NCBI RefSeq assembly: GCF_000371785.1
Contig: NZ_AQUI01000002.1
Coordinates: forward strand, 2,025,276-2,089,275
Source: Actinopolyspora halophila DSM 43834
GTDB lineage: Bacteria > Actinomycetota > Actinomycetes > Mycobacteriales > Pseudonocardiaceae
DNA length: 64,000 nucleotides
Direction of reading: 5' to 3'
Below, piece after piece: positions 1-64,000 of this stretch. Below the pieces are notes generated by a model. It did no database searches. It was given only the letters and a program-made list of their open reading frames with translations, and had not been told where the DNA came from. The position numbers were made by a program, and so were the translations under genes. Each line of letters starts with the position of its first letter. The stretch's first letter is position 1.

Positions 1-242
1 CGTGGAACACCTCCACCCGAACACGCTCGAACGTCAGCGATCCCTGTGAGGCGGTTCACCTCGATTCGCACAGGAAATCGGCACTCGAATCGGCTCCTCG
101 CAGCACGGGCCGGGGCGGCGCGGTGCCTCCGAAGGAGTCCCCGGAAGCACCCGCCCGGGCGGGGCACAGAACCTCCGTCCGGCGCTTCCTGCACCGGGAG
201 AGACCCCGGCCCCCCACCTGCAACTCGACCGGAAAAGCCCTG
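1..242. other. No gene seen (downstream of accC)
   Basis: Stretch between the window edge and the stop codon of the biotin carboxylase gene. Open frames here have no family signal and run on antisense through accC. I see no convincing gene or terminator. Confidence 0.5.
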
Positions 243-1583
243 TCAGGTCCGCTCCTCCAGCCAGGTGGTGTGCACCGGCCCCTCGGACAACTCCCGATCG
301 TCGATCAGCTCGCGATGAAGCGGGATCGTGTTCGCCACGCCCTCCACGCGGAACTCCGACAGGGCCTGGCGCGCACGCGCGTAGGCCTGTCGCCGGTCCG
401 CTCCCCAGCAGACCAGCTTCGCGATCAGCGAATCGTAGAAGGGGCTGATCTGCTCACCCCTGGTGAGAGCGGTGTCGAGCCGGACACCGGGTCCTCCCGG
501 GGCCTCGAAGGAGGTTATCTCCCCCGGAGTCGGGAGGAAATCGTTGTCCGGGTCCTCGGCGTTGATCCGCAGTTCCACGGCCGCTCCCGAGTGGCGGGCC
601 GCATCCTGAGTGAGGGACAACGACGCACCATCGGCGATCCGGAGCTGCTCGGCGACCAGGTCCACCCCGGTGATGGCCTCGGTGATCGGGTGCTCCACCT
701 GCACCCTCGTGTTCATCTCGATGAAGTAGAACCGCCCGTCCGGGTCGACCAGGAACTCGACCGTGCCCGCGTTGCGGTAGCCGACGTGTTCGCCCAGCCG
801 TTTCGCCGCTTCCCCGAGCTCGTTCCTGGTGTGCTCGTCCAGGTCCGGCGCGGGAGCCTCCTCCAGGAGCTTCTGCCTGCGGCGCTGTACCGAGCAGTCG
901 CGTTCGAACAGATGAACCAGATTCCCGTGGTGGTCGGCCAACAACTGCACCTCGACGTGCCTGGCACGTGGAAGCGCGCGTTCCAGGTAGGCGGTCCCGT
1001 CCCCGAAGGCGGACTGAGCCTCGGCACGAGCCCCGGCGAAGACCTCGGTCAGCTGGGTGGCGTCCCGCACCGGTCGGATGCCGCGTCCACCACCACCGGC
1101 CGCGGCCTTCACCAGGATCGGATAGCCGATCTCCTCGGCGACGCGCACCGCGTCGTCCGTGTCGGTGACCGGCCTGCTGCCCGGAACGACCGGAACCCCG
1201 GCCGCGGTCGCGGCACTGCGTGCGCTGGCCTTGTCCCCCATCAGCTCGATCACCTCAGGGGGAGGGCCGATGAAGGTGAAACCGGCTGTGGTGACCGCGC
1301 GGGCGAAAGCCGCGTTCTCCGAGAGGAAGCCGTATCCGGGATGGACCGCATCGACCTCGGCGTACTTGGCCGCCTCGAGGATCGAGTCGGTGTTGAGGTA
1401 GGACTTCGCAGCGGGGGACCCACCGATGTGCAGCGCCTCGTCGGCCATTCGTACCCAGCGCGCGTTCTTGTCCGTGTCCGAATAGACCGCGACGGCCTCG
1501 TGACCCGCCGTGTGGCAGGCCCGCACTATGCGCACCGCGATCTCACCGCGGTTGGCGACCAGGATTCTGCTGCGTTTCGTCAT
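243..1583 (-). CDS. accC: Biotin carboxylase (AccC-type)
   Basis: ATP-dependent carboxylation of biotin on a carrier protein, as in acetyl-CoA carboxylase. The 446-residue length is the usual AccC length. Visible are the N-terminal ILVANRGEIAVRI signature, the ATP-grasp glycine loop KAAAGGGGRG, the ERDCSVQRRRQKLLEEAP block and the catalytic EMNTRVQVEHPITE segment. The start overlaps the stop of the upstream biotin-carrier gene (ATGA), so the two are translationally coupled. It is the last gene of the pxpB-pxpC-carrier-accC operon. No carboxyltransferase subunit lies nearby, so the carboxyl acceptor is unknown. A carboxylase of this type is often found beside 5-oxoprolinase genes, where its exact role is unsettled. 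Confidence 0.93.
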   Translation of the reverse strand: MTKRSRILVANRGEIAVRIVRACHTAGHEAVAVYSDTDKNARWVRMADEALHIGGSPAAKSYLNTDSILEAAKYAEVDAVHPGYGFLSENAAFARAVTTAGFTFIGPPPEVIELMGDKASARSAATAAGVPVVPGSRPVTDTDDAVRVAEEIGYPILVKAAAGGGGRGIRPVRDATQLTEVFAGARAEAQSAFGDGTAYLERALPRARHVEVQLLADHHGNLVHLFERDCSVQRRRQKLLEEAPAPDLDEHTRNELGEAAKRLGEHVGYRNAGTVEFLVDPDGRFYFIEMNTRVQVEHPITEAITGVDLVAEQLRIADGASLSLTQDAARHSGAAVELRINAEDPDNDFLPTPGEITSFEAPGGPGVRLDTALTRGEQISPFYDSLIAKLVCWGADRRQAYARARQALSEFRVEGVANTIPLHRELIDDRELSEGPVHTTWLEERT

Positions 1584-1819
1584 GCTTCATCGACCTCGAC
1601 AATGCCCTGACCCGCCTCGACCTCGTCACCGTCGCCGAGCAGGAACTTGCTGATGATTCCCGAACGATCGGCCTTGACTTCGTTGAACGTCTTCATCACC
1701 TCGATCAGGGCCACGAGCTGTCCGGGTTCGACCGTCCCGCCTTCCTCGATGAAGGGAGCCTGTTCGGGAGAGGGACGTCGGTAGAACACACCGGGCAGCT
1801 GTGCGTTCATCGTGGACAT
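1580..1819 (-). CDS. Biotin carboxyl carrier protein, short form
   Basis: A 79-residue lipoyl/biotinyl-domain protein that would carry carboxybiotin for the AccC encoded next. The biotinylation motif EVMKTF places the modified lysine at residue 43. It lacks the long Ala/Pro-rich N-terminus of typical AccB and is essentially the attachment domain alone. The start was chosen at 1817-1819 because an AGGAGG lies just upstream. A longer open frame upstream has no support. The TGA overlaps the accC ATG, and pxpC ends 77 bases upstream in the same direction. It could be called accB, but the short form is typical of pxp-linked carriers. Confidence 0.88.
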   Translation of the reverse strand: MSTMNAQLPGVFYRRPSPEQAPFIEEGGTVEPGQLVALIEVMKTFNEVKADRSGIISKFLLGDGDEVEAGQGIVEVDEA

Positions 1820-1896
1820 GACAGCCTCCTTCGACGAGTGATCCGCTTGAGCCGCTGCGCGTTGCTGACCGCCGGGTGGTTCACGTTCTCCGGTGC

Positions 1897-2874
1897 TCAA
1901 CCACTCAGGACCGTGCGGAGTTTGTGCAACCACGCGTCGCGGTCCTGACGAGCTTGTACTGCGGAGTCGACATCCGTGGCGTTGAACCGCACGTAACCAC
2001 CCGTGCCGGTCTGGGCTATGCGATCGCGGTCGGCCGATACGACCGTGCCGACGGTCGCGTAACCGCCGCCGGTGACAGCGTCGTTCAACAGGATGATCGG
2101 CTCGTTGCCTCCGGGGATCTGGACGGATCCGATCGGGTAGCCGAGGTCGACGACGTTGGCCGGATCGCTACCCGCCCCGAAAGGCTGTTGCCGCTCGACG
2201 AAGTCGATCGTCCCGCCGCGCAGACGATAGCCGATCCGGTCGGCGTCCTTGGTCACTTTCCACGTCGTGTCGAAAAAGGAGTTCAGCGCGTTCTCGGTGA
2301 GCCGGTAGGAACACAGCCCGACCACCAGACGCAGTTCCACCACATCGGGGAACTCGGGCAGGAACTCCTCGGGAACGGTGGTGCCCTCGGCGGGGGCGTC
2401 CTGAGCCCGCCCGAGCGGAACACGGTCCCCTTCGGCCAGCGCACGTCCCCCGAATCCCCCGATCCCGGTGAGCTTGTAGGTGGAGCGGGAGTTCAGGTAT
2501 TCGGGGACGTCCAGTCCCCCGCTGATCGCGACATAGGGTCGTGCACCCGTCTTGAGCGGCCCGAATCCGAGAACGTCGCCCGGTCCCACTCGCAGACTCG
2601 TCCACATCGGGGCGGAGGCTCCGTTGATCGTGACGGAACTGTTCGCCCCGGTGACCGCGACGGTGCGGGAATCGGTGAACTCGAGTTCCGGTCCCAGGTA
2701 GGTCGCTTCCAACGCGGCGGTCGAACCCGGGTTCCCGGTGAGCAGGTTGGCGATGGTGAAGGAGTAGCGGTCCATCGCCCCGGAAGGGGGCATGCCGATC
2801 GCGTAGTGCCCGTCACGTCCGGCGTCCTGGACCGTGGTGTACAACCCTCCCGAACGGACTAGTACTTCGTTCAT
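1897..2874 (-). CDS. pxpC: 5-oxoprolinase subunit PxpC (KipA/biotin-dependent carboxyltransferase fold)
   Basis: With PxpA and PxpB it forms the ATP-dependent 5-oxoprolinase that opens pyroglutamate to glutamate. It is 325 residues long. The N-terminal VLVRSGGLYTTVQDAGR block and the following YAIGMPPSGAMD motif are characteristic of the family formerly called allophanate hydrolase subunit 2 or KipA. The ATG overlaps the stop of pxpB by four bases. The carrier/AccC pair follows in the same direction. The family assignment is firm; the substrate follows from the complete PxpABC set. Confidence 0.92.
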   Translation of the reverse strand: MNEVLVRSGGLYTTVQDAGRDGHYAIGMPPSGAMDRYSFTIANLLTGNPGSTAALEATYLGPELEFTDSRTVAVTGANSSVTINGASAPMWTSLRVGPGDVLGFGPLKTGARPYVAISGGLDVPEYLNSRSTYKLTGIGGFGGRALAEGDRVPLGRAQDAPAEGTTVPEEFLPEFPDVVELRLVVGLCSYRLTENALNSFFDTTWKVTKDADRIGYRLRGGTIDFVERQQPFGAGSDPANVVDLGYPIGSVQIPGGNEPIILLNDAVTGGGYATVGTVVSADRDRIAQTGTGGYVRFNATDVDSAVQARQDRDAWLHKLRTVLSG

Positions 2875-3773
2875 CGGTACAGCTCCTCCAACAAATCGCG
2901 GTTGACCGAGTCCGGGTTCTCGAGAAAAGCCGTGGGCGAGAACTCCACCTCGCGGATGCGGTAGTGGAAGGTTCCGGCCTCCACTTCCGAGCGGACGTGG
3001 TCATACTCGGCACGATCGATGGGGCGGTAGCGCAGAATGTCGCTCGGCTGCGGGAACGCGATCCGGTCGTGGAAGTCGGGCAGGCTCTGGGTGCCGTCGA
3101 ACACGGGAGCGGGGGCGATTCCGAACAGCTGGTACCCGCCCGCGCCGCGAACCGGGTAGACGACCGCGAAAGCACCGCCGTAACCGAACGCCCGTTCCGG
3201 GGTGTCCGTTCGCGGGCGCACGTACTTGGGCACCTCGATCTGCCGCTCCCGCGGAACCATCTGGTAGCAGAAGGGCAGCCCCGGGACGAAGCCGAGCATG
3301 GTGACGATGAAGGGAGCGCTGCCGATCGCCTCGATCAGCTCTTCGACGGTGGAGAAGCCGTTGATCCGAGCGGCATACTCCAGATCGGTCACGTTCGGGT
3401 CCTGGTGATTGTCCCTGAACCGGAGCAGGGTCTCCTTGGTCCAGGGGTCGTCGAAAAGTACCGGGACGTCCACTATTCGGGTGGAGACCACCCGGTTCCC
3501 GTCCAGTTCGCCGACCGAGTGCTCCAACCGCCGCAGTTCTTCGACGAGTTCGGTGGGATGCAGTTTCCCGGGGTCCAGTCTGATCAGATAGGAGGCGTTG
3601 GAGGGGCAGATGTCCACGACCCCCTCCAGTTCCCGGTCACGCAGAGCCCCGGTGATCGCCATGGCCTTGAAGTTGGCCTGCAGGCTCATCTCCCGGTCCA
3701 GCTCGACGAAAACGAACTCGTCCCCCCCGAACTCGTAGCGGGCCTCTGGCAGTCGTACCGTCGTTTCCGCCAT
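2871..3773 (-). CDS. pxpB: 5-oxoprolinase subunit PxpB (KipI family)
   Basis: Second subunit of the 5-oxoprolinase complex (family formerly allophanate hydrolase subunit 1 or KipI). Family marks include the segment GFVPGLPFCYQM and the later YPVRGAGGYQLFGIAP region. The start is placed at 3771-3773, giving 300 residues, because GGAGG lies five bases upstream; the frame stays open further upstream. At about 300 residues it is longer than the bacterial KipI proteins of roughly 240 residues. The extra sequence is spread over the N-terminal half. It is first in the minus-strand operon and divergent from pxpA. Confidence 0.9.
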   Translation of the reverse strand: MAETTVRLPEARYEFGGDEFVFVELDREMSLQANFKAMAITGALRDRELEGVVDICPSNASYLIRLDPGKLHPTELVEELRRLEHSVGELDGNRVVSTRIVDVPVLFDDPWTKETLLRFRDNHQDPNVTDLEYAARINGFSTVEELIEAIGSAPFIVTMLGFVPGLPFCYQMVPRERQIEVPKYVRPRTDTPERAFGYGGAFAVVYPVRGAGGYQLFGIAPAPVFDGTQSLPDFHDRIAFPQPSDILRYRPIDRAEYDHVRSEVEAGTFHYRIREVEFSPTAFLENPDSVNRDLLEELYR

Positions 3774-3978
3774 ATCGACCTCCGGGGCTGACTGCGATCT
3801 GTCCGTGTGCTCGAGCATGCATCGCGCTGATTGATGACGCAGGACTTACCCGCACGGGTTTCGCACGTTCGAGGGATAGGCTGATTGATTTCGCGGCGCG
3901 TGACAACGTCCGTCTGCGTGAATCGTCAATATGGCGTAGGGTGTTTGTGACCGGTCTCACTCGCCGTGGAGGTGCGGA
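3774..3978. promoter_or_regulatory. Divergent intergenic region pxpB/pxpA
   Basis: About 200 bases separate the divergent pxpB and pxpA starts, so promoters for both units should lie here. A stretch around 3875-3945 is less GC-rich than its surroundings. No clear operator palindrome was found by eye. The pxpA ribosome site GGAGG sits six bases before its ATG. Confidence 0.5.
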
Positions 3979-4749
3979 ATGCAGACGCTGGTGGACCTCA
4001 ACGCCGACGCAGGGGAGAGTTTCGGACGCTGGACTCTCGGCGCGGACGACCAACTGATTCCGCTCGTCAACTCGGTGAACATCGCCTGCGGATGGCACGC
4101 GGGGGATCCGGGCACAATGCACAGTACGTTGCGGATCGCGCGGGACGCGGGGGCTTCGGTGGGAGCCCACCCCGGTATGCCCGACCTGGCCGGATTCGGG
4201 AGGAGGGCCATCGCGTTGAGTCCGCAGGAGGCGGCGGACGCGTGTCTGTATCAGTTCGGGGCGCTGCGCGGTATCGCCGACAGCTTCGGAGTGCCCGTCA
4301 CGCACGTCAAACCGCACGGAGCGCTGTACGGGTTGACGCTACGGGACGAGAGCGTGGCCGACGCGGTGGTCGACGCGTTGGCCAACGCCGCCCCCGAGAC
4401 GAACATCGTGTTGTTGGCCGGACACACGGCTCAACGGATCGCTGCCAAGGGGTACCCCGTGGTGCGGGAGGCATTCGCGGATCTGGACTACGACGACAAC
4501 GGGCACATCGTCATCGAACCGGTACCTCGGGCGAAGTCCCCGCAGCAGTGCACCGAACAGGCGATGTCAGTGCTGCGGGGAGAACTCGTCTCGATGAACG
4601 GTGAGACGGTTCCGGTGGACGCCGACACGATCTGCGTGCACGGTGACCGGCCGAACGCGATCGAGATCGCGGAGACGATCCGTGCCCGTTTCGACGCGGA
4701 AGGCGTCGGAACCGCGCCGATGGCCACCGTGCTCGCGAAACGTGGCTGA
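3979..4749 (+). CDS. pxpA: 5-oxoprolinase subunit PxpA (LamB/YcsF family)
   Basis: A 256-residue LamB/YcsF-family protein, the third 5-oxoprolinase subunit. Diagnostic features are the N-terminal VDLNADAGESFGRW, the NIACGWHAGDP motif, VGAHPGMPDLAGFGRR and the VKPHGALYG block. The length matches the family. It is transcribed away from pxpBC, so subunit expression is split over two divergent units. Its gene ends convergently with the nitrilase-family gene. Confidence 0.94.
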   Translation: MQTLVDLNADAGESFGRWTLGADDQLIPLVNSVNIACGWHAGDPGTMHSTLRIARDAGASVGAHPGMPDLAGFGRRAIALSPQEAADACLYQFGALRGIADSFGVPVTHVKPHGALYGLTLRDESVADAVVDALANAAPETNIVLLAGHTAQRIAAKGYPVVREAFADLDYDDNGHIVIEPVPRAKSPQQCTEQAMSVLRGELVSMNGETVPVDADTICVHGDRPNAIEIAETIRARFDAEGVGTAPMATVLAKRG

Positions 4750-4834
4750 GAAACGGCCACGCCTGTCAGCGGTTTCCGTCAGTCAGGTCTCCCGGTTCAG
4801 CCGGAAGAGTCCGTTCCGAGGCAGTCAGTACCGG

Positions 4835-5767
4835 TCATGTGGCGGGCAATAGTTCGTCTCGGAGGGAGACCCGAAGATCACTGTAATGATCACCCTCCGG
4901 GCTGAACGGAGGGATCCGGTCCGGAACGCAGTCGCTGACCAGCAGTGAGTCCACCGAGCGTTCCTCGGGGCCAGCCGCGACCAGAGTACTTCCGTCCGGT
5001 GCCCACACCCCGGAATTGCCGCGGTACTGCCAGTGCCCGCGTTCCGTGCTTTCCCAACCGCGTCGATTGGCGTAGGCGACGAAGACACGCCATACCGATG
5101 CCATGGCCGGAATGATGTGCTCCGTCGCGTCCGGATAGGGGACCCGCGTCGGTGTTCCGTCGTGCAACACGAAGTGTTGATCCGCGGCCGTGGGGCCGAC
5201 TACGAGACCGGCCCCCCGCTGCACCAGGCTCTGGTACAGCGGGGGGAACTCGCATTCGTAGCAGTTCAGCAATCCCACCGGGTACTGGTTGATCTTGGAC
5301 ACGGGTGGGAGTTCGGTGCCGGCCGTGAAGTTGGCCCGTTCCGCGGCACCGTAGAGATGGGTTTTGCGGTAGTTGGCGACGAGCTCGCCGTCGGAGACCA
5401 GTGCGATCGAGTCGTGCACGGTACCGCGGGAAGCGCGTTCCACGTAGGGCAGCGCGATGGCCGTTTCGTGACGCAGGGACAGTTCGCAGGCGGTTGTGAC
5501 GGTGTTGCCCGAGCTGGACTCGGCCAGCTGTTGGCATTCCTCCGGACTCAGCGCGTAACCGGTGACATAGCACTCGGGGAAGACCGTCAGCTGGCAGCGG
5601 TACATGCCCGCCATGCGAACGGCCTCGTGCAGCCGCCGCAGGTTCTCCTCGACCGCGTCCGGAGTTCCCACCGGGTTCTCGGCTTGGAAGATTCCCAGGC
5701 GTACTCCACTCCCCGCGTAGGGAGGTTCCTGGCTGTTGAGCCTACAGACGGCACGGATCGGCGACAT
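4835..5767 (-). CDS. Carbon-nitrogen hydrolase (nitrilase superfamily)
   Basis: Hydrolyses a C-N bond of an amide or related compound; the substrate is unknown. The nitrilase-superfamily triad is visible as Glu65 (FPECYVTGY), Lys135 (NYRKTHLYG) and Cys169 (LLNCYECEFP). The start is set at 5765-5767 because AAAGGAGC lies six bases upstream. This gives 310 residues and drops an unsupported basic extension of 48 residues. Glutamate decarboxylase is encoded upstream in the same direction, and the 5-oxoprolinase genes lie on the other side. An amidase acting in glutamate/GABA or nitrogen scavenging is therefore plausible, but this is inferred only from context. Confidence 0.85.
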   Translation of the reverse strand: MSPIRAVCRLNSQEPPYAGSGVRLGIFQAENPVGTPDAVEENLRRLHEAVRMAGMYRCQLTVFPECYVTGYALSPEECQQLAESSSGNTVTTACELSLRHETAIALPYVERASRGTVHDSIALVSDGELVANYRKTHLYGAAERANFTAGTELPPVSKINQYPVGLLNCYECEFPPLYQSLVQRGAGLVVGPTAADQHFVLHDGTPTRVPYPDATEHIIPAMASVWRVFVAYANRRGWESTERGHWQYRGNSGVWAPDGSTLVAAGPEERSVDSLLVSDCVPDRIPPFSPEGDHYSDLRVSLRDELLPAT

Positions 5768-5929
5768 TGCCGCTCCTTTCATCCGGTTGGTGTTCGAAAC
5801 GGTCCGGAGCGCTGTGCGGGCTCCGGAAACTCGACGTGGCCGGGAGAACTCCCGTAGCGATGGGGACTTCCGGTACACGAGTCTCTTCCGGTACCGGGGC
5901 TGGGCGGCCACGGAGGCTCTGTGGCGACT

Positions 5930-7225
5930 TCAGGGTGTCGTGACGAAACGCCGCACGTTCGACAGCAGGCTTTCGGCCTCCCCACGGGTCATGTCGTCAC
6001 GTATCACCACACGCAGCACATCCGTGTCCTCCATGTCGGGCGGAAGTGCGTAGACGGGAACGGACCAGCCCAGCTGGCCCAGGTAGTCGGACAGTTCGTG
6101 CAGCTTCCACTGCACGTGGTCCCGGAGTCGAAGAGCCACCACGGGAAGCTGGCGGCCGTCTCCGAGTATTCGGAACGGTCCCGTCTCGGCCAGTGCGTCG
6201 GCCAGCATCGTGGCGATCTCGCGGCTCCGCGCGTGCGCGGCGCGATAACCCTCGAAACCGAGTCGAACGAAGTTGTAGTACTGCACCACCACCGGTGCGG
6301 CGGAACGCGAGAAGGTCAACTCGTGGTGCGTGCGGGTACTGCCCAGATAGTTCGTCCGGAAGTTCAACCATCCGGTGCGTGCCTGTCGGTTCCGCCAGAG
6401 CATCCAACCCAGCCCCGGAGGAACCAGACCGTACTTGTGTCCGGAGGTGTTGATGGAGTGTACCCGGGGCAGCCGGAAGTCCCATACCAGTTCGGGATCG
6501 AGAAACGGTGCTATGAAGCCGCCGGAAGCCGCATCGATGTGCAACGGCACGTCGACACCGCTCGAGTCGGCGAGCTCGTCGAGGGCGGCGGCGATCTCGG
6601 CGATCGGTTCGTAGCTGCCGTCTATGGTGGATCCGAGGATACCGACCACCCCTATGGTGTTCTCGTCACACAGCTCGGTGGCCGACTCGGGGGTCAGGTG
6701 CAGTGCTTGTTCTCCGACCGGGGCGACACGGGGTTCGACGTTCCAGTGCCTGCAGAACTTGTGCCAGCAGACGTGCGCGTTGGACCCGAAGACCAGGTTC
6801 GGTCGAGCGTTCCCCCTCCGGGAGCGGGAGTTGTGCTCCCACCTGCGAAGCAGGGCCGCTCCCGCGAGTAACGCGGCCTCGCTGGAACCGGTGGTGGCTC
6901 CGCCGACCACGCCCTTGGGGTCGCCGCTCCACAGCTCCCCGAGTATCCGGACGCATTGCTGCTCGATCTCGGTCGCCGCGGGGTACTGGTCCCGGTCCAC
7001 CAGGTTGTATTCGAGATATTCGTTGAACAGCTGGGCGGCTTCCGGCTCATAAGAGGTGGCCAGGAAAGTGGCGAGGTTCATCGTGGGGGACGTGTCACCC
7101 CCCAGGCGCTTCCTGAGCACATCCGCTGCGGCGGAAGCCTCCCTACCGTGTTCGGGCAATTCGCCTGGCGGTACCTGTGTGGAAGCTGGTGTGCCAGGTC
7201 GGCTGACCGCCGGCCTACCCGACAT
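5930..7225 (-). CDS. gadB: Glutamate decarboxylase (PLP-dependent)
   Basis: Group II PLP decarboxylase resembling bacterial GadA/GadB, converting glutamate to GABA plus CO2. The Schiff-base lysine lies in SGHKYGLVPPGLGW. PLP-binding segments include GSSEAALLAG and HIDAASGGFIAPF. It is about 430 residues, slightly short of the usual 460. Two ATGs lie six bases apart. AGGAG abuts the first with no spacing and sits six bases before the second (7223-7225), so the second was chosen. The product of PxpABC is its substrate, which makes a 5-oxoproline to glutamate to GABA route conceivable. No glutamate/GABA antiporter is seen nearby, so acid resistance is not implied. Confidence 0.9.
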   Translation of the reverse strand: MSGRPAVSRPGTPASTQVPPGELPEHGREASAAADVLRKRLGGDTSPTMNLATFLATSYEPEAAQLFNEYLEYNLVDRDQYPAATEIEQQCVRILGELWSGDPKGVVGGATTGSSEAALLAGAALLRRWEHNSRSRRGNARPNLVFGSNAHVCWHKFCRHWNVEPRVAPVGEQALHLTPESATELCDENTIGVVGILGSTIDGSYEPIAEIAAALDELADSSGVDVPLHIDAASGGFIAPFLDPELVWDFRLPRVHSINTSGHKYGLVPPGLGWMLWRNRQARTGWLNFRTNYLGSTRTHHELTFSRSAAPVVVQYYNFVRLGFEGYRAAHARSREIATMLADALAETGPFRILGDGRQLPVVALRLRDHVQWKLHELSDYLGQLGWSVPVYALPPDMEDTDVLRVVIRDDMTRGEAESLLSNVRRFVTTP

Positions 7226-7562
7226 GTTCATCTCCTAGGAATCGAGTTGTCGTTGTACCGACTTTCCGAAACCTATGGCGGGAAGGCCGTGCGAGCACAT
7301 AGGAGGAAGGTTCCACTCCTGGTGGCCACGGGCTGGAATGGCGGTTGACTTTAATGGTCCGTTAGTACGAATTCTATGAACAGAAGTGCTAAATCGGCCT
7401 CGGGAAGGTGGAATCTCCCCTCCGACGTGACGACAACCAGGATGGTGTCCGAGTCGGTCTCGGCCGTGAAAAGTGACCGAGATCACCTTTATGGCTCGAA
7501 ACACCGGCAGGGGACCGTCAGGTCGATAGGTGGCAATGGTGGAGAGCGGCGGGAGTCATTTC
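7226..7562. promoter_or_regulatory. Divergent intergenic region gadB/luxR
   Basis: The gap holds the promoters of gadB (leftward) and the LuxR-type gene (rightward). An AT-richer patch at about 7340-7400 contains a TTGACT hexamer (7345-7350) that could be a rightward -35 box. A matching -10 is not obvious. The start of the regulator gene is uncertain (7530, 7536 or 7563), so the gap may be up to 33 bases shorter. Confidence 0.4.
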
Positions 7563-7955
7563 ATGATCGATTCTTACCGGAAGGCACTCGATTCGGCAAT
7601 CACGGCGATGCTGCGCGAGGCCATGGAACACTCGGAGGCCTTGGATCATCTGGTCGACCAGATCAACCAGCTGGTCGCGCTGCGGGTGAGGCTGGCTGAG
7701 TCCCGCGGGGAGGACCGGGACGGCGACGAGGAGGTAGTGAAGTCCGAATCGTCCGGGCTCGAGCGGCTGACCCAGCGTGAGAGCGAGGTCCTCGACCACT
7801 TGGTGCGTGGCAGGTCCAATCGTCAGATCGCGCGCTCACTGTCGATATCGGAGCGGACCGTGAAAAATCACCTGCACGGTATATTCACCAAGTTGGGGGT
7901 TACTGACCGCACTTCTGCCGCGATCACCGCGCTCGACGAGAGCAGGGAATCTTGA
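7563..7955 (+). CDS. Small LuxR-type HTH regulator without receiver domain
   Basis: A 130-residue transcription factor. The last 65 residues form a LuxR/GerE helix-turn-helix: LTQRESEVLDHLVRG, then SNRQIARSLSISERTVKNH, then LHGIFTKLGVTDR. The N-terminal half is a predicted helical, partly coiled segment with no phosphoacceptor receiver domain. ATG 7563 is chosen because GGGAG lies seven bases upstream; GTG 7530 or ATG 7536 are possible. It diverges from gadB and may regulate it, but only position supports this. Confidence 0.8.
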   Translation: MIDSYRKALDSAITAMLREAMEHSEALDHLVDQINQLVALRVRLAESRGEDRDGDEEVVKSESSGLERLTQRESEVLDHLVRGRSNRQIARSLSISERTVKNHLHGIFTKLGVTDRTSAAITALDESRES

Positions 7956-8388
7956 TCAACATCCCGGTGAGAGCTTCGCCGTGGGAAGTCTTTTCGCTGA
8001 AATGATCAAGTGGGAGTGCCCGGCGAGTGAGAAGTGGGGAGAAAACGTGCCCGCGTGGTGCTTCGACTGCGGGGGAGTGAAGTATTTGGCACGATGGTGT
8101 GAGAATTTAAAACGAAAAATATTCGGAAGATTTTTGATTGCCCCGTTGCGAAGAGCGGTCGTCTTCCGGTTCCGCTTTCGGGCAGTCCGGAAACATCGAC
8201 GCGCCTGCCCCGGAGGTCCGGTGCCGGCCCCCTCACACCACGGTGGCGCCCGACGCGAGCCGAGAAGACGTCGCGTCGAATCGGCGGGCGGAGGAAGGTT
8301 CCGAAAGCCGGTCGAGCGGGGCCGACACCGTCACCGCACCGACCCGACGGTTGTCGTGATCGGTGCGGTGCGGACGGGGTGGCAGTGT
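7956..8388. other. Intergenic region between luxR and fhs ends
   Basis: A convergent gap of 433 bases. No gene-like frame is convincing. It contains an AT-rich patch at about 8095-8140. Near the fhs end it contains an inverted repeat listed separately. Confidence 0.5.
8332..8370. terminator. Inverted repeat, candidate terminator of the one-carbon operon
   Basis: CACCGCACCGA (8332-8342) and TCGGTGCGGTG (8360-8370) form a perfect 11-bp stem with a 17-base loop. It starts 18 bases beyond the fhs stop. There is no T-run, so it could act as a factor-assisted or bidirectional terminator, or as a 3' stabiliser. Confidence 0.5.
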
Positions 8389-10086
8389 TCAACTCAATCC
8401 GACGACCTCACCGCGGTCGTCGATGTCGATCCGTTCCGCGGCGGGGCGGGAACTGAGTCCCGGCATGGTGCGGATATCGCCGCAGATCGGGTAGACGAAC
8501 CCGGCTCCCACCGAGGCGCGGACATCGCGTACGGGCAGCGTCCACCCCGTCGGAGCTCCGAGCAGGCTCGGATTCGAACTCAGCGACAGATGCGTCTTGG
8601 CGACACAGACGGGCAACGAACCGAAGCCGTTCTCCGTGTAGCTCTTCAGCGCCTTCTCCGCCGCGGGCTCGTACGAGACGGACTCGGCCCCGTAGACCTG
8701 AGTGGCTACCGTCTCGATCTTGCTCCGTAGGTCGGCGGAGTCGGGATAGAGCAGCTCGAACCGACTCGGTTCCTCGGCGGCCTCGGCGACCGCCTCGGCG
8801 AGTTCGACCGCTCCTTTGCCGCCATCGCTGAAATGGGTGCTGATCGCGACCCTGGCCCCTGCCTGTTCGGCGATGTCACGGATCGCCTGGTGTTCACTGG
8901 CGTGGTCGGACGGAAAGGCGTTGACCGCCACCACCGGGGAGACACCGTGCAACCGGAGGTTGTCGATCTGCTTGCGCAGGTTCGCCGCTCCGGCCAACAC
9001 GTCGTCGGGGTTCTCGGCCAACATCTCCTCCGGCAGGTCCTTGCCGGCCACCACGCGAAAACGACCGGAGTGAGCCTTGAGCGCACGGACGGTGGCCACC
9101 AGCACCGCGGCGTCCGGGCTGAGCCCGGAGTTGCGGCACTTGATGTTGAAGAACCGTTCGGCCCCCATGTCGGCGCCGAACCCCGCTTCGGTGACCACGT
9201 AGTCGGCACACTTGCTGGCTACCCGATCGGCCACGATCGAGGAGTTCCCGTGGGCGATGTTGCCGAACGGGCCCGCGTGCACCAGTACGGGAGTGTTCTC
9301 CACCGTCTGCATCAGATTGGGCTTGATGGCCTCGCGCATGATCACCGTCATGGCTCCGGCCGCGCCGATCTGCTCGGAGGTGACCGGCTCGCCGTCGTAG
9401 GTGTAGCCGACGACGATCCGTCCGAGCCGGGCACGCATGTCGTGTAGCGAGGTGGACAGCGCGAGGATCGCCATCACCTCACTCGCCGCGGTGATGTCGA
9501 AACCCGTCTGGTGCGGTGAACCGTCGTCGTTTCCGCCCAACCCGGTCACGATGTTGCGCAGGTCCCTGTCGTTGACGTCGGTAACCCTCCGCCAGGTGAT
9601 ACGACGTGGGTCCAGCCCCAGCCGGTTCCCCTTGTGCAGATGGTTGTCCACCATCGCCGCCAGCATGTTGTTGGCGGCGGTGACCGCGTGCATGTCCCCG
9701 GTGAGATGCAGGTTCAGTGCCTCCATCGGCACGACCTGGCTGTAGCCGCCACCCGCTGCGCCCCCCTTGATGCCGAAGGTGGGTCCCATGGAGGGTTGGC
9801 GGACCGTCACCGCCGAGGTCTTGCCCAGGTGGCGCAGCGCCTGGCCGAGTCCGACGGTCGTTGTCGTCTTGCCTTCCCCCAACGGAGTGGGCGTGATGGC
9901 CGACACCAGGACGTACTTGGCGCGGTTCTCGGTGCCTGCCTCCTCGAGGGCGTCCAGGGAAACCTTGGCCACGTCCCGGCCGTACGGTTCGAGCAGGTGA
10001 GGAGCCAGCCCCAACTGTGCGGCGATCTCCTCCAGCGGTCTACGCGGGGAGGACCGCGAGATGTCCAGGTCGGACGGCATGTTCAT
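8389..10086 (-). CDS. fhs: Formate-tetrahydrofolate ligase
   Basis: Formyl-THF synthetase: formate + THF + ATP to 10-formyl-THF, reversible, so it can recover ATP when methyl groups are oxidised to formate. The 565-residue length matches the family. The ATP-binding motif TPTPLGEGKTTTTVGLGQAL is near residue 65, followed by RQPSMGPTFGIKGGAAGGGYSQ split over the expected region. The start at 10084-10086 has AGGAGG seven bases upstream and overlaps the metF stop by four bases. It is the last gene of dmgO-dmdA-like-metF-fhs. This placement argues for a catabolic use in clearing THF-bound C1 units from methylamine breakdown. Confidence 0.95.
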   Translation of the reverse strand: MNMPSDLDISRSSPRRPLEEIAAQLGLAPHLLEPYGRDVAKVSLDALEEAGTENRAKYVLVSAITPTPLGEGKTTTTVGLGQALRHLGKTSAVTVRQPSMGPTFGIKGGAAGGGYSQVVPMEALNLHLTGDMHAVTAANNMLAAMVDNHLHKGNRLGLDPRRITWRRVTDVNDRDLRNIVTGLGGNDDGSPHQTGFDITAASEVMAILALSTSLHDMRARLGRIVVGYTYDGEPVTSEQIGAAGAMTVIMREAIKPNLMQTVENTPVLVHAGPFGNIAHGNSSIVADRVASKCADYVVTEAGFGADMGAERFFNIKCRNSGLSPDAAVLVATVRALKAHSGRFRVVAGKDLPEEMLAENPDDVLAGAANLRKQIDNLRLHGVSPVVAVNAFPSDHASEHQAIRDIAEQAGARVAISTHFSDGGKGAVELAEAVAEAAEEPSRFELLYPDSADLRSKIETVATQVYGAESVSYEPAAEKALKSYTENGFGSLPVCVAKTHLSLSSNPSLLGAPTGWTLPVRDVRASVGAGFVYPICGDIRTMPGLSSRPAAERIDIDDRGEVVGLS

Positions 10087-10928
10087 GCGGGCACCTCCTG
10101 CAAACGGTCGGCCGTTTCCATGGCCCACTGCCTGGTCTTGGCGATCTCGTTGAAGGTGAACAAGTGGCAACCGGCGATGTTGTACTCCGGATCCACGAGG
10201 TACGGGGAGAGCTCGTCGAACAAGTTCTCCGGGTTGTAACGGGTGAGCAGTTTCCCGACCACCCCGTGCTGCTTACGTAGGAACCTCATGGACTGCCCCA
10301 AGCCGATCTTCATCGAGATCCGCAGCAGCTTGCTCGGATCGATGGAACCGGGGGCACCGATGTAGACCGGAAGGTTCACCCCTCTGGCCCGCATGGTTTT
10401 GACCCACGAGGCGATCGTGTTCGGGTCGTAGCAGATCTGCGAGACGATGTAGTCCGCGTACCGCGCCTTCTCGTCGGTGGCCTGGATCGTCATCTGGTCC
10501 GAGATGAAGGAGTGCGGTTCGGGATACCCGGTGATGCCCACCCGGTGCGGCCTGTTCCCGATCTCCTCCATCCCGCGGAGCAGGGAAAGCGCGTCGGTGA
10601 ACCTTCCGGCGGGGTTGTCCGCGTCACCGGCGATCACGAACACCTCGGTGAGCCCGAGGGCCTCGATCCGTGCCAGCAGCTCGCTGAGATGCGCGTTGTC
10701 CCTGACGAGCCGTGCCGCCAGGTGCGGAACGACGTGCATCTCCGAACCGCGCAGCCTGGCGGCGAGATCCAGGGTGGCCTCGATCCCCTTGGAAGGCGAG
10801 GAGGTCACGGTCACTGTCGTACCGGGGGGCAGCCCCTGCACCTGTTCCAGTGTTCCACGCAACGGCAGGACTTCGTAGCGAGCGTTGCGCAGGTAGTGCT
10901 GTAGCTGTTGCCGCGCGTTCGTGTTCAT
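10083..10928 (-). CDS. metF: 5,10-methylenetetrahydrofolate reductase family protein
   Basis: A 281-residue TIM-barrel flavoprotein of the MTHFR family, linking methylene-THF and methyl-THF. Family blocks include TVTVTSSPSKGIEATLDLA, FVIAGDADNPAG, GITGYPEPH and the C-terminal GCHLFTFNEIAKT. ATGA overlaps couple it to both neighbours. In this operon it may run toward methylene-THF, oxidising the methyl-THF made by the upstream DmdA-like demethylase. It may instead be a dedicated paralogue of the housekeeping MetF. The direction in vivo cannot be told from sequence. Confidence 0.88.
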   Translation of the reverse strand: MNTNARQQLQHYLRNARYEVLPLRGTLEQVQGLPPGTTVTVTSSPSKGIEATLDLAARLRGSEMHVVPHLAARLVRDNAHLSELLARIEALGLTEVFVIAGDADNPAGRFTDALSLLRGMEEIGNRPHRVGITGYPEPHSFISDQMTIQATDEKARYADYIVSQICYDPNTIASWVKTMRARGVNLPVYIGAPGSIDPSKLLRISMKIGLGQSMRFLRKQHGVVGKLLTRYNPENLFDELSPYLVDPEYNIAGCHLFTFNEIAKTRQWAMETADRLQEVPA

Positions 10929-12136
10929 TTCGACACCGCCGCTTCTTCCTGCCGCTCGAGTTGCTTGGGGATCTGCTTGTTCGGGTCGAGGAAGGGCTTC
11001 TCGGCCACCACGGCGTCCTGGGGTCCGTGCTGGGTCTCGACGACGAGTGGGGTGCCCGTCTCGCGGTAGCTGATCGGCACCATGGCGTAGCCGATGTTGC
11101 TGTCCACCCGCGGCGAGTAGCAGGCCGAGGTGACGTCCCCGATGTGCAGGCCGTTCGGGTCCCGCACGGGGAAGGTGTCGATCATCGAACCGTCGTTGAA
11201 GCTGCCCACTTCCGGGCCGCCGATCTTCACACCCACCAGCCTGCGGCTGATTCCCTCGTTGTAGATGCGGGTCAGCGCCGACTTGCCGATGAAGTCGGCC
11301 TCCTGGTTGAGGTCGACCATCCAGGTCGCCTCGAATCCGTAACCGACCTCGAACGGGTTGGTGTCGTAGGTGATGTCGCACCCCCAGGAGAGGATCCCGG
11401 CCTCGATCCTGCGGATGTGGCAGGGACCGATCACCCGCATGTCGTAGGGAAGACCGGCCTCCCAGATCTTCTCCCAGAGGCGTACGCCGTCGCGACTGGC
11501 GTTGTGCAGGTAGATCTCGTAACCGAGCTCGGCGGTGTAACCGGTCCGCGAGACGATCACGTCCATACCGTCGAGTTCGCGGTTCACCGCGTAGTAGTAG
11601 GGGATGTCCTGGATGGACTCACCGAACAGGTCGATCATGACGTCGCGGGACTTGGGCCCCTGCACCTGCACGGGCCCCACGTCGGGCTCCCGGATCTGGA
11701 CGTTCATGCCCATGCTGTAGGCGAGCCCCTTGGCCCAGAGGAGCACGTCGCTGTCGGCCAGCGACAGCCAGAAGTGGTTCTCTCCGAGCCGCAGCAGCAC
11801 GGGGTCGTTGATGATCCCGCCGTCCTCGGAGGTGATGAAGACGTACTTGCACTGCCCGACCCGGCACTTGTTGAGATCACGGGGAACCAGCATGTTGGTG
11901 AAGTCGAAGGCGTCCGGTCCTGTGATCTCGACCTGCCGCTCGACGCCGACGTCCCACAGGGTCACACCGTTCAGCAGGTGCCAGTACTCGGCGACGGGGT
12001 CTCCGTAGTGCCTGGCGTGGTAGGTGTGGTTGTACACGCTGTACATCCCCACTCCGTGCCTGCGCGAGGCGTAGAAGAAGGGGGACTTGTTGATGCGGGG
12101 GTACTGCAGGATCGCAGGGGTCGGGTTGATGCTCAT
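10925..12136 (-). CDS. THF-dependent demethylase, DmdA-like (GcvT family)
   Basis: A 403-residue aminomethyltransferase-fold protein. Its sequence follows the dimethylsulfoniopropionate demethylase DmdA pattern rather than glycine-cleavage GcvT. Examples are the early YSVYNHTYH, YWHLLNGVTLWDVGVERQVE, NDPVLLRLGENHFWLSLADSD, LLWAKGLAYSMGMNVQIREPDVG (given in part) and SACYSP late. Known relatives move a methyl group from a sulfonium or N-methyl donor to THF. Its operon partners are dimethylglycine oxidase, metF and fhs. A betaine-type donor is therefore attractive, but DMSP or another methylated compound is equally possible. Its stop overlaps the metF start. Confidence 0.8.
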   Translation of the reverse strand: MSINPTPAILQYPRINKSPFFYASRRHGVGMYSVYNHTYHARHYGDPVAEYWHLLNGVTLWDVGVERQVEITGPDAFDFTNMLVPRDLNKCRVGQCKYVFITSEDGGIINDPVLLRLGENHFWLSLADSDVLLWAKGLAYSMGMNVQIREPDVGPVQVQGPKSRDVMIDLFGESIQDIPYYYAVNRELDGMDVIVSRTGYTAELGYEIYLHNASRDGVRLWEKIWEAGLPYDMRVIGPCHIRRIEAGILSWGCDITYDTNPFEVGYGFEATWMVDLNQEADFIGKSALTRIYNEGISRRLVGVKIGGPEVGSFNDGSMIDTFPVRDPNGLHIGDVTSACYSPRVDSNIGYAMVPISYRETGTPLVVETQHGPQDAVVAEKPFLDPNKQIPKQLERQEEAAVSK

Positions 12137-12236
12137 GGGGGACTCCTCAAGGGATCATCGGGTTGAACGAATCATCCCCATCGCTTCGCGGAGGACGGTG
12201 GGGACGAGGGTCGGGGGGATCGGTTTCGATGCGCTT

Positions 12237-14729
12237 TTAGCAGCGCATCCGTTTCATCTCGGGGTCGAAAACCGGATCGGACATCACCGTCGCGGGGTGC
12301 CGTTGTCCGAAGTAGGCGACCTCAACCGGAGTTCCCGCCTCGGACAACTCCGAGGGCAGCCAGGCGTAGGCCAGACTGAGCCCGATGCTGTGGCCGTAGC
12401 CCGTGCTCGTGGTGAAGCCACAGGCCTGCCGGGCGGTGCGGTCGGAAAAGATCGGTTCGGACCCCATGACCACAGTGCCGTCGTCGACCGACAGACAGCA
12501 CAACTTGCGTCGAATCGGGTTCTCGCGACGGCGGAGAAGAGCGTCACGACCGATGAACTCGCCCTTGTCCGGTTTGACCGCGAAGGCGAGTCCGGCCTCG
12601 TCGGGAGTGTGGTCGCTCCACATGTCGCCGCCCCAGGCCCGATATCCTTTCTCCAGCCGGAGGTTGCTGAAGGCACCTCTTCCTCCGGCTATGACGCCGT
12701 ACTCGGCGCCCGCGGCGGAAAGCAGGTCCCACAGTCGGAGACCGAAATCCGCCGAAGTGTAGAGTTCCCACCCCAGTTCACCGACGTAGGAGAGTCGTAG
12801 CGCGGTGACGGGGACTTCACGTACGAACATCCTTTTGGCCCGGAAGAAGCGGAACCCCTCGTGGGAGACGTCCTCGTCGGTCAACGACTGCAACACGGCC
12901 CTGGCGTAGGGCCCCCAGAGACCGATGCAGCAGGTTCCGCCGGTCGTGTCCCGTACCGTGGTCGACTCGTCCGCGTGCTCGCGCATCCACGCGATGTCGC
13001 GCTGGCCGTTGCAGCCGACCTGGAAGGTGTCCTCGGACAGCCGGGCCACCGTGACGTCGGAGCGAACCCCTCCGGTGGAGTCCAACATGAGGGTGTAGGT
13101 GACGTAGCCGGGGGCACGGTCCAGCTGGTTGGTGGTCACCCGCTGCAGCAGGTCCAGGGCCCCGCGGCCGCTGACCTCGGCACGGCACAGTGAGGTCATG
13201 TCGTACAGGGCAACCCGTTCGCGGGTGATCTGGTGTTCGGCGCCGACGATCGGGGACCAGTACCGGCTCGCCCACTCGCCGGGTGCGACTACCTCGCGTT
13301 CGGCGGTCAGCGGTGCGTTCGACTCGAACCAGTGCGGGCGCTCCCAACCGCTGGCCTCGAGGAACACGGCCCCGAGTTCCCGCTGCCTGGGGTAGAACGG
13401 ACTGGTCCGCAGCGGACGCGGGTGCTCCGGCGGCTGTTGGGGGTGGATGATGTCGTAGACCTCGCGGAAGGTCTGCGCGCTGCGCTCGGCCACATAGCTG
13501 TTGCTGTGGGCGAAGTTCTCGAAGCGCCGTACGTCGGCTGAACGCAGGTCGGTGCCGGGGACGCCGTCGGTCATCCACTCGGCCACGGCTTTGCCCACGC
13601 CGGCCGAGTGCGTGATCCACACCGCTTCGGCGAGCCAGAAGTTGTCCACCTCGCGGGTCGGCCCGAGAACCGGACCTCCGTCCGAAGTGAACAGGAATAC
13701 ACCGTTCATCCCCTCGGAGACCTGGGTCCGCCGCAGGTCGGGGACGAGTTCGCGTCCGCGTTCGAACGGTTCTGCGAAGTCCTCCGGGGTGAAGGGGTGC
13801 ACGGAGGACATCCCCTTCCAACCGCCTCCCTCCGGAGGAGCTTCGTCCCCCTCCCCGGGGTCGGCGGTCGGTCCGATTTCCTCCGTGGACACCGGGATGA
13901 CGCGGTGCCGGTAGGAACCGACTCCGTAGCGGTCGTGGATCTGACGGAAGTACATCGAGTTGTCCTGCTGCCGCAGGATCGGCTGTTCGACCTCCTCGGA
14001 ACCGGCCGTGAGCCCGGGAACGGGCTCGGTGACGGCGTACTGGTGCGCCACCGGTTGCACGGGAACGGAAACCCCGGCCAGTTGTCCTACCCGAGGTCCC
14101 CAGATTCCCGCGCAGCACAGCACGGAATCGGTTTCCACGGTACCGGCCGAGGTGTGCACTGCGTGCACTTTGCCGTCCGAGACGTCGAACCCGGTGACTT
14201 CGGTGTGCGCGGCGAAACGGACACCGAGCCGCTCGGCCTCGTGCGACATCGCCTCGGCCGCGCGTACGGGCTTCGCGATCCCGTCGGTGGGAACGTGCAG
14301 CCCGCCGTAGATGTGGTCCGGGTTCACCTGCGGGATCTTTTCTCGCACCTCGGCGGGGGTGAGCAGCGTTCCGTGCACACCCCATGCGGTGGCCAGTCCG
14401 AGTTTGCGGTGCAGGTCGTCCCACCGGGCCCGGGTGGTGGCCACCTCGATACCGCCCACCTGGTGGAAGCAGGGGCGGTCGTCGACGCTCAACGAGTTGA
14501 ACAGCTCGACCGTGTAGCTGGCGAGCTGGGTCATCGTCTGCGAACCGCTCGTCTGGAATACCAGTCCGGGGGCGTGTGAACTGGATCCTCCGGTGGCGAA
14601 AAGCGGGCCCTGCTCGATCACGAGCACGTCCGTCATCCCGCGTTGGGCGAGATGGTACGCGGTACTGCATCCGACGATTCCGGCACCGATTATCACAGTG
14701 CGTGCACGCGAACCGAGCGCCGAAGCCAT
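12237..14729 (-). CDS. dmgO: Dimethylglycine oxidase (FAD oxidase-GcvT fusion)
   Basis: Oxidatively demethylates N,N-dimethylglycine to sarcosine and passes the methylene group to THF. The 830-residue length equals the Arthrobacter globiformis enzyme, and the sequence matches it along its length. The N-terminal FAD fold has VIIGAGIVGCSTAYHL. The covalent-flavin histidine lies in GGSSSHAPGLVFQT (His52 here, equivalent to His48 there). The C-terminal half is a GcvT-like THF domain with DTTGGTCCIGLWGP and RLSYVGELGWELYTS. It heads the one-carbon operon; a 100-base gap separates it from the DmdA-like gene. Divergent from it, past a GntR gene, lies the sarcosine oxidase operon for the next step. 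Confidence 0.95.
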   Translation of the reverse strand: MASALGSRARTVIIGAGIVGCSTAYHLAQRGMTDVLVIEQGPLFATGGSSSHAPGLVFQTSGSQTMTQLASYTVELFNSLSVDDRPCFHQVGGIEVATTRARWDDLHRKLGLATAWGVHGTLLTPAEVREKIPQVNPDHIYGGLHVPTDGIAKPVRAAEAMSHEAERLGVRFAAHTEVTGFDVSDGKVHAVHTSAGTVETDSVLCCAGIWGPRVGQLAGVSVPVQPVAHQYAVTEPVPGLTAGSEEVEQPILRQQDNSMYFRQIHDRYGVGSYRHRVIPVSTEEIGPTADPGEGDEAPPEGGGWKGMSSVHPFTPEDFAEPFERGRELVPDLRRTQVSEGMNGVFLFTSDGGPVLGPTREVDNFWLAEAVWITHSAGVGKAVAEWMTDGVPGTDLRSADVRRFENFAHSNSYVAERSAQTFREVYDIIHPQQPPEHPRPLRTSPFYPRQRELGAVFLEASGWERPHWFESNAPLTAEREVVAPGEWASRYWSPIVGAEHQITRERVALYDMTSLCRAEVSGRGALDLLQRVTTNQLDRAPGYVTYTLMLDSTGGVRSDVTVARLSEDTFQVGCNGQRDIAWMREHADESTTVRDTTGGTCCIGLWGPYARAVLQSLTDEDVSHEGFRFFRAKRMFVREVPVTALRLSYVGELGWELYTSADFGLRLWDLLSAAGAEYGVIAGGRGAFSNLRLEKGYRAWGGDMWSDHTPDEAGLAFAVKPDKGEFIGRDALLRRRENPIRRKLCCLSVDDGTVVMGSEPIFSDRTARQACGFTTSTGYGHSIGLSLAYAWLPSELSEAGTPVEVAYFGQRHPATVMSDPVFDPEMKRMRC

Positions 14730-14933
14730 AGCCGCCCCCTGTCGAAGTCGGGAACCGGTGTTGCGTTTAGAACAACAATCTGCGTCACTCGCAACAGTGC
14801 GCCCGGTGGTCTGGGTGCGTCAAGACACACATTCGGGCGAAAGATAGCTGTTCCGGACGAGCGTCGTCACGCGCCTGAACAGGGAGTTTCCGAATATTTC
14901 TTCGGGTTCCGGTGGGAGTGCGCGGGAGGCGCT

Positions 14934-15602
14934 TCAGATTGCTCGGCGGATGGCGCTCTCGAAGTGATCGACATGTTCCACGGCGATGCGGTCCGCGCGT
15001 TCCCCGTCGCCGGAGACCACCGCTTTTAGCAACTCTGCGTGCTCGGTGACGTGTCCCGTCACGTCGGGCAGTCGATCGAAGAACAGTCCCCAGATGCGCA
15101 ACGCGAGGTTGTAGTACTGCCCGAGCGTGTTTTCGAGGTATCCGTTGTGGGTGCAGCGGTACAGCGTGCGATGGATGCGGGCGTCCACGTCCATCACCGC
15201 GTCCCGTTCCTCCCGCAGGTGCTCGACCTTTTCCGTCAGCTCGCCGAGCTCCGCGCGCTCCGCTTCGGTGGCTCGTTCGGCCGCTCTGCGGGCCGCGTGC
15301 CCTTCGAGGCGGCGGCGCACATCGGCGATCAGCGCGTGGTCGGTGATGTTGACCTCGGTGACGAACGTCCCCCGGCGGGGATAAATCGCGACGAGGGACT
15401 CGGCCGCGAGTCGCTTCACGGCTTCCCGGAAGGGGGTGCGCCCGAGGTCGAGTTCGCGGGTTAGGGATTCCTCCTGCACTGGTGAACCGGGTTCCAGCCG
15501 TAACGAGAGGATCTCCTCCCGCAGGGTCAGGTAGGCCCGCTCCGCCTGCGAGAGGTTTCGGGGTGAGCCATCACCCGATGGGGAATTGACCGCTTCCGAC
15601 AC
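14934..15602 (-). CDS. GntR family regulator, FCD subfamily
   Basis: A 222-residue FadR-type transcription factor. The N-terminal winged helix includes SQAERAYLTLREEIL and LTRELDLGRTPFREAVKRL. The C-terminal FCD ligand-binding domain starts near residue 95 with metal-ligand-like Asp/His residues (VDARIHRTLYRCTHNGYLE). It stands between dmgO (same strand, downstream) and the divergent sox operon, so it probably represses one or both. The ligand might be an intermediate such as sarcosine, betaine or glyoxylate; this is inference. Confidence 0.88.
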   Translation of the reverse strand: MSEAVNSPSGDGSPRNLSQAERAYLTLREEILSLRLEPGSPVQEESLTRELDLGRTPFREAVKRLAAESLVAIYPRRGTFVTEVNITDHALIADVRRRLEGHAARRAAERATEAERAELGELTEKVEHLREERDAVMDVDARIHRTLYRCTHNGYLENTLGQYYNLALRIWGLFFDRLPDVTGHVTEHAELLKAVVSGDGERADRIAVEHVDHFESAIRRAI

Positions 15603-15771
15603 GGCTCGTAGTCTACCGTACAGACTGACATGTCAGTTGTTGGTTAGTTGTATATAACTCTTCGTGTGCTGTGGCCGCTCAAAAGTGGATCGCAACTCAC
15701 TCCGGAGTGGGAACCGGTAAATCACGAGAACACTGCGAGCAATCCGAACGCACTCCCAGCAAGGAGCCCCG
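15603..15771. promoter_or_regulatory. Divergent promoter region gntR/soxB
   Basis: An intergenic gap between the divergent regulator and soxB. It includes an AT-rich stretch with the overlapping element CTGACATGTCAGTTG at about 15625-15640, whose TGACATGTCA is a perfect 10-bp palindrome. It is a plausible GntR operator by position. Confidence 0.5.
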
Positions 15772-16995
15772 TTGGTCGTTGACGGACACACTTCTCCCGC
15801 TCCGGACCGGCTGTGGCGCAATCCGGAGCCGAAGAGCAACTACGACGTGGTGATCGTCGGCGCGGGCGGGCACGGACTCGCCACCGCCTACTACCTGGCA
15901 CGCAATCACGGTGTGACGGACATAGCCGTCCTGGAGCGCGGATGGCTCGCGGGCGGCAACATGGCACGCAACACCACGATCATCCGCTCGAACTACCTCC
16001 TCGACGCCAGCGCGGCGCTCTACGATCACGCCCTGCGGCTCTGGGAGGAACTTCCGGAGGAGCTGGACCACGAGTTCCAGTTCAGCCAGTGCGGAGTGCT
16101 CAACCTCGCCCACACCGAACAGGAGGCGCGGGACGCGCGCAGACGCGCCTTCGCCAACGAACTCAACGGAGTGGACGCCGAGTGGTTGACCCCGGACGAA
16201 ATAGCCGAGGTGTGTCCCATCCTGGACACCTCGCCGCGGTTGCGCTATCCGGTGCTCGGGGCCACCTACCAGCGTAGAGCCGGGGTGGCCAAACACGATC
16301 TCGTCGCTTGGGCGCTGGCACGCAAGTGTGACGAGATGGGTGTGGACTTCATCCAGAACTGCGAGGTCACCGGATTCGTCACGGCAGGCGACCGGGTGAC
16401 CGGGGTGCACACGAACAGGGGGACGATCGGTGCGGGCCGGGTCGGACTGGCCGCGGCCGGAAGGACCAGCGTCCTCACGGACACGCTCGGGATCTCCCTG
16501 CCGCTGCAGAGCCACCCGCTGCAGGCGATGGCATCCGAGATCCTGGAGCCCGTGCACCCGTGCGTGGTCATGTCCAACCACGTCCACGTCTACACCAGCC
16601 AGGCGCACAAGGGGGAACTGGTTCTCGGAGCGGGAATAGACACCCACAACGGGTACGCGCAGCGCGGTTCGGTGCACGTGATCGAGAACCAGCTGGCGGC
16701 GGCCGTGGAGCTGTTCCCGATCTTCGGCAGGGCGCACCTGCTGCGCACCTGGGCGGGAACGGTGGACGTCACTCCTGACGCCTCTCCGATCATCGGTCCC
16801 ACTCCTTACGAGAACCTCTTCGTCAACTGCGGCTGGGGAACCGGTGGCTTCAAGGCCACACCGGGAGCGGGGTGGGTGTTCGCCCACACCATCGCCACCG
16901 GAGCTCCGCACCCGCTCAACGAGCCCTACGGGATGGAACGGTTCACGAGCGGGGCACTCATCGACGAACACGGTGCTGCGGCCGTGGCCCACTGA
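15772..16995 (+). CDS. soxB: Sarcosine oxidase subunit beta
   Basis: Flavin-bearing catalytic subunit of heterotetrameric sarcosine oxidase, which oxidises sarcosine to glycine with transfer of methylene to THF. At 407 residues it matches family length. It carries the FAD motif [20 protein letters not shown] near residue 27. The [13 protein letters not shown] segment corresponds to the region that bears covalent FMN in Corynebacterium SoxB. A TTG start at 15772 is used because AAGGAG lies five bases upstream. It is the first gene of soxBDAG. Confidence 0.95.
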
Positions 16996-17009
16996 GGAGG
17001 GGGGAGATC

Positions 17010-17279
17010 ATGCTGCTCATCCGATGTCCGTGGTGCGGCGACCGCGACGAGGTCGAGTTCCGCTACGGAGGACAGGCCGATGTGGCCTATCCGACCGATC
17101 CCCACGAGCTCGACGACACCGAGTGGGGGAACTTCCTGTTCGTGAGAGCGAACCCGATGGGGGCACTCACAGAGCGTTGGGTGCACACCGCCGGCTGCCG
17201 CCGGTGGTTCTCCGTCGTCCGTGACACCGCGACCAACGAGATGACGCCGGACATCCCCCAGCGTCGGGAAAGTCGGTAG
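17010..17279 (+). CDS. soxD: Sarcosine oxidase subunit delta
   Basis: An 89-residue zinc-binding small subunit. CPWCGDRDEVEF and the later HTAGCRRWF supply the Cys/Cys/His/Cys ligands expected for SoxD. The ATG follows a GGAGGGGGGAG ribosome site directly behind the soxB stop. It lies four bases before soxA. The order soxB-D-A-G is standard. Confidence 0.95.
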   Translation: MLLIRCPWCGDRDEVEFRYGGQADVAYPTDPHELDDTEWGNFLFVRANPMGALTERWVHTAGCRRWFSVVRDTATNEMTPDIPQRRESR

Positions 17280-17283
17280 CGCC

Positions 17284-20187
17284 ATGATGAGTTCGTCCAA
17301 TCCCAACCGGCTCAACGCTTCCGTCCGCTCCGGACGGATCGATCGCACCCGAGCGGTCAGCTGCACCGTGGACGGAACCACGGTGCAGGGACGCCCCGGA
17401 GACACCCTGGCATCGGCGTTGCTGGCCAACGGAACGATCGAAGTGGGCTCCTCCGTTCACCGTGGACGAGGCCGCGGGATACTCACAGCCGACTGCACCG
17501 AGCCGAACGCGCTGGTGCAGCGGTTGGACGGTTGCCCGGAACCGATGCTCGCCGCCACCGAGATCGAACTGTACGAAGGGCTGGAAGTCCGCACACTGTC
17601 GGGCGTCGGCTGGTTGAGCGAGGAGCGGGACACCGCCCGCTACGACAAGAAGTTCGTGCACTCCGACGTCGTCGTGGTCGGGGCGGGACCCGCGGGCATG
17701 GCCGCGAGCCTGGCCGCTGCCCGCAGCGGCGCGCGCGTGATCCTGGTCGATCAGCATCGTGAACTGGGCGGCATGTTGCTGGACGGGCAGTCGCACATCT
17801 CGGGGCATCCCGCCACCGAATGGGTGGGCCGGGCCGCCAGGGAACTGGCCGAGAACCAGAACGTGCGGGTGCTGACCCGCTCGGCGGTGCTCGGCTGCTA
17901 TGACCACAACTACCTGCTCGTGGCCGAACGCAGGACCGACCACCTGCCCACGTCCTCCGGGGCGGCCACCAGGCAACGGCTCTGGCACATCAGGACGGGA
18001 CAGCTGGTGCTCGCCACGGGGGCGCACGAACGCCCCCTCGTGTTCGCCGACAACGACCGGCCCGGGATCATGCTCGCCTCGGCGGTGCGTTCCTACCTCA
18101 ACCGTCACGCCGTGCTGCCGGGGCGGAACGCGGTGGTGTTCACGACCTCGGACAGTGCCTACACCACGGCTCTCGACCTGCTCTCGTCCGGAGCGCGGGT
18201 TCCCGCGATCGTCGACACCAGACCGGATCCTCCCGCGCGACTGGTCGAACAGGCCCGCGCGGCCGGGGCCCAGGTTCACCCCGGTGCTGTCGTGGTCGCC
18301 ACGGAGGGGGCCCCGAGGATCTCCGCGGTACGGATCCGCGGACTGGATGCCGACGGTGCGCTCAGCGGTTCGCCCGTCGACGTTCCCTGTGACCTGCTGG
18401 CCGTGTGCGGTGGGTGGAACCCGGCCGTACAGCTGTTCGCCCAGAGCGGAGGCACGGTGCGGTGGGACCCGGTCGTCGCCGGGTTCGTGCCGCTGAACAC
18501 CGGAGGACGTTCGACGCGGGTCGTGGGAGCGGCACGCGGGACCTACGATCTGGCCGGCTGCCTGGCACAGGGTTTCGCGGCGGGGGCCGAAGCCGCGACC
18601 GTCGCAGGTTTCCGAACCGCGCCGCCCCCCGTTCCCCAGGTGGACGGGGATCGCCCCGGAGCCCGTCCGCGTCCCGTCTGGGCGATTCCGGACGAATCAC
18701 GTCCACCGGAAGCCTGCACGGACCACTTCGTCGATCTGCAACGCGACGCCACCGTGGCCGACATCCACGCCGCCACCGAGACGGGGATGCGTTCGGTCCA
18801 GCACGTCAAGCGGTACACGACCATTTCCACGGGCGTCGATCAGGGCAAGAACTCAGGGGTGAACGCGATCGGTGTGCTGGCCGAGACGCTCGCGGCCAAC
18901 TCCCCCGACGAGGTCGGCACCACGACGTTCCGCCCGCCCTACACGCCGGTTCCCATCGCCCTGTTCGCGGGCCGAACCAACGGGGCACTCTACGATCCGG
19001 TGCGTACGACCCCCATGCACTCCAGGCACGAACAGGCCGGAGCGGTTTTCGAGGACGTCGGCCAGTGGAAACGGCCGCGTTACTACCCCCGGTCGGGCGA
19101 GGACATGCACAGCGCGGTCCTGCGCGAGTGCGCGGCGGCGCGCACCGGGGTGGCCATTCAGGACGTGAGCACGCTGGGGCGCATCGAGGTGGTCGGTGCG
19201 GACGCCCCGACTTTCCTCGACCGGGTTTACACCAACGGTTTCGCCAATCTCCCCGTCGGCAGAGCCCGCTACGGGATGATGTGCGGGGCGGACGGGATGG
19301 TCCTCGACGACGGCGTGTCGATGCGGCTGGCCGAGGACCGGTACCTGATGAGCACCACCACCGGCGGAGCGGCGAAGGTGCTGGACTGGCTCGAGGAATG
19401 GTTGCAGACCGAGTGGCCAGAGCTGGACGTCTACTGCACTTCGGTGACCGAGCAGTGGGCGGCCGTCGCCGTGGTGGGCCCCGATTCCAGGACCGTGGTG
19501 GGGCGCCTCGCCCCCGATCTGGACGTCTCCGCCGAGTCCTTCGGCTTCATGCGGTTCCGGGAGACGGTCCTCGGGAACGGGATACCGGCCAGGGTGGCAC
19601 GGGTGTCCTTCTCCGGGGAATTGGCTTTCGAGATCAATGTGGCCGGATGGTACGGCCGGGCGCTGTGGGACGCCGCGATGGCGGCGGGCGCCGATCTGGA
19701 CATCACTCCCTACGGCACGGAGACGATGCACGTACTGCGTGCCGAGAAGGGGTTCGTGATCGTCGGGCAGGACACCGACGGCACCGTCACCCCGCTGGAT
19801 CTGGGCATGGACTGGGCGGTGTCCCGCCGCAAGGATTTCATCGGGAAACGTTCGTTGAGTCGTCCCGAGATGCTGCGCGAGGATCGCAAGCAGCTGGTGG
19901 GGCTGTTGCCGGTGGACACCGACGCTCTGCTCCCCGAGGGAGCTCATCTGGTGGACCCAGGTGCTTCCCGGCGCCCTCCGGTGCCGATGCAGGGGCACGT
20001 CACTTCGAGTTACCACAGCGCCGCTCTCGGACGCACCTTCGCGCTCGGGCTGGTCAGCGGGGGCCAGGAACGGGTCGGAGAGGTGCTGCGATCCCCCGTG
20101 AACGGTTCCGACATCGAGGTGGAGGTAACCACCCCCGTTCTCTACGATCCGGAAGGAGTTCGACGTGACGGTCCTGCACAGGGTTGA
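17284..20187 (+). CDS. soxA: Sarcosine oxidase subunit alpha
   Basis: A 967-residue subunit holding NAD and the THF site. The domains in order are an N-terminal ferredoxin-like fold (SCTVDGTTVQGRPGDTLASA), an NAD(P)-binding pyridine-nucleotide oxidoreductase region (VVVVGAGPAGMAASLAAARS near residue 132), and a C-terminal GcvT-like THF domain from about residue 580 (FLDRVYTNGFANLPVGRARY and later). The length matches known SoxA. It ends 22 bases inside soxG, so the two are coupled. Confidence 0.95.
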   Translation: MMSSSNPNRLNASVRSGRIDRTRAVSCTVDGTTVQGRPGDTLASALLANGTIEVGSSVHRGRGRGILTADCTEPNALVQRLDGCPEPMLAATEIELYEGLEVRTLSGVGWLSEERDTARYDKKFVHSDVVVVGAGPAGMAASLAAARSGARVILVDQHRELGGMLLDGQSHISGHPATEWVGRAARELAENQNVRVLTRSAVLGCYDHNYLLVAERRTDHLPTSSGAATRQRLWHIRTGQLVLATGAHERPLVFADNDRPGIMLASAVRSYLNRHAVLPGRNAVVFTTSDSAYTTALDLLSSGARVPAIVDTRPDPPARLVEQARAAGAQVHPGAVVVATEGAPRISAVRIRGLDADGALSGSPVDVPCDLLAVCGGWNPAVQLFAQSGGTVRWDPVVAGFVPLNTGGRSTRVVGAARGTYDLAGCLAQGFAAGAEAATVAGFRTAPPPVPQVDGDRPGARPRPVWAIPDESRPPEACTDHFVDLQRDATVADIHAATETGMRSVQHVKRYTTISTGVDQGKNSGVNAIGVLAETLAANSPDEVGTTTFRPPYTPVPIALFAGRTNGALYDPVRTTPMHSRHEQAGAVFEDVGQWKRPRYYPRSGEDMHSAVLRECAAARTGVAIQDVSTLGRIEVVGADAPTFLDRVYTNGFANLPVGRARYGMMCGADGMVLDDGVSMRLAEDRYLMSTTTGGAAKVLDWLEEWLQTEWPELDVYCTSVTEQWAAVAVVGPDSRTVVGRLAPDLDVSAESFGFMRFRETVLGNGIPARVARVSFSGELAFEINVAGWYGRALWDAAMAAGADLDITPYGTETMHVLRAEKGFVIVGQDTDGTVTPLDLGMDWAVSRRKDFIGKRSLSRPEMLREDRKQLVGLLPVDTDALLPEGAHLVDPGASRRPPVPMQGHVTSSYHSAALGRTFALGLVSGGQERVGEVLRSPVNGSDIEVEVTTPVLYDPEGVRRDGPAQG

Positions 20188-20806
20188 AACCGATCTCGCC
20201 GAAGCGGACACCGCCACAGTGGCGGTTCCACGGCACAGCCCCCTGGAACACCGCGGTGCGGAGTTCGAACGAGCCACTGCGCTCGGCCCGAGGGGAGTGC
20301 GTCTCAGGGAGGAACCGTTCCTGACTCAACTCGACCTTCGAATTCCTCCGGACGACGCTGTTTCGGGGACGGTCGCCGAAACGCTCGGCCTGACGCTACC
20401 CGCGGCGAACAAGGTCAGCGGCGACGAGGGGCGTGCCCTGCTGTGGTTGGGGCCGGACGAGTGGCTGCTGGTGGCCGAGGAGGAGCGGGCCCGGGGAGTG
20501 CTGCGGGCGGTTCGTTCCGCGCAGCAGGACGCGCGCGGTTCCTCGGTGGACGTGTCCGCGAACCGGACGACGCTGCGGCTCGCCGGTCCGGCCGCGCGCG
20601 AGGTGCTGGAAAAGGTGTGCTCCCTGGATCTGCACCCGCGTGCTTTTTCGGTCGGTGACTGCGCGCAGACACTGCTCGGCCGTGTGGTCGCGGTGCTGTG
20701 GCAGGTGGGGCCGGAACCCGAGTACCGCGTTCTGGTGCGTTGTTCGTTCGCGGAGTACCTCGCGGATCTCCTGCTCGACGCCATGGCCGAGTTCCTGGAG
20801 GAGTGA
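20165..20806 (+). CDS. soxG: Sarcosine oxidase subunit gamma
   Basis: A 213-residue SoxG-family protein with a GcvT-like fold. It has the family pattern LWLGPDEWLLV near residue 95, then VDVSANRTTLRLAGP. It starts with GTG inside the 3' end of soxA, with GGAG upstream. It closes the sox operon. Confidence 0.92.
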   Translation: MTVLHRVETDLAEADTATVAVPRHSPLEHRGAEFERATALGPRGVRLREEPFLTQLDLRIPPDDAVSGTVAETLGLTLPAANKVSGDEGRALLWLGPDEWLLVAEEERARGVLRAVRSAQQDARGSSVDVSANRTTLRLAGPAAREVLEKVCSLDLHPRAFSVGDCAQTLLGRVVAVLWQVGPEPEYRVLVRCSFAEYLADLLLDAMAEFLEE

Positions 20807-21181
20807 GTTCGCGGAGACGACCGCATCAGCACTCGACCGAGTCCGTCGGCCCGGAGTCGCGTCGTCGGAACCGATCGGCGCGATTCCGGCCCGCCGTACG
20901 GAACGGCTCACCCGGTGGAGGGCCCGCTTCGCGGGGGTCGTGGTGGTTCCCTCGCGCGGTAGGGTAAAAGTGACGGGTTCCGGTTCGGGCGAATTCTCCG
21001 CCCCTGCCGGATGGTGGTAGCGCAACCGGTGAACTCACCGGTACCGCCGGGTTCGTCCACACGGGCGAGCATTGTTGCGAACAGGGAGTCCAGCGAAATC
21101 CCGGTCGTGCTCTTGGTTCGACGGTGCGGCTGGGCAGGCAGTTGGTTCCGGCAGTTGTCCCCGGACGGATACGGTTGAGTA
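20807..21181. other. Intergenic region soxG-iclR
   Basis: A stretch of 375 bases between soxG and the IclR gene on the same strand. No gene is supported. It presumably holds the iclR promoter, but I see no clear operator or terminator. Confidence 0.45.
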
Positions 21182-21973
21182 GTGACTGAAGCAGCAGACG
21201 CACGGGGTAAGGGATCGGGAGCACTCGTCCAGTCGGTGGATCGGGCCGTGACGATCCTGGAACTCGTGGCACGCAACGGCGAAGTCGGGATCACGGAGAT
21301 CGCCGGTGAGCTGGGTGTGCACAAGTCTACCGCGTCGCGGCTGGTCAGCGTGTTGGAGACGCGCGGCCTGCTGGATCAGCTCAAGGACAGAGGCAAGTAC
21401 GTGATCGGGTTCGGGGTGGTGCGCCTCGCGGGCGCCGCGACCGAACGGATGGACCTTCCTCGGCTGGGAGGCCCGTACTGTGACTCGCTCGCGGCCGAAC
21501 TCGGTGAGACCGTCAACATCGCCATCCGTGACCACGACGTGGCCATCAACATCAGCCAGGCACGCGGCACGGCTGCCGTCACCGCGCACAACTGGGTCGG
21601 TCAGCGGACCCCGCTGCACGCGACCTCCAGTGGGAAGGTGCTGTTCGCGCACTCCCCGGAAGAGGATCGCGAGGACCTGCTCAAGGAGGAGCTGCAGCAG
21701 TACACGGCCCGCACCATCACCGATCCGGAGGAACTCCGCAAGGAGTTCCAGTCGATTGCCAGGGACGGTTTCGCGACCAGTTACGAGGAGTTGGAACTGG
21801 GACTGAACGCCGCCGCCGTCGCCGTGTACAACCACGACGGCGGGGTCATAGCCGCGTTGAGTGCCTCCGGGCCCTCCTACCGCTTCTCCCGCAGGCGGAT
21901 GCGTGAACTGGTCGACGCGATGACGGTGGCCTCCAAGGAGCTCTCCGCCCAGCTCGGTTATCTGGAGTCCTGA
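21182..21973 (+). CDS. IclR family transcriptional regulator
   Basis: 263 residues. The N-terminal winged helix is VQSVDRAVTILELVARNGEVG followed by LGVHKSTASRLVSVLE. The C-terminal IclR effector domain includes HATSSGKVLFA and the late AVYNHDGGVIAALSASGPSYR. The GTG start lacks a clear ribosome site. Downstream of the sox operon, it probably controls sox/dmg genes, as IclR proteins often do for methylamine catabolism, but its target is inferred. Confidence 0.88.
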   Translation: MTEAADARGKGSGALVQSVDRAVTILELVARNGEVGITEIAGELGVHKSTASRLVSVLETRGLLDQLKDRGKYVIGFGVVRLAGAATERMDLPRLGGPYCDSLAAELGETVNIAIRDHDVAINISQARGTAAVTAHNWVGQRTPLHATSSGKVLFAHSPEEDREDLLKEELQQYTARTITDPEELRKEFQSIARDGFATSYEELELGLNAAAVAVYNHDGGVIAALSASGPSYRFSRRRMRELVDAMTVASKELSAQLGYLES

Positions 21974-22068
21974 ACCCTCCGTCCGGACGGAGGTCGTGCG
22001 AAACCGGAGCCGAACGGGCTTTTTCGCCCCCGCGCGGGTTCCGGATCCGTTTTCCCGCCGGGACGGGA

Positions 22069-23265
22069 TCAGTGCTGTTCGTGTCCGTCCCCGGGGGATT
22101 CCCGCGTGTGATGGGGGATGTCCGCGTCGTCGATCACCGTGGTCGAGGCTTCGGAAGCCTCCGCGGGCTCGGAAGGCGAGTAGTGGGAGCGGATGCTGGC
22201 GGCCTCCCGGGGCATCCGGTGGGTGATGAACATGTCCGCGATCCGGCCCGCGAACAACGCGCGCTGGTGCTCGTCCTCCGGATGAGCCGTTTCGATCATG
22301 TGCTTGGCGAAGTAGACCCGCAGTGCGCTCCGGTCGCTCTGATCGTTGATGGGCAGGATGCCGGGGTCGGGGTTCTTCCCGTCGAACTCGAACCCGTGCT
22401 GCCCTGATCCGTCGAGTTCGGCCTCCGTGCCGGTCCGTTCGGAGGTGGCCCACCACCTGGTGGACGAGGCCGGTGTGGATCGGGCCGTTCCGGAGTCGTG
22501 CGCCAGCTCGGAAAGACGGTCCAGGGAATCCACCAGCTCGAGGGTCTCCTCGAGGTGCTGTTTGGTCATCTCGCCCTGGGCCAGCCACCACACCACGGCG
22601 GTGGCGGTGTCCTTGAGTGCGTCCTCGGCCAGGTACTCGCGCAGTCCGCGTTCCTGGTCCCGTCTGCGTTGCCGGAGCTCCTCGTCCTTGGCGGCCTCGC
22701 TGAGCGCACGCAGTCGTTCCGCGTCCTCCGCCCCGATGGACAGGGATACGTCGGTCGCCCAGGCCTGCAGATATCCCTCTCCGTCCTGCTGCAGTGTCCC
22801 GAGAGCGGCCTGCAACCGGTGTGCGGTGATCTCGTGCTCCAGCGCTCCGGTCTCGGACGTCACCGCGCTGGCGCGGTCGTGCACGGACTCCACGGCGATG
22901 GCTCGCTGACGCTCCGGCCCGGGGCCGGCGGCTCCCGGCCCCGGTACCCAGTGCACGGTGGCGGAGAGCAACAGCGGGTACTCGGGATGAACGGTGGGCA
23001 CCCGGAGTGCGTTCACTTCGTAGGAGGGATGGGGAGTGGGGGGCTCCTCGTTGGGCTGCTGTTTTTCACGCATCTCCCGGCGGATCTGTTGCTGTGCGCG
23101 TCGTTGGAGTATCCGCCTGCCGAGAAGCACCGGGACCGTCAGCAGCACGAGCGCCAGCGGGAGCCAGCCCCAAACGGGCCATCCCAGAGCGACCCCGAGA
23201 AGCACCGGAGCGAGCAGGAGTACTCCGGCCAGCGTTCCGAGCAGCGTTTTCTCCTCGTACGTCAT
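22069..23265 (-). CDS. Hypothetical membrane protein with two N-terminal TM segments
   Basis: A 398-residue protein of unknown function. Residues about 8-26 and 29-48 form a hydrophobic hairpin (LLGTLAGVLLLAPVLLGVAL and then LPLALVLLTVPVLLG), followed by a basic stretch. The remaining 330 residues are soluble, charged and largely helical (about 150-260), ending in an acidic, low-complexity tail. No enzymatic motif was seen. It is convergent with iclR. The soluble part is predicted to be cytoplasmic. Confidence 0.75.
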   Translation of the reverse strand: MTYEEKTLLGTLAGVLLLAPVLLGVALGWPVWGWLPLALVLLTVPVLLGRRILQRRAQQQIRREMREKQQPNEEPPTPHPSYEVNALRVPTVHPEYPLLLSATVHWVPGPGAAGPGPERQRAIAVESVHDRASAVTSETGALEHEITAHRLQAALGTLQQDGEGYLQAWATDVSLSIGAEDAERLRALSEAAKDEELRQRRRDQERGLREYLAEDALKDTATAVVWWLAQGEMTKQHLEETLELVDSLDRLSELAHDSGTARSTPASSTRWWATSERTGTEAELDGSGQHGFEFDGKNPDPGILPINDQSDRSALRVYFAKHMIETAHPEDEHQRALFAGRIADMFITHRMPREAASIRSHYSPSEPAEASEASTTVIDDADIPHHTRESPGDGHEQH

Positions 23266-23614
23266 CGGCTGACCTCCTCATCGTGCCGGGGTGTGAATCC
23301 GGCTCCGCGTTTCCCGTTCCCGGAGTGTTCCGGTCTCCCGCGCGGCGGGGTCTCACAGGGGGCGGCAGTGGTCCGGTCGTGTGTTGCCGGGAGCGCGATC
23401 CCGGTCGACGGGTCCTGCCTGCGACGCGTTCCGATGGGGGTCGCCGAGCGGTTTCCGCAAGCTCCGAAGGGCGGATCGGATGGCACACCCCCGTGCGTAC
23501 CGCTCGGACGTGGGGGAGAGGTACCACCCGTGATCGAGTTCGCTCGAACGGAGTAGACGTTGCCGGAGCGGGGAGGGGCCGGTGCCGCACGGGCCCCGGC
23601 CCCACGTCCAGTCC
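23266..23614. other. Intergenic region, no gene seen
   Basis: 349 bases between the start of the membrane protein gene and the end of the MetE-like gene. Frames here show no codon-use or family signal. Confidence 0.45.
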
Positions 23615-24739
23615 CTAGGACGTGCCCCACACCTCCTGAGCGGTCTCGACGATCAGCTTGAGCTTCGCGACCTGCTGTTCGTAGCTCAGGGCGTTGCCCT
23701 CCTCGGTCGAGGCGAATCCACACTGGGGGGACAGGCACAGCTGGTCGACATCGATGTAGCGGCTCGCCTCCTCGATGCGGCGTTTCAGCGTGTCCTTGGA
23801 CTCGAGCTCACCGCTCTTGGTGGTGACCAGCCCGAGGACCACCGCCTTGTCCTTGGGGACGAAGCGCAGCGGAGCGAATCCCCCGGAGCGCTCGTCGTCG
23901 TACTCGAGGAAGAACCCGTCCACGTCGAGTTCGCTGAACACCGCCTCGGCGACGAATTCGTAGCCGCCCTCGGCTACCCAGGAGGAGCGGTAGTTGCCCC
24001 GGCACATGTGCGTGGTCACGGCCATGTCTGCCGGTTTCTCCGCCAGCGCCGCGTTGATCTGCTTTATGTTGCGCAGGTGCTGCCGCTCGGCGTCGGCCCC
24101 CGTGGCCGCGAGCTGTTCCCGCTGCGCCGGGTCGTTGAGGTAGGCCAGGCTGGTGTCGTCCAGCTGCAGGTAGCGGCATCCGAGGCGGCCCATGGCGCTG
24201 ATCTGGTCCGCGTAGGTGGCGGAGAGGTCGTTCCAGAACTCCTCGATGTCCGGGTAGACCTCCTCGCTGATGAACGCGGGACCGCCTCTGTAGTGGACCA
24301 TGCTCGGAGAGGGAAGGGTCAGCTTCGGAGTGTTCTTGGTTACCTGTTTGTTCAGGTACTCGAAATCCTCGGCGAATATGGGCTCTTCCAGAGCTATCTT
24401 CCCGTCCACTTTGGTCGCGGACGGAGTGAATTCGATGTCTCCGGATTCGTTGTGGAACTGCACGTGCATGGTCGAGTCGGACTTCCCGATCCCGGCGAGT
24501 CGGTGGATGAAGTCCATGTGCCACGTACTGCGCCGGAATTCCCCGTCGGTGGCTGTGGAGAGCCCGATCTCCTCCTGCATGCGCACCACTTCGGTGACGG
24601 CGCGGTCCTCGACCTCGCGCAACCCCTCCGCGGTGATCCGGCCCGCCGCGAAGTCCTCGCGAGCCGCGTGCAGGTAGGAGGGGCGGAGCAGACTGCCGAC
24701 GTGGTCGGCCCGGTACGGTGGGAAACTTCGCTGTGCCAT
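23615..24739 (-). CDS. MetE C-terminal-domain-like cobalamin-independent methyltransferase
   Basis: A 374-residue single-domain member of the UROD/MetE superfamily (YxjG/YxjH-like). These are annotated as methyltetrahydropteroyltriglutamate-homocysteine methyltransferase-like enzymes. Zinc-ligand motifs are visible as THMCRGN, then FLEYDDERSGGF and the late LSPQCGFAST. It lacks the N-terminal half of full MetE (about 750 residues). Such proteins may use methyl-cobalamin, methyl-folate or another donor. Next to a methyl-group catabolic island, it might transfer methyl groups to homocysteine. ATG 24737-24739 is used; GTG 24748 is also possible. Divergent from an IclR gene. Confidence 0.82.
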   Translation of the reverse strand: MAQRSFPPYRADHVGSLLRPSYLHAAREDFAAGRITAEGLREVEDRAVTEVVRMQEEIGLSTATDGEFRRSTWHMDFIHRLAGIGKSDSTMHVQFHNESGDIEFTPSATKVDGKIALEEPIFAEDFEYLNKQVTKNTPKLTLPSPSMVHYRGGPAFISEEVYPDIEEFWNDLSATYADQISAMGRLGCRYLQLDDTSLAYLNDPAQREQLAATGADAERQHLRNIKQINAALAEKPADMAVTTHMCRGNYRSSWVAEGGYEFVAEAVFSELDVDGFFLEYDDERSGGFAPLRFVPKDKAVVLGLVTTKSGELESKDTLKRRIEEASRYIDVDQLCLSPQCGFASTEEGNALSYEQQVAKLKLIVETAQEVWGTS

Positions 24740-24961
24740 GCGGCGCACACTAGGGCAGTGCGGAAGCTCTGCACAGCACCCGCCCGGATCGTCGTCCGTG
24801 CGCTGCTGTTATTTCCGCGTATTTCGCCGGGTGGGAAAACTTTCCGCGATTTTATTCCCGCTGAGCGGAAAAGGGGGTTCATGGAGCGCTCTGCGTCCTG
24901 CATTCTGTTCGGGTGTGTCCGTCGCGGCGGCTGCAACGGGTGATTCGTTCTCGGGAGACGC

Positions 24962-25753
24962 ATGGTGTCCGACGCGGGAAGAGCCGGCGAAAGACCGGAA
25001 AAAGAAACCGTCGTGGGTAAACTGGTCGATCTGCTGGCGGCGTTCTCGCCCCGGCGCCCGGAACTGACCCTCAGCGAGATGGCCCGCTTCTCCGGGCTGG
25101 CCACGACGACCGTGCACCGACTGGCCGGTGAACTAACCGAACGTGGGCTCCTGGAACGGGGTTCGGACCGCAGGTACCGCATAGGTCTGGCCCTGTTCGA
25201 GATAGCGGCGCTCGCTCCGCGCGGCCCGGGACTGCGCGAGGTGGCACTGCCGTTCATGGAGGACCTGTACGAGGTGACCAGGGAGAACGTCCAGCTCGCT
25301 GTGCGAACGGGCGACGAGATGGTCTTCGTCGAGCGGATCGCCGGACGTTCCTCGGTCGGGGTCCGCACCCGTATCGGCGGGCGTTTTCCGATGCCGCCCA
25401 CCGGGGTGGGGTTGGTGCTGCTCGCGCACGCCCCAGCCGGTGTCCAGCAACGCGTGCTGGAAGCGCCGTTGGCGCGGTACACGCCGTACACGCTCACCGA
25501 CCCGGAATCGCTGCGCAACACCTTGGCCGAGGTGCGCCGCACCGGCGTGGCGATCAGTGACCGCCAGGTGACCTCGGACGCGGTGTCGGTGGCCGTCCCG
25601 GTTCACGACGACCACGAGGTGGTGGCCGCCCTGTCCGTGGTCCAACGTTTCGGGGATGCCCGGCCGAGTTCCCTCACCCCGGCTGTACGGGCCGCCGCGC
25701 TGGGGATGTCCCGCTCGCTCTCCGCAGCGGGCAGTGCTCCAGCCGGACGCTGA
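24962..25753 (+). CDS. IclR family transcriptional regulator
   Basis: 263 residues with an N-terminal winged helix (LTLSEMARFSGLATTTVHRLA) and an IclR effector domain (RFPMPPTGVGLVLLAHAP, AVPVHDDHEVVAALSVV). It is divergent from the MetE-like gene across about 220 bases and probably regulates it. It is only loosely similar to the IclR protein at 21,182. Confidence 0.88.
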   Translation: MVSDAGRAGERPEKETVVGKLVDLLAAFSPRRPELTLSEMARFSGLATTTVHRLAGELTERGLLERGSDRRYRIGLALFEIAALAPRGPGLREVALPFMEDLYEVTRENVQLAVRTGDEMVFVERIAGRSSVGVRTRIGGRFPMPPTGVGLVLLAHAPAGVQQRVLEAPLARYTPYTLTDPESLRNTLAEVRRTGVAISDRQVTSDAVSVAVPVHDDHEVVAALSVVQRFGDARPSSLTPAVRAAALGMSRSLSAAGSAPAGR

Positions 25754-25859
25754 GCGCGCGAAAGTCCCGGATGCCCCGTCCGCGGGACCGGCGTCCGATC
25801 TCCGGCGGGTGGAAGGTGGGCCCGCCGTCACCGCCGCCGGGGCAACCGGGCGGACGGCT

Positions 25860-26387
25860 TCAACGGGAATGGGCCTCGGGAGCTTGTTCGTGCTGTCTCT
25901 TCAGCTCCAGGTAGTGCTCGGCGTTGGCCTTCACGAGTTCGCGTTCCTCGGCGGAGGTCTCCCGGCGCACCTTGCCCGGCACACCCGCGACCAGCGAATT
26001 CGGTGGGATTTCCGTGCCCTCGAGAATCACGGTTCCGGCCGCGACGAGAGTGCCCGTTCCGATGTGGGCACCGTTGAGTACCGTCGCGCTCATCCCGACC
26101 AGCACCTCGTCCTCGACGGTGCACCCGTGGAGCACGGCCCGGTGCCCCACCGAGACGTGCTCGCCGATGGTCACCGGGAACCCCGGATCGGCGTGCAGCA
26201 CGCAGCCGTCCTGGATGTTGCTGTACCCGCCGATGGAGATGCGATCCCCGTCGGCGCGCACGACCGAGCCGTACCAGACGCTGACTCCCGAGGAGAGCGT
26301 GACGGAGCCGGCCAAAGTGGACCCGTGGGCTGCCCAGGAGTCCTCCGCGATCCGCGGAGCGGTCCCGTTGATCTCCACCGCGTACAT
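25860..26387 (-). CDS. Gamma-carbonic-anhydrase-like hexapeptide-repeat protein
   Basis: A 175-residue left-handed beta-helix protein. The repeats include VSVWYGSVVRADGD, YSNIQDGCVLHAD, EHVSVGHRAVLHGC and VGMSATVLNGAHIG. Histidines in these segments match the metal ligands of gamma carbonic anhydrases (CaiE/PaaY/YrdA group). The start has GGAGG five bases upstream. The function could be carbonic anhydrase or an acyl-CoA-related accessory role. Its convergent neighbour is an IclR gene. Confidence 0.85.
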   Translation of the reverse strand: MYAVEINGTAPRIAEDSWAAHGSTLAGSVTLSSGVSVWYGSVVRADGDRISIGGYSNIQDGCVLHADPGFPVTIGEHVSVGHRAVLHGCTVEDEVLVGMSATVLNGAHIGTGTLVAAGTVILEGTEIPPNSLVAGVPGKVRRETSAEERELVKANAEHYLELKRQHEQAPEAHSR

Positions 26388-26585
26388 GACACCTCCGTGG
26401 AATCTGACTCGTGTAGGGGACAACCTACACACGAGCGGGTGGGGGCTCGTGGGCACGTTCGTGTGTCGTCCGGGGGCCCGTCGGGGCCGGGGACTCGCGG
26501 CTCCTCCCGAGCGCCCGGCGGGGCCCGGTGGATCCGCTGCGACCCGGCAGGACGCGTCCCCGGGCGGGTTCGGGGGGAGACCGAC

Positions 26586-27998
26586 TCACACGCCGTAGAC
26601 CCTGGTGCGGGCCCGCCGGTAGGCATCCCGGACCTCGGCCCCCGAGTCGACGTCGCCGACCTCGTACCGTTCGTAGCGCAGCTGCCAGTCCGGCGGCTGC
26701 TCGGTTCCGGCGGCGACCCACGCGGCCTGCTTGGCCGCTCCCAGCGCGACGTACTCCGCCGGTTCCGGTACGTGCACGTCCACGCCGAACAGGGAGGGGG
26801 CAGTCGCGCGTACGGCGGGGGAATCGGCCGCTCCTCCGATCAACAGGACACGCCGCACCGTCGCCCCGACTTCGCGCAGCGCCTCCACTCCGTCGGCCAG
26901 GCCGCACAGCATCCCCTCCACGGAGGCCCGGGCCAGGTTCTCCGGGGTCATGTTCGTCCCCCGCATGCCCGTGAGCGAGCCGGTGGCCTCCGGCAGGTCC
27001 GGAGTGCGCTCCCCCTCGAGATAGGGGATCAGGGTCAGACCTCCCGCCCCGGGAGCCGCCGACAAGGCGAGGTCACTGAGCCCGTCCAGATCGGTTCCCA
27101 GCGCGTTGGCGGTGGAGTCCAGCACGCGAGCGGCGTTCAACGTGCACACGAGCGGAAGGTGACGGCCGGTCGCGTCACAGAACCCGGCCACGGTCCCGGT
27201 CCCCTCGGAAGTGGGGTGGTCGGAGACGGCGAAGGCGGTCCCCGAGGTTCCCAGCGAGACGACCACGTCGCCCGGACCGATGCCCATGCCCAACGCGGCC
27301 GCCATGTTGTCGCCGGTACCGGGAGCGAGCACGGCACCGCTGAGCTCGTCCAGTCCGTTGACCTCGCCGGCCTTGTCGGAGGGACCCAGGATCTCGGGGA
27401 GTCGCGGTGTGCGCCCGCCCAGCACCTCCCGACACAGCTCCGGCAGCCATTCCCCGGACTCCGGGGAGAAATACCCCGTCCCGGAAGCGTCCCCACGGTC
27501 GGTGTAAGCCTGCTCCGGACGGCCCGCCAGCCGCCATGTCACCCAGTCGTGCGGCAGGAGCACCCGGTCCAAACGCTCCGCGTTGTGCGGTTCGTTCTCG
27601 GCGAGCCAGGCCAGTTTGGGCAGGGTGAAGCTCGCCACCGGCACGAGGCCGGTTCGCTCGGCGAGCTCGTCCGCTCCGTGGCGTTCGATCAGCTCACGAG
27701 CCTGCGGGGCCGATCTGGTGTCGTTCCACAGCAGCGCGTCCCGCAGGGGGGTGCCGCCGTTGTCGAGCGGAACCAGGCCGTGCTGTTGACCGGCGACCGA
27801 GACGGCCTCGACGGGACCGGGGGCCTGGTCGAGCGCCTGCCGGACCGCCTCGCCGCAGGCCGTCCACCACACGGCGGGGTCGATCTCGGTCTGAGGAGGA
27901 TGTGGGGACTTTCCTTCGGAGACCACCACGCCGTCCTCCGAGTTCACCACCACGGCCTTGGTGGACTGAGTGGACGAGTCGATACCCAGAACGAACAC
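26586..27998 (-). CDS. xylB: Xylulokinase
   Basis: FGGY carbohydrate kinase, phosphorylating D-xylulose. The N-terminal phosphate-binding motif VLGIDSSTQSTKAVVV, the DALLWNDTR block, VSLGTSGTAFAVSD and LIGGAADSPAVRA are visible. GTG 27996-27998 is chosen (470 residues) because GGAGG lies five bases before it, although the frame opens seven codons earlier. It lies downstream of xylA in the same direction, separated by a 321-base gap containing a long hairpin. Confidence 0.93.
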   Translation of the reverse strand: MFVLGIDSSTQSTKAVVVNSEDGVVVSEGKSPHPPQTEIDPAVWWTACGEAVRQALDQAPGPVEAVSVAGQQHGLVPLDNGGTPLRDALLWNDTRSAPQARELIERHGADELAERTGLVPVASFTLPKLAWLAENEPHNAERLDRVLLPHDWVTWRLAGRPEQAYTDRGDASGTGYFSPESGEWLPELCREVLGGRTPRLPEILGPSDKAGEVNGLDELSGAVLAPGTGDNMAAALGMGIGPGDVVVSLGTSGTAFAVSDHPTSEGTGTVAGFCDATGRHLPLVCTLNAARVLDSTANALGTDLDGLSDLALSAAPGAGGLTLIPYLEGERTPDLPEATGSLTGMRGTNMTPENLARASVEGMLCGLADGVEALREVGATVRRVLLIGGAADSPAVRATAPSLFGVDVHVPEPAEYVALGAAKQAAWVAAGTEQPPDWQLRYERYEVGDVDSGAEVRDAYRRARTRVYGV

Positions 27999-28319
27999 GA
28001 CTTCCTCCTCGAAAAGCACTGCGTCGTGAATGTGTGAGACTACGCCGAACGCGGGCTGCGAGGCAGCCCGCGTTCGGCGTCCGAATTGCGTTGTCCGTCG
28101 GCCCGCGTCGCGGGTGCTCGCCCGGTGGAGCCATCTGAAGGCCCGTGCGGCGTGGCCTGTCGGGCATATCGCGCCCGAGTCAACACCTACGCGACGGGCG
28201 GAGCGGCAACGCGGCCGTCGTGCTTCCGGGAGAAGCCCACCCCGCGCGGGACACGGGGTGGGGAACCGATCCGGAAGACCTCGTTCCGCGAGAGGGCCGA
28301 CGAGAGGATCGGGCCGTAC
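27999..28319. other. xylA-xylB intergenic region
   Basis: A gap between two same-direction genes of one pathway. No gene is seen. It contains an 18-bp perfect hairpin (28042-28080) close to the xylB start. Confidence 0.5.
28042..28080. repeat. 18-bp perfect inverted repeat with 3-base loop
   Basis: The arms are ACGCCGAACGCGGGCTGC (28042-28059) and its exact complement (28063-28080), with loop GAG. It ends 43 bases upstream of the xylB start codon, on the transcript running from xylA. No T-run follows on either strand. It could be an attenuator, an mRNA-processing or stability hairpin, or a terminator that isolates xylA from xylB. Confidence 0.85.
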
Positions 28320-29483
28320 TCAGCCCACCCCCATGAGGTGCTCCAGAGCGAGCTGATCGAGGCGTTCGTAGTGCATGGCCCGCTTGCCCGCCTCCTCCGG
28401 ATCGAAGTCCTCCTTCGCGGTGAGCAGCTCCACTGCCTTCTCCTCCGGAGCGAGCGTGGGCTCACGGAGCTCGGTGACACGGGACGCTTCCAGCGCCTCC
28501 CGCACCCTGGGATCGGCGCGGAAGGCCGCGGCACGGTCCCGGAGGATCAGGTAGTTGCGCATGCAGCCCGCCGCCGAGTCCCACACGCCTTCCTCGTCCT
28601 CGGTGCGCGACGGTTTGAAGTCGAAGTGCCGCGGACCGGAGTAACCCGCGCTCTCCAGCAGGTCGACTGTGAAAAAGGCGCTTTTGAGATCACCGGCGCC
28701 GAAGCGCAGATCCTGGTCGAACTTGGCGCCGTGCTGGCCGTTGAGGTCGAGGTGGAACAGTTTGTCCGACCACAGTGCCTGGGCGATGCCGTGCACGTAG
28801 TTGAGTCCGGCCATCTGTTCGTGCCCGACTTCCGGGTTCACCCCGACCATCTCGGGGTGCTGGAGACGCTCGATGAACGCCAGCACGTGTCCCACGGTGG
28901 GCAGCAGGATGTCCCCGCGGGGTTCGTTCGGCTTGGGTTCCAGGGCCAGTCGCAGGTCGTATCCCCGCTCGCGGATGAACTCGCAGACCAGGTCGATGCC
29001 TTCCTTGTAGCGCTCGAACGCGCTGTAGGCGTCGATCGCGGCATCCGATTCGGAGCCTTCCCTCCCGCCCCAGGCCACGAAGGTCTTTGCTCCCAGTTCC
29101 GCCGCCAACTCGACGTTGCGCAGTACCTTGCGCAGTGCGAAGCGCCGGATGTCGCGGTCGTTGGCCGTGAGGGCGCCGTCCTTGAAAACCGGGTGTCCGA
29201 AGAGGTTGGTCGTCACCATCGGAACGGTCATCCCGGTCTCGTCGAGTGCCCCGCGGAAGCGGGAGACGGCGTCCTCGCGCTCCGTTTCGGACGCGGCGAA
29301 CGGGATCAGGTCGTCGTCGTGGAAGGTGACTCCCCACGCGCCCCGCTCCGCCAGCTTGTGCACGGCCCGGACCGGATCCAGCTCGGAACGGGTAGCGGCG
29401 CCGAACGGATCGGCACCCTGGAAGCCGACCGTCCACAGGCCGAACGAGAACTTGTCGGTCGGGGTGGGCGAGTAGTCGTTCAT
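28320..29483 (-). CDS. xylA: Xylose isomerase
   Basis: 387 residues, the standard class I actinomycete length. The catalytic region [11 protein letters not shown] lies near residue 53. The metal/substrate block [13 protein letters not shown] and [17 protein letters not shown] supply the metal-ligand Glu/His/Asp residues, and [11 protein letters not shown] follows. ATG 29481-29483 is preceded by AAGGAG at a long spacing. It converts xylose, released by the nearby GH3 enzyme and imported by the MFS porter, to xylulose for XylB. Confidence 0.96.
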
Positions 29484-29682
29484 TGCGGTTTCTTCTCCTT
29501 CGGAGCGGCTGCGCACCTGTCGTTGGCTAGGCGGACACCGACCGGAACGGTCCGTCGTGTTCAGGGCCGAACACGGCGAACCGGACCCTTTCCCCGAGGC
29601 CCGGAGGATCGGTGCCTGCCCTCGTGCTCCCGGACCGGAGCCCCTGTCTCCGACGGACAGCGGGCTCCGGGCGGGGTTCGCG

Positions 29683-32412
29683 TCACTCGACCTTGACGAC
29701 GAAGCTCGTCGACTCGGACGTGCCGCGGTACCGGACGTTCGCCGTGATCGTGGCCACACCCTGGTCCTGGGTGCGGATCTCGCCGTGGCGGTTCACGGAG
29801 ACGACGTCCGGCCGGTTGCTCCGGTAGTCGACCCGCGTGCCCCTCGGAAGGGGCGTGTCCTGTGAATCGGCGATGTGCCCACGCAGCGTTCCGTCGTTCA
29901 TCGACACGGTGATCCGCGGCTTCACCACGGTGTCCCGCGGGAACATCTTGCGGACCGTGATGCCGTGCTCACCGTCTTCCGCCGCGCGTGGAGTGGTGCT
30001 GACAGTGGCGGGCACGGGTTCGAGCTTGCCGTGTACGCCGACCGTCGCGCGTTGTGCGACTTCGGAACTCGAATGTGCCAACCGGAACTCGTAGTTTCCG
30101 TTCTCCACTTCGTAACGTCGGTGCTGCTGATCGAAGAACGCCAGCTCACGCACGGGCACCTCGAAGTGCACCTGCTTGGTCTCACCCGGTCGCAGCGACA
30201 CCTTCTCGAAGCCGGCCAGACGTTTGTCCGGATGTTGTGTCGGTGCCGGTTCGTTCGGGGGAGCGGTGTAGAGCTGGACCACGTCCGAGCCCTTGGTCTC
30301 ACCCGTGTTGGTGACCTCGGCGGTAGCCCGAACAGTGCCGTTGGCGTTCACCTGGTTGCGGTCCACCCGCAGGTCGGAGTACTCGAAGCGGTCGTAACCG
30401 AGTCCGTGCCCGAAGGGGTAGGAGGCCTGACCGTCGAAGTGCATGTAGGTCCGCCCCGGACTCGTACCGCTCTGTCGAATGCTGTAGTCACCCATCGCCG
30501 GGAGCTGCGATTCGTCGCGGTACCAGGTGAAGGGCAGGTGCCCGCTGGGATTCTGCTTGCCGAGCAGCACGTCGGCCAGGGCCTGCCCCTTGCGCTGCCC
30601 GTTGTAGGAGCTCCACAGCATAGCCGACACGTCGGAGGCGAAACTGCTGACGTCGACCTGACCGATGGTCTCCATGTAGACGACCGTGTCGGGGTTGCGC
30701 GCCGCGACCTCGTTGATCAGTGAGGTCTGCGGTTGCGGCAGATCGATCGACTTGCGGTCCTGGTCCTCCTTGGCGGTGGTCTCGTCGGTGCCGGCGTAGA
30801 CGATCGCGGCGTCGTAGTCGGCCGACTTGCGTACCGAATCCCGGTTGAGCTTCTGCTCGCTTCCGGGGGTGGTGCCGGGAAGGTAGTCCACCACGGCGTC
30901 CGGATTGACGGCTTTGATCGCGGCTTCGACGCCCTCGTATCCGTTGACCCCGTTGGCCCGGCCCGCGGAGTGCTGGTTGCTGGAGTAACCGCCCAGATAC
31001 ATCTCCTCCGGGTTGGCGTGATCGCCGATCACGGCCACGCGGTACTGGCCGGACTCGGGCACCTTCAGCGGGAGGAGCTTGTCTCCGCTGCCGCCGGAGG
31101 TCTTGTTCCGCAGCAGCACGATCGACTCGGAAGCGGCTTCGCGCGCCAGCTTCAACCGTTCCGGCGTCTGGGTGACCGCGTCGTTGGCGTCCGAGTTCTC
31201 CCAGCTCCCCTTGGGGACGCGTTCACGGGCCCGCTGTACCCAGGGAACCTTTTCCGGGTCGTCGAACTCGCCGAGTTCGATCCGCACCGTGAACATCCGG
31301 ATCAGCGAGGCGTCCATGAAATTGGCCGTGTACACCCCGTTGCCGGTTTCGGTCCCCTGCTCGGCGGCCTTGGGCAGCGCGGTCCCGAAGTTGTGTTCGT
31401 CGTGATAGCCCTTGTTGCAGTTCAGGTCCACGCCCGCCGCGTTCGCCCAGGCGTTGCGTTCGACGTGATCGAGCGGTTCGTCCTCGCCCGCGGGCTTCCA
31501 CTGGTGCCCGCTCTGGATCTGGTGGACCGAGTCGCAGTCGGAGGTGAAAAAGCCCTCGAACCCGAAGGTCTTGCGCGCCAGCGTGTCCAGCAGTCCCACG
31601 TCGGCCGAGGTCGGTACCCCGTTGACCCGGTTGTAGGAGCTCATGATCGAACCGGGGGAGCTGCTGCGGATCACCTCCTTGAACGGGGCCGTGTAGTACT
31701 CGCGCAACGTGCGCTCGTCCATGTCGGAGGAGCCGGTGAGCCGATTGAACTCGCTGTTGTTCGCCGCGAAGTGCTTGATGGTGGTGCTGGTCTTGAGGTA
31801 GCCGTTCGCGGAAGGCGGCAGTTCGCCGTTCTTGTTCTTGCCCTCCATTCCGTTGACGTACTGCGCGGCCATCTTCGCCGTCAGCCCGGGGTCCTCGCTG
31901 AACGTCTCGTCGTTGCGTCCCCAACGGGGATCGCGGGCGAGGTTGATCGTCGGTGAGTAGAAGTTGAGATCGCGCGTGTTGTCGCGAACGACTTCCCTTG
32001 CCTCACTGGAGGTCTCCTGGGCCACCCGGTGCATCAGGTCCGGGTTCCACGTGGACCCCATGGACAGACTTACCGGGTAGGAGGTGGTGTTGGTCAGCAC
32101 CTCGGGTTCGGAGTCGTCGGCCAGCTGTTCGCGGGCGACACCGTGCGCGGCCTCGTTCCACCAGCCGTAGGCGCGTACCCCGAGACGGGGAATCGCCGGA
32201 GCACGGCTGCTGATCATCTGTTCGGCCTTCTCGGAAGGCGTCATCCTCGACACGAGGTCCGCGGCCCGCTCCCGGGCGGAGAAACTCGGGTCGAGGTAAA
32301 CGGGCCTGTCGTCGTCCGCGCTCGGTTCCTGGGCGATGGCGGGTGCGGTGGACACGGTGCACGCCATGCACAGACCGACCAGCGCCAGTAATCGCGTCGG
32401 TCGTCTTTTCAT
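29683..32412 (-). CDS. Secreted GH3 glycosidase, probable beta-xylosidase
   Basis: A 909-residue family 3 glycoside hydrolase with a Sec signal peptide (basic MKRRPTR, hydrophobic core, likely cleavage after APAIA). The GH3 N-domain carries [25 protein letters not shown] and the nucleophile region [12 protein letters not shown]. The GH3 C-domain has [16 protein letters not shown] and [14 protein letters not shown]-like sequence. A fibronectin-III-like domain follows. The last 90 residues look like a bacterial Ig-like (Big_2) domain with [16 protein letters not shown]. Neighbouring xylA/xylB and a sugar porter favour xylo-oligosaccharides; beta-glucosidase activity remains possible. Confidence 0.9.
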
Positions 32413-32441
32413 TTCCGTCCCTCCTGGAGTCGCAGTCGGGG

Positions 32442-33842
32442 TCAGACCTGTTGGGACTCGATTCCTTCCTTTTCCGGACCTTCGTGCAGATCCGCTTCCA
32501 GGCCCTCCAAGCTCCGGCCGGTGGTTTCCGGCACGAACGCGCTGACGAAGACGAAGGAGAGCACGCCGAGTACGGCGAAGATGAGCATCGACCAGCCCTG
32601 TCCGATGGCGCCGAGAACGACGGGGAAGGCCAGCGACACCACGAAGTTCGCCGCCCAGTTGCTCCAGGTGGCCAGCCCTTCGGCCGGACCGCGAATCCGC
32701 AGTGGGTAGAGTTCGGGCAGCATCACCCAGACGACCGGTCCCCAGGTCGCCCCGAAGGAGGCGATGTAGGTGGCCAGGCAGACGACGGTGATCACCGCGA
32801 CGGTTTGCCCGGAGGCGCCGACGATCAGGGTGAGGATCCCCAGCACTCCGAGGCTGACGCTCATGCCGGTACTGCCGGCCAGCAACAGCCGTTTGCGGCC
32901 GATCCGGTCGGTGTAGCGGACCGCGATCAGGGTGAACAGCAGCATCACCGTCCCGATGCCGACCTGAGCGGCGATCGAGGCCCCGTCACCCATGCCGAGC
33001 TGTGTCAGCGTCGTGGGCGCGTAGTAGATGATGGTGTTGATACCGACGAACTGCTGGAGCACGGCGAGTCCGATCCCGATGAACAGGGCGGGCCGGATCC
33101 ATTTCGCCGTCAGGTCCCGCCACCCCAGCTGTTCGCCGCTCTGGCGCTGCGCGGCCCGGATCTCCTCGAAGGCCTCGGTGACCTCTTCCGGTGGGCGGGT
33201 GCGTTCCAGGACCGCGCGGGCTTCGTCCGTGCGGTCGCGGCTGGCCAGCCAGCGCGGGGTCTCGGGCATGAACAGCATCCCGACGAACAGCGCCACCGCG
33301 GGAATGACCGCCAGCCCGAGCATCCACCTCCACGCCTCCCACGGGGCCAGGGCGTAGTCGACGATGTAGGCGAGCAGGATGCCCGCGGTGATCAGCAGTT
33401 GGTTCAGCGAGGTCAGGGTCCCGCGGATACGGGTGGGTGAGATCTCGGCGATGTACATCGGAACGATCACCGAGGCGAGGCCGACCCCGATGCCGATCAC
33501 GAAGCGGGCGAGAACGAGATTGGCCACGTCCGGGCTGAACGCGGCCCACAGCGACCCGACCGCGAATACGCACGCCGCGATCAGGGTCATCATCCGCCTG
33601 CCCAATCGGGCGGCCAGGCTGCCGCTGGTCAGTGCGCCGACCATCGCTCCGACGAGGATCCCGCTGGTCACCAGACCCTGCAGGAACTCGTTGTCGGCTA
33701 TCCCGAGCGGCCCTTTCAGATAGAGCAGCGCTCCGGAGATCACCCCGGTGTCGTACCCGAACAGCAGTGCGCCGATGGCGCAGATCGTTGCGGGCAGATA
33801 CACGGAGCGAGCGCTGCCGTGGCGCTGTTTCGTTTCCGTCAT
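32442..33842 (-). CDS. MFS sugar porter, probable xylose transporter
   Basis: A 466-residue, 12-TM member of the sugar porter family (XylE/AraE/GalP). Signatures are GALLFGYDTGVISGALLYL in TM1, the loop SLAARLGRRMM, RFVIGIGVGLASVIVPMYIAE, PETPRWLASR after TM6 and the C-terminal VPETTGRSLE. The start at 33840-33842 has AGGAG about ten bases upstream. An upstream extension was rejected. The GH3 gene follows 29 bases downstream. It is divergent from the ROK regulator. Confidence 0.92.
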   Translation of the reverse strand: MTETKQRHGSARSVYLPATICAIGALLFGYDTGVISGALLYLKGPLGIADNEFLQGLVTSGILVGAMVGALTSGSLAARLGRRMMTLIAACVFAVGSLWAAFSPDVANLVLARFVIGIGVGLASVIVPMYIAEISPTRIRGTLTSLNQLLITAGILLAYIVDYALAPWEAWRWMLGLAVIPAVALFVGMLFMPETPRWLASRDRTDEARAVLERTRPPEEVTEAFEEIRAAQRQSGEQLGWRDLTAKWIRPALFIGIGLAVLQQFVGINTIIYYAPTTLTQLGMGDGASIAAQVGIGTVMLLFTLIAVRYTDRIGRKRLLLAGSTGMSVSLGVLGILTLIVGASGQTVAVITVVCLATYIASFGATWGPVVWVMLPELYPLRIRGPAEGLATWSNWAANFVVSLAFPVVLGAIGQGWSMLIFAVLGVLSFVFVSAFVPETTGRSLEGLEADLHEGPEKEGIESQQV

Positions 33843-33861
33843 CGGGCGGTCACTCCTGCGA

Positions 33862-33897
33862 GCCAATATGATTTGTAAGAGGTAAAAACAAATTGGC
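33862..33897. promoter_or_regulatory. Candidate operator between sugar porter and ROK regulator
   Basis: An AT-rich dyad: GCCAAT (33862-33867) pairs with ATTGGC (33892-33897). Inside it ATTTGT (33871-33876) pairs with ACAAAT (33888-33893) across 11 bases. It sits in the short divergent gap, where a XylR-type ROK protein would bind. It is inferred from symmetry and position. Confidence 0.6.
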
Positions 33898-33986
33898 CGA
33901 TGTGTCAACCCCCACACCGATTGGCACTGCTCAGCAGTGCCAAGTTGACTGGGCTTCGGCTATCCGCGAGAACGAGTGAGGACGTC

Positions 33987-35171
33987 TTGACCGCATCGAC
34001 CGTGCAGGGCCGTGATCCGGCCAGCCTACGACGCCACAACCTCCGCACGCTGTTGCGTCATCTGCATCTGCAGGGCGCCACCAGCAGGGTGCGGCTGGGA
34101 GAGGTGACCGGACTGACCCGCAGCACCATCGCGGATCTGGTCGGCGAGCTCACCGAACGAGGGCTGGCGGTCGAGACCGGATCCAGCCAGCCACAGTCGG
34201 GCCGTGGTCGTCCTCCGATGATCGTCTCCCCCCGGGAGGAGACCGCCTACGTGCTGGCCGTGTCGGTCGATGTGGACACCATCGGGATCGGGCGCGTGGG
34301 GCTCGGCGGTACCATTCTGGAGGAGTCGGAAACCCGGCACGAACGGGTTTCGGGAGATCCGGCCGCGAGCGTGAACCAGCTCGTCCGGCTGATCCACGCG
34401 GAAGTGGAACCGTTCGAGGATGCCCCCCTCGCGGTGGGCATCGCGGTTCCCGGCCTCGTACGTGCCGAGGACGGAGTGGTCACCCGCGCCCCGAACCTGG
34501 GGTGGCGCAAGTTGAACCTGGCCGAGCGGTTGCGCGACGAACTCCGGTTCACCGGACCGATCGTGATCGGGAACGAGGCGCGGCTGGCCGCGTTGGCCGA
34601 GCACCGCCGGGGGGCGGGCAAGGACTGCGCCGATCTCGTCTACGTCTCAGCGGGAGTCGGTGTCGGAGGGGGAATAGTCACCCACGACCGACTGCTGACG
34701 GGAAGCACCGGCTACGCCGGAGAGGTCGGTCACATGATCACCAATCCCGGTGGACGCTCCTGCCACTGCGGTGGCCGGGGGTGCTGGGAAACCGAGATCG
34801 GTGCGGACGCTCTGCTGGACCAGGTCGGGATTGTCGCCCCGACGAACCGGCACACGGCGCTGGCGGAACTGTTCGCCGGGGCCGAGCGCTCCGACCCGGA
34901 AGTCCTGGAAGCGTTTCGCCGGATGTGCACCCCGGTCGCCGTCGGCCTGGCCAACCTGATCAATGTTTTCGACCCGCGTCGGGTGCTGCTCGGAGGGTGG
35001 CTGCAGTTGATGTTGCGGCACACCGGGGAGGAGTTGCGCACGGCCCTGGACCAGCTCCGCGGGCTGCCCGAGCTGCCGGTGGACCTGCGGACCGCGCGGT
35101 TCGGTGAGCAGGGGCGTCTGCTCGGGGCGGCCGAAGCCGCGGTCAGCGGTTTCCTCGCCGAGCTGCGCTGA
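33987..35171 (+). CDS. xylR: ROK family regulator, XylR-like
   Basis: A 394-residue repressor. The N-terminal winged helix has VRLGEVTGLTRSTIADLVGEL. The ROK/sugar-kinase-like domain has LAVGIAVPGLV, a GVGVGGGIVTHDRLLTGSTG loop and the zinc motif HMITNPGGRSCHCGGRGCWE. TTG 33987 is taken as the start because GAGG lies five bases upstream. It probably represses the xylose/xylan genes and responds to xylose or a xylo-oligosaccharide. The gene name is by context. Confidence 0.87.
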   Translation: MTASTVQGRDPASLRRHNLRTLLRHLHLQGATSRVRLGEVTGLTRSTIADLVGELTERGLAVETGSSQPQSGRGRPPMIVSPREETAYVLAVSVDVDTIGIGRVGLGGTILEESETRHERVSGDPAASVNQLVRLIHAEVEPFEDAPLAVGIAVPGLVRAEDGVVTRAPNLGWRKLNLAERLRDELRFTGPIVIGNEARLAALAEHRRGAGKDCADLVYVSAGVGVGGGIVTHDRLLTGSTGYAGEVGHMITNPGGRSCHCGGRGCWETEIGADALLDQVGIVAPTNRHTALAELFAGAERSDPEVLEAFRRMCTPVAVGLANLINVFDPRRVLLGGWLQLMLRHTGEELRTALDQLRGLPELPVDLRTARFGEQGRLLGAAEAAVSGFLAELR

Positions 35172-35329
35172 GGGGGCCGCGGCACGATCCGAAGCCTCCG
35201 GACAACCGGAGCGAGCCGGCACTGCCCGCCTGGGGAAGCGGTTCGCCGGCCGGCCCGCAAGTACCGCGCTCGAACAGGCGGGAGCGGTGACGAGTTGTTC
35301 GGTGGCCCACGGCGTGCTGCTCTGTGAGC

Positions 35330-35836
35330 ATGGCGGAAGACGAGACGCAACGATCCGCTGGCGAGCGCGACGCGGAAGTGAGGACCGAGCAGGTCGAAAA
35401 CGGTCTGCGTGTTTACGGCAGCGGTGTTCGTACCGCTCTGCGGAACAACGCCACGGCCTATGGCTTTTCGATAGCGATCACCTCCTCCTACGGTCTGGTC
35501 AACGGATCCGGCGGTACGGCCGGGAGCTGGGAGACGGTTTCCTTCGCGTTGGGGGCCGCCATCGCGTTCGTGCTGGTGGGTGGGGCGTTTCTCAGCCGTT
35601 TCGGCAAAGGCAGCCTTCCGGAGAGCGCGCGGGTGGCAACCATAAGCGGGGCAGTCGACCTGCTGTCGGTCTCCGCGTCCGTGGCCGTGGCTTACGGGTG
35701 TTCGCGGATAACGGGCTACTGGGCGTGGCCCTTGACGGCCGCGGGAACCGTGGTTACCTATTTGCTGGTGGGAGGGGTCGACATCCTGATAGCACGCAGC
35801 GCGGCGAACAGGACGTCGCTGGCGCAGCGCCAGTGA
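35330..35836 (+). CDS. Hypothetical four-TM membrane protein
   Basis: About 168 residues. A charged N-terminus of some 40 residues is followed by hydrophobic segments around residues 44-60, 70-90, 105-125 and 132-155. No family motif was recognised. The start is uncertain (GTG 35324 or ATG 35330); neither has a strong ribosome site. Confidence 0.65.
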   Translation: MAEDETQRSAGERDAEVRTEQVENGLRVYGSGVRTALRNNATAYGFSIAITSSYGLVNGSGGTAGSWETVSFALGAAIAFVLVGGAFLSRFGKGSLPESARVATISGAVDLLSVSASVAVAYGCSRITGYWAWPLTAAGTVVTYLLVGGVDILIARSAANRTSLAQRQ

Positions 35837-36101
35837 GTACGTCACCGCAGGACGAGGTCGTTCCGAGGTGTGGACGGGAGTCCGCGGCGGGAGGTCGTCG
35901 CTCGGGACCGGTGCGTAACCTCATCGGAGTGTTCCCGGTCCTGGTCGTCGGGTCGCCGGACAGCTGTCCGGACCTTCGGCGGGACCGGGCGCGGTGCGAG
36001 GGGGACGCGGGCCGCGTGCTGTTCCGTCCGAGGAGAGAATGGGAGCGGCGACACGGAGACGATCGGGACGTCGGCTCGGGCCTGTTCGAGGGAGTGAGAA
36101 C

Positions 36102-36680
36102 ATGGGCGGCACCGGGATGGACCCGGAGACGATCAGCGTTGTGCCCATGCGTATGGCGCACCTGGAGGGTGTGCTGGACCTGGGATTTCGGACTTTCGAC
36201 GTCTCCACCATGCCGTACACCTCGTGGTCGCTGTCGAGTATTACGGAGCACTTCGACACTCAGCCGGAGGCGTGCTGGGTGGCCGAGTCCGAAGGTGAGG
36301 TCCTCGGTTTCGTGCTCGGGTCCATGTCCTACGACGAACGCGAGGACTGGGGCTATATGGAATGGATCGCCCTCGATCCCCGTGCGCGCGGCAGCGGTGT
36401 GGCCAGTCATCTGGTCGAGGCCTGCTGTCAGGCCCTTTTCGACGCGGGAGCGGCACGGATCATCACCGATGTCGAGCACGGGAACGAGCCCTCCGCGCGG
36501 ATGGTGCGGCGCAACGCGTTCACCGAGGGGGTGACTGTGACGCTGTTCGTGAGGAAGCGCTCGGCCGAATCGCCGAGCTTCGGACGCACGCCCCACGTGC
36601 GCAGCAAACCGGAGGATCCGGCCAGGGCACGGGTGCGCACGGTGGCGCGTCGTTCCACGGGAGGTTCGGGGGCTGTCTGA
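36102..36680 (+). CDS. GNAT family N-acetyltransferase
   Basis: 192 residues. The acetyl-CoA binding core is visible: MEWIALDPRARGSGVASHLV (motif A with the RxxGxG/A type loop), then a motif B-like RMVRRNAFTEG. The substrate is unknown. The start has GGGAG seven bases upstream. The last 35 residues form a basic, probably disordered tail. It could be RimI-like protein or small-molecule acetylation. Confidence 0.83.
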   Translation: MGGTGMDPETISVVPMRMAHLEGVLDLGFRTFDVSTMPYTSWSLSSITEHFDTQPEACWVAESEGEVLGFVLGSMSYDEREDWGYMEWIALDPRARGSGVASHLVEACCQALFDAGAARIITDVEHGNEPSARMVRRNAFTEGVTVTLFVRKRSAESPSFGRTPHVRSKPEDPARARVRTVARRSTGGSGAV

Positions 36681-36896
36681 GCGCTCGGGACTCCTCCGCG
36701 TCGACCTCCTGGCCGGGAGACCGGAGCGCCGGTTCCGCGGTGGAGCGGGGTGGACCCTTCTCCGACGAGCAGGCCTGCGGCAGAACTTCGGGTGGGGACG
36801 CGCGGGCGTGCCGCGAAGCGGCCCGTAAAGCTCCGTGGCGATATCGTGGTTGTATTGTGGGTGCAGGGAAAGCACTGTATGGAAGGGGACGTACGT

Positions 36897-37088
36897 ATGG
36901 GGCGCAAGCGCGCCAAGGCCAAGCAGGCCAAAATCGCACGTGAGCTCAAGTACAGTTCGCCACCGCTCGATATCGAGGCCTTGCAGGACGAGTTGGCCGA
37001 AGGTGAATCCGAGGACGAAGACGAGGATGAGGACGAGGACGAAGGGGAAAGTCGTGATTCGGAGAAATACGATCGGAACTCCGAATGA
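36897..37088 (+). CDS. DUF3073 family protein
   Basis: A 63-residue conserved actinobacterial protein of unknown role. The basic N-terminus MGRKRAKAKQAKIARELKY is the family mark. The C-terminus is a run of Glu/Asp typical of the family. Its ATG follows a GGAAGGGGA stretch. Confidence 0.88.
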   Translation: MGRKRAKAKQAKIARELKYSSPPLDIEALQDELAEGESEDEDEDEDEDEGESRDSEKYDRNSE

Positions 37089-38018
37089 GCGCTGCTCCGC
37101 GGGGCGGTGGTGACTTTCCCGCCCACGTCGTGGTTCCACCCCCGGAGAGTGGGTTCGGCTTCCGGTCGGCTCCCTCACGCCACCGCGCGTCCTGAGAAGG
37201 AGTCGAAGCCGGGAGTTGAGCCGGGTGCGTCACTCTTCGCCCATTCTTCGTGTCGCTTTCCGTGCTTTCGGCTTTTGTTCCCGTACCGGCGTCGCGAGGA
37301 TTTACGTCTCGGTTTTTTGTGGTTTTTTCGGACGGTATCACGAAAAAGAAACTCTGATTGTCGCCCTCGAGGACCGCGCTTTCGGTTTTTCGTGCGTTCG
37401 ATTCGAATTGTTCGGCTCGCGTTCCTGGCCCGGGCCGTGCGCGGACGAGGGAAGTGGTGTTCGGGGGTGTTTCACACCCCGGGGGTCGGCTTTCCATCCG
37501 TCGTCGCGGGAGTGTCCGGCAGGACCTCCCCGCTGCCGGCTTCGGAGTCGACGCCGGTGGGGAGTTCGCGAACTCCCGGACGAGGCGCACACTCCGCGGA
37601 GCGCCCTGCGTGCGGGCGCTCCGCGTGGAGCTCGGCGATGGACAATCGTGTCGGAACGACTCCGAACTCGGCTCCCGGAAAAACGAGCCCCTTCGCGGGA
37701 TCGTCGGACGGGATCCGCGTGGTCTTTCGCGACTCTTCGATTATTCCGGGCGGCCGTCCGCGAACGGGGCCGTGTCGTGCGGAACGGATGGCGATGCGTT
37801 TCCGCGGCGCCCGCTGAGGGCCTCCTCGTCGTGATGGGGGGCACCTCGGTGGAGCAGAAGAGCAGGCGAGTGTTGCCCGGGGCCGGTTGGAGATTCGGGG
37901 CGATATCGGGAATCCCGGGTCGCACTCGGTGACGGGGCCTCCTGTCCGGCCGTGTTCCGGGCAACCTCGCCCCGCACCGGCCCCGCGGATGTTTCCGGGG
38001 CACGAGACCGGGGCAGGG
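37089..38018. other. 930-base region without a supported gene
   Basis: Several overlapping open frames on both strands show no family or codon signal. A T-rich patch lies at about 37255-37400. A perfect 11-bp hairpin is at 37596-37606/37614-37624 (arm GCGGAGCGCCC, 7-base loop). Nothing else was recognised. Confidence 0.5.
37596..37624. repeat. 11-bp inverted repeat in gene-free region
   Basis: GCGGAGCGCCC, a 7-base loop, then the exact complement. There is no T-run. The role is unknown; it may be a terminator-like structure. Confidence 0.6.
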
Positions 38019-38228
38019 CTACTGCTCGGCCCTGCCGAGCGCCTTGTACACCGTCTGGGGGGAGACGCGGGCCAGAGCCGCGATCTCCCTGCGGTTGAGC
38101 CCTGCACCATCGGCCTCGCGGATGGTCCGGCGCGTGCGTTTCCAGAGCTCGTCGAGCTGCTGCTCCACCGTGGTTCGTTCGTGGGCGAGGTCGGTCAGTT
38201 TCCCCCGCGCCGCTTCGGCGTCCTCCAT
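38019..38228 (-). CDS. Small HTH DNA-binding protein
   Basis: A 69-residue protein. A coiled N-terminal half (residues 1-40) precedes a helix-turn-helix, LNRREIAALARVSPQTVYKAL, at residues 43-63. The architecture is typical of small actinobacterial helix-turn-helix proteins downstream of other genes. The ABC-permease gene lies just upstream of it on the transcript's far side, but no functional link is evident. Confidence 0.75.
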   Translation of the reverse strand: MEDAEAARGKLTDLAHERTTVEQQLDELWKRTRRTIREADGAGLNRREIAALARVSPQTVYKALGRAEQ

Positions 38229-38309
38229 GGTGACCGAGTCTGCCCGTGGCGGTGCGTTTCCGCAGCGGGCACCCCGTACTTCCCGGTGGGGGACCGGACG
38301 GAGCGAGAG

Positions 38310-39128
38310 CTATTCCTTGACGCCACCCCCGGTGATGCCCGCAGCCACGTACCGCTGCGCGGTCAGCAGCAGGATCGCCGCTGGAATGGAGGCCAGTACG
38401 GCGGTGGCCATCACTCCGTTCCAGTTCGTGGTCTGGTTGCCCACGAAGCGGTAGATTCCCACGGTTATCGGCTGGATGGTGTTGCCCGTGGTGAAGCTGA
38501 CCGCGAACAGGAAATCCGCCCAGGCGAAAAGGAAGCTGAACAGCCCCGCGGTGATCAGGGCGTTGCGGCACACCGGCAGTACCACGCTGCCGAACGTGCG
38601 CCACTGGCCGCAGCCGTCGACCCGGGCAGCCTCGATCAGCTCCCCTGGGACTCCGCTCATGAAGGTGCGCAGGATCAACACCGCGAACGGGACGGTCAGC
38701 GTCGAGTCGGCGAGGATCATGCCCGCATAGCTGTCCAGCAGCCCGAGCTGGCTGAACACCGGGTAGAGCGAGTTGGCCATCACGATTCCGGGCACCATCT
38801 GTACCAGCAGCACGACCAGAACCAGCGCCAGCGTGCCGCGCAGCCGGAACCTGGCGAGCGCGTGCGCGGCGGGTGCGCTCACCAGCAGCGTGAACAGTAC
38901 CGTCCCCAGCGCGATCACCAGACTCGTGAGCAGGTGCGAGCCCTGGGTGTGTATTGCCTCGACGTAGCCGTCCCAGGTCGGATCGGCCGGGAACCAGGCC
39001 GGTGGTGTCCGCAGCAGGGCGTCGCTGCTCTGCAACGAGACGTTGATCATCCAGTACACCGGTGCCAGGAAGGCGAGTACCAGCACGCTGCCGACAGCGG
39101 TGTTGGTCACGCGCCGTGCGGTGCTCAT
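38310..39128 (-). CDS. Carbohydrate ABC transporter permease (MalG type)
   Basis: A 272-residue inner-membrane permease with six predicted TM helices. The EAA loop is ELIEAARVDGCGQWRTFGSVVLP near residue 190, where the ATPase docks. The start overlaps the stop of the MalF-type permease gene. It is the last gene of the binding protein-permease-permease operon. No ATPase gene is present. Confidence 0.92.
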   Translation of the reverse strand: MSTARRVTNTAVGSVLVLAFLAPVYWMINVSLQSSDALLRTPPAWFPADPTWDGYVEAIHTQGSHLLTSLVIALGTVLFTLLVSAPAAHALARFRLRGTLALVLVVLLVQMVPGIVMANSLYPVFSQLGLLDSYAGMILADSTLTVPFAVLILRTFMSGVPGELIEAARVDGCGQWRTFGSVVLPVCRNALITAGLFSFLFAWADFLFAVSFTTGNTIQPITVGIYRFVGNQTTNWNGVMATAVLASIPAAILLLTAQRYVAAGITGGGVKE

Positions 39129-40093
39129 CGGGGCCCTCCTTCCGAACGGATCGAATCGCGTATGGAGCGCAGGTAGAACAGCGCGAACACCAGTGCGATC
39201 ACTATGAGGACGTTGCCGACGGCGGCCCCCTGCCCGAAGTCGAACTCCTCGAACGACAGCGCGAAGGACCACGTGGTCAGCGTCTCGGTGGCATTGGCCG
39301 GACCACCACCGGTGAGAACCATGATCATGTCGAAGACCTTGAGCGTGTAGATCAGTCCCAGCATCAGCACGATGGCGATGACCGGCCGCAGCAGCGGTAA
39401 CGTGATCTTCCGGAAGCGTTGCCACGGACCTGCGCCGTCCAGCGCTGCGGCCTCGTACAGCGATGCGGGAACCGCCTGGAGGCCGCTGTACAGAATGACC
39501 AGGTTGAACGGAACACCCACCCAGATGTTGGCGATGATCGCCGCGGTCAACGCGTACTGGGTACTGGACAACCAGGGGACCGGGTCCTGGATCAGCTGCA
39601 GGCCGAGCAGGACCTGGTTGAGCACCCCGAACCCCTCGTCGTAGATCCAGCGGAACACGGCGCCGGAAACCACCAGCGGCAGCAGCCACGGCAGCAGCAG
39701 CAACCCACGCAGCACTCCGCTGAGCGGGAAACGTCGTTGGAAGAACACCGCCAGCCCCAGACCGATCACGAACTGGAAAGACAGCGATCCAGCGGTGAAC
39801 AGAGCCGTGTTCAGCACGGCGGTGCCGAACACCGGGTCGGTGACGAGCTCGACGTAGTTGTCCAGTCCGACGAAGGGAGCACCGCCCTCGTAGAACGAGG
39901 CAACTGTCCACTGCTGGAACCCCATCATCAGGTTCCGGCTGACCGGATAGCAGAAGAACAGCAGGAGGAAGACCGCCATCGGCAGGACGAAGGTCCACTG
40001 GACCAACCGCTCCCGTCCGCCACCGATCCCGCGACGGGCGCGTCGTGGCGGGGCGGCCCCGGTCTTCGTGGTTTTCGTGCTCGCCGTCGTCAT
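39125..40093 (-). CDS. Carbohydrate ABC transporter permease (MalF type)
   Basis: About 322 residues with six TM helices. The EAA loop is LYEAAALDGAGPWQRFRKITLP near residue 220. It follows the solute-binding protein gene by 28 bases. ATG 40091-40093 is used, though GTG 40102 is open. It forms the channel with the MalG-type partner. Confidence 0.91.
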   Translation of the reverse strand: MTTASTKTTKTGAAPPRRARRGIGGGRERLVQWTFVLPMAVFLLLFFCYPVSRNLMMGFQQWTVASFYEGGAPFVGLDNYVELVTDPVFGTAVLNTALFTAGSLSFQFVIGLGLAVFFQRRFPLSGVLRGLLLLPWLLPLVVSGAVFRWIYDEGFGVLNQVLLGLQLIQDPVPWLSSTQYALTAAIIANIWVGVPFNLVILYSGLQAVPASLYEAAALDGAGPWQRFRKITLPLLRPVIAIVLMLGLIYTLKVFDMIMVLTGGGPANATETLTTWSFALSFEEFDFGQGAAVGNVLIVIALVFALFYLRSIRDSIRSEGGPR

Positions 40094-40121
40094 GACAACC
40101 ACCCATTCAGGACCGTTGACG

Positions 40122-41468
40122 TCAGTCCGCGGTTTCCGCGACCCGTGCGGCTCGTTCCAGAGCTTGCTCGGGACTGGTCGACCCGGCGATGGTGGCTTGG
40201 ACGGCGTCGGCCAAGGCCTGGGAGACCTCCCGGTACCGGGGGCCCAGCTCGGCCGTGCGTGCTCGTCCGGTGGCCACTTCCGTGACGAAGGGCTTCATGG
40301 CCGGAACGTCCCGGGCGTACTGCTCGGCAGTGTCCACTCGGGACGGAACGTAGGCGTGGTCCGTCGTCCAGTCCAGCATGTTCTCCCGCTCGAGCATGCA
40401 GCCCAACACGCGTGCGGCGTTCTCCTGCCGTCGCGGAGTGGTTTCCGGGACGACACCGACCTCACCGCCGAGCGGTACCTGCGGTGCGACGTCCGGGCTG
40501 GGAGTAGGGATCGGCACGACTCCGTAGTCCGTCCCCGACTCGTCCAGAGCGGACAGGGACCAGGAGCCGTTGATCATCATGGCCGCGTGACCGCTCGCGA
40601 AGCGGTCGATGACATCGTTCTGGTTCCAGTTGACCACCGACCTGGACGCCAGTCCGTCCTCGACCAGTCCGGACCAGAACTCCAAAGCCCGCACCGACTC
40701 CGGGGCGGTGAGCTCGTCGAGTTCCCCGCCGTTGCTCCACAGGAAGGGTTCGAACTGCCAGGAGCCCTCCTCGGAGGCGATCGCGGAGAACGCGAGACCG
40801 TGAGTGGAACCCCGGGTCAGGGTTCGGGCCGCTGCGCGCATCTCCTGCCAGGTTTCCGGTGGATCCAGCCCGGCCCTCTCGAACATGGTGCGGTTGTAGA
40901 ACAGCGCGAGCCCGTTCACCCCGGGGGCGAGTCCGTAGAGTTTTCCCCGGTAGGAACCTGCCTCCACGATGGCGGAGAAGTGCCCTTCGCCGCTGAGGCC
41001 GTACTGGCTCAGTTCGGTGAGCGCTCCGGTCTCGGCCACGGTTTGCAGGTCGGGATTGTCCACGAACAGCAGATCCGGCAGCGAGTGCGCGGTGGCGTCC
41101 CGGAGCACTTTGGGCATCAACTGGTCGGTGGGCACGTCCTGCCGTTGGATCCGCAGGTCGAATCGCCGCGCACAGCGGTCCAGCACCGCTCTGAACTGTC
41201 GGCTCGCCGCGGCGTCCGTGTAGTGGTCGAGTTCGATCACCACGTTCGGGTCGCGTGAGCGCACCCCACCCGCGCAGCCCGCGGTGACCAGCAGCACGGC
41301 CAGGCCGATGATGACGACACGGGTGGGGGCGCGGTTTCCCCGGCTGTCCGGGACGCCACCGAATGCCGGGGTTTTTCCGGCCGGTGTGCGGTTGTCGGTC
41401 GGATGTCGTTCGCCCCGGCCGGAGCGAGCTTGTCGAATCGCTTCGACGAAACCGCGGAGTGACCACAT
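40122..41468 (-). CDS. Sugar-binding lipoprotein of ABC importer (family 1)
   Basis: A 448-residue extracellular solute-binding protein. About 50 polar residues precede the signal hydrophobic stretch VVIIGLAVLLVTAGC, whose LVTAGC-like lipobox gives the lipidated Cys near residue 65. The unusually long N-terminus suggests the real start could be downstream. The mature part has family features such as GVNGLALFYNR, ETWQEMRAAA and GHAAMMINGSWSL. It delivers an unknown sugar to the two permeases that follow. Confidence 0.88.
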   Translation of the reverse strand: MWSLRGFVEAIRQARSGRGERHPTDNRTPAGKTPAFGGVPDSRGNRAPTRVVIIGLAVLLVTAGCAGGVRSRDPNVVIELDHYTDAAASRQFRAVLDRCARRFDLRIQRQDVPTDQLMPKVLRDATAHSLPDLLFVDNPDLQTVAETGALTELSQYGLSGEGHFSAIVEAGSYRGKLYGLAPGVNGLALFYNRTMFERAGLDPPETWQEMRAAARTLTRGSTHGLAFSAIASEEGSWQFEPFLWSNGGELDELTAPESVRALEFWSGLVEDGLASRSVVNWNQNDVIDRFASGHAAMMINGSWSLSALDESGTDYGVVPIPTPSPDVAPQVPLGGEVGVVPETTPRRQENAARVLGCMLERENMLDWTTDHAYVPSRVDTAEQYARDVPAMKPFVTEVATGRARTAELGPRYREVSQALADAVQATIAGSTSPEQALERAARVAETAD

Positions 41469-42211
41469 CGTCGTCACCTTCTTCCGGTGGCTGTCGTGCT
41501 CCTGTCAGTCGCGTGGGGCAGGCGCGCCGCGCTCGCGCACGCGCGGCCGAGAGCCCGGCAGTGCGGGGGAGTTCCTCGGGAGCGCCCCGGCACGTGGGCG
41601 ATGCTTCGGTTGCCGGGCTCCGCGTTCGCCCCCGTTTCCGCGTGCTGTGCGACGCAAGGTCCTCGGCGGTGGACACGCAGGGCGCAGTGCTGCGCGGGGT
41701 CCGTGCGGGTCGGGCGGTCCCGGCGGTCGTGGGCATGTGTGGTTTTCGTTCGGGAAGGGTCACTTTTCGAATCGCTTCGAAAGAAGATAGGAGGTGATCG
41801 AGGTCACGTCAACAGTTGGCCGTGCGGATCGGAGTCGCGCTGCGGTGCTTGTCAGCTCGTTCGGAGCGGAAAGGACGATCCGGATGACCGTGGGAAGCGG
41901 CGCGTGGGGACCAGTGGACGGAAATCCGGCGCTGAGGTCAGTCGTTCAGGGTGGCGCTGCCGTGTGGGGAGAAGTACTCGCCCGGCAGACGAAGCTGGCC
42001 GAGCCCGCTTGCTGACCAGCGGTGACGCTCGATCCTTCCCCGCTCTTCTCCAGAACCCGTCTCCAGGTCGGTCGCGCGGCTGTGGCAGTTCACACCCCGG
42101 AAAGGGGGCCGCGGCGTTCTGGGGAGCAGTGATTGTTCCGGATCGGTCCACGGGGACGTGCCGCGTTGCTACGGTTGGTGACAACGCGTGATCAAGAGGA
42201 GAGAGGCGTTC
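41469..42211. other. Upstream region of sugar ABC operon, no gene seen
   Basis: About 740 bases between the divergent ABC operon and a small plus-strand gene. No convincing coding frame. A palindromic 14-mer TCGAATCGCTTCGA at 41767-41780 is repeated at 41433-41446 inside the binding-protein gene and might be a LacI-type operator pair. Confidence 0.45.
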
Positions 42212-42394
42212 ATGCTGACGGTTCAGCAAGAACCGACCGAAGAGCAGTTCACCACGGCCTTCCAGCAGGCCGACGAGGGCGAGGTCCGGGCGGCGGGCTT
42301 TTGCCGTGCCGCCGCGATGTCGGCCGTGCTGGCGTTGGGCTCGGCCGGATTGGCTTTCCTGGCAGCCGGCGGCGGTGCGGTCTCGCGCTCGTGA
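42212..42394 (+). CDS. Small hypothetical membrane protein
   Basis: 60 residues: a polar N-terminus of 30, then the hydrophobic segment AAAMSAVLALGSAGLAFLAA. AGGAGAGAGG precedes the ATG. No family recognised. A second tiny membrane gene follows 16 bases downstream. Confidence 0.55.
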   Translation: MLTVQQEPTEEQFTTAFQQADEGEVRAAGFCRAAAMSAVLALGSAGLAFLAAGGGAVSRS

Positions 42395-42410
42395 GCCAGT
42401 ACATCTGCTG

Positions 42411-42584
42411 ATGAGTATCCTGGTGATGGTGGCAGCGCTGCTGCAGCTACTCGCAGCCGCGGGCACAGCAGCAGTCGTGCGTGGTCAGCAGCAGATCCCT
42501 CGTAATCGGATGTATCTGCTCGGGGGGTTCAACCTGGGGGCCTTCGTCCTGCTCGTCGCAGCGTTGCTGACCGGCGCGGTCTGA
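42411..42584 (+). CDS. Small hypothetical two-TM protein
   Basis: 57 residues. Two hydrophobic segments flank a basic turn: ILVMVAALLQLLAAAGTAAV, then NLGAFVLLVAALLTGAV. It is probably cotranscribed with the preceding small gene. Function unknown. Confidence 0.55.
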   Translation: MSILVMVAALLQLLAAAGTAAVVRGQQQIPRNRMYLLGGFNLGAFVLLVAALLTGAV

Positions 42585-42760
42585 ACACACTGGAACGGGC
42601 GGTGCCACACGCTGGGCACGCCCACGAGAACTGGGGCTTGGGCAAGGACGGACCACGCGAAGCCCGTACCCGAGGCGCTGGACGTTGTCATCGCAGCGAG
42701 TCCCAGGAACGCCTCGTGGTCGAGCTTCCGGAACCTCACCGACCCACCGGGCAACGGGAA

Positions 42761-43108
42761 CTACTCGTCGTGCCGTCGGTTCCGCTGCCGTCGCATTACG
42801 AGCAGTGCGACGGCCACAACGGCGACGAATCCGATCAGGCACCCCAGGGCGAGCGGTGTGGTAAGGGCGGGTGATGTCTCCAGTGGGCCTGCCGGTGTGG
42901 CTTCCCGCATCCTCTTCTCGGTCCAGTACGCGGTGCTCGGAGCGGCCGAGATCCGGGTGGACACCGTGTCGGTGTTCGTGTGCGTCCGCGTGTCCTGCAT
43001 CGTGAGCAGTGCGAGGAGGCCGGCCACGGCCACCAGGCCGACGACTCCGGTTACCAGTCCGACGCGAGCTCCGGTTCTCACAGGCCACCCCCGCGTCAGG
43101 GATACCAC
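42761..43108 (-). CDS. Hypothetical two-TM protein
   Basis: 115 residues. TM segments lie at about 14-36 and 84-105 with an outward-facing, Thr-rich loop between. GTG start. It lies 42 bases downstream of the MarR gene in the same direction, so it may share its promoter. Confidence 0.6.
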   Translation of the reverse strand: MVSLTRGWPVRTGARVGLVTGVVGLVAVAGLLALLTMQDTRTHTNTDTVSTRISAAPSTAYWTEKRMREATPAGPLETSPALTTPLALGCLIGFVAVVAVALLVMRRQRNRRHDE

Positions 43109-43150
43109 ACGACGGGCCGTTTCCGGTGCGGTTCACCGGAGTCCGGCCGT

Positions 43151-43687
43151 TCACGGTGTTCGTGCTGTTTCCGCCTGCGCGAGGTCGTCCCGGGGGGCGG
43201 AGTCGAAACGCGACTCCATCGTTTCGGCGAGCAGGGTCAGGGCATCGATCACGTTCTCGCGGTCCCGACCGAGTCCGGCCAGCAGCTTCGCGTGAGCTTC
43301 GAGTTCACGTGGGAACAGCTCGTCGATGGTGTCGTTGCCGGTGCGGGTCGTGCTGATCAGTGTGGTGCGTCGGTCGGCCGGATTGACCGAGCGAGCGATG
43401 AGGCCGCGTTTTTCCAGTTTGGCCAGAGCCTTGCTGACCCCTGCCCGCGACATGCCGAGACGGGAAGCGAGACGACTGGCGGTTACCGGTTCGTCAGTGT
43501 GTCGGAGCGGGACGAGCAGCTCCACTTCGGCGTTGGTCAGCGCAGCACCTTCGTAGATCGGTTCGACCGCTCGATCGAGCAGGGCGGTTATGCGCTTGAT
43601 CAGGGAGACCACTTCCATCGGGGAGGTGTCCAACCCCGGATTGTGCTCGTCCCAGAGCTCACGGGTGCGTGCTTGCAGTGGAAGCAT
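43151..43687 (-). CDS. MarR family transcriptional regulator
   Basis: 178 residues. The winged helix has VTASRLASRLGMSRAGVSKAL, then KRGLIARSVNPADRRTTL with the family DxRxxx wing. It diverges from a thioredoxin-reductase-like gene. An inverted repeat lies in the gap between the two. It likely represses both itself and that gene, perhaps in response to oxidants or phenolics (inference). Confidence 0.88.
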   Translation of the reverse strand: MLPLQARTRELWDEHNPGLDTSPMEVVSLIKRITALLDRAVEPIYEGAALTNAEVELLVPLRHTDEPVTASRLASRLGMSRAGVSKALAKLEKRGLIARSVNPADRRTTLISTTRTGNDTIDELFPRELEAHAKLLAGLGRDRENVIDALTLLAETMESRFDSAPRDDLAQAETARTP

Positions 43688-43698
43688 GATCCTTATTC

Positions 43699-43723
43699 GT
43701 TAACCGGCGAACTACTTGTTAAG
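43699..43723. promoter_or_regulatory. Candidate MarR operator
   Basis: TTAAC (43700-43704) and GTTAA (43718-43722) form an inverted repeat separated by 13 bases, immediately upstream of the marR start and in the divergent gap. Symmetry and position only. Confidence 0.45.
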
Positions 43724-43780
43724 TTCTGATTCTAGATCACGGTTTCCGGTAGGGCAGGAGCGACTTTGGAGATGATCGCG

Positions 43781-44731
43781 ATGGAGTACGACGCTGTGGT
43801 GGTCGGTGGTGGCGTGGCCGGGGTGAGTGCCGGAACGATGCTGGGCAGATCCCGCAGGAGGGTGGCGGTCGTCGACGGCGGGCAACCGCGCAATGCTGCC
43901 TCCAAACACCTGCACGGCTTCCTGTCGCGGGACGGGGTTGAACCGGCGGAGTTGCTCGCCACCGGGCGGGAGGAGCTCCTCGGTTACGGCGGTGAGCTGC
44001 TCACCGAGCGGGTGGACGGTGTCGAGCGCGGCGCTGAGCACGGATTCGTGGTGCGCCTGGCCGGTGGAAAGGCGCTGACCACTCGCAGCGTGCTGGTGGC
44101 AACGGGGCTGGGGGACGAACTGCCCGGGATTCCCGGTGTTCGGGAGCAGTGGGGCGAGACCGTGCTGCACTGCCCGTACTGCCACGGTTACGAGTTCCGC
44201 GATTCACCGCTGGCCGTGCTCGGCGGTGACAACCGGCCGTTCACCCTGCACCAGGCACAGCTGGTGCGGCAGTGGTCGTCCGACGTCGTGTTCTTCCCCG
44301 ACCGGGTTAAGCTCACCGAGGACGAGCACGAGCGGTTGACCGCTCGCGGGGTCCGGGTCGTCGAAGGGGAGGTGGCACGGGTCCTGACGCACGAGGACGG
44401 CGTGTCCGGTGTTGAGCTCGTCGATGGTCGGGTGCTGTCGAGGTCCGCGGTGTTCGTCGGTCCCAGGTTCGTGCCGCACGACGAGCTGTTGACCCGTCTG
44501 GGGTGTGAGCTCGGCGAGCACGGCTGGGTGGCTACGGACACCACGGGCCGTACGAGCGTGGACGGAGTGTGGGCCGCGGGCAACGTGGTGGACAATCCCG
44601 CTCAACTGATCAACGCCGCGGGAGCCGGATCGACCGCCGCGGTCGCGATCAACCACTACCTGCTGGCCGAGGACGTCGAGCAGGCCCTCGCGGACCACCG
44701 TGCGTCAGGGCAGGCGTTCTCCCGGACGTGA
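43781..44731 (+). CDS. Thioredoxin-reductase-like FAD/NAD(P) oxidoreductase
   Basis: About 316 residues. FAD motif VVVGGGVAGVSAGTMLGRS at the N-terminus, a CPYC redox pair in LHCPYCHGYEF near residue 137, and a late GVWAAGNVVDNPAQLINAAG. It resembles the short TrxR-like proteins often paired with MarR regulators; the physiological partner is unknown. The start is uncertain: TTG 43766, ATG 43772 or ATG 43781. Confidence 0.87.
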   Translation: MEYDAVVVGGGVAGVSAGTMLGRSRRRVAVVDGGQPRNAASKHLHGFLSRDGVEPAELLATGREELLGYGGELLTERVDGVERGAEHGFVVRLAGGKALTTRSVLVATGLGDELPGIPGVREQWGETVLHCPYCHGYEFRDSPLAVLGGDNRPFTLHQAQLVRQWSSDVVFFPDRVKLTEDEHERLTARGVRVVEGEVARVLTHEDGVSGVELVDGRVLSRSAVFVGPRFVPHDELLTRLGCELGEHGWVATDTTGRTSVDGVWAAGNVVDNPAQLINAAGAGSTAAVAINHYLLAEDVEQALADHRASGQAFSRT

Positions 44732-44740
44732 TGGTTCGGG

Positions 44741-46246
44741 TCACTGCTCGCCTTGCGGCTCCTGGGCTTTCCGATTTCGTGCTTTCGCGAACCAGCTGCG
44801 GGCATCCTGCTCCCGGCCGCGTTGTGAAAGCAGTCCTCCGAGAACGAGCATGGCTTCCGGATCACCGGATTCGGCCGCGCTGCGGAAGGCCTCTTCCGCA
44901 GCGCGGGTGTTGTTGCTCTGCCAGGCTGTCTGGCCGATGTACAACGCTTCCTGCGGAGTGGAAAGAGTCAACACTGCGTTTCGGGTCGTGTTCGGGACGA
45001 GTCGGTCGCGTAGCGGACTCGCCGGAAGTTCCGCGCTGTCGAGGAGATAGTCGGAGGCCAGATAGGTGTCGTCCGAGTGGGGGTGGAGACACGAGCTGGC
45101 GCCGAGCACCCTGTTGCAGGCCCAGGCGAGACCTTCGACGAAAGCGGGAAGATCGCCGCGGTGCCGCCAGCCGGCAGCGAGGTACTCCGAGTGCAGTCCT
45201 TCCAGGACTTCCGCGGGGAGGGGGCGGTGGTATCCGGCGCGGCGGCAGTCGACGGCGGCGCTGATGACAGCTTGGCCCAGGTGGTAGAGATCGCCGTCGC
45301 CGGTGGTCCAGCGGCCGAACATGGCTCTGCCCGCGGCCAGGTATTCGGCGAAACCTTCTTCGGCGTGCAGAGCGGAGTGGATGCGGTGGTCCGTTTGGCG
45401 GGAAGCCGCGTCGCGTTCGGTGCCACTGAGACGTCGGGCGAGGTTGATGCGGTGCTCGTCCCGGAGCTGTTCGACGAGCGGGACAGCGCTGCGCGCGACG
45501 TCCGGACAATCGTGACTGCCGGAGAGCGCGGCGTGGTCGTAACGGGCCAGTTCGTCGTCGCGGATGGTGGCGACGATCCTCGTGTTCCGGCCGGTCGGGC
45601 GCAGTCGGTGTGCCAGGCCGAGGTCGAGTCCCTCCGGGCTGAGAAAACGTTCCAGGTCGTCGAGCCAGATCACGGTGTCGGTGAGGTCGATGTCCGCTTC
45701 GGCGATCTCGCGCAGCGCCGGTCCGTCGTTGGGCACGAGCAACTTGTGATTCGGAACCCGTCGGCGCAGGGCCTCGAGGGCTGCTCGGCTCTTGCCCGCG
45801 GCGGCTCGACCGTGTACCAGCACCATGCCGTCCCGGATGATCGCCCGGTCCAGCTCCACGTCCCGATCGCGCGGGACGAAGGGCGGTAGCTGCGCCTCCG
45901 AGTCGGTGTCGATGGCGGGTTTGACGCCGAGCGCGAGCAGGCCGACCCGGCTGACCGTGGGAAGGTCTCCGGAGACGAGGTGCAGGGCGCGCCCGGGCAA
46001 CACCTCGGGCGGGATTGGTGGATCCGGCTCGGGGACACCGTCCGATTCGGTGAACAGGCGCCACGTCGCTGCGATTCCGGCACCGGCAACACCGAGTATA
46101 CCGAAGACCCAGCTCAGCGCCTCGAGCACGTTGCGGACGGGACTGTTGTCCTCGAAAAGCCAGCCGGGGCGGCTCAGCAGGAATCCCGTGACCGTGACGG
46201 TCAGGAGCCCACCGAGCAGCAGCGCCCGGAACCACCGACTCCGCAT
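44741..46246 (-). CDS. Membrane-anchored P-loop NTPase with Sel1/TPR-like C-terminus
   Basis: 501 residues. Two N-terminal TM segments (about 8-25 and 42-62) are followed by a P-loop ATPase domain. Walker A is HGRAAAGKS (145-153) and Walker B is TVIWLDDLERF (191-201), with a sensor-like IVATIRDDE. The C-terminus (about 430-490) shows TPR/Sel1-like repeats (EEAFRSAAESGDPEAMLVLG). The architecture resembles STAND-type signalling NTPases found in many actinomycetes. It lies just outside the prophage attachment site. The function is unknown; a role in defence or stress signalling is only a possibility. Confidence 0.78.
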   Translation of the reverse strand: MRSRWFRALLLGGLLTVTVTGFLLSRPGWLFEDNSPVRNVLEALSWVFGILGVAGAGIAATWRLFTESDGVPEPDPPIPPEVLPGRALHLVSGDLPTVSRVGLLALGVKPAIDTDSEAQLPPFVPRDRDVELDRAIIRDGMVLVHGRAAAGKSRAALEALRRRVPNHKLLVPNDGPALREIAEADIDLTDTVIWLDDLERFLSPEGLDLGLAHRLRPTGRNTRIVATIRDDELARYDHAALSGSHDCPDVARSAVPLVEQLRDEHRINLARRLSGTERDAASRQTDHRIHSALHAEEGFAEYLAAGRAMFGRWTTGDGDLYHLGQAVISAAVDCRRAGYHRPLPAEVLEGLHSEYLAAGWRHRGDLPAFVEGLAWACNRVLGASSCLHPHSDDTYLASDYLLDSAELPASPLRDRLVPNTTRNAVLTLSTPQEALYIGQTAWQSNNTRAAEEAFRSAAESGDPEAMLVLGGLLSQRGREQDARSWFAKARNRKAQEPQGEQ

Positions 46247-46525
46247 GATCGCAGTTTCGCACAGGAGCGGGTGCTTTCGGCCGGGATTCCGGTGGCCGCA
46301 CCGGAGAGATCCAGGAGTGCGTGCGACTTCCGGAGACCGTTCGCAGGCGTACGAGCGTGCTGGTTCCGGGCCGCTCGGTTCAGTCCAGCGTCCGCGTATC
46401 GGCCGTGTATGTGCCGTGAACACTCGCACAGGCCCGCACCGAGCCGGGCACAACCGCAGATCCCGTGATCGGCCGCTGTTCGCTTCGCCCCAGCGCAGCG
46501 GCCGTTTTCGGGTGGTGGTGCAGGG

Positions 46526-46560
46526 TGCCCCCGGTCCGACTCGAACGGACACTACACGGT
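46526..46560 (-). other. tRNA 3'-end fragment: left attachment site
   Basis: Read on the minus strand, it contains the T-arm GTCCG-TTCGAGT-CGGAC (46534-46550), the 3' acceptor strand CGGGGGC and discriminator A, then CC. No matching 5' acceptor (GCCCCCG), D-arm or anticodon arm is found within 100 bases on the integrase side. This is what remains when a phage integrates into the 3' end of a tRNA gene and rebuilds the gene at the other junction. The tRNA identity is not recoverable here. Confidence 0.75.
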
Positions 46561-46572
46561 TATTCAATCCAC

Positions 46573-46600
46573 AGTGCTCAACACTTCCCGATAGTGCTCA
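46573..46600. repeat. Direct repeats next to attachment site
   Basis: AGTGCTCA occurs at 46573-46580 and 46593-46600, 20 bases apart (two helical turns), just inside the attachment core. It is a possible arm-type binding site for integrase or excisionase. Confidence 0.45.
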
Positions 46601-46656
46601 GCGAAGCCTTTTCAGCAGCACACGGCCATGATCGCTGTTTTCGGTATGACCTGACG

Positions 46657-47847
46657 TTACCCATCGTTTTGGGGGGAATCAGGGTGGAAAGAAGGTGAGT
46701 GTAGCCTCTCCAAAACATCCGCTGACCCATGCCGACCAGTGAACCGGCCCATGTACACGTCTTGAGTCATGGACGGGTGAGCATGGCCGAGCACATCAGC
46801 GATCTGGCGCGCCGTGAGCCCAGCATCGTCCAACAGCGTGGCCACCGTGCGTCGAAACGTACGGAACGTCACCCACTCATACCCGGCGCTGATACGGAAC
46901 GGGCCCCACGCTCTGTTGTAGATGTTGGCCGGTTCACGCGCCGTGCCCGTCGAGGACGGAAAGATCAGATCATCGTTTGCAGGCGGATCCGCGAGCTGTT
47001 CGCACCGCTCGGTAAGCATCCCCAAGCACCACTGGGGTAGGGGAATGGTACGGCGAGCAGCATCGGTCTTGCCGCTGTTGACGACCAGCCCCGTAGACGT
47101 GCGAGTGAGATTGCGCCCTATCGTCAGCTGCTGATTGCGATGGTCGACATCGTCCCAACGCGCGCCGAGCGCTTCACCGATCCTTTCGCCCGTGGCAAGC
47201 ATGAAGCGCACCAAGTCGGGAAGGTCATGCTTGCGGGCGTGCTCCGAGCGGTCCAGCCGAGCGAGTAGATCCAAGACCTCTTCCGTGGATAGCGCTCGTG
47301 AGGGAGTGCGATCGACTTCGAGCACGATGGCTTCGCGCACGGGGTTGTTCTTCATTGCTCCAGTGGTGACGGCGTACCCACACAGACCGGATAACACGCT
47401 GCGCACGGTGCGTGCGTTGGTGCTGGAGGTGTTGCTGCGCACATCACGAAGAACCCGGTTGATGGTCAACGTGCTCACTTCACGGGCCCGTAAGTTCCCC
47501 AGAGCCGGATACACCCATTGGTGCAGACGCTGGCGGTAGCGGTCCAACGTCGTTTGACTGCGTGCGCCCGAGGCGACTTCGTCGGTGACCTCGGTCAGCC
47601 ATTTGTCCCCGAGGACGCGCATCAAGGTGTCCGGGGACAGGACATCGTCGGGGGTCGCCTCGCGCCAGTCCCGGACCGCTTCACGTAGTCGGTTCAGTGC
47701 TTCGGTTTTGGTGGTTCCGAATCGTTCAGGACGGTGTTTCCTTCCCGCGTGGTCACGGTAGTTGCACCGGCAGCGCCACACACCGGGCTCCACCTCGTGG
47801 GCGGACATTTTCCCGGCTGTTCCGGGGGGTAGGGGTTGCCTAGGCAT
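46657..47847 (-). CDS. int: Tyrosine recombinase/phage integrase
   Basis: 396 residues. The N-terminal arm-binding part has CRCNYRDHAGRKHRPERF. A core-binding SAM-like region follows (about 90-180), then the catalytic domain. The first Arg lies in LATGERIGEALGARW. Box II reads VTFRTFRRTVATLL, so the usual HxxR histidine is replaced by Arg, a variant common in actinobacterial integrases. LGHAHPSMTQDVY supplies the final His and nucleophile Tyr. The start has GAGGAG nine bases upstream and overlaps the upstream membrane-protein gene by 8 bases. Its 3' end is about 100 bases from the attachment site. Confidence 0.95.
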   Translation of the reverse strand: MPRQPLPPGTAGKMSAHEVEPGVWRCRCNYRDHAGRKHRPERFGTTKTEALNRLREAVRDWREATPDDVLSPDTLMRVLGDKWLTEVTDEVASGARSQTTLDRYRQRLHQWVYPALGNLRAREVSTLTINRVLRDVRSNTSSTNARTVRSVLSGLCGYAVTTGAMKNNPVREAIVLEVDRTPSRALSTEEVLDLLARLDRSEHARKHDLPDLVRFMLATGERIGEALGARWDDVDHRNQQLTIGRNLTRTSTGLVVNSGKTDAARRTIPLPQWCLGMLTERCEQLADPPANDDLIFPSSTGTAREPANIYNRAWGPFRISAGYEWVTFRTFRRTVATLLDDAGLTARQIADVLGHAHPSMTQDVYMGRFTGRHGSADVLERLHSPSFHPDSPQNDG

Positions 47848-48193
47848 GGGGGTCGTCTCCTCGGTGCTGTTGGTGGCGCACCTCGCGTGCCACGGCCTCC
47901 AGGAACGCGTCCTGGTTGGCCTTTTTCGTGATCTCCGCGGCGAGTTCGTGCTTGTTGCGTTCCTGCTGTTCGGCCAACTCGCCCTGGAGCCGATCGAGGC
48001 GCAGGCGCACTTCTTCCTCGACGGTGTGGTGGATGCTGGCGTTGAAGTAGGCGATCCAGAGTAGACCGGCAGCGACGAGCGCGGGCCCGTCCCAGTCGTC
48101 GGACAGGGCTCCCACGAACAAGGCGACGACGACGAATAGCGACACCACGACCGCGCTGCCCAAGAGGAGATGATGGTGTTGGTACCCATCCAT
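47840..48193 (-). CDS. Small membrane protein with coiled coil
   Basis: 117 residues. Two TM segments (about 9-29 and 39-52) are followed by a charged helical region (58-100) likely to form a coiled coil. It lies between the repressor and integrase genes, a usual site for lysogenically expressed cargo such as superinfection-exclusion proteins. That function is not shown. Confidence 0.65.
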   Translation of the reverse strand: MDGYQHHHLLLGSAVVVSLFVVVALFVGALSDDWDGPALVAAGLLWIAYFNASIHHTVEEEVRLRLDRLQGELAEQQERNKHELAAEITKKANQDAFLEAVAREVRHQQHRGDDPHA

Positions 48194-48305
48194 GGCCGCC
48201 CCCTCTCCAAATTGTAGTTATCGCAGGTCATGCATGGTTTGCTACCGCGGGACCGTACGCCGTTTGGCCGTGTCCGTGTTGGAGCAAATGGGTGATTTTT
48301 TCGGA

Positions 48306-48773
48306 TTAGGTCTCGGCCCCGAGGGCGTCGTAGACCCGGTGGGCCAGACGCAGGAAGTTGTCGCGGCCGAGGACCGTGCCGATGGCGTGCAACAGCTGCG
48401 TGGCGGATTCCTCGGTGAGGTCTTTGAAGTTGACAAACCCAGTCGCGAGTTCTTCGGGCTCCGTTTCCTGCTGGGGTGTGGATTCGCCGATCCGGGGGCG
48501 GTCCTCGCGCAGGATGGGCGCGCCACCGCGAATGATCGATTCGATGCTGCCTGCGCGCCACCACAGGGCGTTCTCCAGGCGGCGCAGCAGCTTGGTGTCG
48601 TAGCGGTCGAGCGTGGCGTTTTCGATGGCCCACATGCGGTCACGGGACGGTCCGCCGCGCTCGGCGATGTCGTCTTGGCTGTAGCCGTATGAGTTACGTG
48701 CTGTGCGCACGGCTTCGGCCAGGAGTCGAGCGCCGTCTGAGCGATCATCATTGAGATTCGTCCCGCGTACCAT
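48306..48773 (-). CDS. Probable phage repressor (HTH/XRE-like)
   Basis: 155 residues. The N-terminal helix-turn-helix region (YGYSQDDIAERGGPSRDRMW) lies at residues 29-48. The C-terminal half probably mediates dimerisation. It faces leftward with integrase, divergent from a Cro-like gene, which is the layout of an immunity region. AAGAGG abuts the ATG, suggesting leaderless or weak translation. Confidence 0.8.
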   Translation of the reverse strand: MVRGTNLNDDRSDGARLLAEAVRTARNSYGYSQDDIAERGGPSRDRMWAIENATLDRYDTKLLRRLENALWWRAGSIESIIRGGAPILREDRPRIGESTPQQETEPEELATGFVNFKDLTEESATQLLHAIGTVLGRDNFLRLAHRVYDALGAET

Positions 48774-48937
48774 CCTCTTACTATAAGTCAGACCGACAGC
48801 GAGAGACAGAGTTTGACAGACACAACTTTATGTGAACAAGCCTATGAGCTGCGAAGACGTTACATGTCTGGGATCTTCTGTCAGTTGATGTCAAAGTTTG
48901 TCTTGTAATCTGTCAAAACCCGTCTTACGCTGCACTT
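48774..48937. promoter_or_regulatory. Immunity operator/promoter region
   Basis: A divergent gap with repeated TGTCA half-sites: TTTGACAGA (48812-48820) is the exact complement of TCTGTCAAA (48909-48917). Further TCTGTCA (48877-48883) and TGTCAAA (48889-48895) lie between. It is AT-richer than its neighbours. Repressor and Cro would be expected to compete here. Confidence 0.65.
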
Positions 48938-49219
48938 ATGACGCAGGTAACACCACGGGGAATCCCACAAGATCCCCTCCGTCTTACTACTGACGGTGAT
49001 TATGTTCGGCAGCTTCGCTACCGGCGAGGCTGGAACATCAGCGACGTGGTCGAGCGGCTCGGACTGCACTACCGGCCCGTGCACCCCGACACGCTGCGCA
49101 ACATCGAAACCGGAAGGCGCAACGCCAGCCCACCGTTGTTGCACGCTCTCGCCGGGATCTTCGGCGTCTCCGTGGACGACCTGCTCATCAACCCAGTGAC
49201 GAAGAAGGGCCCACGATGA
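48938..49219 (+). CDS. Cro-like XRE family HTH protein
   Basis: 93 residues. HTH pattern YVRQLRYRRGWNISDVVERL, then HPDTLRNIETGRRNASPPLL and FGVSVDDLL, as in XRE proteins. It is the first rightward gene across from the repressor. Its stop overlaps the start of the excisionase gene. Confidence 0.82.
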   Translation: MTQVTPRGIPQDPLRLTTDGDYVRQLRYRRGWNISDVVERLGLHYRPVHPDTLRNIETGRRNASPPLLHALAGIFGVSVDDLLINPVTKKGPR

Positions 49220-49395
49220 CCCGGCCACGCCTCGCCACCATCACCGAGGTCGCCGACTACCTCCAGGTACCCGCCAAAACGCTCTACTCCTGGAGATCCG
49301 ACGGCAAAGGCCCCACCGGCTACCGGATCGGACGCCACATCCGCTACCGCTGGGACGACATCGACGAGTGGTTGCGCAAGCAACCCGCCAACTAG
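49216..49395 (+). CDS. xis: Excisionase/MerR-like HTH protein
   Basis: 59 residues. HTH_17 fold: TITEVADYLQVPAKTLYSWR, then the wing YRIGRHIRYRWDDIDEWL. Such proteins act as recombination directionality factors for tyrosine integrases. ATGA overlap with the Cro-like gene. Confidence 0.85.
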   Translation: MTRPRLATITEVADYLQVPAKTLYSWRSDGKGPTGYRIGRHIRYRWDDIDEWLRKQPAN

Positions 49396-49426
49396 CCACC
49401 ACGCACACCACCCGGGGGTGGGTGAC

Positions 49427-49714
49427 ATGTGCACCCTCACCTACACGCCACACCGCCACGACGCGCTCACCGACGTGGGCCACGGCGACATCGAATTCCA
49501 CACCGTCGAAGCCCCCGTTGAAGGCTTCCACTGGTGCGGGGGAGCGCAACTCCCCAAACCCGAGTACGACGCCCTGAACCTCCTGTGGCGCACCGGACTC
49601 ATCCGACGCCTCCCCGCCACGGTGCGGGACCGCGCCGACCACAGCCGCCGCGTCGCGCTGACCCCCACGGGCCACGACGCACTCACCGAATGGGGCGGGA
49701 GGGCCGCCGCATGA
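49427..49714 (+). CDS. Hypothetical protein, winged-helix-like
   Basis: 95 residues. The middle (YDALNLLWRTGLIRRLPATV) and the end (HSRRVALTPTGHDALTEWG) resemble the helix-wing layout of PadR/MarR-type domains, but similarity is weak. Overlaps the next gene by ATGA. Confidence 0.6.
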   Translation: MCTLTYTPHRHDALTDVGHGDIEFHTVEAPVEGFHWCGGAQLPKPEYDALNLLWRTGLIRRLPATVRDRADHSRRVALTPTGHDALTEWGGRAAA

Positions 49715-49998
49715 CCGAGCCACACGACTACATCGACGTCGAACAACTCACCTGGTCGGTGACCATCGACGATCTCGCCGAGGACGCCATCCGCGTGATG
49801 CAGTTCGCCTCCAACGGATACGTCTGCGACGCCTGCCACCACCTGTCCCCCCACGGCTACCTCGTCTGGGCGCAACACCCGCTGCGCAGCAGCGACGACG
49901 ACGGATGGCACCGGTGGGGGAGGGTGTGCTGGACCTGCATGGCCGCCATCGTCGCCGCAGGAGGAGAACCCCTGTACTGGACACGATCGGAACGCTGA
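49711..49998 (+). CDS. Hypothetical zinc-ribbon-like protein
   Basis: 95 residues with two Cys pairs, CDAC (residues about 39-42) and CWTC (about 73-76), suggesting a zinc ribbon. Function unknown. It belongs to the overlapping early gene chain. Confidence 0.6.
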   Translation: MTEPHDYIDVEQLTWSVTIDDLAEDAIRVMQFASNGYVCDACHHLSPHGYLVWAQHPLRSSDDDGWHRWGRVCWTCMAAIVAAGGEPLYWTRSER

Positions 49999-50000
49999 CC

Positions 50001-50093
50001 ATGCAACCGGCCAGCTGGTTCGACGTCCTCCCGTACCTGATTTTCCTGGGCTTCGTGATCCTACTCTCGTTGCTGCTCAGCCAAAAAACATAA
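50001..50093 (+). CDS. 30-residue single-TM protein
   Basis: The reading frame runs from ATG two bases after the previous stop to TAA. It is almost entirely one membrane segment (FDVLPYLIFLGFVILLSLLL) followed by SQKT. Compact spacing supports a real gene; function unknown. Confidence 0.5.
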   Translation: MQPASWFDVLPYLIFLGFVILLSLLLSQKT

Positions 50094-50121
50094 CCATTCC
50101 CACGTCGAGACGGTCATTCCC

Positions 50122-50529
50122 ATGACAAGTACATGCTCGGCCCCACGTGTGTCCACAGCAGCTATCCACGGAATGTGGTTGCGTGCCCTGTCCACGCATT
50201 TGCTGGAAAACAACCACCTGGACGCGCCTGTCGGAATGCACGGAACCCACCTGCAAATCCGGTCCACTATCGACGGAATCATCACGGCGCGAGAACTGCT
50301 GAAATGGGCGGAAACGCTCACCACAGTCGACATGTATGTCGAAAGAATCAACGACGAGGCATACGTCTTCGTCAGCGGTGTTGTTTCCCGAACCGCGCCG
50401 GTCTACGACGTCACCGTGTGGGCCGTGGTCACCGGCCTGCTTCCCGTCCTGGCGGGCCGCTATCCCACCGGGCAGCACCGCCTCGCCCCCGAAGTACTCA
50501 AGGCATTCAGCGAAGGGGTGCGCACATGA
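50122..50529 (+). CDS. Hypothetical protein
   Basis: 135 residues of mixed alpha/beta character with no recognised motif. Less C-rich than its neighbours. Its stop overlaps the next start. Confidence 0.6.
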   Translation: MTSTCSAPRVSTAAIHGMWLRALSTHLLENNHLDAPVGMHGTHLQIRSTIDGIITARELLKWAETLTTVDMYVERINDEAYVFVSGVVSRTAPVYDVTVWAVVTGLLPVLAGRYPTGQHRLAPEVLKAFSEGVRT

Positions 50530-50753
50530 TGCTCCAAACACCACCGTCAGCGTGGTACGACCACATAGCCGTGGAACGGGCCGTGAACAACACCCCCGTA
50601 GGCCGCCCCTTGAGCAGCGCCGAACGACGCGAATCCGTCCGCATCCTCTACCGGCGGGGCTATTCCATCCAACGCATCGCCGAACTCGTGCACGCCTCCT
50701 GGGAAAGCACCAGCGCGCTCGTGCGGGAACTGGAGATACACCGTGTGCCCTGA
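50526..50753 (+). CDS. Hypothetical small HTH protein
   Basis: 75 residues. Residues 35-60 (RILYRRGYSIQRIAELVHAS) resemble a helix-turn-helix of the resolvase/sigma-70 region 4 type. Overlaps whiB by 11 bases. Confidence 0.6.
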   Translation: MMLQTPPSAWYDHIAVERAVNNTPVGRPLSSAERRESVRILYRRGYSIQRIAELVHASWESTSALVRELEIHRVP

Positions 50754-51093
50754 CAACCGGATGCGACTGCCGTCGATGACCAAGGCGGGAAGCTGGCGGC
50801 GACACGCCGCCTGCGCCGGGGCCGACCCGGAACTGTTCTCGGTGCAACACCAGAAAACCCTCAACCGGGTGGGCTACGACCTGCGGCGACACCCGGTTAC
50901 CCGCCAAGCCCTCGAATACTGCGACCGCTGCCCGGTCAAACAGGAATGCCTCAACGACGCGTTGACCGAAACCGGCTTCGCCGCCGTGGGCATCTGGGGC
51001 GGAATCCACATTTCCTGGCGGGCCGCCAACGCCAACCTCGCCCACGCCCGCGCCCCACGCGCCCAACGCCGGGGAGGTGGCCCCCGTGGCTGA
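50743..51093 (+). CDS. whiB: WhiB family iron-sulfur regulator
   Basis: 116 residues. The four [4Fe-4S] cysteines are Cys24, Cys60, Cys63 and Cys69 (CDRCPVKQEC), followed by the G(I)WGG turn (GIWGG) and a basic C-terminal tail. GTG start. Phage-encoded WhiB proteins are known in mycobacteriophages, where one (WhiBTM4) interferes with host WhiB2. Here it could act on phage or host promoters. Confidence 0.93.
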   Translation: MCPDNRMRLPSMTKAGSWRRHAACAGADPELFSVQHQKTLNRVGYDLRRHPVTRQALEYCDRCPVKQECLNDALTETGFAAVGIWGGIHISWRAANANLAHARAPRAQRRGGGPRG

Positions 51094-51901
51094 CGACCCC
51101 TTCGACGCGCCCACCGCGGTCATGCAACGCGACCGCTACGGCCGCCCCCTGGTGACCCCGCCCGACGGCGGCAAACCAGTGGCCTACACCCGCTGCACCA
51201 CGTTCGTCGACGTGCTCGACGACAAATACAACCTCACCCAGTGGGAAAAGCGCATGGTCGCCGTCGGGCTGGCCGACCGGGCGGACCTGCTGCTGGCCGT
51301 GGCCGCCCACCGCGACGACAAGCGCAAACTCAACGACCTCACCAAATCCGCCAAAGAAGCCGCGCTGGCCTCGGCGGCCTCGACCACCGGCACCGCGCTG
51401 CACACCCTGACCGAACGCATCGACCGGGGACTGTCGCTGCCCGCGCTGCCGCGCGAGGCCCGCGCGGATCTGGAGGCATACCGGCACACCACCGCCGGGC
51501 TCACCCCGCACGCCATCGAACAGTTCTGCGTGCTCGACACCATGCACGTCGGCGGCACCCCGGACCGGGTGGTCGAACACCTCGGCCGGTTCTACATCGC
51601 CGACGTGAAAACCGGAAACATCGACTTCGGGGCGATGAAGATCGCCATGCAAATGGCCACCTACGCCCGCTCCACCCCCTACGACCACACCACCCAAACC
51701 CGGTTCCCCTGGCCCGGCGAGATCGACCAAAACTGGGCGCTGGTGATCCACCTTCCCGCCGGTTCGGGCACGTGCGAGCTGCGGTGGATCGACATCTCCG
51801 CCGGGTGGGACGCGGTGCTGGTGGCCTCCCAAGTGCGCCAATGGCGCAGCCACCGAGATTGGTACACCCGCTATGACTCAACCCTTCCACCGTCGCCGTA
51901 A
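51086..51901 (+). CDS. PD-(D/E)XK nuclease (RecB/Cas4-like)
   Basis: 271 residues. The core motifs are His106 in GTALHTLTE, Asp160 in GGTPDRVV, then Asp173-x-Lys175 in YIADVKTG, as in RecB-family phage exonucleases. GTG 51086 has GGGGAGG eight bases upstream, and GTG 51077 overlaps that site. With the following gene it could form a recombination or DNA-processing module. Confidence 0.85.
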   Translation: MADDPFDAPTAVMQRDRYGRPLVTPPDGGKPVAYTRCTTFVDVLDDKYNLTQWEKRMVAVGLADRADLLLAVAAHRDDKRKLNDLTKSAKEAALASAASTTGTALHTLTERIDRGLSLPALPREARADLEAYRHTTAGLTPHAIEQFCVLDTMHVGGTPDRVVEHLGRFYIADVKTGNIDFGAMKIAMQMATYARSTPYDHTTQTRFPWPGEIDQNWALVIHLPAGSGTCELRWIDISAGWDAVLVASQVRQWRSHRDWYTRYDSTLPPSP

Positions 51902-52151
51902 CTGCCCGAAATGCGGGCACGAGGTCGACGAATTCGTCCACGAACCAACCGGACTCAAACACCGGCTGGAAACACACCCGCTGCCCATCGACATCGACAT
52001 CACCCAGCCGCAATGGCGCTACCGACTGTGGGAACTGCTCCCCGTCGGATGGTCCCTGAAGTTCACGCCCGCCGGGCGTAGCTGGCGCGAACTCCGCGCC
52101 GAACACCAATGCGCTTTCCCCACAGGAAAGCAAGAACAAGAAAAAGGATGA
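51873..52151 (+). CDS. Hypothetical zinc-finger-like protein
   Basis: 92 residues with CPKCGHEVDEFVH at the N-terminus, a CxxC knuckle with later His/Cys. Function unknown. Overlaps the nuclease gene by 29 bases. Confidence 0.6.
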   Translation: MTQPFHRRRNCPKCGHEVDEFVHEPTGLKHRLETHPLPIDIDITQPQWRYRLWELLPVGWSLKFTPAGRSWRELRAEHQCAFPTGKQEQEKG

Positions 52152-52154
52152 GCA

Positions 52155-52538
52155 ATGACTGACATGTTCGACGGCCCCGGCTCCGCCGCCGGTATCCAAT
52201 GGGGCGACCTGCAAGGACGCCTGCTGCTGATCAAAGCCCACTCGGTCGAAGACAGCATCAGCACCGCCTTCGGCGAAACCAGCGCCGTCAAAGCCGACGT
52301 GGTCGAACTCGACGGGCCCGACGCCGGAACCGAACACCTCGACACCCTGATCTTCCCGAAGGTGCTGCAAGGGCAGGTCAAAGGCAACGCGGGCACCGGC
52401 CGCTACAACCTCGGACGCCTCGGACGCGGCCAAGCCAAACCCGGCCAATCCGCCCCGCACCAGCTGGGCGACCCCACCGACGCCGACAAGGACGTGGCCC
52501 GGCGCTACCTCGCCTCGCAACAGGCCGCCCCGTTCTGA
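52155..52538 (+). CDS. Hypothetical phage protein, possibly ssDNA-binding
   Basis: 127 residues. The beginning (GIQWGDLQGRLLLIKAHSVE) followed by an oligonucleotide-fold-like beta-rich middle and a hydrophobic-ended flexible tail (QQAAPF) resembles small phage single-strand-binding proteins encoded next to RecB-like exonucleases. Similarity is only by pattern. Confidence 0.6.
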   Translation: MTDMFDGPGSAAGIQWGDLQGRLLLIKAHSVEDSISTAFGETSAVKADVVELDGPDAGTEHLDTLIFPKVLQGQVKGNAGTGRYNLGRLGRGQAKPGQSAPHQLGDPTDADKDVARRYLASQQAAPF

Positions 52539-52652
52539 CCCGCACCGGGCGGCCGGACAGCCAGGTAACGACGGGTGGGAGCGCGCAGGGCTGGTTGGGC
52601 GCGGCGCTCCCGAACTCCCACCCGTGGCCGCCCACCAGGGAAGGACCCCACA

Positions 52653-52895
52653 GTGAAACGCACCCAAATCACCGTGACCTGCGACGAACCGAACTGCGGC
52701 CAGTTCGTCGAAACCGGCACCACCAAATCCGAGCTGGCCGAGGCCATCGCGGTGACCATGCACGGCTGGGAATGCGGACTCGGCGACACCTACTGCCCCA
52801 GCCACTCGCGGTTCACCTGCGGAACCTGCCGAACCACTTTCCGCGGGCTCATGGCCTTCGACCGGCACCGCAAAAGGAAGACGTGTCAGCGATGA
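52653..52895 (+). CDS. Hypothetical zinc-finger protein
   Basis: 80 residues. CDEPNC, CPSH and CGTCRTTFRGLMAFDRHRKR resemble two zinc knuckles, the second close to a C2H2 finger. GTG start with AAGGA upstream. Probably nucleic-acid-binding. Confidence 0.6.
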   Translation: MKRTQITVTCDEPNCGQFVETGTTKSELAEAIAVTMHGWECGLGDTYCPSHSRFTCGTCRTTFRGLMAFDRHRKRKTCQR

Positions 52896-53254
52896 AACAC
52901 AAAACCGACAGCGGCACCGACCTCGCCAAAATGCAAAGCATCATCAACGACCTGCACGAACGGTGCGTGCACGCCGAAATTGAACTGGCCGAACACCAGT
53001 CCCGCGAACAGCTCGACGACAGCTACCGGCTCCGCGCCGAGAACGCCGAACAGCAAGCCCGGGAACTCCAGGTCGCGGTCAACGCGCTGGAGGAAACGCT
53101 GACCTCCGAACGCGACGCCCACGCCATGGCCACCGAACACCTCACCAACGAAGTCACCAACCTGCGGGTGCTCAACAACCGGCAAACCCAAACGATCCGC
53201 GCGTTGCAGCACCCGCCCTGCACCTGCCAGGAGAACCACAATGCCTGCGAATGA
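52892..53254 (+). CDS. Hypothetical coiled-coil protein
   Basis: 120 residues. Residues 10-105 are nearly continuous heptad-like helix rich in Glu/Arg/Gln/Leu. The end is PCTCQENHNACE. Function unknown. Confidence 0.6.
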   Translation: MKHKTDSGTDLAKMQSIINDLHERCVHAEIELAEHQSREQLDDSYRLRAENAEQQARELQVAVNALEETLTSERDAHAMATEHLTNEVTNLRVLNNRQTQTIRALQHPPCTCQENHNACE

Positions 53255-53444
53255 ACCCGGCAAGGTCTACATCCACACCATCCCCTGCCAAGACGGCGGC
53301 TCCTACGCCCGCCTGCCCGACCTGATCACGTGGGTCGACCACATCCACTGCACCAACGACGGAGCCGAAGTTCTGAAGAAGTTCATAGTCCAGGAAATGT
53401 CGCTGATGAACTTCGAGCAAGAACTCGACGACATCGAACTCTGA
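53241..53444 (+). CDS. Hypothetical protein
   Basis: 67 residues with an acidic C-terminus (NFEQELDDIEL). No motif recognised. Overlaps the coiled-coil gene. Confidence 0.55.
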   Translation: MPANEPGKVYIHTIPCQDGGSYARLPDLITWVDHIHCTNDGAEVLKKFIVQEMSLMNFEQELDDIEL

Positions 53445-53646
53445 CCGCCCGCCACAGCGAAAACCCCGACAGCGAAAACGGCAGCGACCGAAGGCATCGG
53501 GGCAGCGGCGGCCACGCCCCGGGTCCACCTCGGCCCGTTACACCAAACGTCACCCGGCAGCTGCGGCGACGCGGCTGCTGGCCGTCGCCGCGCTGGCCGT
53601 GACCATCACCCACACCGTCGGCGCAGTCACCGGAGTGCCCTTATGA
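53410..53646 (+). pseudogene. Open frame without a usable start, TM-like
   Basis: 78 codons run open from an in-frame stop at 53407 to a TGA at 53644-53646 that overlaps the next ATG in the ATGA manner of this gene chain. The C-terminus is TM-like (RLLAVAALAVTITHTVGAV) after a very basic stretch. No ATG, GTG or TTG occurs until GTG 53599, so it is either a decayed gene or one with an unusual start. Confidence 0.35.
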
Positions 53647-53855
53647 CCACCACCGACCTCGACATCACCACCACCGCCTCCGGGCAGCGGACGCCGCTGC
53701 ACGTGCCGATCCAGCACGTGCACACCGACGCGGGCCGCTACCAAGCCGAACAGCTCACCGTGCTTATGGCACGGCTCGACGGCTGGTGCCACACCCACCA
53801 CCACTACCGCATCTTCGCCCGCGCCGTGCTCGAACAGCTGCGAGGCGAACGGTGA
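53643..53855 (+). CDS. Hypothetical protein
   Basis: 70 residues with a His-rich central segment (WCHTHHHYRIFARAV). No family recognised. Linked by ATGA/GTGA overlaps to both sides. Confidence 0.55.
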   Translation: MTTTDLDITTTASGQRTPLHVPIQHVHTDAGRYQAEQLTVLMARLDGWCHTHHHYRIFARAVLEQLRGER

Positions 53856-54031
53856 CGCCCGTGACCGTGCGGAAAACGCGCTGCTGCCACCAGTGGACAG
53901 TGTTCTGCCGTGTCTGCGGCGACACGATCCACACCACCTCGACCGTCGCCCGCGCCGTGCACGTGGCCGCCGACCTCGCCGGGGAACACGACAACGACGA
54001 ACTGCCCGAACCAACCCAGGACCAGCCATGA
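53852..54031 (+). CDS. Hypothetical small zinc-binding protein
   Basis: 59 residues, GTG start overlapping the previous stop. CCHQWTVFCRVCGD gives three or four potential zinc cysteines. Function unknown. Confidence 0.55.
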   Translation: MTPVTVRKTRCCHQWTVFCRVCGDTIHTTSTVARAVHVAADLAGEHDNDELPEPTQDQP

Positions 54032-54261
54032 GCAAACACCCGAAGCTGTGGGGAGTGCGCACCCTCCGCGGCGACCTCATCGCCGTGGACTCCAAAGAAC
54101 GCGGCAAGAAAATCGTCGACTGGCTCAACGACCTGCGCCAACACACCCTGCCCGAGGCCCCACGCGCCCGGCTGGAGGCGTGGCCGTTCTCCCGCGAAGA
54201 ACACCTCGAACTGCTCCGCGAAGCGCACCGCGACACCGCCACCAAGGAGCCGGAGTTGTGA
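54028..54261 (+). CDS. Hypothetical protein
   Basis: 77 residues, charged and mainly helical; no motif recognised. Overlaps the prim-pol gene by four bases. Confidence 0.55.
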   Translation: MSKHPKLWGVRTLRGDLIAVDSKERGKKIVDWLNDLRQHTLPEAPRARLEAWPFSREEHLELLREAHRDTATKEPEL

Positions 54262-54989
54262 ACACCTACTCCACCTGCGTCACCTGCGGCGAACTCATGC
54301 GGGTGATCCGGGACGACCAGAAAACACACCCCACCTGCGGCGACAGCGCCGACTACGGGGACACGCTGCTGCGCCAATTCGTCGAAGCCGCCCGCGTCGA
54401 CGACGCAGCCACCTGCGATGCGCTCGACCGGCGCATCACCGACTTCGACCATTCCCCCCCACAGTTTTTGAAGGCCGCCCTCTACTACACCGGATGGGGC
54501 TGGCCAGTGTTCCCGCTGCGCGACGGCGAGAAAATCCCCCGCCCGGCCTGCCGGGAATGCTTCCGCCACAGCTGCACCGGCTGCGACCACGAGCTGTGCC
54601 ACGGCTTCAAAGACGCCACCACCGACGCCGACACCGTCCGGCAATGGTGGGCCCGACACCCCACAGCCAACATCGGCATCGCCACCGGAGTCGCCTTCGA
54701 CGCCATCGACGTCGACGTGCCCGAAGGCACCCCGCACTGGGTGACCCTGCGCGACGACCCCGACACCATGCCCGACATCCACGGCATCAACACCACCCCC
54801 AGCGGCGGGTTCCACGTGCTCGTCGACCCCACCGGGGCGGGCTGCACCACCCGCGCCTTCCCCGGCATCGACTACCGAGGGCTCGGCGGCTACATCGTCG
54901 CGCCCCCCTCGGTGCGCAGCGACAAAAACCACCGCCGCTACCGCTGGGGCATCCGCCCCTCACCGCACATCAGGACCCGACAGCCATGA
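54258..54989 (+). CDS. Primase-polymerase (bifunctional prim-pol domain)
   Basis: 243 residues. After cysteine clusters (residues 7-10 and 98-114) comes a prim-pol fold. The acidic pair is Asp151/Asp153 in AIDVDVPEG, with a downstream GGFHVLVDP histidine (186) and YRGLGGYIVAPPS. It probably makes primers for phage replication. The helicase-like ATPase is encoded four genes downstream as a separate protein, where many phages have a fusion. Confidence 0.85.
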   Translation: MNTYSTCVTCGELMRVIRDDQKTHPTCGDSADYGDTLLRQFVEAARVDDAATCDALDRRITDFDHSPPQFLKAALYYTGWGWPVFPLRDGEKIPRPACRECFRHSCTGCDHELCHGFKDATTDADTVRQWWARHPTANIGIATGVAFDAIDVDVPEGTPHWVTLRDDPDTMPDIHGINTTPSGGFHVLVDPTGAGCTTRAFPGIDYRGLGGYIVAPPSVRSDKNHRRYRWGIRPSPHIRTRQP

Positions 54990-55342
54990 ACGCACCCAAC
55001 GCCGCGCTGCTACGCGCCACCCTCGACCACATCCTCAACCACCCCGAACGGTGGGACCAAAGCCAGTGGGCCATGTGCTTCGCCGGGCACGCCCTAGCCC
55101 TCACCGGGCGCACCCTGACGTGGCGCGGCCCGGACCTCTACCTCGACGACCACTGGCTCAACGACTCCGTCGGCCTCACCGACATCGCCGGACACGAACT
55201 CGGCCTCACCGGCGACGAAACGCAACGGCTGGTCGCCCCGGACAGCACCCTCGCCGACCTCGTCGCCAACGTCGCCGACATCACCGGCGGGGCCGTGGAC
55301 TACACCCACCGGCTCGCCCACCACAGGGGAGGGACGGCATGA
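54986..55342 (+). CDS. Hypothetical protein
   Basis: 118 residues. QSQWAMCFAGHALALTGRTL near the start and a final DYTHRLAHHRG. No known family was recognised. Between prim-pol and the ATPase, so perhaps replication-associated. Confidence 0.6.
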   Translation: MNAPNAALLRATLDHILNHPERWDQSQWAMCFAGHALALTGRTLTWRGPDLYLDDHWLNDSVGLTDIAGHELGLTGDETQRLVAPDSTLADLVANVADITGGAVDYTHRLAHHRGGTA

Positions 55343-55650
55343 CCCGCGCCCACCCCAACCCTGCGCTGTCCGTGCTCGGCGAAGCCGCCGACCACCTGCG
55401 CCGCCTGAGCCGCCAGCCCGAGCAGCGCAACCAAACACTCGACGACCTCGACCGGGAATTCCTGCGCACCCAACTGCTCGAAATCATCGAAGCCGTACGC
55501 ACCGACTGGGACAAAACCGCCGACCTGCGGCGCATCTTCGCCGACCACACCGCCCCCAGCGGGCGACTCGAATTCGCCGCATGGCGACTGGCGCTGGCCG
55601 TGCTCGGCGAAACCGAACCCGCAGAAACCAACCCCCCGAGGCACCCATGA
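55339..55650 (+). CDS. Hypothetical helical protein
   Basis: 103 residues, predicted mostly helical and charged, with no catalytic motif. Part of the overlapping chain. Confidence 0.55.
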   Translation: MTRAHPNPALSVLGEAADHLRRLSRQPEQRNQTLDDLDREFLRTQLLEIIEAVRTDWDKTADLRRIFADHTAPSGRLEFAAWRLALAVLGETEPAETNPPRHP

Positions 55651-56294
55651 GCCCCTGCGTGCGCCCCCACTGCCACGGCCCCGTCTACCGGAACCGCCAC
55701 TGCCACCTGCACTACCTCAAACGCCACCGGGCAGGCCAAACCCGCCGGGTGCCCACCGCCGACGGCTCCGCCCTCATCGAACGGCTCTACACCCACCACT
55801 GGACCACCCTCGACGTGGCCCGCCGCGCCGGGCTGGCCGCCAGCACCGTGCACGCCATCCACCAGCGGCACTACCCGACGATGCTGCGCGCCACCTACCG
55901 CAAACTCGCCGCCATCGCCGAACACCCCCAACGCCGCAGCGGCACCTACCAGCGGGTGCCCATCACCGGGTTCCGCCGCCGCGCCCACGCGCTGGCCTAC
56001 ATGGGCTGGGGCATGAAAGACCAAGCCCGCATGATGGGCTACGGCCCCGGCACCGTCGAAACCGTCACGCGCCGCCACAGCCAAACCGTCAGCGTGCGCC
56101 TCGACGACGCCATGCGGGCCCTGTTCGACCGGCTGGCACTGCAGCCCGGGCCGAACCCCGTCGCCGCCGGAGTTGCCCGCAAACGCGGCTGGGCCCCGCC
56201 GCTGGCGTGGGACGACGACACCATCGACGACCCCGCCGCCCGGCCCAACTACGGATACCGGCCCTCCGGCCTGCCCCGCCGAGGTGCGGCGTGA
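55647..56294 (+). CDS. Putative DNA-binding protein, HTH
   Basis: 215 residues. CVRPHCHGPVYRNRHCHLHY at the N-terminus looks like a zinc site. Two HTH-like segments follow, TLDVARRAGLAASTVHAIHQ (about 54-73) and an HTH around MMGYGPGTVETV (about 128-140). Perhaps a replication or regulatory factor. Confidence 0.65.
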   Translation: MSPCVRPHCHGPVYRNRHCHLHYLKRHRAGQTRRVPTADGSALIERLYTHHWTTLDVARRAGLAASTVHAIHQRHYPTMLRATYRKLAAIAEHPQRRSGTYQRVPITGFRRRAHALAYMGWGMKDQARMMGYGPGTVETVTRRHSQTVSVRLDDAMRALFDRLALQPGPNPVAAGVARKRGWAPPLAWDDDTIDDPAARPNYGYRPSGLPRRGAA

Positions 56295-57820
56295 ACACCG
56301 ACCACTGGCTCATCCAAGCCGCCATCAAACACGGCGCCCGCGACGCACCCGACGCGCACACCTACAGCGCCTACGACCCCAGCCGCGCCACCGTCGACGC
56401 CGACGACCCCGCCGCGGCCCGCTGGTGCGACGCGGCGCTGCGCAACTGCTGCCGCGACATCGCCGCCACCGGCGAAGGAGCCCGCAACGACACCCTGTTC
56501 CGCAAAGCCTTCCGCGTCGGCACCCTCGTCGCCGGGGGATACCTCGACCCCAACCACGCGTGGCACGCCCTCGACGCCGCCGCCCGGCAAGCCGGGCTGC
56601 CCGACCCCCGCCAACCCGGGGAAATCGACAACGCCATCCGCAACGCCTTCACCCGCGCCGAACACTGCCCAGCCACGCTGCAACTCGCCCCCCGCGACGA
56701 CATACCACCGGCCCACACCCTCGACCCCGACCCGGCCAACACCCCCGGCCCAGCCGACGGCGACACCGCCGAACGCCCCAGCTGGCAACCCATCGACCTC
56801 GGGCCCGTGCTCGACGGCACCTGGCAACCCCCCGAAGCCGGGCTGCTCATGCGCGACGACGCCGTCGGGCTGCTCTACCCCGGGCACGTGCACTGGTTCC
56901 ACGGCGAATCCGAATCCGGCAAATCCTGGGTGGCCCAAACCGCCGCCGCCCGCGTCCTCGACAGCGGCGGCACCGTCACCTACATCGACCACGAATCCAA
57001 CCCCGGCGAACTCGTGCACCGGCTGCTCGCGCTGGGCACAAGCGCCCACGCCATCCGCCAGCGATTCCACTACCTGCAACCGGAAGTCTCAGCCATGCGC
57101 GAAGCCGCCACGTTCGCCGCGCTGGCCGACCACATCTACGACCTCGTCGTCATCGACGGAGTCACCGACGCCGTCGGACTCGACGGGATCTCCTCCGCCG
57201 ACAACGACGACGTGGCCGGGTGGATGCGCCGCGTGCCCAAACAACTCGCCCGCAGCACCTCAGCGGCCGTGATCTGCATCGACCACGTCAGCAAAGACGC
57301 CGACTCGCGCGGCCGGTTCGCCATCGGCGGGCAACACAAACTCGCTGGCATCGACGGGGCCGCCTACCTCGTCGAACCCGTCGAACCGCTCGGCCAAGGA
57401 CTGCAAGGCAGCCTCGCCCTGCGGATCGCCAAAGACCGGCCCGGCTCCATCCGGCCCCACTGCGGGACCTGGCGCAAAACCGACCGCACCCAAGAAGCCG
57501 CCCGCGTCATTATCGACTCAACACAAAACGGAAAAACCACCGTCACCGTGGCCAAACCAGAAATGCGAGACCCCCATGCGAAATTCCGCCCCACCAAAAT
57601 CATGGAAAAAGCATCGACCTACATAGAAGAACACCCAGGCAGCCCATTGAGTTGGGTCCGTCGAGGCGTCGGCGGCAAAGCCGAAAACGTCGACACGGCC
57701 CTGGAACGGCTCGTGGAAGAAGGATGGATCACCCGCGAAACCATCGGGTCCGCCGTCACCCACAGGTCGCTGAAACCCTTCCGGGACCTCGGCGACACCG
57801 ACTTCGGGGACCAGACGTGA
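56291..57820 (+). CDS. RecA-fold replication ATPase (RepA/helicase-like)
   Basis: 509 residues. The N-terminal part (1-170) contains a primase-C-terminal-like helical segment. The ATPase has Walker A FHGESESGKSWV (Walker A 205-212), Walker B DLVVIDG (284-290) and a following ICIDHVSKD. The C-terminus (about 430-500) carries a winged-helix-like end. It resembles AAA/RecA-type helicase proteins of plasmids and phages. Likely works with the prim-pol protein. GTG start. Confidence 0.85.
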   Translation: MNTDHWLIQAAIKHGARDAPDAHTYSAYDPSRATVDADDPAAARWCDAALRNCCRDIAATGEGARNDTLFRKAFRVGTLVAGGYLDPNHAWHALDAAARQAGLPDPRQPGEIDNAIRNAFTRAEHCPATLQLAPRDDIPPAHTLDPDPANTPGPADGDTAERPSWQPIDLGPVLDGTWQPPEAGLLMRDDAVGLLYPGHVHWFHGESESGKSWVAQTAAARVLDSGGTVTYIDHESNPGELVHRLLALGTSAHAIRQRFHYLQPEVSAMREAATFAALADHIYDLVVIDGVTDAVGLDGISSADNDDVAGWMRRVPKQLARSTSAAVICIDHVSKDADSRGRFAIGGQHKLAGIDGAAYLVEPVEPLGQGLQGSLALRIAKDRPGSIRPHCGTWRKTDRTQEAARVIIDSTQNGKTTVTVAKPEMRDPHAKFRPTKIMEKASTYIEEHPGSPLSWVRRGVGGKAENVDTALERLVEEGWITRETIGSAVTHRSLKPFRDLGDTDFGDQT

Positions 57821-57841
57821 GTCCCGGCGGTACGAGGACAA

Positions 57842-57935
57842 CCTTGTCTTGTCCTTGTCCCCCCTTAAAGGGGGGGACAAGGGGACAAGGTCTTGTCCCT
57901 TGTCCCAACCTTGTCCCGGACAAGGGGACAAGGTT
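57842..57935. repeat. Dense TTGTC/GACAA repeat cluster, candidate origin
   Basis: Six TTGTC (57844, 57849, 57855, 57893, 57900, 57911) and four GACAA (57876, 57884, 57919, 57927) lie within about 90 bases. They form nested palindromes: CCTTGTCCCCCCTT facing AAGGGGGGGACAAGG around 57867, and CCTTGTCC-C-GGACAAGG at 57909-57925. It is directly downstream of the replication ATPase gene and non-coding. Origin iterons are favoured; a terminator role for the first hairpin is possible. Confidence 0.7.
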
Positions 57936-57984
57936 TTGCAAACACGTGGCAACAAGAGGCCACCTGGCACCCCAAGGAACCCCC

Positions 57985-58170
57985 ATGCCCCCCAGCAACA
58001 ACCACCAGAAGATCAAACTTCACACCATCTCCTGGTACACCCGCACCACCACCTACCACCCCCACGCCCACCCACCCATCCACCACGAATGGGTCCGCAA
58101 CGACAAAAACAAAATCACAGGAATGCGCCTACGCATCCACAACAAAATGGTGGCGATATTCATCCTATGA
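57985..58170 (+). CDS. Hypothetical small His-rich protein
   Basis: 61 residues. AAGGA lies six bases before the ATG. The middle is His-rich and the C-terminus basic and hydrophobic. Overlaps the RuvC-like gene by ATGA. Confidence 0.55.
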   Translation: MPPSNNHQKIKLHTISWYTRTTTYHPHAHPPIHHEWVRNDKNKITGMRLRIHNKMVAIFIL

Positions 58171-58766
58171 CAACCCAAACCCAACCCCACCCAGGGCAGC
58201 GTGGCAGCGGCGCAAGCCACAATTCCGCATTCCAAATAACCGGAATTGACGTGTCCCTCACCAGCACCGGCATCGCCACCCTCACCCACCTACCCGGCAC
58301 CGACGGCCACGCCTGGGCCGCCACCACCGCCACCATCGAAACCCGCCCCAGCAGCGGCACACCCGCCCTACTCGACCGCATCGCCCACATCGCCGACCTC
58401 GTCGGCAAACACGCCCACGCCGCCGACCTCCTCGTCATCGAAAGCGGCGCATACGCCACCCGAACCAGCATGGCCCACGCCCTCGCCGGGTGCTGGTGGC
58501 TCGTCTACCGGCAACTCGCCACCCACAACGTGCCCATCCTCGAAATCCCCCCAACCCGCGTGAAGAAATACGCCACCGGGCGAGGCAGAGCCGACAAAGC
58601 CGCCGTCGCCGCCTCCGCGGCCCGCCTCTGGCCAGCCACCAACATCGACGACAACAACCAAGCCGACGCGCTCATCCTCGCCACCCTCGGCGCGCACACC
58701 ACCGGACGAGCCCTGCCGTTCCAGCCCGCCCAACACCAAACCGACCTCGCCGAGGCCCTCACATGA
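58167..58766 (+). CDS. RuvC-like Holliday junction resolvase
   Basis: 199 residues with an RNase H fold. First acidic residue Asp28 in GIDVSLTSTGIATL, Glu92 in LLVIESGAYATR, and the C-terminal Asp pair in DDNNQADAL (161-168), with KKYATGRGRADKAAV before it. An in-frame upstream extension through the repeat cluster was rejected. It probably resolves branched phage DNA before packaging. Confidence 0.9.
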   Translation: MTTQTQPHPGQRGSGASHNSAFQITGIDVSLTSTGIATLTHLPGTDGHAWAATTATIETRPSSGTPALLDRIAHIADLVGKHAHAADLLVIESGAYATRTSMAHALAGCWWLVYRQLATHNVPILEIPPTRVKKYATGRGRADKAAVAASAARLWPATNIDDNNQADALILATLGAHTTGRALPFQPAQHQTDLAEALT

Positions 58767-58948
58767 ACACCGACCGGGACTTCCCGAACTTGCAGCTCCA
58801 CCAGCCCTCCGACCAGCACCGGCGACAAGCCGCGCGCCACGTACTCAAACGCGCCCACAACCCCCACGACGCCGCCGAACTGCTCGACATGCTCGGGCTC
58901 GGAGACACGCTGCGCGAGCTCCAACGAAACCGAGGACAGCACTCATGA
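58763..58948 (+). CDS. Hypothetical protein
   Basis: 61 residues, helical with an acidic middle (HDAAELLDMLGLGDTLREL). No family recognised. ATGA overlaps on both sides. Confidence 0.55.
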   Translation: MNTDRDFPNLQLHQPSDQHRRQAARHVLKRAHNPHDAAELLDMLGLGDTLRELQRNRGQHS

Positions 58949-59205
58949 CCGACACCACCCGCCCCATCGGCGACATCCTCGACCAGCTCGGCATCCTCGG
59001 CGTGTTCGAGGACAAAGACATGGTCACCGACGCCATCGTGGTCATGCGCGTGGCCAACTTCGACGAAGACGGCACCGACAAGATCCTCCTGTCGGTCAGC
59101 GACCACACCGGCTACATCGTGCAACGCGGCATGATCGAAACCGCGCGGGACTTCATCGAAATGTCCTCCCCAGCCATCGCCGACGACGGGGAGGAACACC
59201 CGTGA
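58945..59205 (+). CDS. Hypothetical protein
   Basis: 86 residues, acidic, with no recognised motif. Overlaps the dNMP kinase gene by four bases. Confidence 0.55.
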   Translation: MTDTTRPIGDILDQLGILGVFEDKDMVTDAIVVMRVANFDEDGTDKILLSVSDHTGYIVQRGMIETARDFIEMSSPAIADDGEEHP

Positions 59206-59723
59206 ACCGGCCCCACATCGCCCTGATAGGGCCCGCCCGAGCGGGCAAAGACACCACCGCCCACATCCTCACCGAGGACTACGGCTACCACCGCATGGCC
59301 TTCGCCGACCGGCTGCGCGAGTTCGTGACCACCATCGACCCGCACTACGCCGACCTCGTCCTCCTGGAAGGCGGCTACGAAGCCGCCAAGACCCACCAGC
59401 CCGAGATACGGGCCCGCCTCGTCGACGTCGGCGACGCGGCCCGCACCCACATCCACTCCCACGTGTGGATCGACGCCCTCGACCGCGACTGGCCCCGCGA
59501 CGGCACCCCCGTGGTCGTGACCGACGTGCGCCACCCCAACGAAGTCGACTACCTCGGCGGATGCTGGTTCATCCGCGTCGTGCGGCCCGGCTGCTACGAA
59601 CCCACCCCCAAAGTGCCCGGCGGCACCTACATCATCGACAACAACGGCTCCGTCGACGAACTCCGCGCCGCCGTGCACACAGCAATGGCCACCTGGAACG
59701 AGTGGTTCGATGCCCACCGATGA
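59202..59723 (+). CDS. Deoxynucleoside monophosphate kinase-like P-loop protein
   Basis: 173 residues. P-loop GPARAGKDTTAHIL at the N-terminus (10-23), ADRLREFV, and a late TDVRHPNEVDYL. This matches the phage dNMP kinase family that supplies dNDPs for phage DNA. GTG start. Confidence 0.87.
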   Translation: MNRPHIALIGPARAGKDTTAHILTEDYGYHRMAFADRLREFVTTIDPHYADLVLLEGGYEAAKTHQPEIRARLVDVGDAARTHIHSHVWIDALDRDWPRDGTPVVVTDVRHPNEVDYLGGCWFIRVVRPGCYEPTPKVPGGTYIIDNNGSVDELRAAVHTAMATWNEWFDAHR

Positions 59724-59856
59724 ATCCCGCTGCGCCTGGTGCAACGGCCTGCTGACCGACCGCGCACCGAGCGAATTCTTCTGCTGCGAAGGGCACCAGC
59801 TCTTGTGGTTCCGAGCCCAACACGGGGAGCTCGCTGATGACGACCTGTCTCGTTGA
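59710..59856 (+). CDS. Small zinc-knuckle protein
   Basis: 48 residues. CAWC near residue 8 and FFCCEGHQ near residue 23 form a Cys4/Cys3His-type zinc site, as in FCS-like or DUF2116-type fingers. It overlaps both neighbouring genes. Confidence 0.6.
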   Translation: MPTDESRCAWCNGLLTDRAPSEFFCCEGHQLLWFRAQHGELADDDLSR

Positions 59857-60595
59857 CCGCTGCGGACAACCCGCCGGGGACACCTACGTGTGCAACACCT
59901 GCACTCAACACCTGGCCGCCGATTTGGCCTCCCTGCCGGAACTGGTGGCCGAACTGGACGTGACCCTGTCCCGACAGCACCGTTTCACCGCCCCCAACGG
60001 CATCACAGCCCGCTCGGCGGAGAAACCGGTGCCGTTCCACCAGGCGGCCTCGCACGTGCGCTCAGCGTTGAAAACAGAGCTGATCGGCTGGTGCGCGTCA
60101 CTGGCGGAAACCGGGCACTGGGGCGATGCGCCCAGCAACGAGGACATGCTGACCTGCGCGGACTGGCTGTACCGCCACCTCACCGACATCCGCCTGCACC
60201 CGGCCGTCGGGGAGCTGTGCGACGCCCTGTGGCACGCCACGACCGCAGTTCGCCGCATCATCGACCGGCCCCCGGACAGTTGGTACGCCGGAGCGTGCTC
60301 CTGCGGAGCCGACATGTATGCCCGCGCCACCGTCGGCACGGTCTCCTGCCCCTCCTGCGGCACGGAATACGACGTGGAAACCAGACGAGCCGAACTGCTT
60401 GAGGCCCTGTCGGACCAACTGGCCACCGCCGAAGAAGTCAGCCACGCGCTCACCGCCCTCGGCCAGGAAATCACCCCAGAAAGAATTAGACGTTGGGTGA
60501 CGCGCGGAAAACTCACTCAACGTCCGGCACATCCGGGAGACGCCCGGAAACGTCCTCGCTATCAAATCGGCGAAGTGGTCACATTGCTGCGCTGA
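59837..60595 (+). CDS. Zinc-ribbon/HTH protein
   Basis: 252 residues. N-terminal knuckles (CGQPAG, CNTC), a helical middle, then a second ribbon (CSCGAD...CPSCGTEYDV) and a C-terminal MerR-like HTH (ITPERIRRWVTRGKL, then PRYQIGEVVTLLR). Common in actinophages, function unknown, probably DNA-binding. It is the last gene before an intrinsic terminator. Confidence 0.7.
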   Translation: MTTCLVDRCGQPAGDTYVCNTCTQHLAADLASLPELVAELDVTLSRQHRFTAPNGITARSAEKPVPFHQAASHVRSALKTELIGWCASLAETGHWGDAPSNEDMLTCADWLYRHLTDIRLHPAVGELCDALWHATTAVRRIIDRPPDSWYAGACSCGADMYARATVGTVSCPSCGTEYDVETRRAELLEALSDQLATAEEVSHALTALGQEITPERIRRWVTRGKLTQRPAHPGDARKRPRYQIGEVVTLLR

Positions 60596-60691
60596 AACTA
60601 TTGCCTTCAGGGAAGTGTCACACTACTATCATCTATAGTCGGGTGACTTGTGTAGAGACGAACCCCGGCTTCTAAGTTCATACAGCCAAGG

Positions 60692-60729
60692 AACACCCCA
60701 CCAGGAACACGATGCCGGTGGGGTGTTTT
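60692..60729 (+). terminator. Intrinsic terminator ending the early operon
   Basis: AACACCCCACC (60692-60702) pairs with GGTGGGGTGTT (60717-60727) to give an 11-bp stem, followed by TTTT (60726-60729) overlapping the stem end. It lies about 100 bases after the zinc-ribbon gene. Confidence 0.8.
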
Positions 60730-60753
60730 CCTGAGCACCGGAGGTGCGGAGCC

Positions 60754-60966
60754 ATGGATTCCCGCACCGTCCACCGGATACTACGACGACTCGACACAGC
60801 CAAAATCAACGAGATCGACGGGGCACTGTCCTGGCTCGTTCACCAACAACGAGCGCTGCTGAAAAACTGGGACACGGACGCATACCACTGGTCATGCGCC
60901 GCCATCGACGACCTCCTAGACGCCCGGCTAGCCCGCATGGACCGGGACACGGTGTCGGACGGATGA
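60754..60966 (+). CDS. Hypothetical protein
   Basis: 70 residues with a good ribosome site (GGAGG) upstream. Mostly helical. An ATG further upstream lies inside the terminator and is not favoured. Couples to the endonuclease VII gene by ATGA. Confidence 0.6.
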   Translation: MDSRTVHRILRRLDTAKINEIDGALSWLVHQQRALLKNWDTDAYHWSCAAIDDLLDARLARMDRDTVSDG

Positions 60967-61322
60967 AGAAACGGTGCCGAACGTGCTCACGCACGCTCGA
61001 CCACACCGAGTTCTACAAGAACGCGTCGGGCGGCAACTTCCGCTGCGACTGCAAAACCTGCTACAACGCCGCGTGCACCATGCGCGCACGAGCACGCCGA
61101 TACGGGCTGACGGTCGACGAGATGCTCGAACTGGTCACCGACGCGCAGTGCGAGATATGCGGAGACACACCCGACGGCGTAGAAATCGACCACTCCCATG
61201 CCACCGGGGTCATGCGAGGTGTGCTGTGCGGACTGTGCAACTCCGGAATCGCTTTCTTCCGCGACGACCCCGTCCTACTACGGGCCGCGGCGAAGTACCT
61301 CACCCACAGCCGCCACCGATGA
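60963..61322 (+). CDS. Recombination endonuclease VII-like protein
   Basis: 119 residues. CRTCSRTLDHTEFYKN and CDCKTCYN form one metal site. The catalytic HNH-like core is CEICGDTPDGVEIDHSH, then ATGVMRGVLCGLCNSGIAFF, and RAAAKYL follows. It matches the T4 endonuclease VII family that resolves branched DNA at packaging. Confidence 0.92.
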   Translation: MKKRCRTCSRTLDHTEFYKNASGGNFRCDCKTCYNAACTMRARARRYGLTVDEMLELVTDAQCEICGDTPDGVEIDHSHATGVMRGVLCGLCNSGIAFFRDDPVLLRAAAKYLTHSRHR

Positions 61323-61585
61323 TGCGCCACCCCGACACGGCGTGGGGCCTGTGGTGGGTAGCCGTGCTGGTGAGCTTCACCGTGCTGGAAAGGCAGGCGC
61401 TCGGCGTCCCCACCGGTGGCTACACCTTGACCGCCACCACGAAACGATGGCTCGGCATCCACCCCGCACACCCGGTGCACCGAACCCTCGGCATGGCCGT
61501 CCTGACCGGCGCTGCCGTATGGACCGCGATGCACCTCTACGGCCCCGACACCAAACACCCAGGGTGCGTGTGGTGTGCCTCGTGA
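61319..61585 (+). CDS. Small membrane protein
   Basis: 88 residues. TM segments at about 10-24 and 56-70; CVWCAS C-terminus. Similar small membrane proteins are common just before HNH genes in actinophages. Function unknown. Confidence 0.65.
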
Positions 61586-61874
61586 CCCGTCCATGCGAGG
61601 CCGGGACGGCGGTCCCTACCGACGCCGCAGGCGAGAACTCAAAGCCCTTCGCCTGCCCTGCTGGCTCTGCGGCAGAGACATCGACTACGAGCTGGGATAC
61701 ACCGACCCGTGGTCGTTCACCGTGGACCACGTCATCCCCCTGTCCAAGGGGGGAGACCCGCTGGACTGGGGCAACCTGCGGGCGGCGCACTACCGGTGTA
61801 ACCAGCGTAAGGGGGACCAGCTCGTACCTATCAAGCATGACGTCGAGTCTTTTAGTACGTCTCGTGCATGGTAG
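61575..61874 (+). CDS. HNH endonuclease (packaging-associated)
   Basis: About 100 residues. CWLCG, then [15 protein letters not shown], and [15 protein letters not shown] supply the HNH residues. HNH genes next to terminase are usual in siphoviruses and take part in cos cleavage. The TSRAW end is typical of full-length homologues, so the gene is not truncated by the adjoining AT-rich insert. The start may be GTG 61575 or ATG 61593. Confidence 0.88.
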
Positions 61875-61921
61875 TGAACCAGACCAAGCACAAGTGGGAT
61901 TCGCTAATTTTGTTGGTAATT

Positions 61922-62605
61922 TTAATATAGAGCTTCTTTTATGTAGCCACCGAGAGAGGGTAGTGATTCAGTCGCTACTTCGTTTAGAGGGCGAAGTATA
62001 TATTCCATATGTTCTGCAAATCGAGTCAGCAAGGGAAGTTCGAGCGGTATTGGAGAACCTTGGAAGTATGCTTCGAGGGACTCGACCCCGTGATCACAAA
62101 CTCGCGGACTTAGTCTGAAGATGTCTCTGCCGATTTCTTTTTTGGGGAGTCCTCCAAGCATCAAAAAGGAGACTATTATTCCGAGTCTGCTCCGCAAGTT
62201 TTCTTTTGGGAGAAATCTGATATTGCCACTGAGGTGGTCGAATAGACGGTATAGCTCCATATATTCGGGAGACTCATCAAATCCTGTTGGGGAGAGTGCC
62301 ACAGGGAGAACGTCAGGGTCGGACCATCTTGCGTGGCGATCCTTCACTTCTTCAAGGTTCTCGATTGTCCTGATGACTAGCGCATCACCGCGCTCGCTAA
62401 TACAGCACGGGGCATTATGTGTATGCTTGGTTGTTTCGAGGGACTGCGTGTTTTCACTCTCTCCCAGAGAAAATAATTTGAATGTATCTTTCGAGTCATA
62501 GTTCTGGACAGTGACGTACCCGCCCTGAATCACGGTACCAGCGTTCCCTGAAAAGCTATTGTTGGTTCGATTACAGGGTTCACCGTAGTGTATCTGGTCA
62601 GGCAT
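61922..62605 (-). CDS. AT-rich cargo gene with RHIM/BASS3-like motif
   Basis: 227 residues, on the strand opposite to the lytic genes. Residues 15-31 (NNSFSGNAGTVIQGGYV) match the pattern N-x-x-F-x-G-x-x-G-x-V-x-Q-x-G-x-V known from RHIM-like amyloid signalling motifs (BASS3 type) at the N-termini of actinobacterial NACHT/STAND proteins. A linker follows; residues about 90-105 (DRHARWSDPDVLPVALSP) recall the short WxxDP-LPV segment that often follows such motifs. The C-terminal 120 residues (about 108-227) are helical with one hydrophobic stretch (LGIIVSFLMLGGL) and no catalytic motif that I recognise. Base composition is far lower in GC than its neighbours (24 of 60 G/C at 62161-62220). Function unproven; immune adaptor or effector is the favoured idea. 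Confidence 0.8.
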   Translation of the reverse strand: MPDQIHYGEPCNRTNNSFSGNAGTVIQGGYVTVQNYDSKDTFKLFSLGESENTQSLETTKHTHNAPCCISERGDALVIRTIENLEEVKDRHARWSDPDVLPVALSPTGFDESPEYMELYRLFDHLSGNIRFLPKENLRSRLGIIVSFLMLGGLPKKEIGRDIFRLSPRVCDHGVESLEAYFQGSPIPLELPLLTRFAEHMEYILRPLNEVATESLPSLGGYIKEALY

Positions 62606-62790
62606 ATTCCGAGACCTAATCTGCTCTGAATAAGGTTGTTCGTTAATGTATTGTCGAAGACCGGGATAATATTATACTACTTCGAAATATTGGTTCTGAT
62701 GTAGGGTAAACTTGCATATATGTTCTGTCTTATATGTTAATAGTTATATCTATTAATAGATTGATACTCTATTAGATTAATGTCTTATTA

Positions 62791-62854
62791 GTCTAATAGT
62801 CTAATAGTCTAATAGTCTAATAGTCTAATAGTCTAATAGTCTAATAGTCTAATA
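62791..62854. repeat. Tandem repeat: eight perfect GTCTAATA units
   Basis: Eight exact 8-bp copies run from 62791 to 62854, followed by degenerate units (GGTTATTA, GTTCAATA, GGTTAATA and others) to about 62910. The upstream flank holds related ATTAGATTAAT text. It lies 186 bases behind the start of the RHIM-like gene, on its promoter side. Confidence 0.93.
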
Positions 62855-63045
62855 GGTTATTAGTTCAATAGGTTAATAGATAATTATATTATTAGGTTAT
62901 TAGATTAATAGTATGACTCTGCATCATTAGATTAATAGTGGTAGAGACAGTGCTTTAGTAGGTTAGTAAGGGTAAGTACTGCTAGTGGGAGTCCCTTAAC
63001 CGGTGCCGGTACTTTGGGTCCCTGGGCGGGTACCTGCACTGGAGT

Positions 63046-63095
63046 CCCGTGGGTACCGGTGATGGGAGTCCCGGCAGGGCTCCCGTGGGTACCGG
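63046..63095. repeat. Direct repeat CCCGTGGGTACCGG
   Basis: Exact copies at 63046-63059 and 63082-63095, spaced 36 bases, with further partial copies (CGGGTACC, CCGTGGGTA) nearby. Possibly a packaging or terminase recognition site. Confidence 0.7.
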
Positions 63096-63321
63096 GAGTC
63101 ACGGGTACCACTACCGTGGGTAGTCGATGGGCCCCCGAGGGGGTGGAGCGGGAGTAGGGGGTACCCCCTTGATCGAGGATCTTTGGGGGGAGTCGTGAGC
63201 GCGGGGGGATCGACTTTTTCTCTCCCCACTGTGTGTAACCGTTGCTCACGGTAGGTGAGAGCGTCGTTTTTGCAGGTCAAACACTCAAAAATGGTTAAAA
63301 AAGGGTCGGAAAGGCGTCAAA

Positions 63322-63606
63322 ATGAGCGTAGATCCTTCAAAATCGGCCGAACTCGTTGAAATCGTCTCTCGCGGGGACCGACTGACCGCGTTGCAGGCCG
63401 CTCGGGACGCGCTGGCGGTGGAGATGGCCCGTTTGCAGACACACAGCCTGGCCAACGAGGCCGCCGGGCGCGATTTCGCGGTCATGACCAAGGAGCTGTC
63501 CCGGATCATGGCCGAGATCGACGAGATCGGCGGGGTGACGGAGAGCGACTCTGTCGACGAGCTGACGCAGAGACGTTCCCAGCGAAGGAAAGCCCAGGAA
63601 GGCTAG
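63322..63606 (+). CDS. Small pre-terminase protein (terminase small subunit-like)
   Basis: 94 residues. Helical, with RLTALQAARDALAVEMARLQ, the middle MTKELSRIMAEIDEIGG and a VDELTQRRSQRRK tail. This pattern is usual for the first late gene of actinophages, often annotated as a small terminase subunit. It shows balanced G/C use, unlike the early genes. Confidence 0.7.
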   Translation: MSVDPSKSAELVEIVSRGDRLTALQAARDALAVEMARLQTHSLANEAAGRDFAVMTKELSRIMAEIDEIGGVTESDSVDELTQRRSQRRKAQEG

Positions 63607-63707
63607 ACCGTGACGTTTCGTAGTTTTTCGGTGTCCGTAGGGAATATGCCTGCTTTTGCGGTTGCCGCGCAAAGCGGCGGTGGGAACGTGTTTGGGAGGA
63701 GCGCCTA

Positions 63708-63965
63708 ATGCCAGTGGGAGCCGCTCGTGTTGTTGTGGGCGCTGCTGCGGTTGTCTTGAACAGCCCGGACACGTCAGGGACGTATTTGCAGGTGAAGAAC
63801 ACCGGATCCGATTCTTGCGCGCTCGGGGGAAGTTCCGTGACTGGTAGCGCGGGTTACCCGCTTGCGGCGGGAGAGTCCGTATCGGCGGTTTTGAACCCTG
63901 GTGCGACTTTGTATGCCATCCGATCTGGCGCTGCGGACACGGAAGTCGCTGTCTTAGAAACGTGA
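63708..63965 (+). CDS. Hypothetical phage protein, probable beta-rich
   Basis: 85 residues. Beta-strand-rich with repeated Val/Gly/Ser (VLNSPDTSGTYLQVKNTGS, GYPLAAGESVSAVL, LYAIRSGAADTEVAVLE). Similar small proteins near terminase or capsid genes are annotated as head fibre or decoration proteins. GGGAGGA upstream. Confidence 0.65.
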   Translation: MPVGAARVVVGAAAVVLNSPDTSGTYLQVKNTGSDSCALGGSSVTGSAGYPLAAGESVSAVLNPGATLYAIRSGAADTEVAVLET

Positions 63966-64000
63966 TGCAGGAAGAACCGGCGGGCCCGATGAGGTCTCCG
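63965..64000 (+). CDS. Start of next late gene (partial)
   Basis: ATG overlapping the preceding TGA (TGATG), reading MQEEPAGPMRSP up to the window edge. By position it may be the large terminase subunit, but only 12 residues are visible. Confidence 0.35.
   Translation, partial: MQEEPAGPMRSP

Follow-up and report, generated by a model that had tools for sequence, protein, structure and literature searches.

What is the one gene in a short AT-rich segment of an Actinopolyspora halophila prophage, and does the start of its product link the phage to amyloid-type signaling proteins of its host? The window, by which we mean the whole stretch of DNA that was analyzed (64,000 nucleotides), is 66% G+C. 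The segment at 61875-62945 is 41% G+C, and the gene within it, which encodes the 227-amino-acid protein P0001, is 47.5% G+C. The features that matter here are:

46657..48633, minus strand: prophage integrase (PHROGs)
61575..61874, plus strand: phage HNH endonuclease, the last gene before the cargo (Pfam and PHROGs)
61922..62605, minus strand: cargo gene P0001, 227 amino acids, the longest ATG open reading frame of segment 61875-62945
61967..62329, minus strand: C-terminal domain X, P0001 residues 93-213 (homolog L002; remote relatives L108 and L130)
62330..62509, minus strand: linker, P0001 residues 33-92, which holds a second glutamine (Q34) at a BASS3-like spacing
62510..62563, minus strand: candidate N-terminal motif of amyloid-signaling type, residues 15-32, NNSFSGNAGTVIQGGYVT (from a matrix test without P0001)
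62606..62945, no strand: AT-rich region upstream of the P0001 gene, 340 bases, 27% G+C
62789..62855, no strand: tandem repeat upstream of the P0001 gene, 8.4 perfect copies of the 8-base unit TAGTCTAA
63322..63606, plus strand: terminase small subunit, the next phage gene after the cargo (weak PHROG match)

The prophage and its cargo gene

The P0001 gene interrupts a run of phage genes. Before it, PHROGs identify an integrase, an exonuclease, a primase/helicase, and the HNH endonuclease; after the terminase small subunit, and beyond the window, they identify the terminase large subunit, portal, major head protein, and tape measure. The small subunit itself matches its PHROG at E = 1.8e-4, and a family of unknown function matches slightly better. 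An extra gene within the phage gene order, on the opposite strand and with a differing base composition, is what is called a moron, and the P0001 gene has all of these features. The original prediction had proposed this layout, and both the position among phage genes and the orientation against the lytic genes hold. It had also described a sharp drop in G+C content after an HNH gene that ends intact in TSRAW; we obtained the same counts (24/60 at 62161-62220 and 15/60 at 62701-62760), and the open reading frame at 61575-61874 does end in ...TSRAW.

The reading frame of P0001 is longer than any in 500 dinucleotide shuffles (227 versus at most 157 amino acids). Two plus-strand frames, one of 126 amino acids (62121-62501) that overlaps the P0001 gene and one of 306 amino acids that passes through the HNH gene up to 62118, were taken as chance. 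RNA families gave 0 matches. Upstream of the gene, the perfect copies of TAGTCTAA sit in a longer degenerate array with the same 8-base register (about 62732-62927). A scan of the minus strand from 61800 to 63350 found no sigma-70-like promoter, the one type that it covered, so it is the layout, and not a promoter match, that suggests expression of P0001 from the lysogen.

In 27 of the 30 phage records listed (of 821 matched, with several duplicates among the 30), the relative of the HNH gene is found in the final 1 kb. Because these relatives are near the record ends, the P0001 gene is probably at the junction where the ends of the phage genome meet. Just before the terminase genes, window positions 62976-63165 are G+C-rich and contain repeated GGGTACC and GGGAGTCCC boxes; this stretch is perhaps a cos or packaging region.

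We found no homolog of the whole P0001 protein in phages, plasmids, IMG/VR, genome contigs, or 100 relatives. Domain-profile searches for whole-length homologs also found none in genome contigs and IMG/VR, nor in the 9 other genomes of the genus, and P0001 has no match in Pfam, PHROGs, NCBIfam, or PADLOC. Relatives of the terminase small subunit are present in 2 of 385 other genomes of the family and on 1 viral contig. In these three loci, tblastn with P0001 gave no significant match (best E value 2.2); the sequence covered before the small-subunit gene was at most 1.5 kb, and the loci do not come from close siblings.

The N-terminal motif and its counterparts in the host

The core pattern of RHIM motifs is [VI]Q[VIL]G. 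Residues 15-31 of P0001 (NNSFSGNAGTVIQGGYV) had been proposed to be a RHIM or BASS3 motif, but the core pattern has 0 matches in P0001, where the site reads IQGG. The fungal PP pattern, NxGxQxGxN, is absent from P0001 as well. What is present is a pair of glutamines 7 residues apart, with a glycine two residues after the first (IQGGYVTVQ, residues 26-34). This arrangement occurs in 9 of 20,000 shuffles and in 1 of 918 open frames, for a pattern that was chosen after seeing P0001, a peptide from Frankia, and the glutamine mutants of a BASS3 motif from S. atratus. The Frankia peptide, as given in Table 2 of PMC8086366, has the same glutamine spacing and the glycine two after the first. In PMC9815663, the BASS3 motif of S. 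atratus has conserved glutamines (Q113 and Q120), which were mutated in that study. Because the third core residue of P0001 is a glycine and only the glutamine spacing is shared, the label "RHIM/BASS3" is too specific. The idea of an N-terminal motif stood, and the motif appears to be of the type carried by NB-ARC proteins; a strict RHIM assignment did not.

As we define it, this motif is N-x-[FYLV]-S-G-x-A-x-N-V-V-Q-A-G-x-[VI], carried by NB-ARC/STAND-type proteins. A matrix made from 27 instances that were gathered from loci, with P0001 left out, gives P0001 a score of 27.97 bits, with the match placed at residue 15. The best of 100,000 shuffles scored 23.2, and the 918 other open frames all fell short of P0001 as well. 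When the 27 instances were scored with each one left out in turn, they ranged from 23.4 to 53.3 bits (median 38.9), with 2 of the 27 below P0001, or 1 of 27 with another background. The result was far weaker with HMMER: against a profile of 24 instances, P0001 scored 4.1 bits (E = 6.6) and was outranked by 2 of 2,000 shuffles and by 2 of 585 frames of the window. The strength of the match differs between the two tests, and we gave greater weight to the matrix because the match in P0001 is ungapped and is at the expected N-terminal place. A degenerate motif pattern, which was written from P0001 itself, matches 62520-62560; none of 100 shuffled versions of the window contained it.

Profile A4 was built solely from the two motif-bearing NB-ARC proteins of the genome that encodes P0001. 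It has matches in 83 of 249 genomes of the family, including all 10 genomes of the genus (E ≤ 0.05 per genome, at which about 12 of the 249 could be chance). As judged by eye, most of the matches listed sit in frames of 500-1000 amino acids. We scanned 10 of 21 long frames, all 10 from outside the genus. NB-ARC is matched by 7 of these (above the cut-off in 5); with other NTPase models included, the number rises to 9, and the tenth has a weak match to TPR only. These comparisons support the view that the P0001 motif is more than a chance match and would belong to the motif set of NB-ARC/STAND-type proteins.

Small proteins can carry the motif too. Several small proteins pair it with segments that look by eye like membrane or helical segments; in those at L099, L116, L118, L121, and L123, the motif is close to the N-terminus and precedes what look like membrane segments. 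The highest 19-residue hydropathy in P0001 is 1.17. A regular expression for the motif proved too strict on NB-ARC loci: it matched 0 of 13 frames (from 35 loci) and missed even L028. To look for the motif in phages, we used two degenerate patterns, the first of which fails on P0001 and the second of which matches it. They hit 6 stretches in IMG/VR, and none of these resembles a motif protein by eye. The IMG/VR locus L140 has a 118-amino-acid frame with the pattern near its start.

The host genome encodes five NB-ARC loci above the cut-off. We read all five N-termini and found the motif in two. Both of these proteins match NB-ARC above the cut-off, and TPR repeats are above the cut-off in one and below it in the other. 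Their genes are at 906 kb and 2816 kb of contig C2, and the P0001 gene is at 2087 kb. No receptor gene adjoins or overlaps the P0001 gene, whose neighbors are the phage HNH and terminase genes. The suggestion that P0001 has a partner NTPase elsewhere in the host thus gains two motif-bearing candidates in the same genome, and the adjacent genes are phage genes with no NTPase among them.

A search of the same genome with a profile of P0001 and the two host proteins returned all three of them, as well as L073 (E = 0.168) and L074 (E = 1.05). L073 is a small host protein whose C-terminus, after a short alanine-rich part, is NNQFSGTANNVVQGNQFGRIEFNS. It is kept in the 4 other genomes of the genus that were checked (loci L110-L113), where it ends in VNQFNGNAHNVVQGETFDRIEFNG. 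L073 has no match to a Pfam family, and its NCBIfam match is only at E = 0.1. We take the layout of L073 and of L110-L113 to be like that of Bell effectors. In P0001 and L073, a glycine follows right after the core glutamine, and 23 of the 27 instances have an alanine there. At this residue, the putative prophage motif is nearer to L073 than to the receptors.

Domain X and its relatives

Among 390 genomes of the family, residues 93-212 of P0001 have one clear homolog, L002 (E = 9.3e-11; 27% identity over 123 positions), and two weaker matches (E = 0.027 and 0.043). L002 has 134 amino acids, has no motif, and is followed by a Crp-like gene. This Crp-like gene matches the Pfam families for cNMP binding and the Crp helix-turn-helix, and it has PADLOC matches to Pycsar models. 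The next two genes after it look, when read by eye, like a nucleotidyl cyclase and an ATPase; neither has a Pfam or PADLOC match, and L002 has no PADLOC match. Relatives of the cyclase-like gene are found in 9 plasmid records. One of these is the Streptomyces plasmid L025, where a gene annotated "Pycsar system effector family protein" occupies the slot before Crp. A search for L002 itself gave one chance-level match in plasmids (E = 0.4) and none in phages.

Clusters of Crp-like, cyclase-like, and ATPase-like genes, the latter two assigned by eye, are at L006 (9696-13367), L023, L024, and L025. In these clusters, a short segment at the C-terminus of the cyclase-like protein recurs in the N-terminal part of its ATPase-like neighbor, such as FSHHGEHGVQTYNLFGTG and FTHAGKHGIQAYNLHLNG in L025. 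We judged this segment by eye in four loci, and it is least clear in L023. It looks like an amyloid-type pairing within a Pycsar-like system.

A remote relative of domain X turned up among 394 genomes from another family of the class, at an E value of 0.0015 per genome, which is weak alone. It has an N-terminal membrane-type helix, as judged by eye, and it matches a protein from a Streptomyces plasmid (E = 8e-17). The gene for this remote relative (L131, 6342-6872) has several CRISPR-like arrays with a 61-base period at a distance of about 0.5 kb (7453 onward). A profile comparison of the two domain X pairs gave a probability of 89%. In a sample of the phylum, profile A2 matched 13 of 395 genomes besides the host genome at E values of 0.0047-0.046. 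Neither L002 nor the remote relatives have a motif of the P0001 type, as judged by eye. Against solved structures, domain X from P0001 alone gave nothing below E = 0.49, and a four-row profile of domain X gave a weak match to the antitoxin MazE9 (E = 0.0037 over 34 residues). Domain X appears to be a rare domain and is most likely an effector part.

Possible roles and comparison with known systems

Our preferred reading, which we hold tentatively and at slightly below an even chance, is that the P0001 gene is prophage cargo that encodes an adaptor or effector, in which a host-type motif of the amyloid-signaling kind is joined to the rare domain X. A host NB-ARC protein, when triggered by superinfection, would expose its motif; the resulting assembly could template the P0001 motif; and domain X, once clustered, would then act, so that the second phage is stopped or the cell is killed. 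The motif match, the motif proteins in the same genome, the homology of domain X, and the location in the phage are the sequence basis of this reading. From these we infer the amyloid templating, the direction of signaling, the action of domain X, and expression in the lysogen. More generally, and again with a little less than even confidence, the prophage protein may enter the amyloid-type NLR signaling of its host by way of a shared motif, either arming the lysogen as an effector or acting as a bacterial-virus counterpart of a decoy RHIM protein. We favor the effector because the stand-alone homolog of domain X sits in an effector-like slot.

The decoy is the main rival and draws on the same facts; we consider it unlikely. 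The P0001 motif would cap or poison the host assembly and so block host cell death that is triggered by infection or induction, with domain X as a solubility or capping part. The gene is phage-borne, its motif resembles that of host L073 at the Gln-Gly position, and a herpesvirus has been described that encodes a decoy RHIM protein (PMC7375649). However, a motif-less homolog of domain X in the effector-like slot of a chromosomal cluster suggests an active domain, and the orientation against the lytic genes would fit expression from the lysogen better than early lytic expression.

We think it somewhat less likely still that P0001 is an ordinary moron for superinfection immunity or stress, in which domain X acts by itself, the motif only self-assembles P0001, and no host NB-ARC protein is a partner. 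The lack of an adjoining receptor is as expected for such a gene, as are a homolog and remote relatives of domain X that lack the motif (judged by eye). Against this explanation, two of the NB-ARC proteins encoded in the same genome bear the motif, as does a small conserved protein. Least likely of all, and quite improbable, is an accidental motif match or a decaying insert without present function: the weak HMMER score, the failure to find a homolog of the whole protein, and the lack of a promoter match agree with it, but no shuffle or other open frame reached the matrix score, and the P0001 frame is uninterrupted and exceeds the length of all those in the shuffles.

If the preferred reading of P0001 as cargo that shares a motif with the host is true, then a prophage may plug into, or block, the alarm system of its host. 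With a receptor, a partner, and a virus-borne copy of the motif in one host, this is a compact case in which all three can be tested together, and the effector and decoy readings predict opposite results in this host. A literature search returned no paper on a phage-encoded bacterial amyloid-signaling motif among the matches listed, with few subscription journals or preprints covered.

The BASS motifs of NLR/Bell pairs were reportedly described by Dyrka et al. in 2020. BASS are short motifs that NLR-like proteins carry N-terminally and a small partner carries C-terminally (PMC7889193, PMC8086366, PMC9815663, PMC12261475). This host genome similarly encodes both an N-terminal receptor motif and a C-terminal motif in a small protein. 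In contrast, P0001 is small and phage-borne, has its motif at the N-terminus together with a domain of another kind, and lacks an adjoining receptor gene. P0001 also differs from Bell-type effectors, whose motif is C-terminal and follows a helical domain with a hydrophobic helix, in that its motif is at residues 15-32. With BASS3, RHIM, and fungal PP motifs, P0001 shares the pair of glutamines at a spacing of 7 and the glycine at the second residue after the first glutamine, an arrangement also seen in the Frankia peptide tabulated in PMC8086366, but it has neither the RHIM core nor the PP pattern. The resemblance to Pycsar-type systems is through L002 and the Crp-like gene beside it, which matches Pycsar models in PADLOC; unlike those systems, P0001 has no Pfam or PADLOC match, and L002 and two further neighbors have no PADLOC match. 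Finally, like the decoy RHIM protein of a herpesvirus (PMC7375649), P0001 would be a virus-borne protein with an amyloid signaling motif of the host type; there, cell death is inhibited, and the motif of P0001 is a different one.
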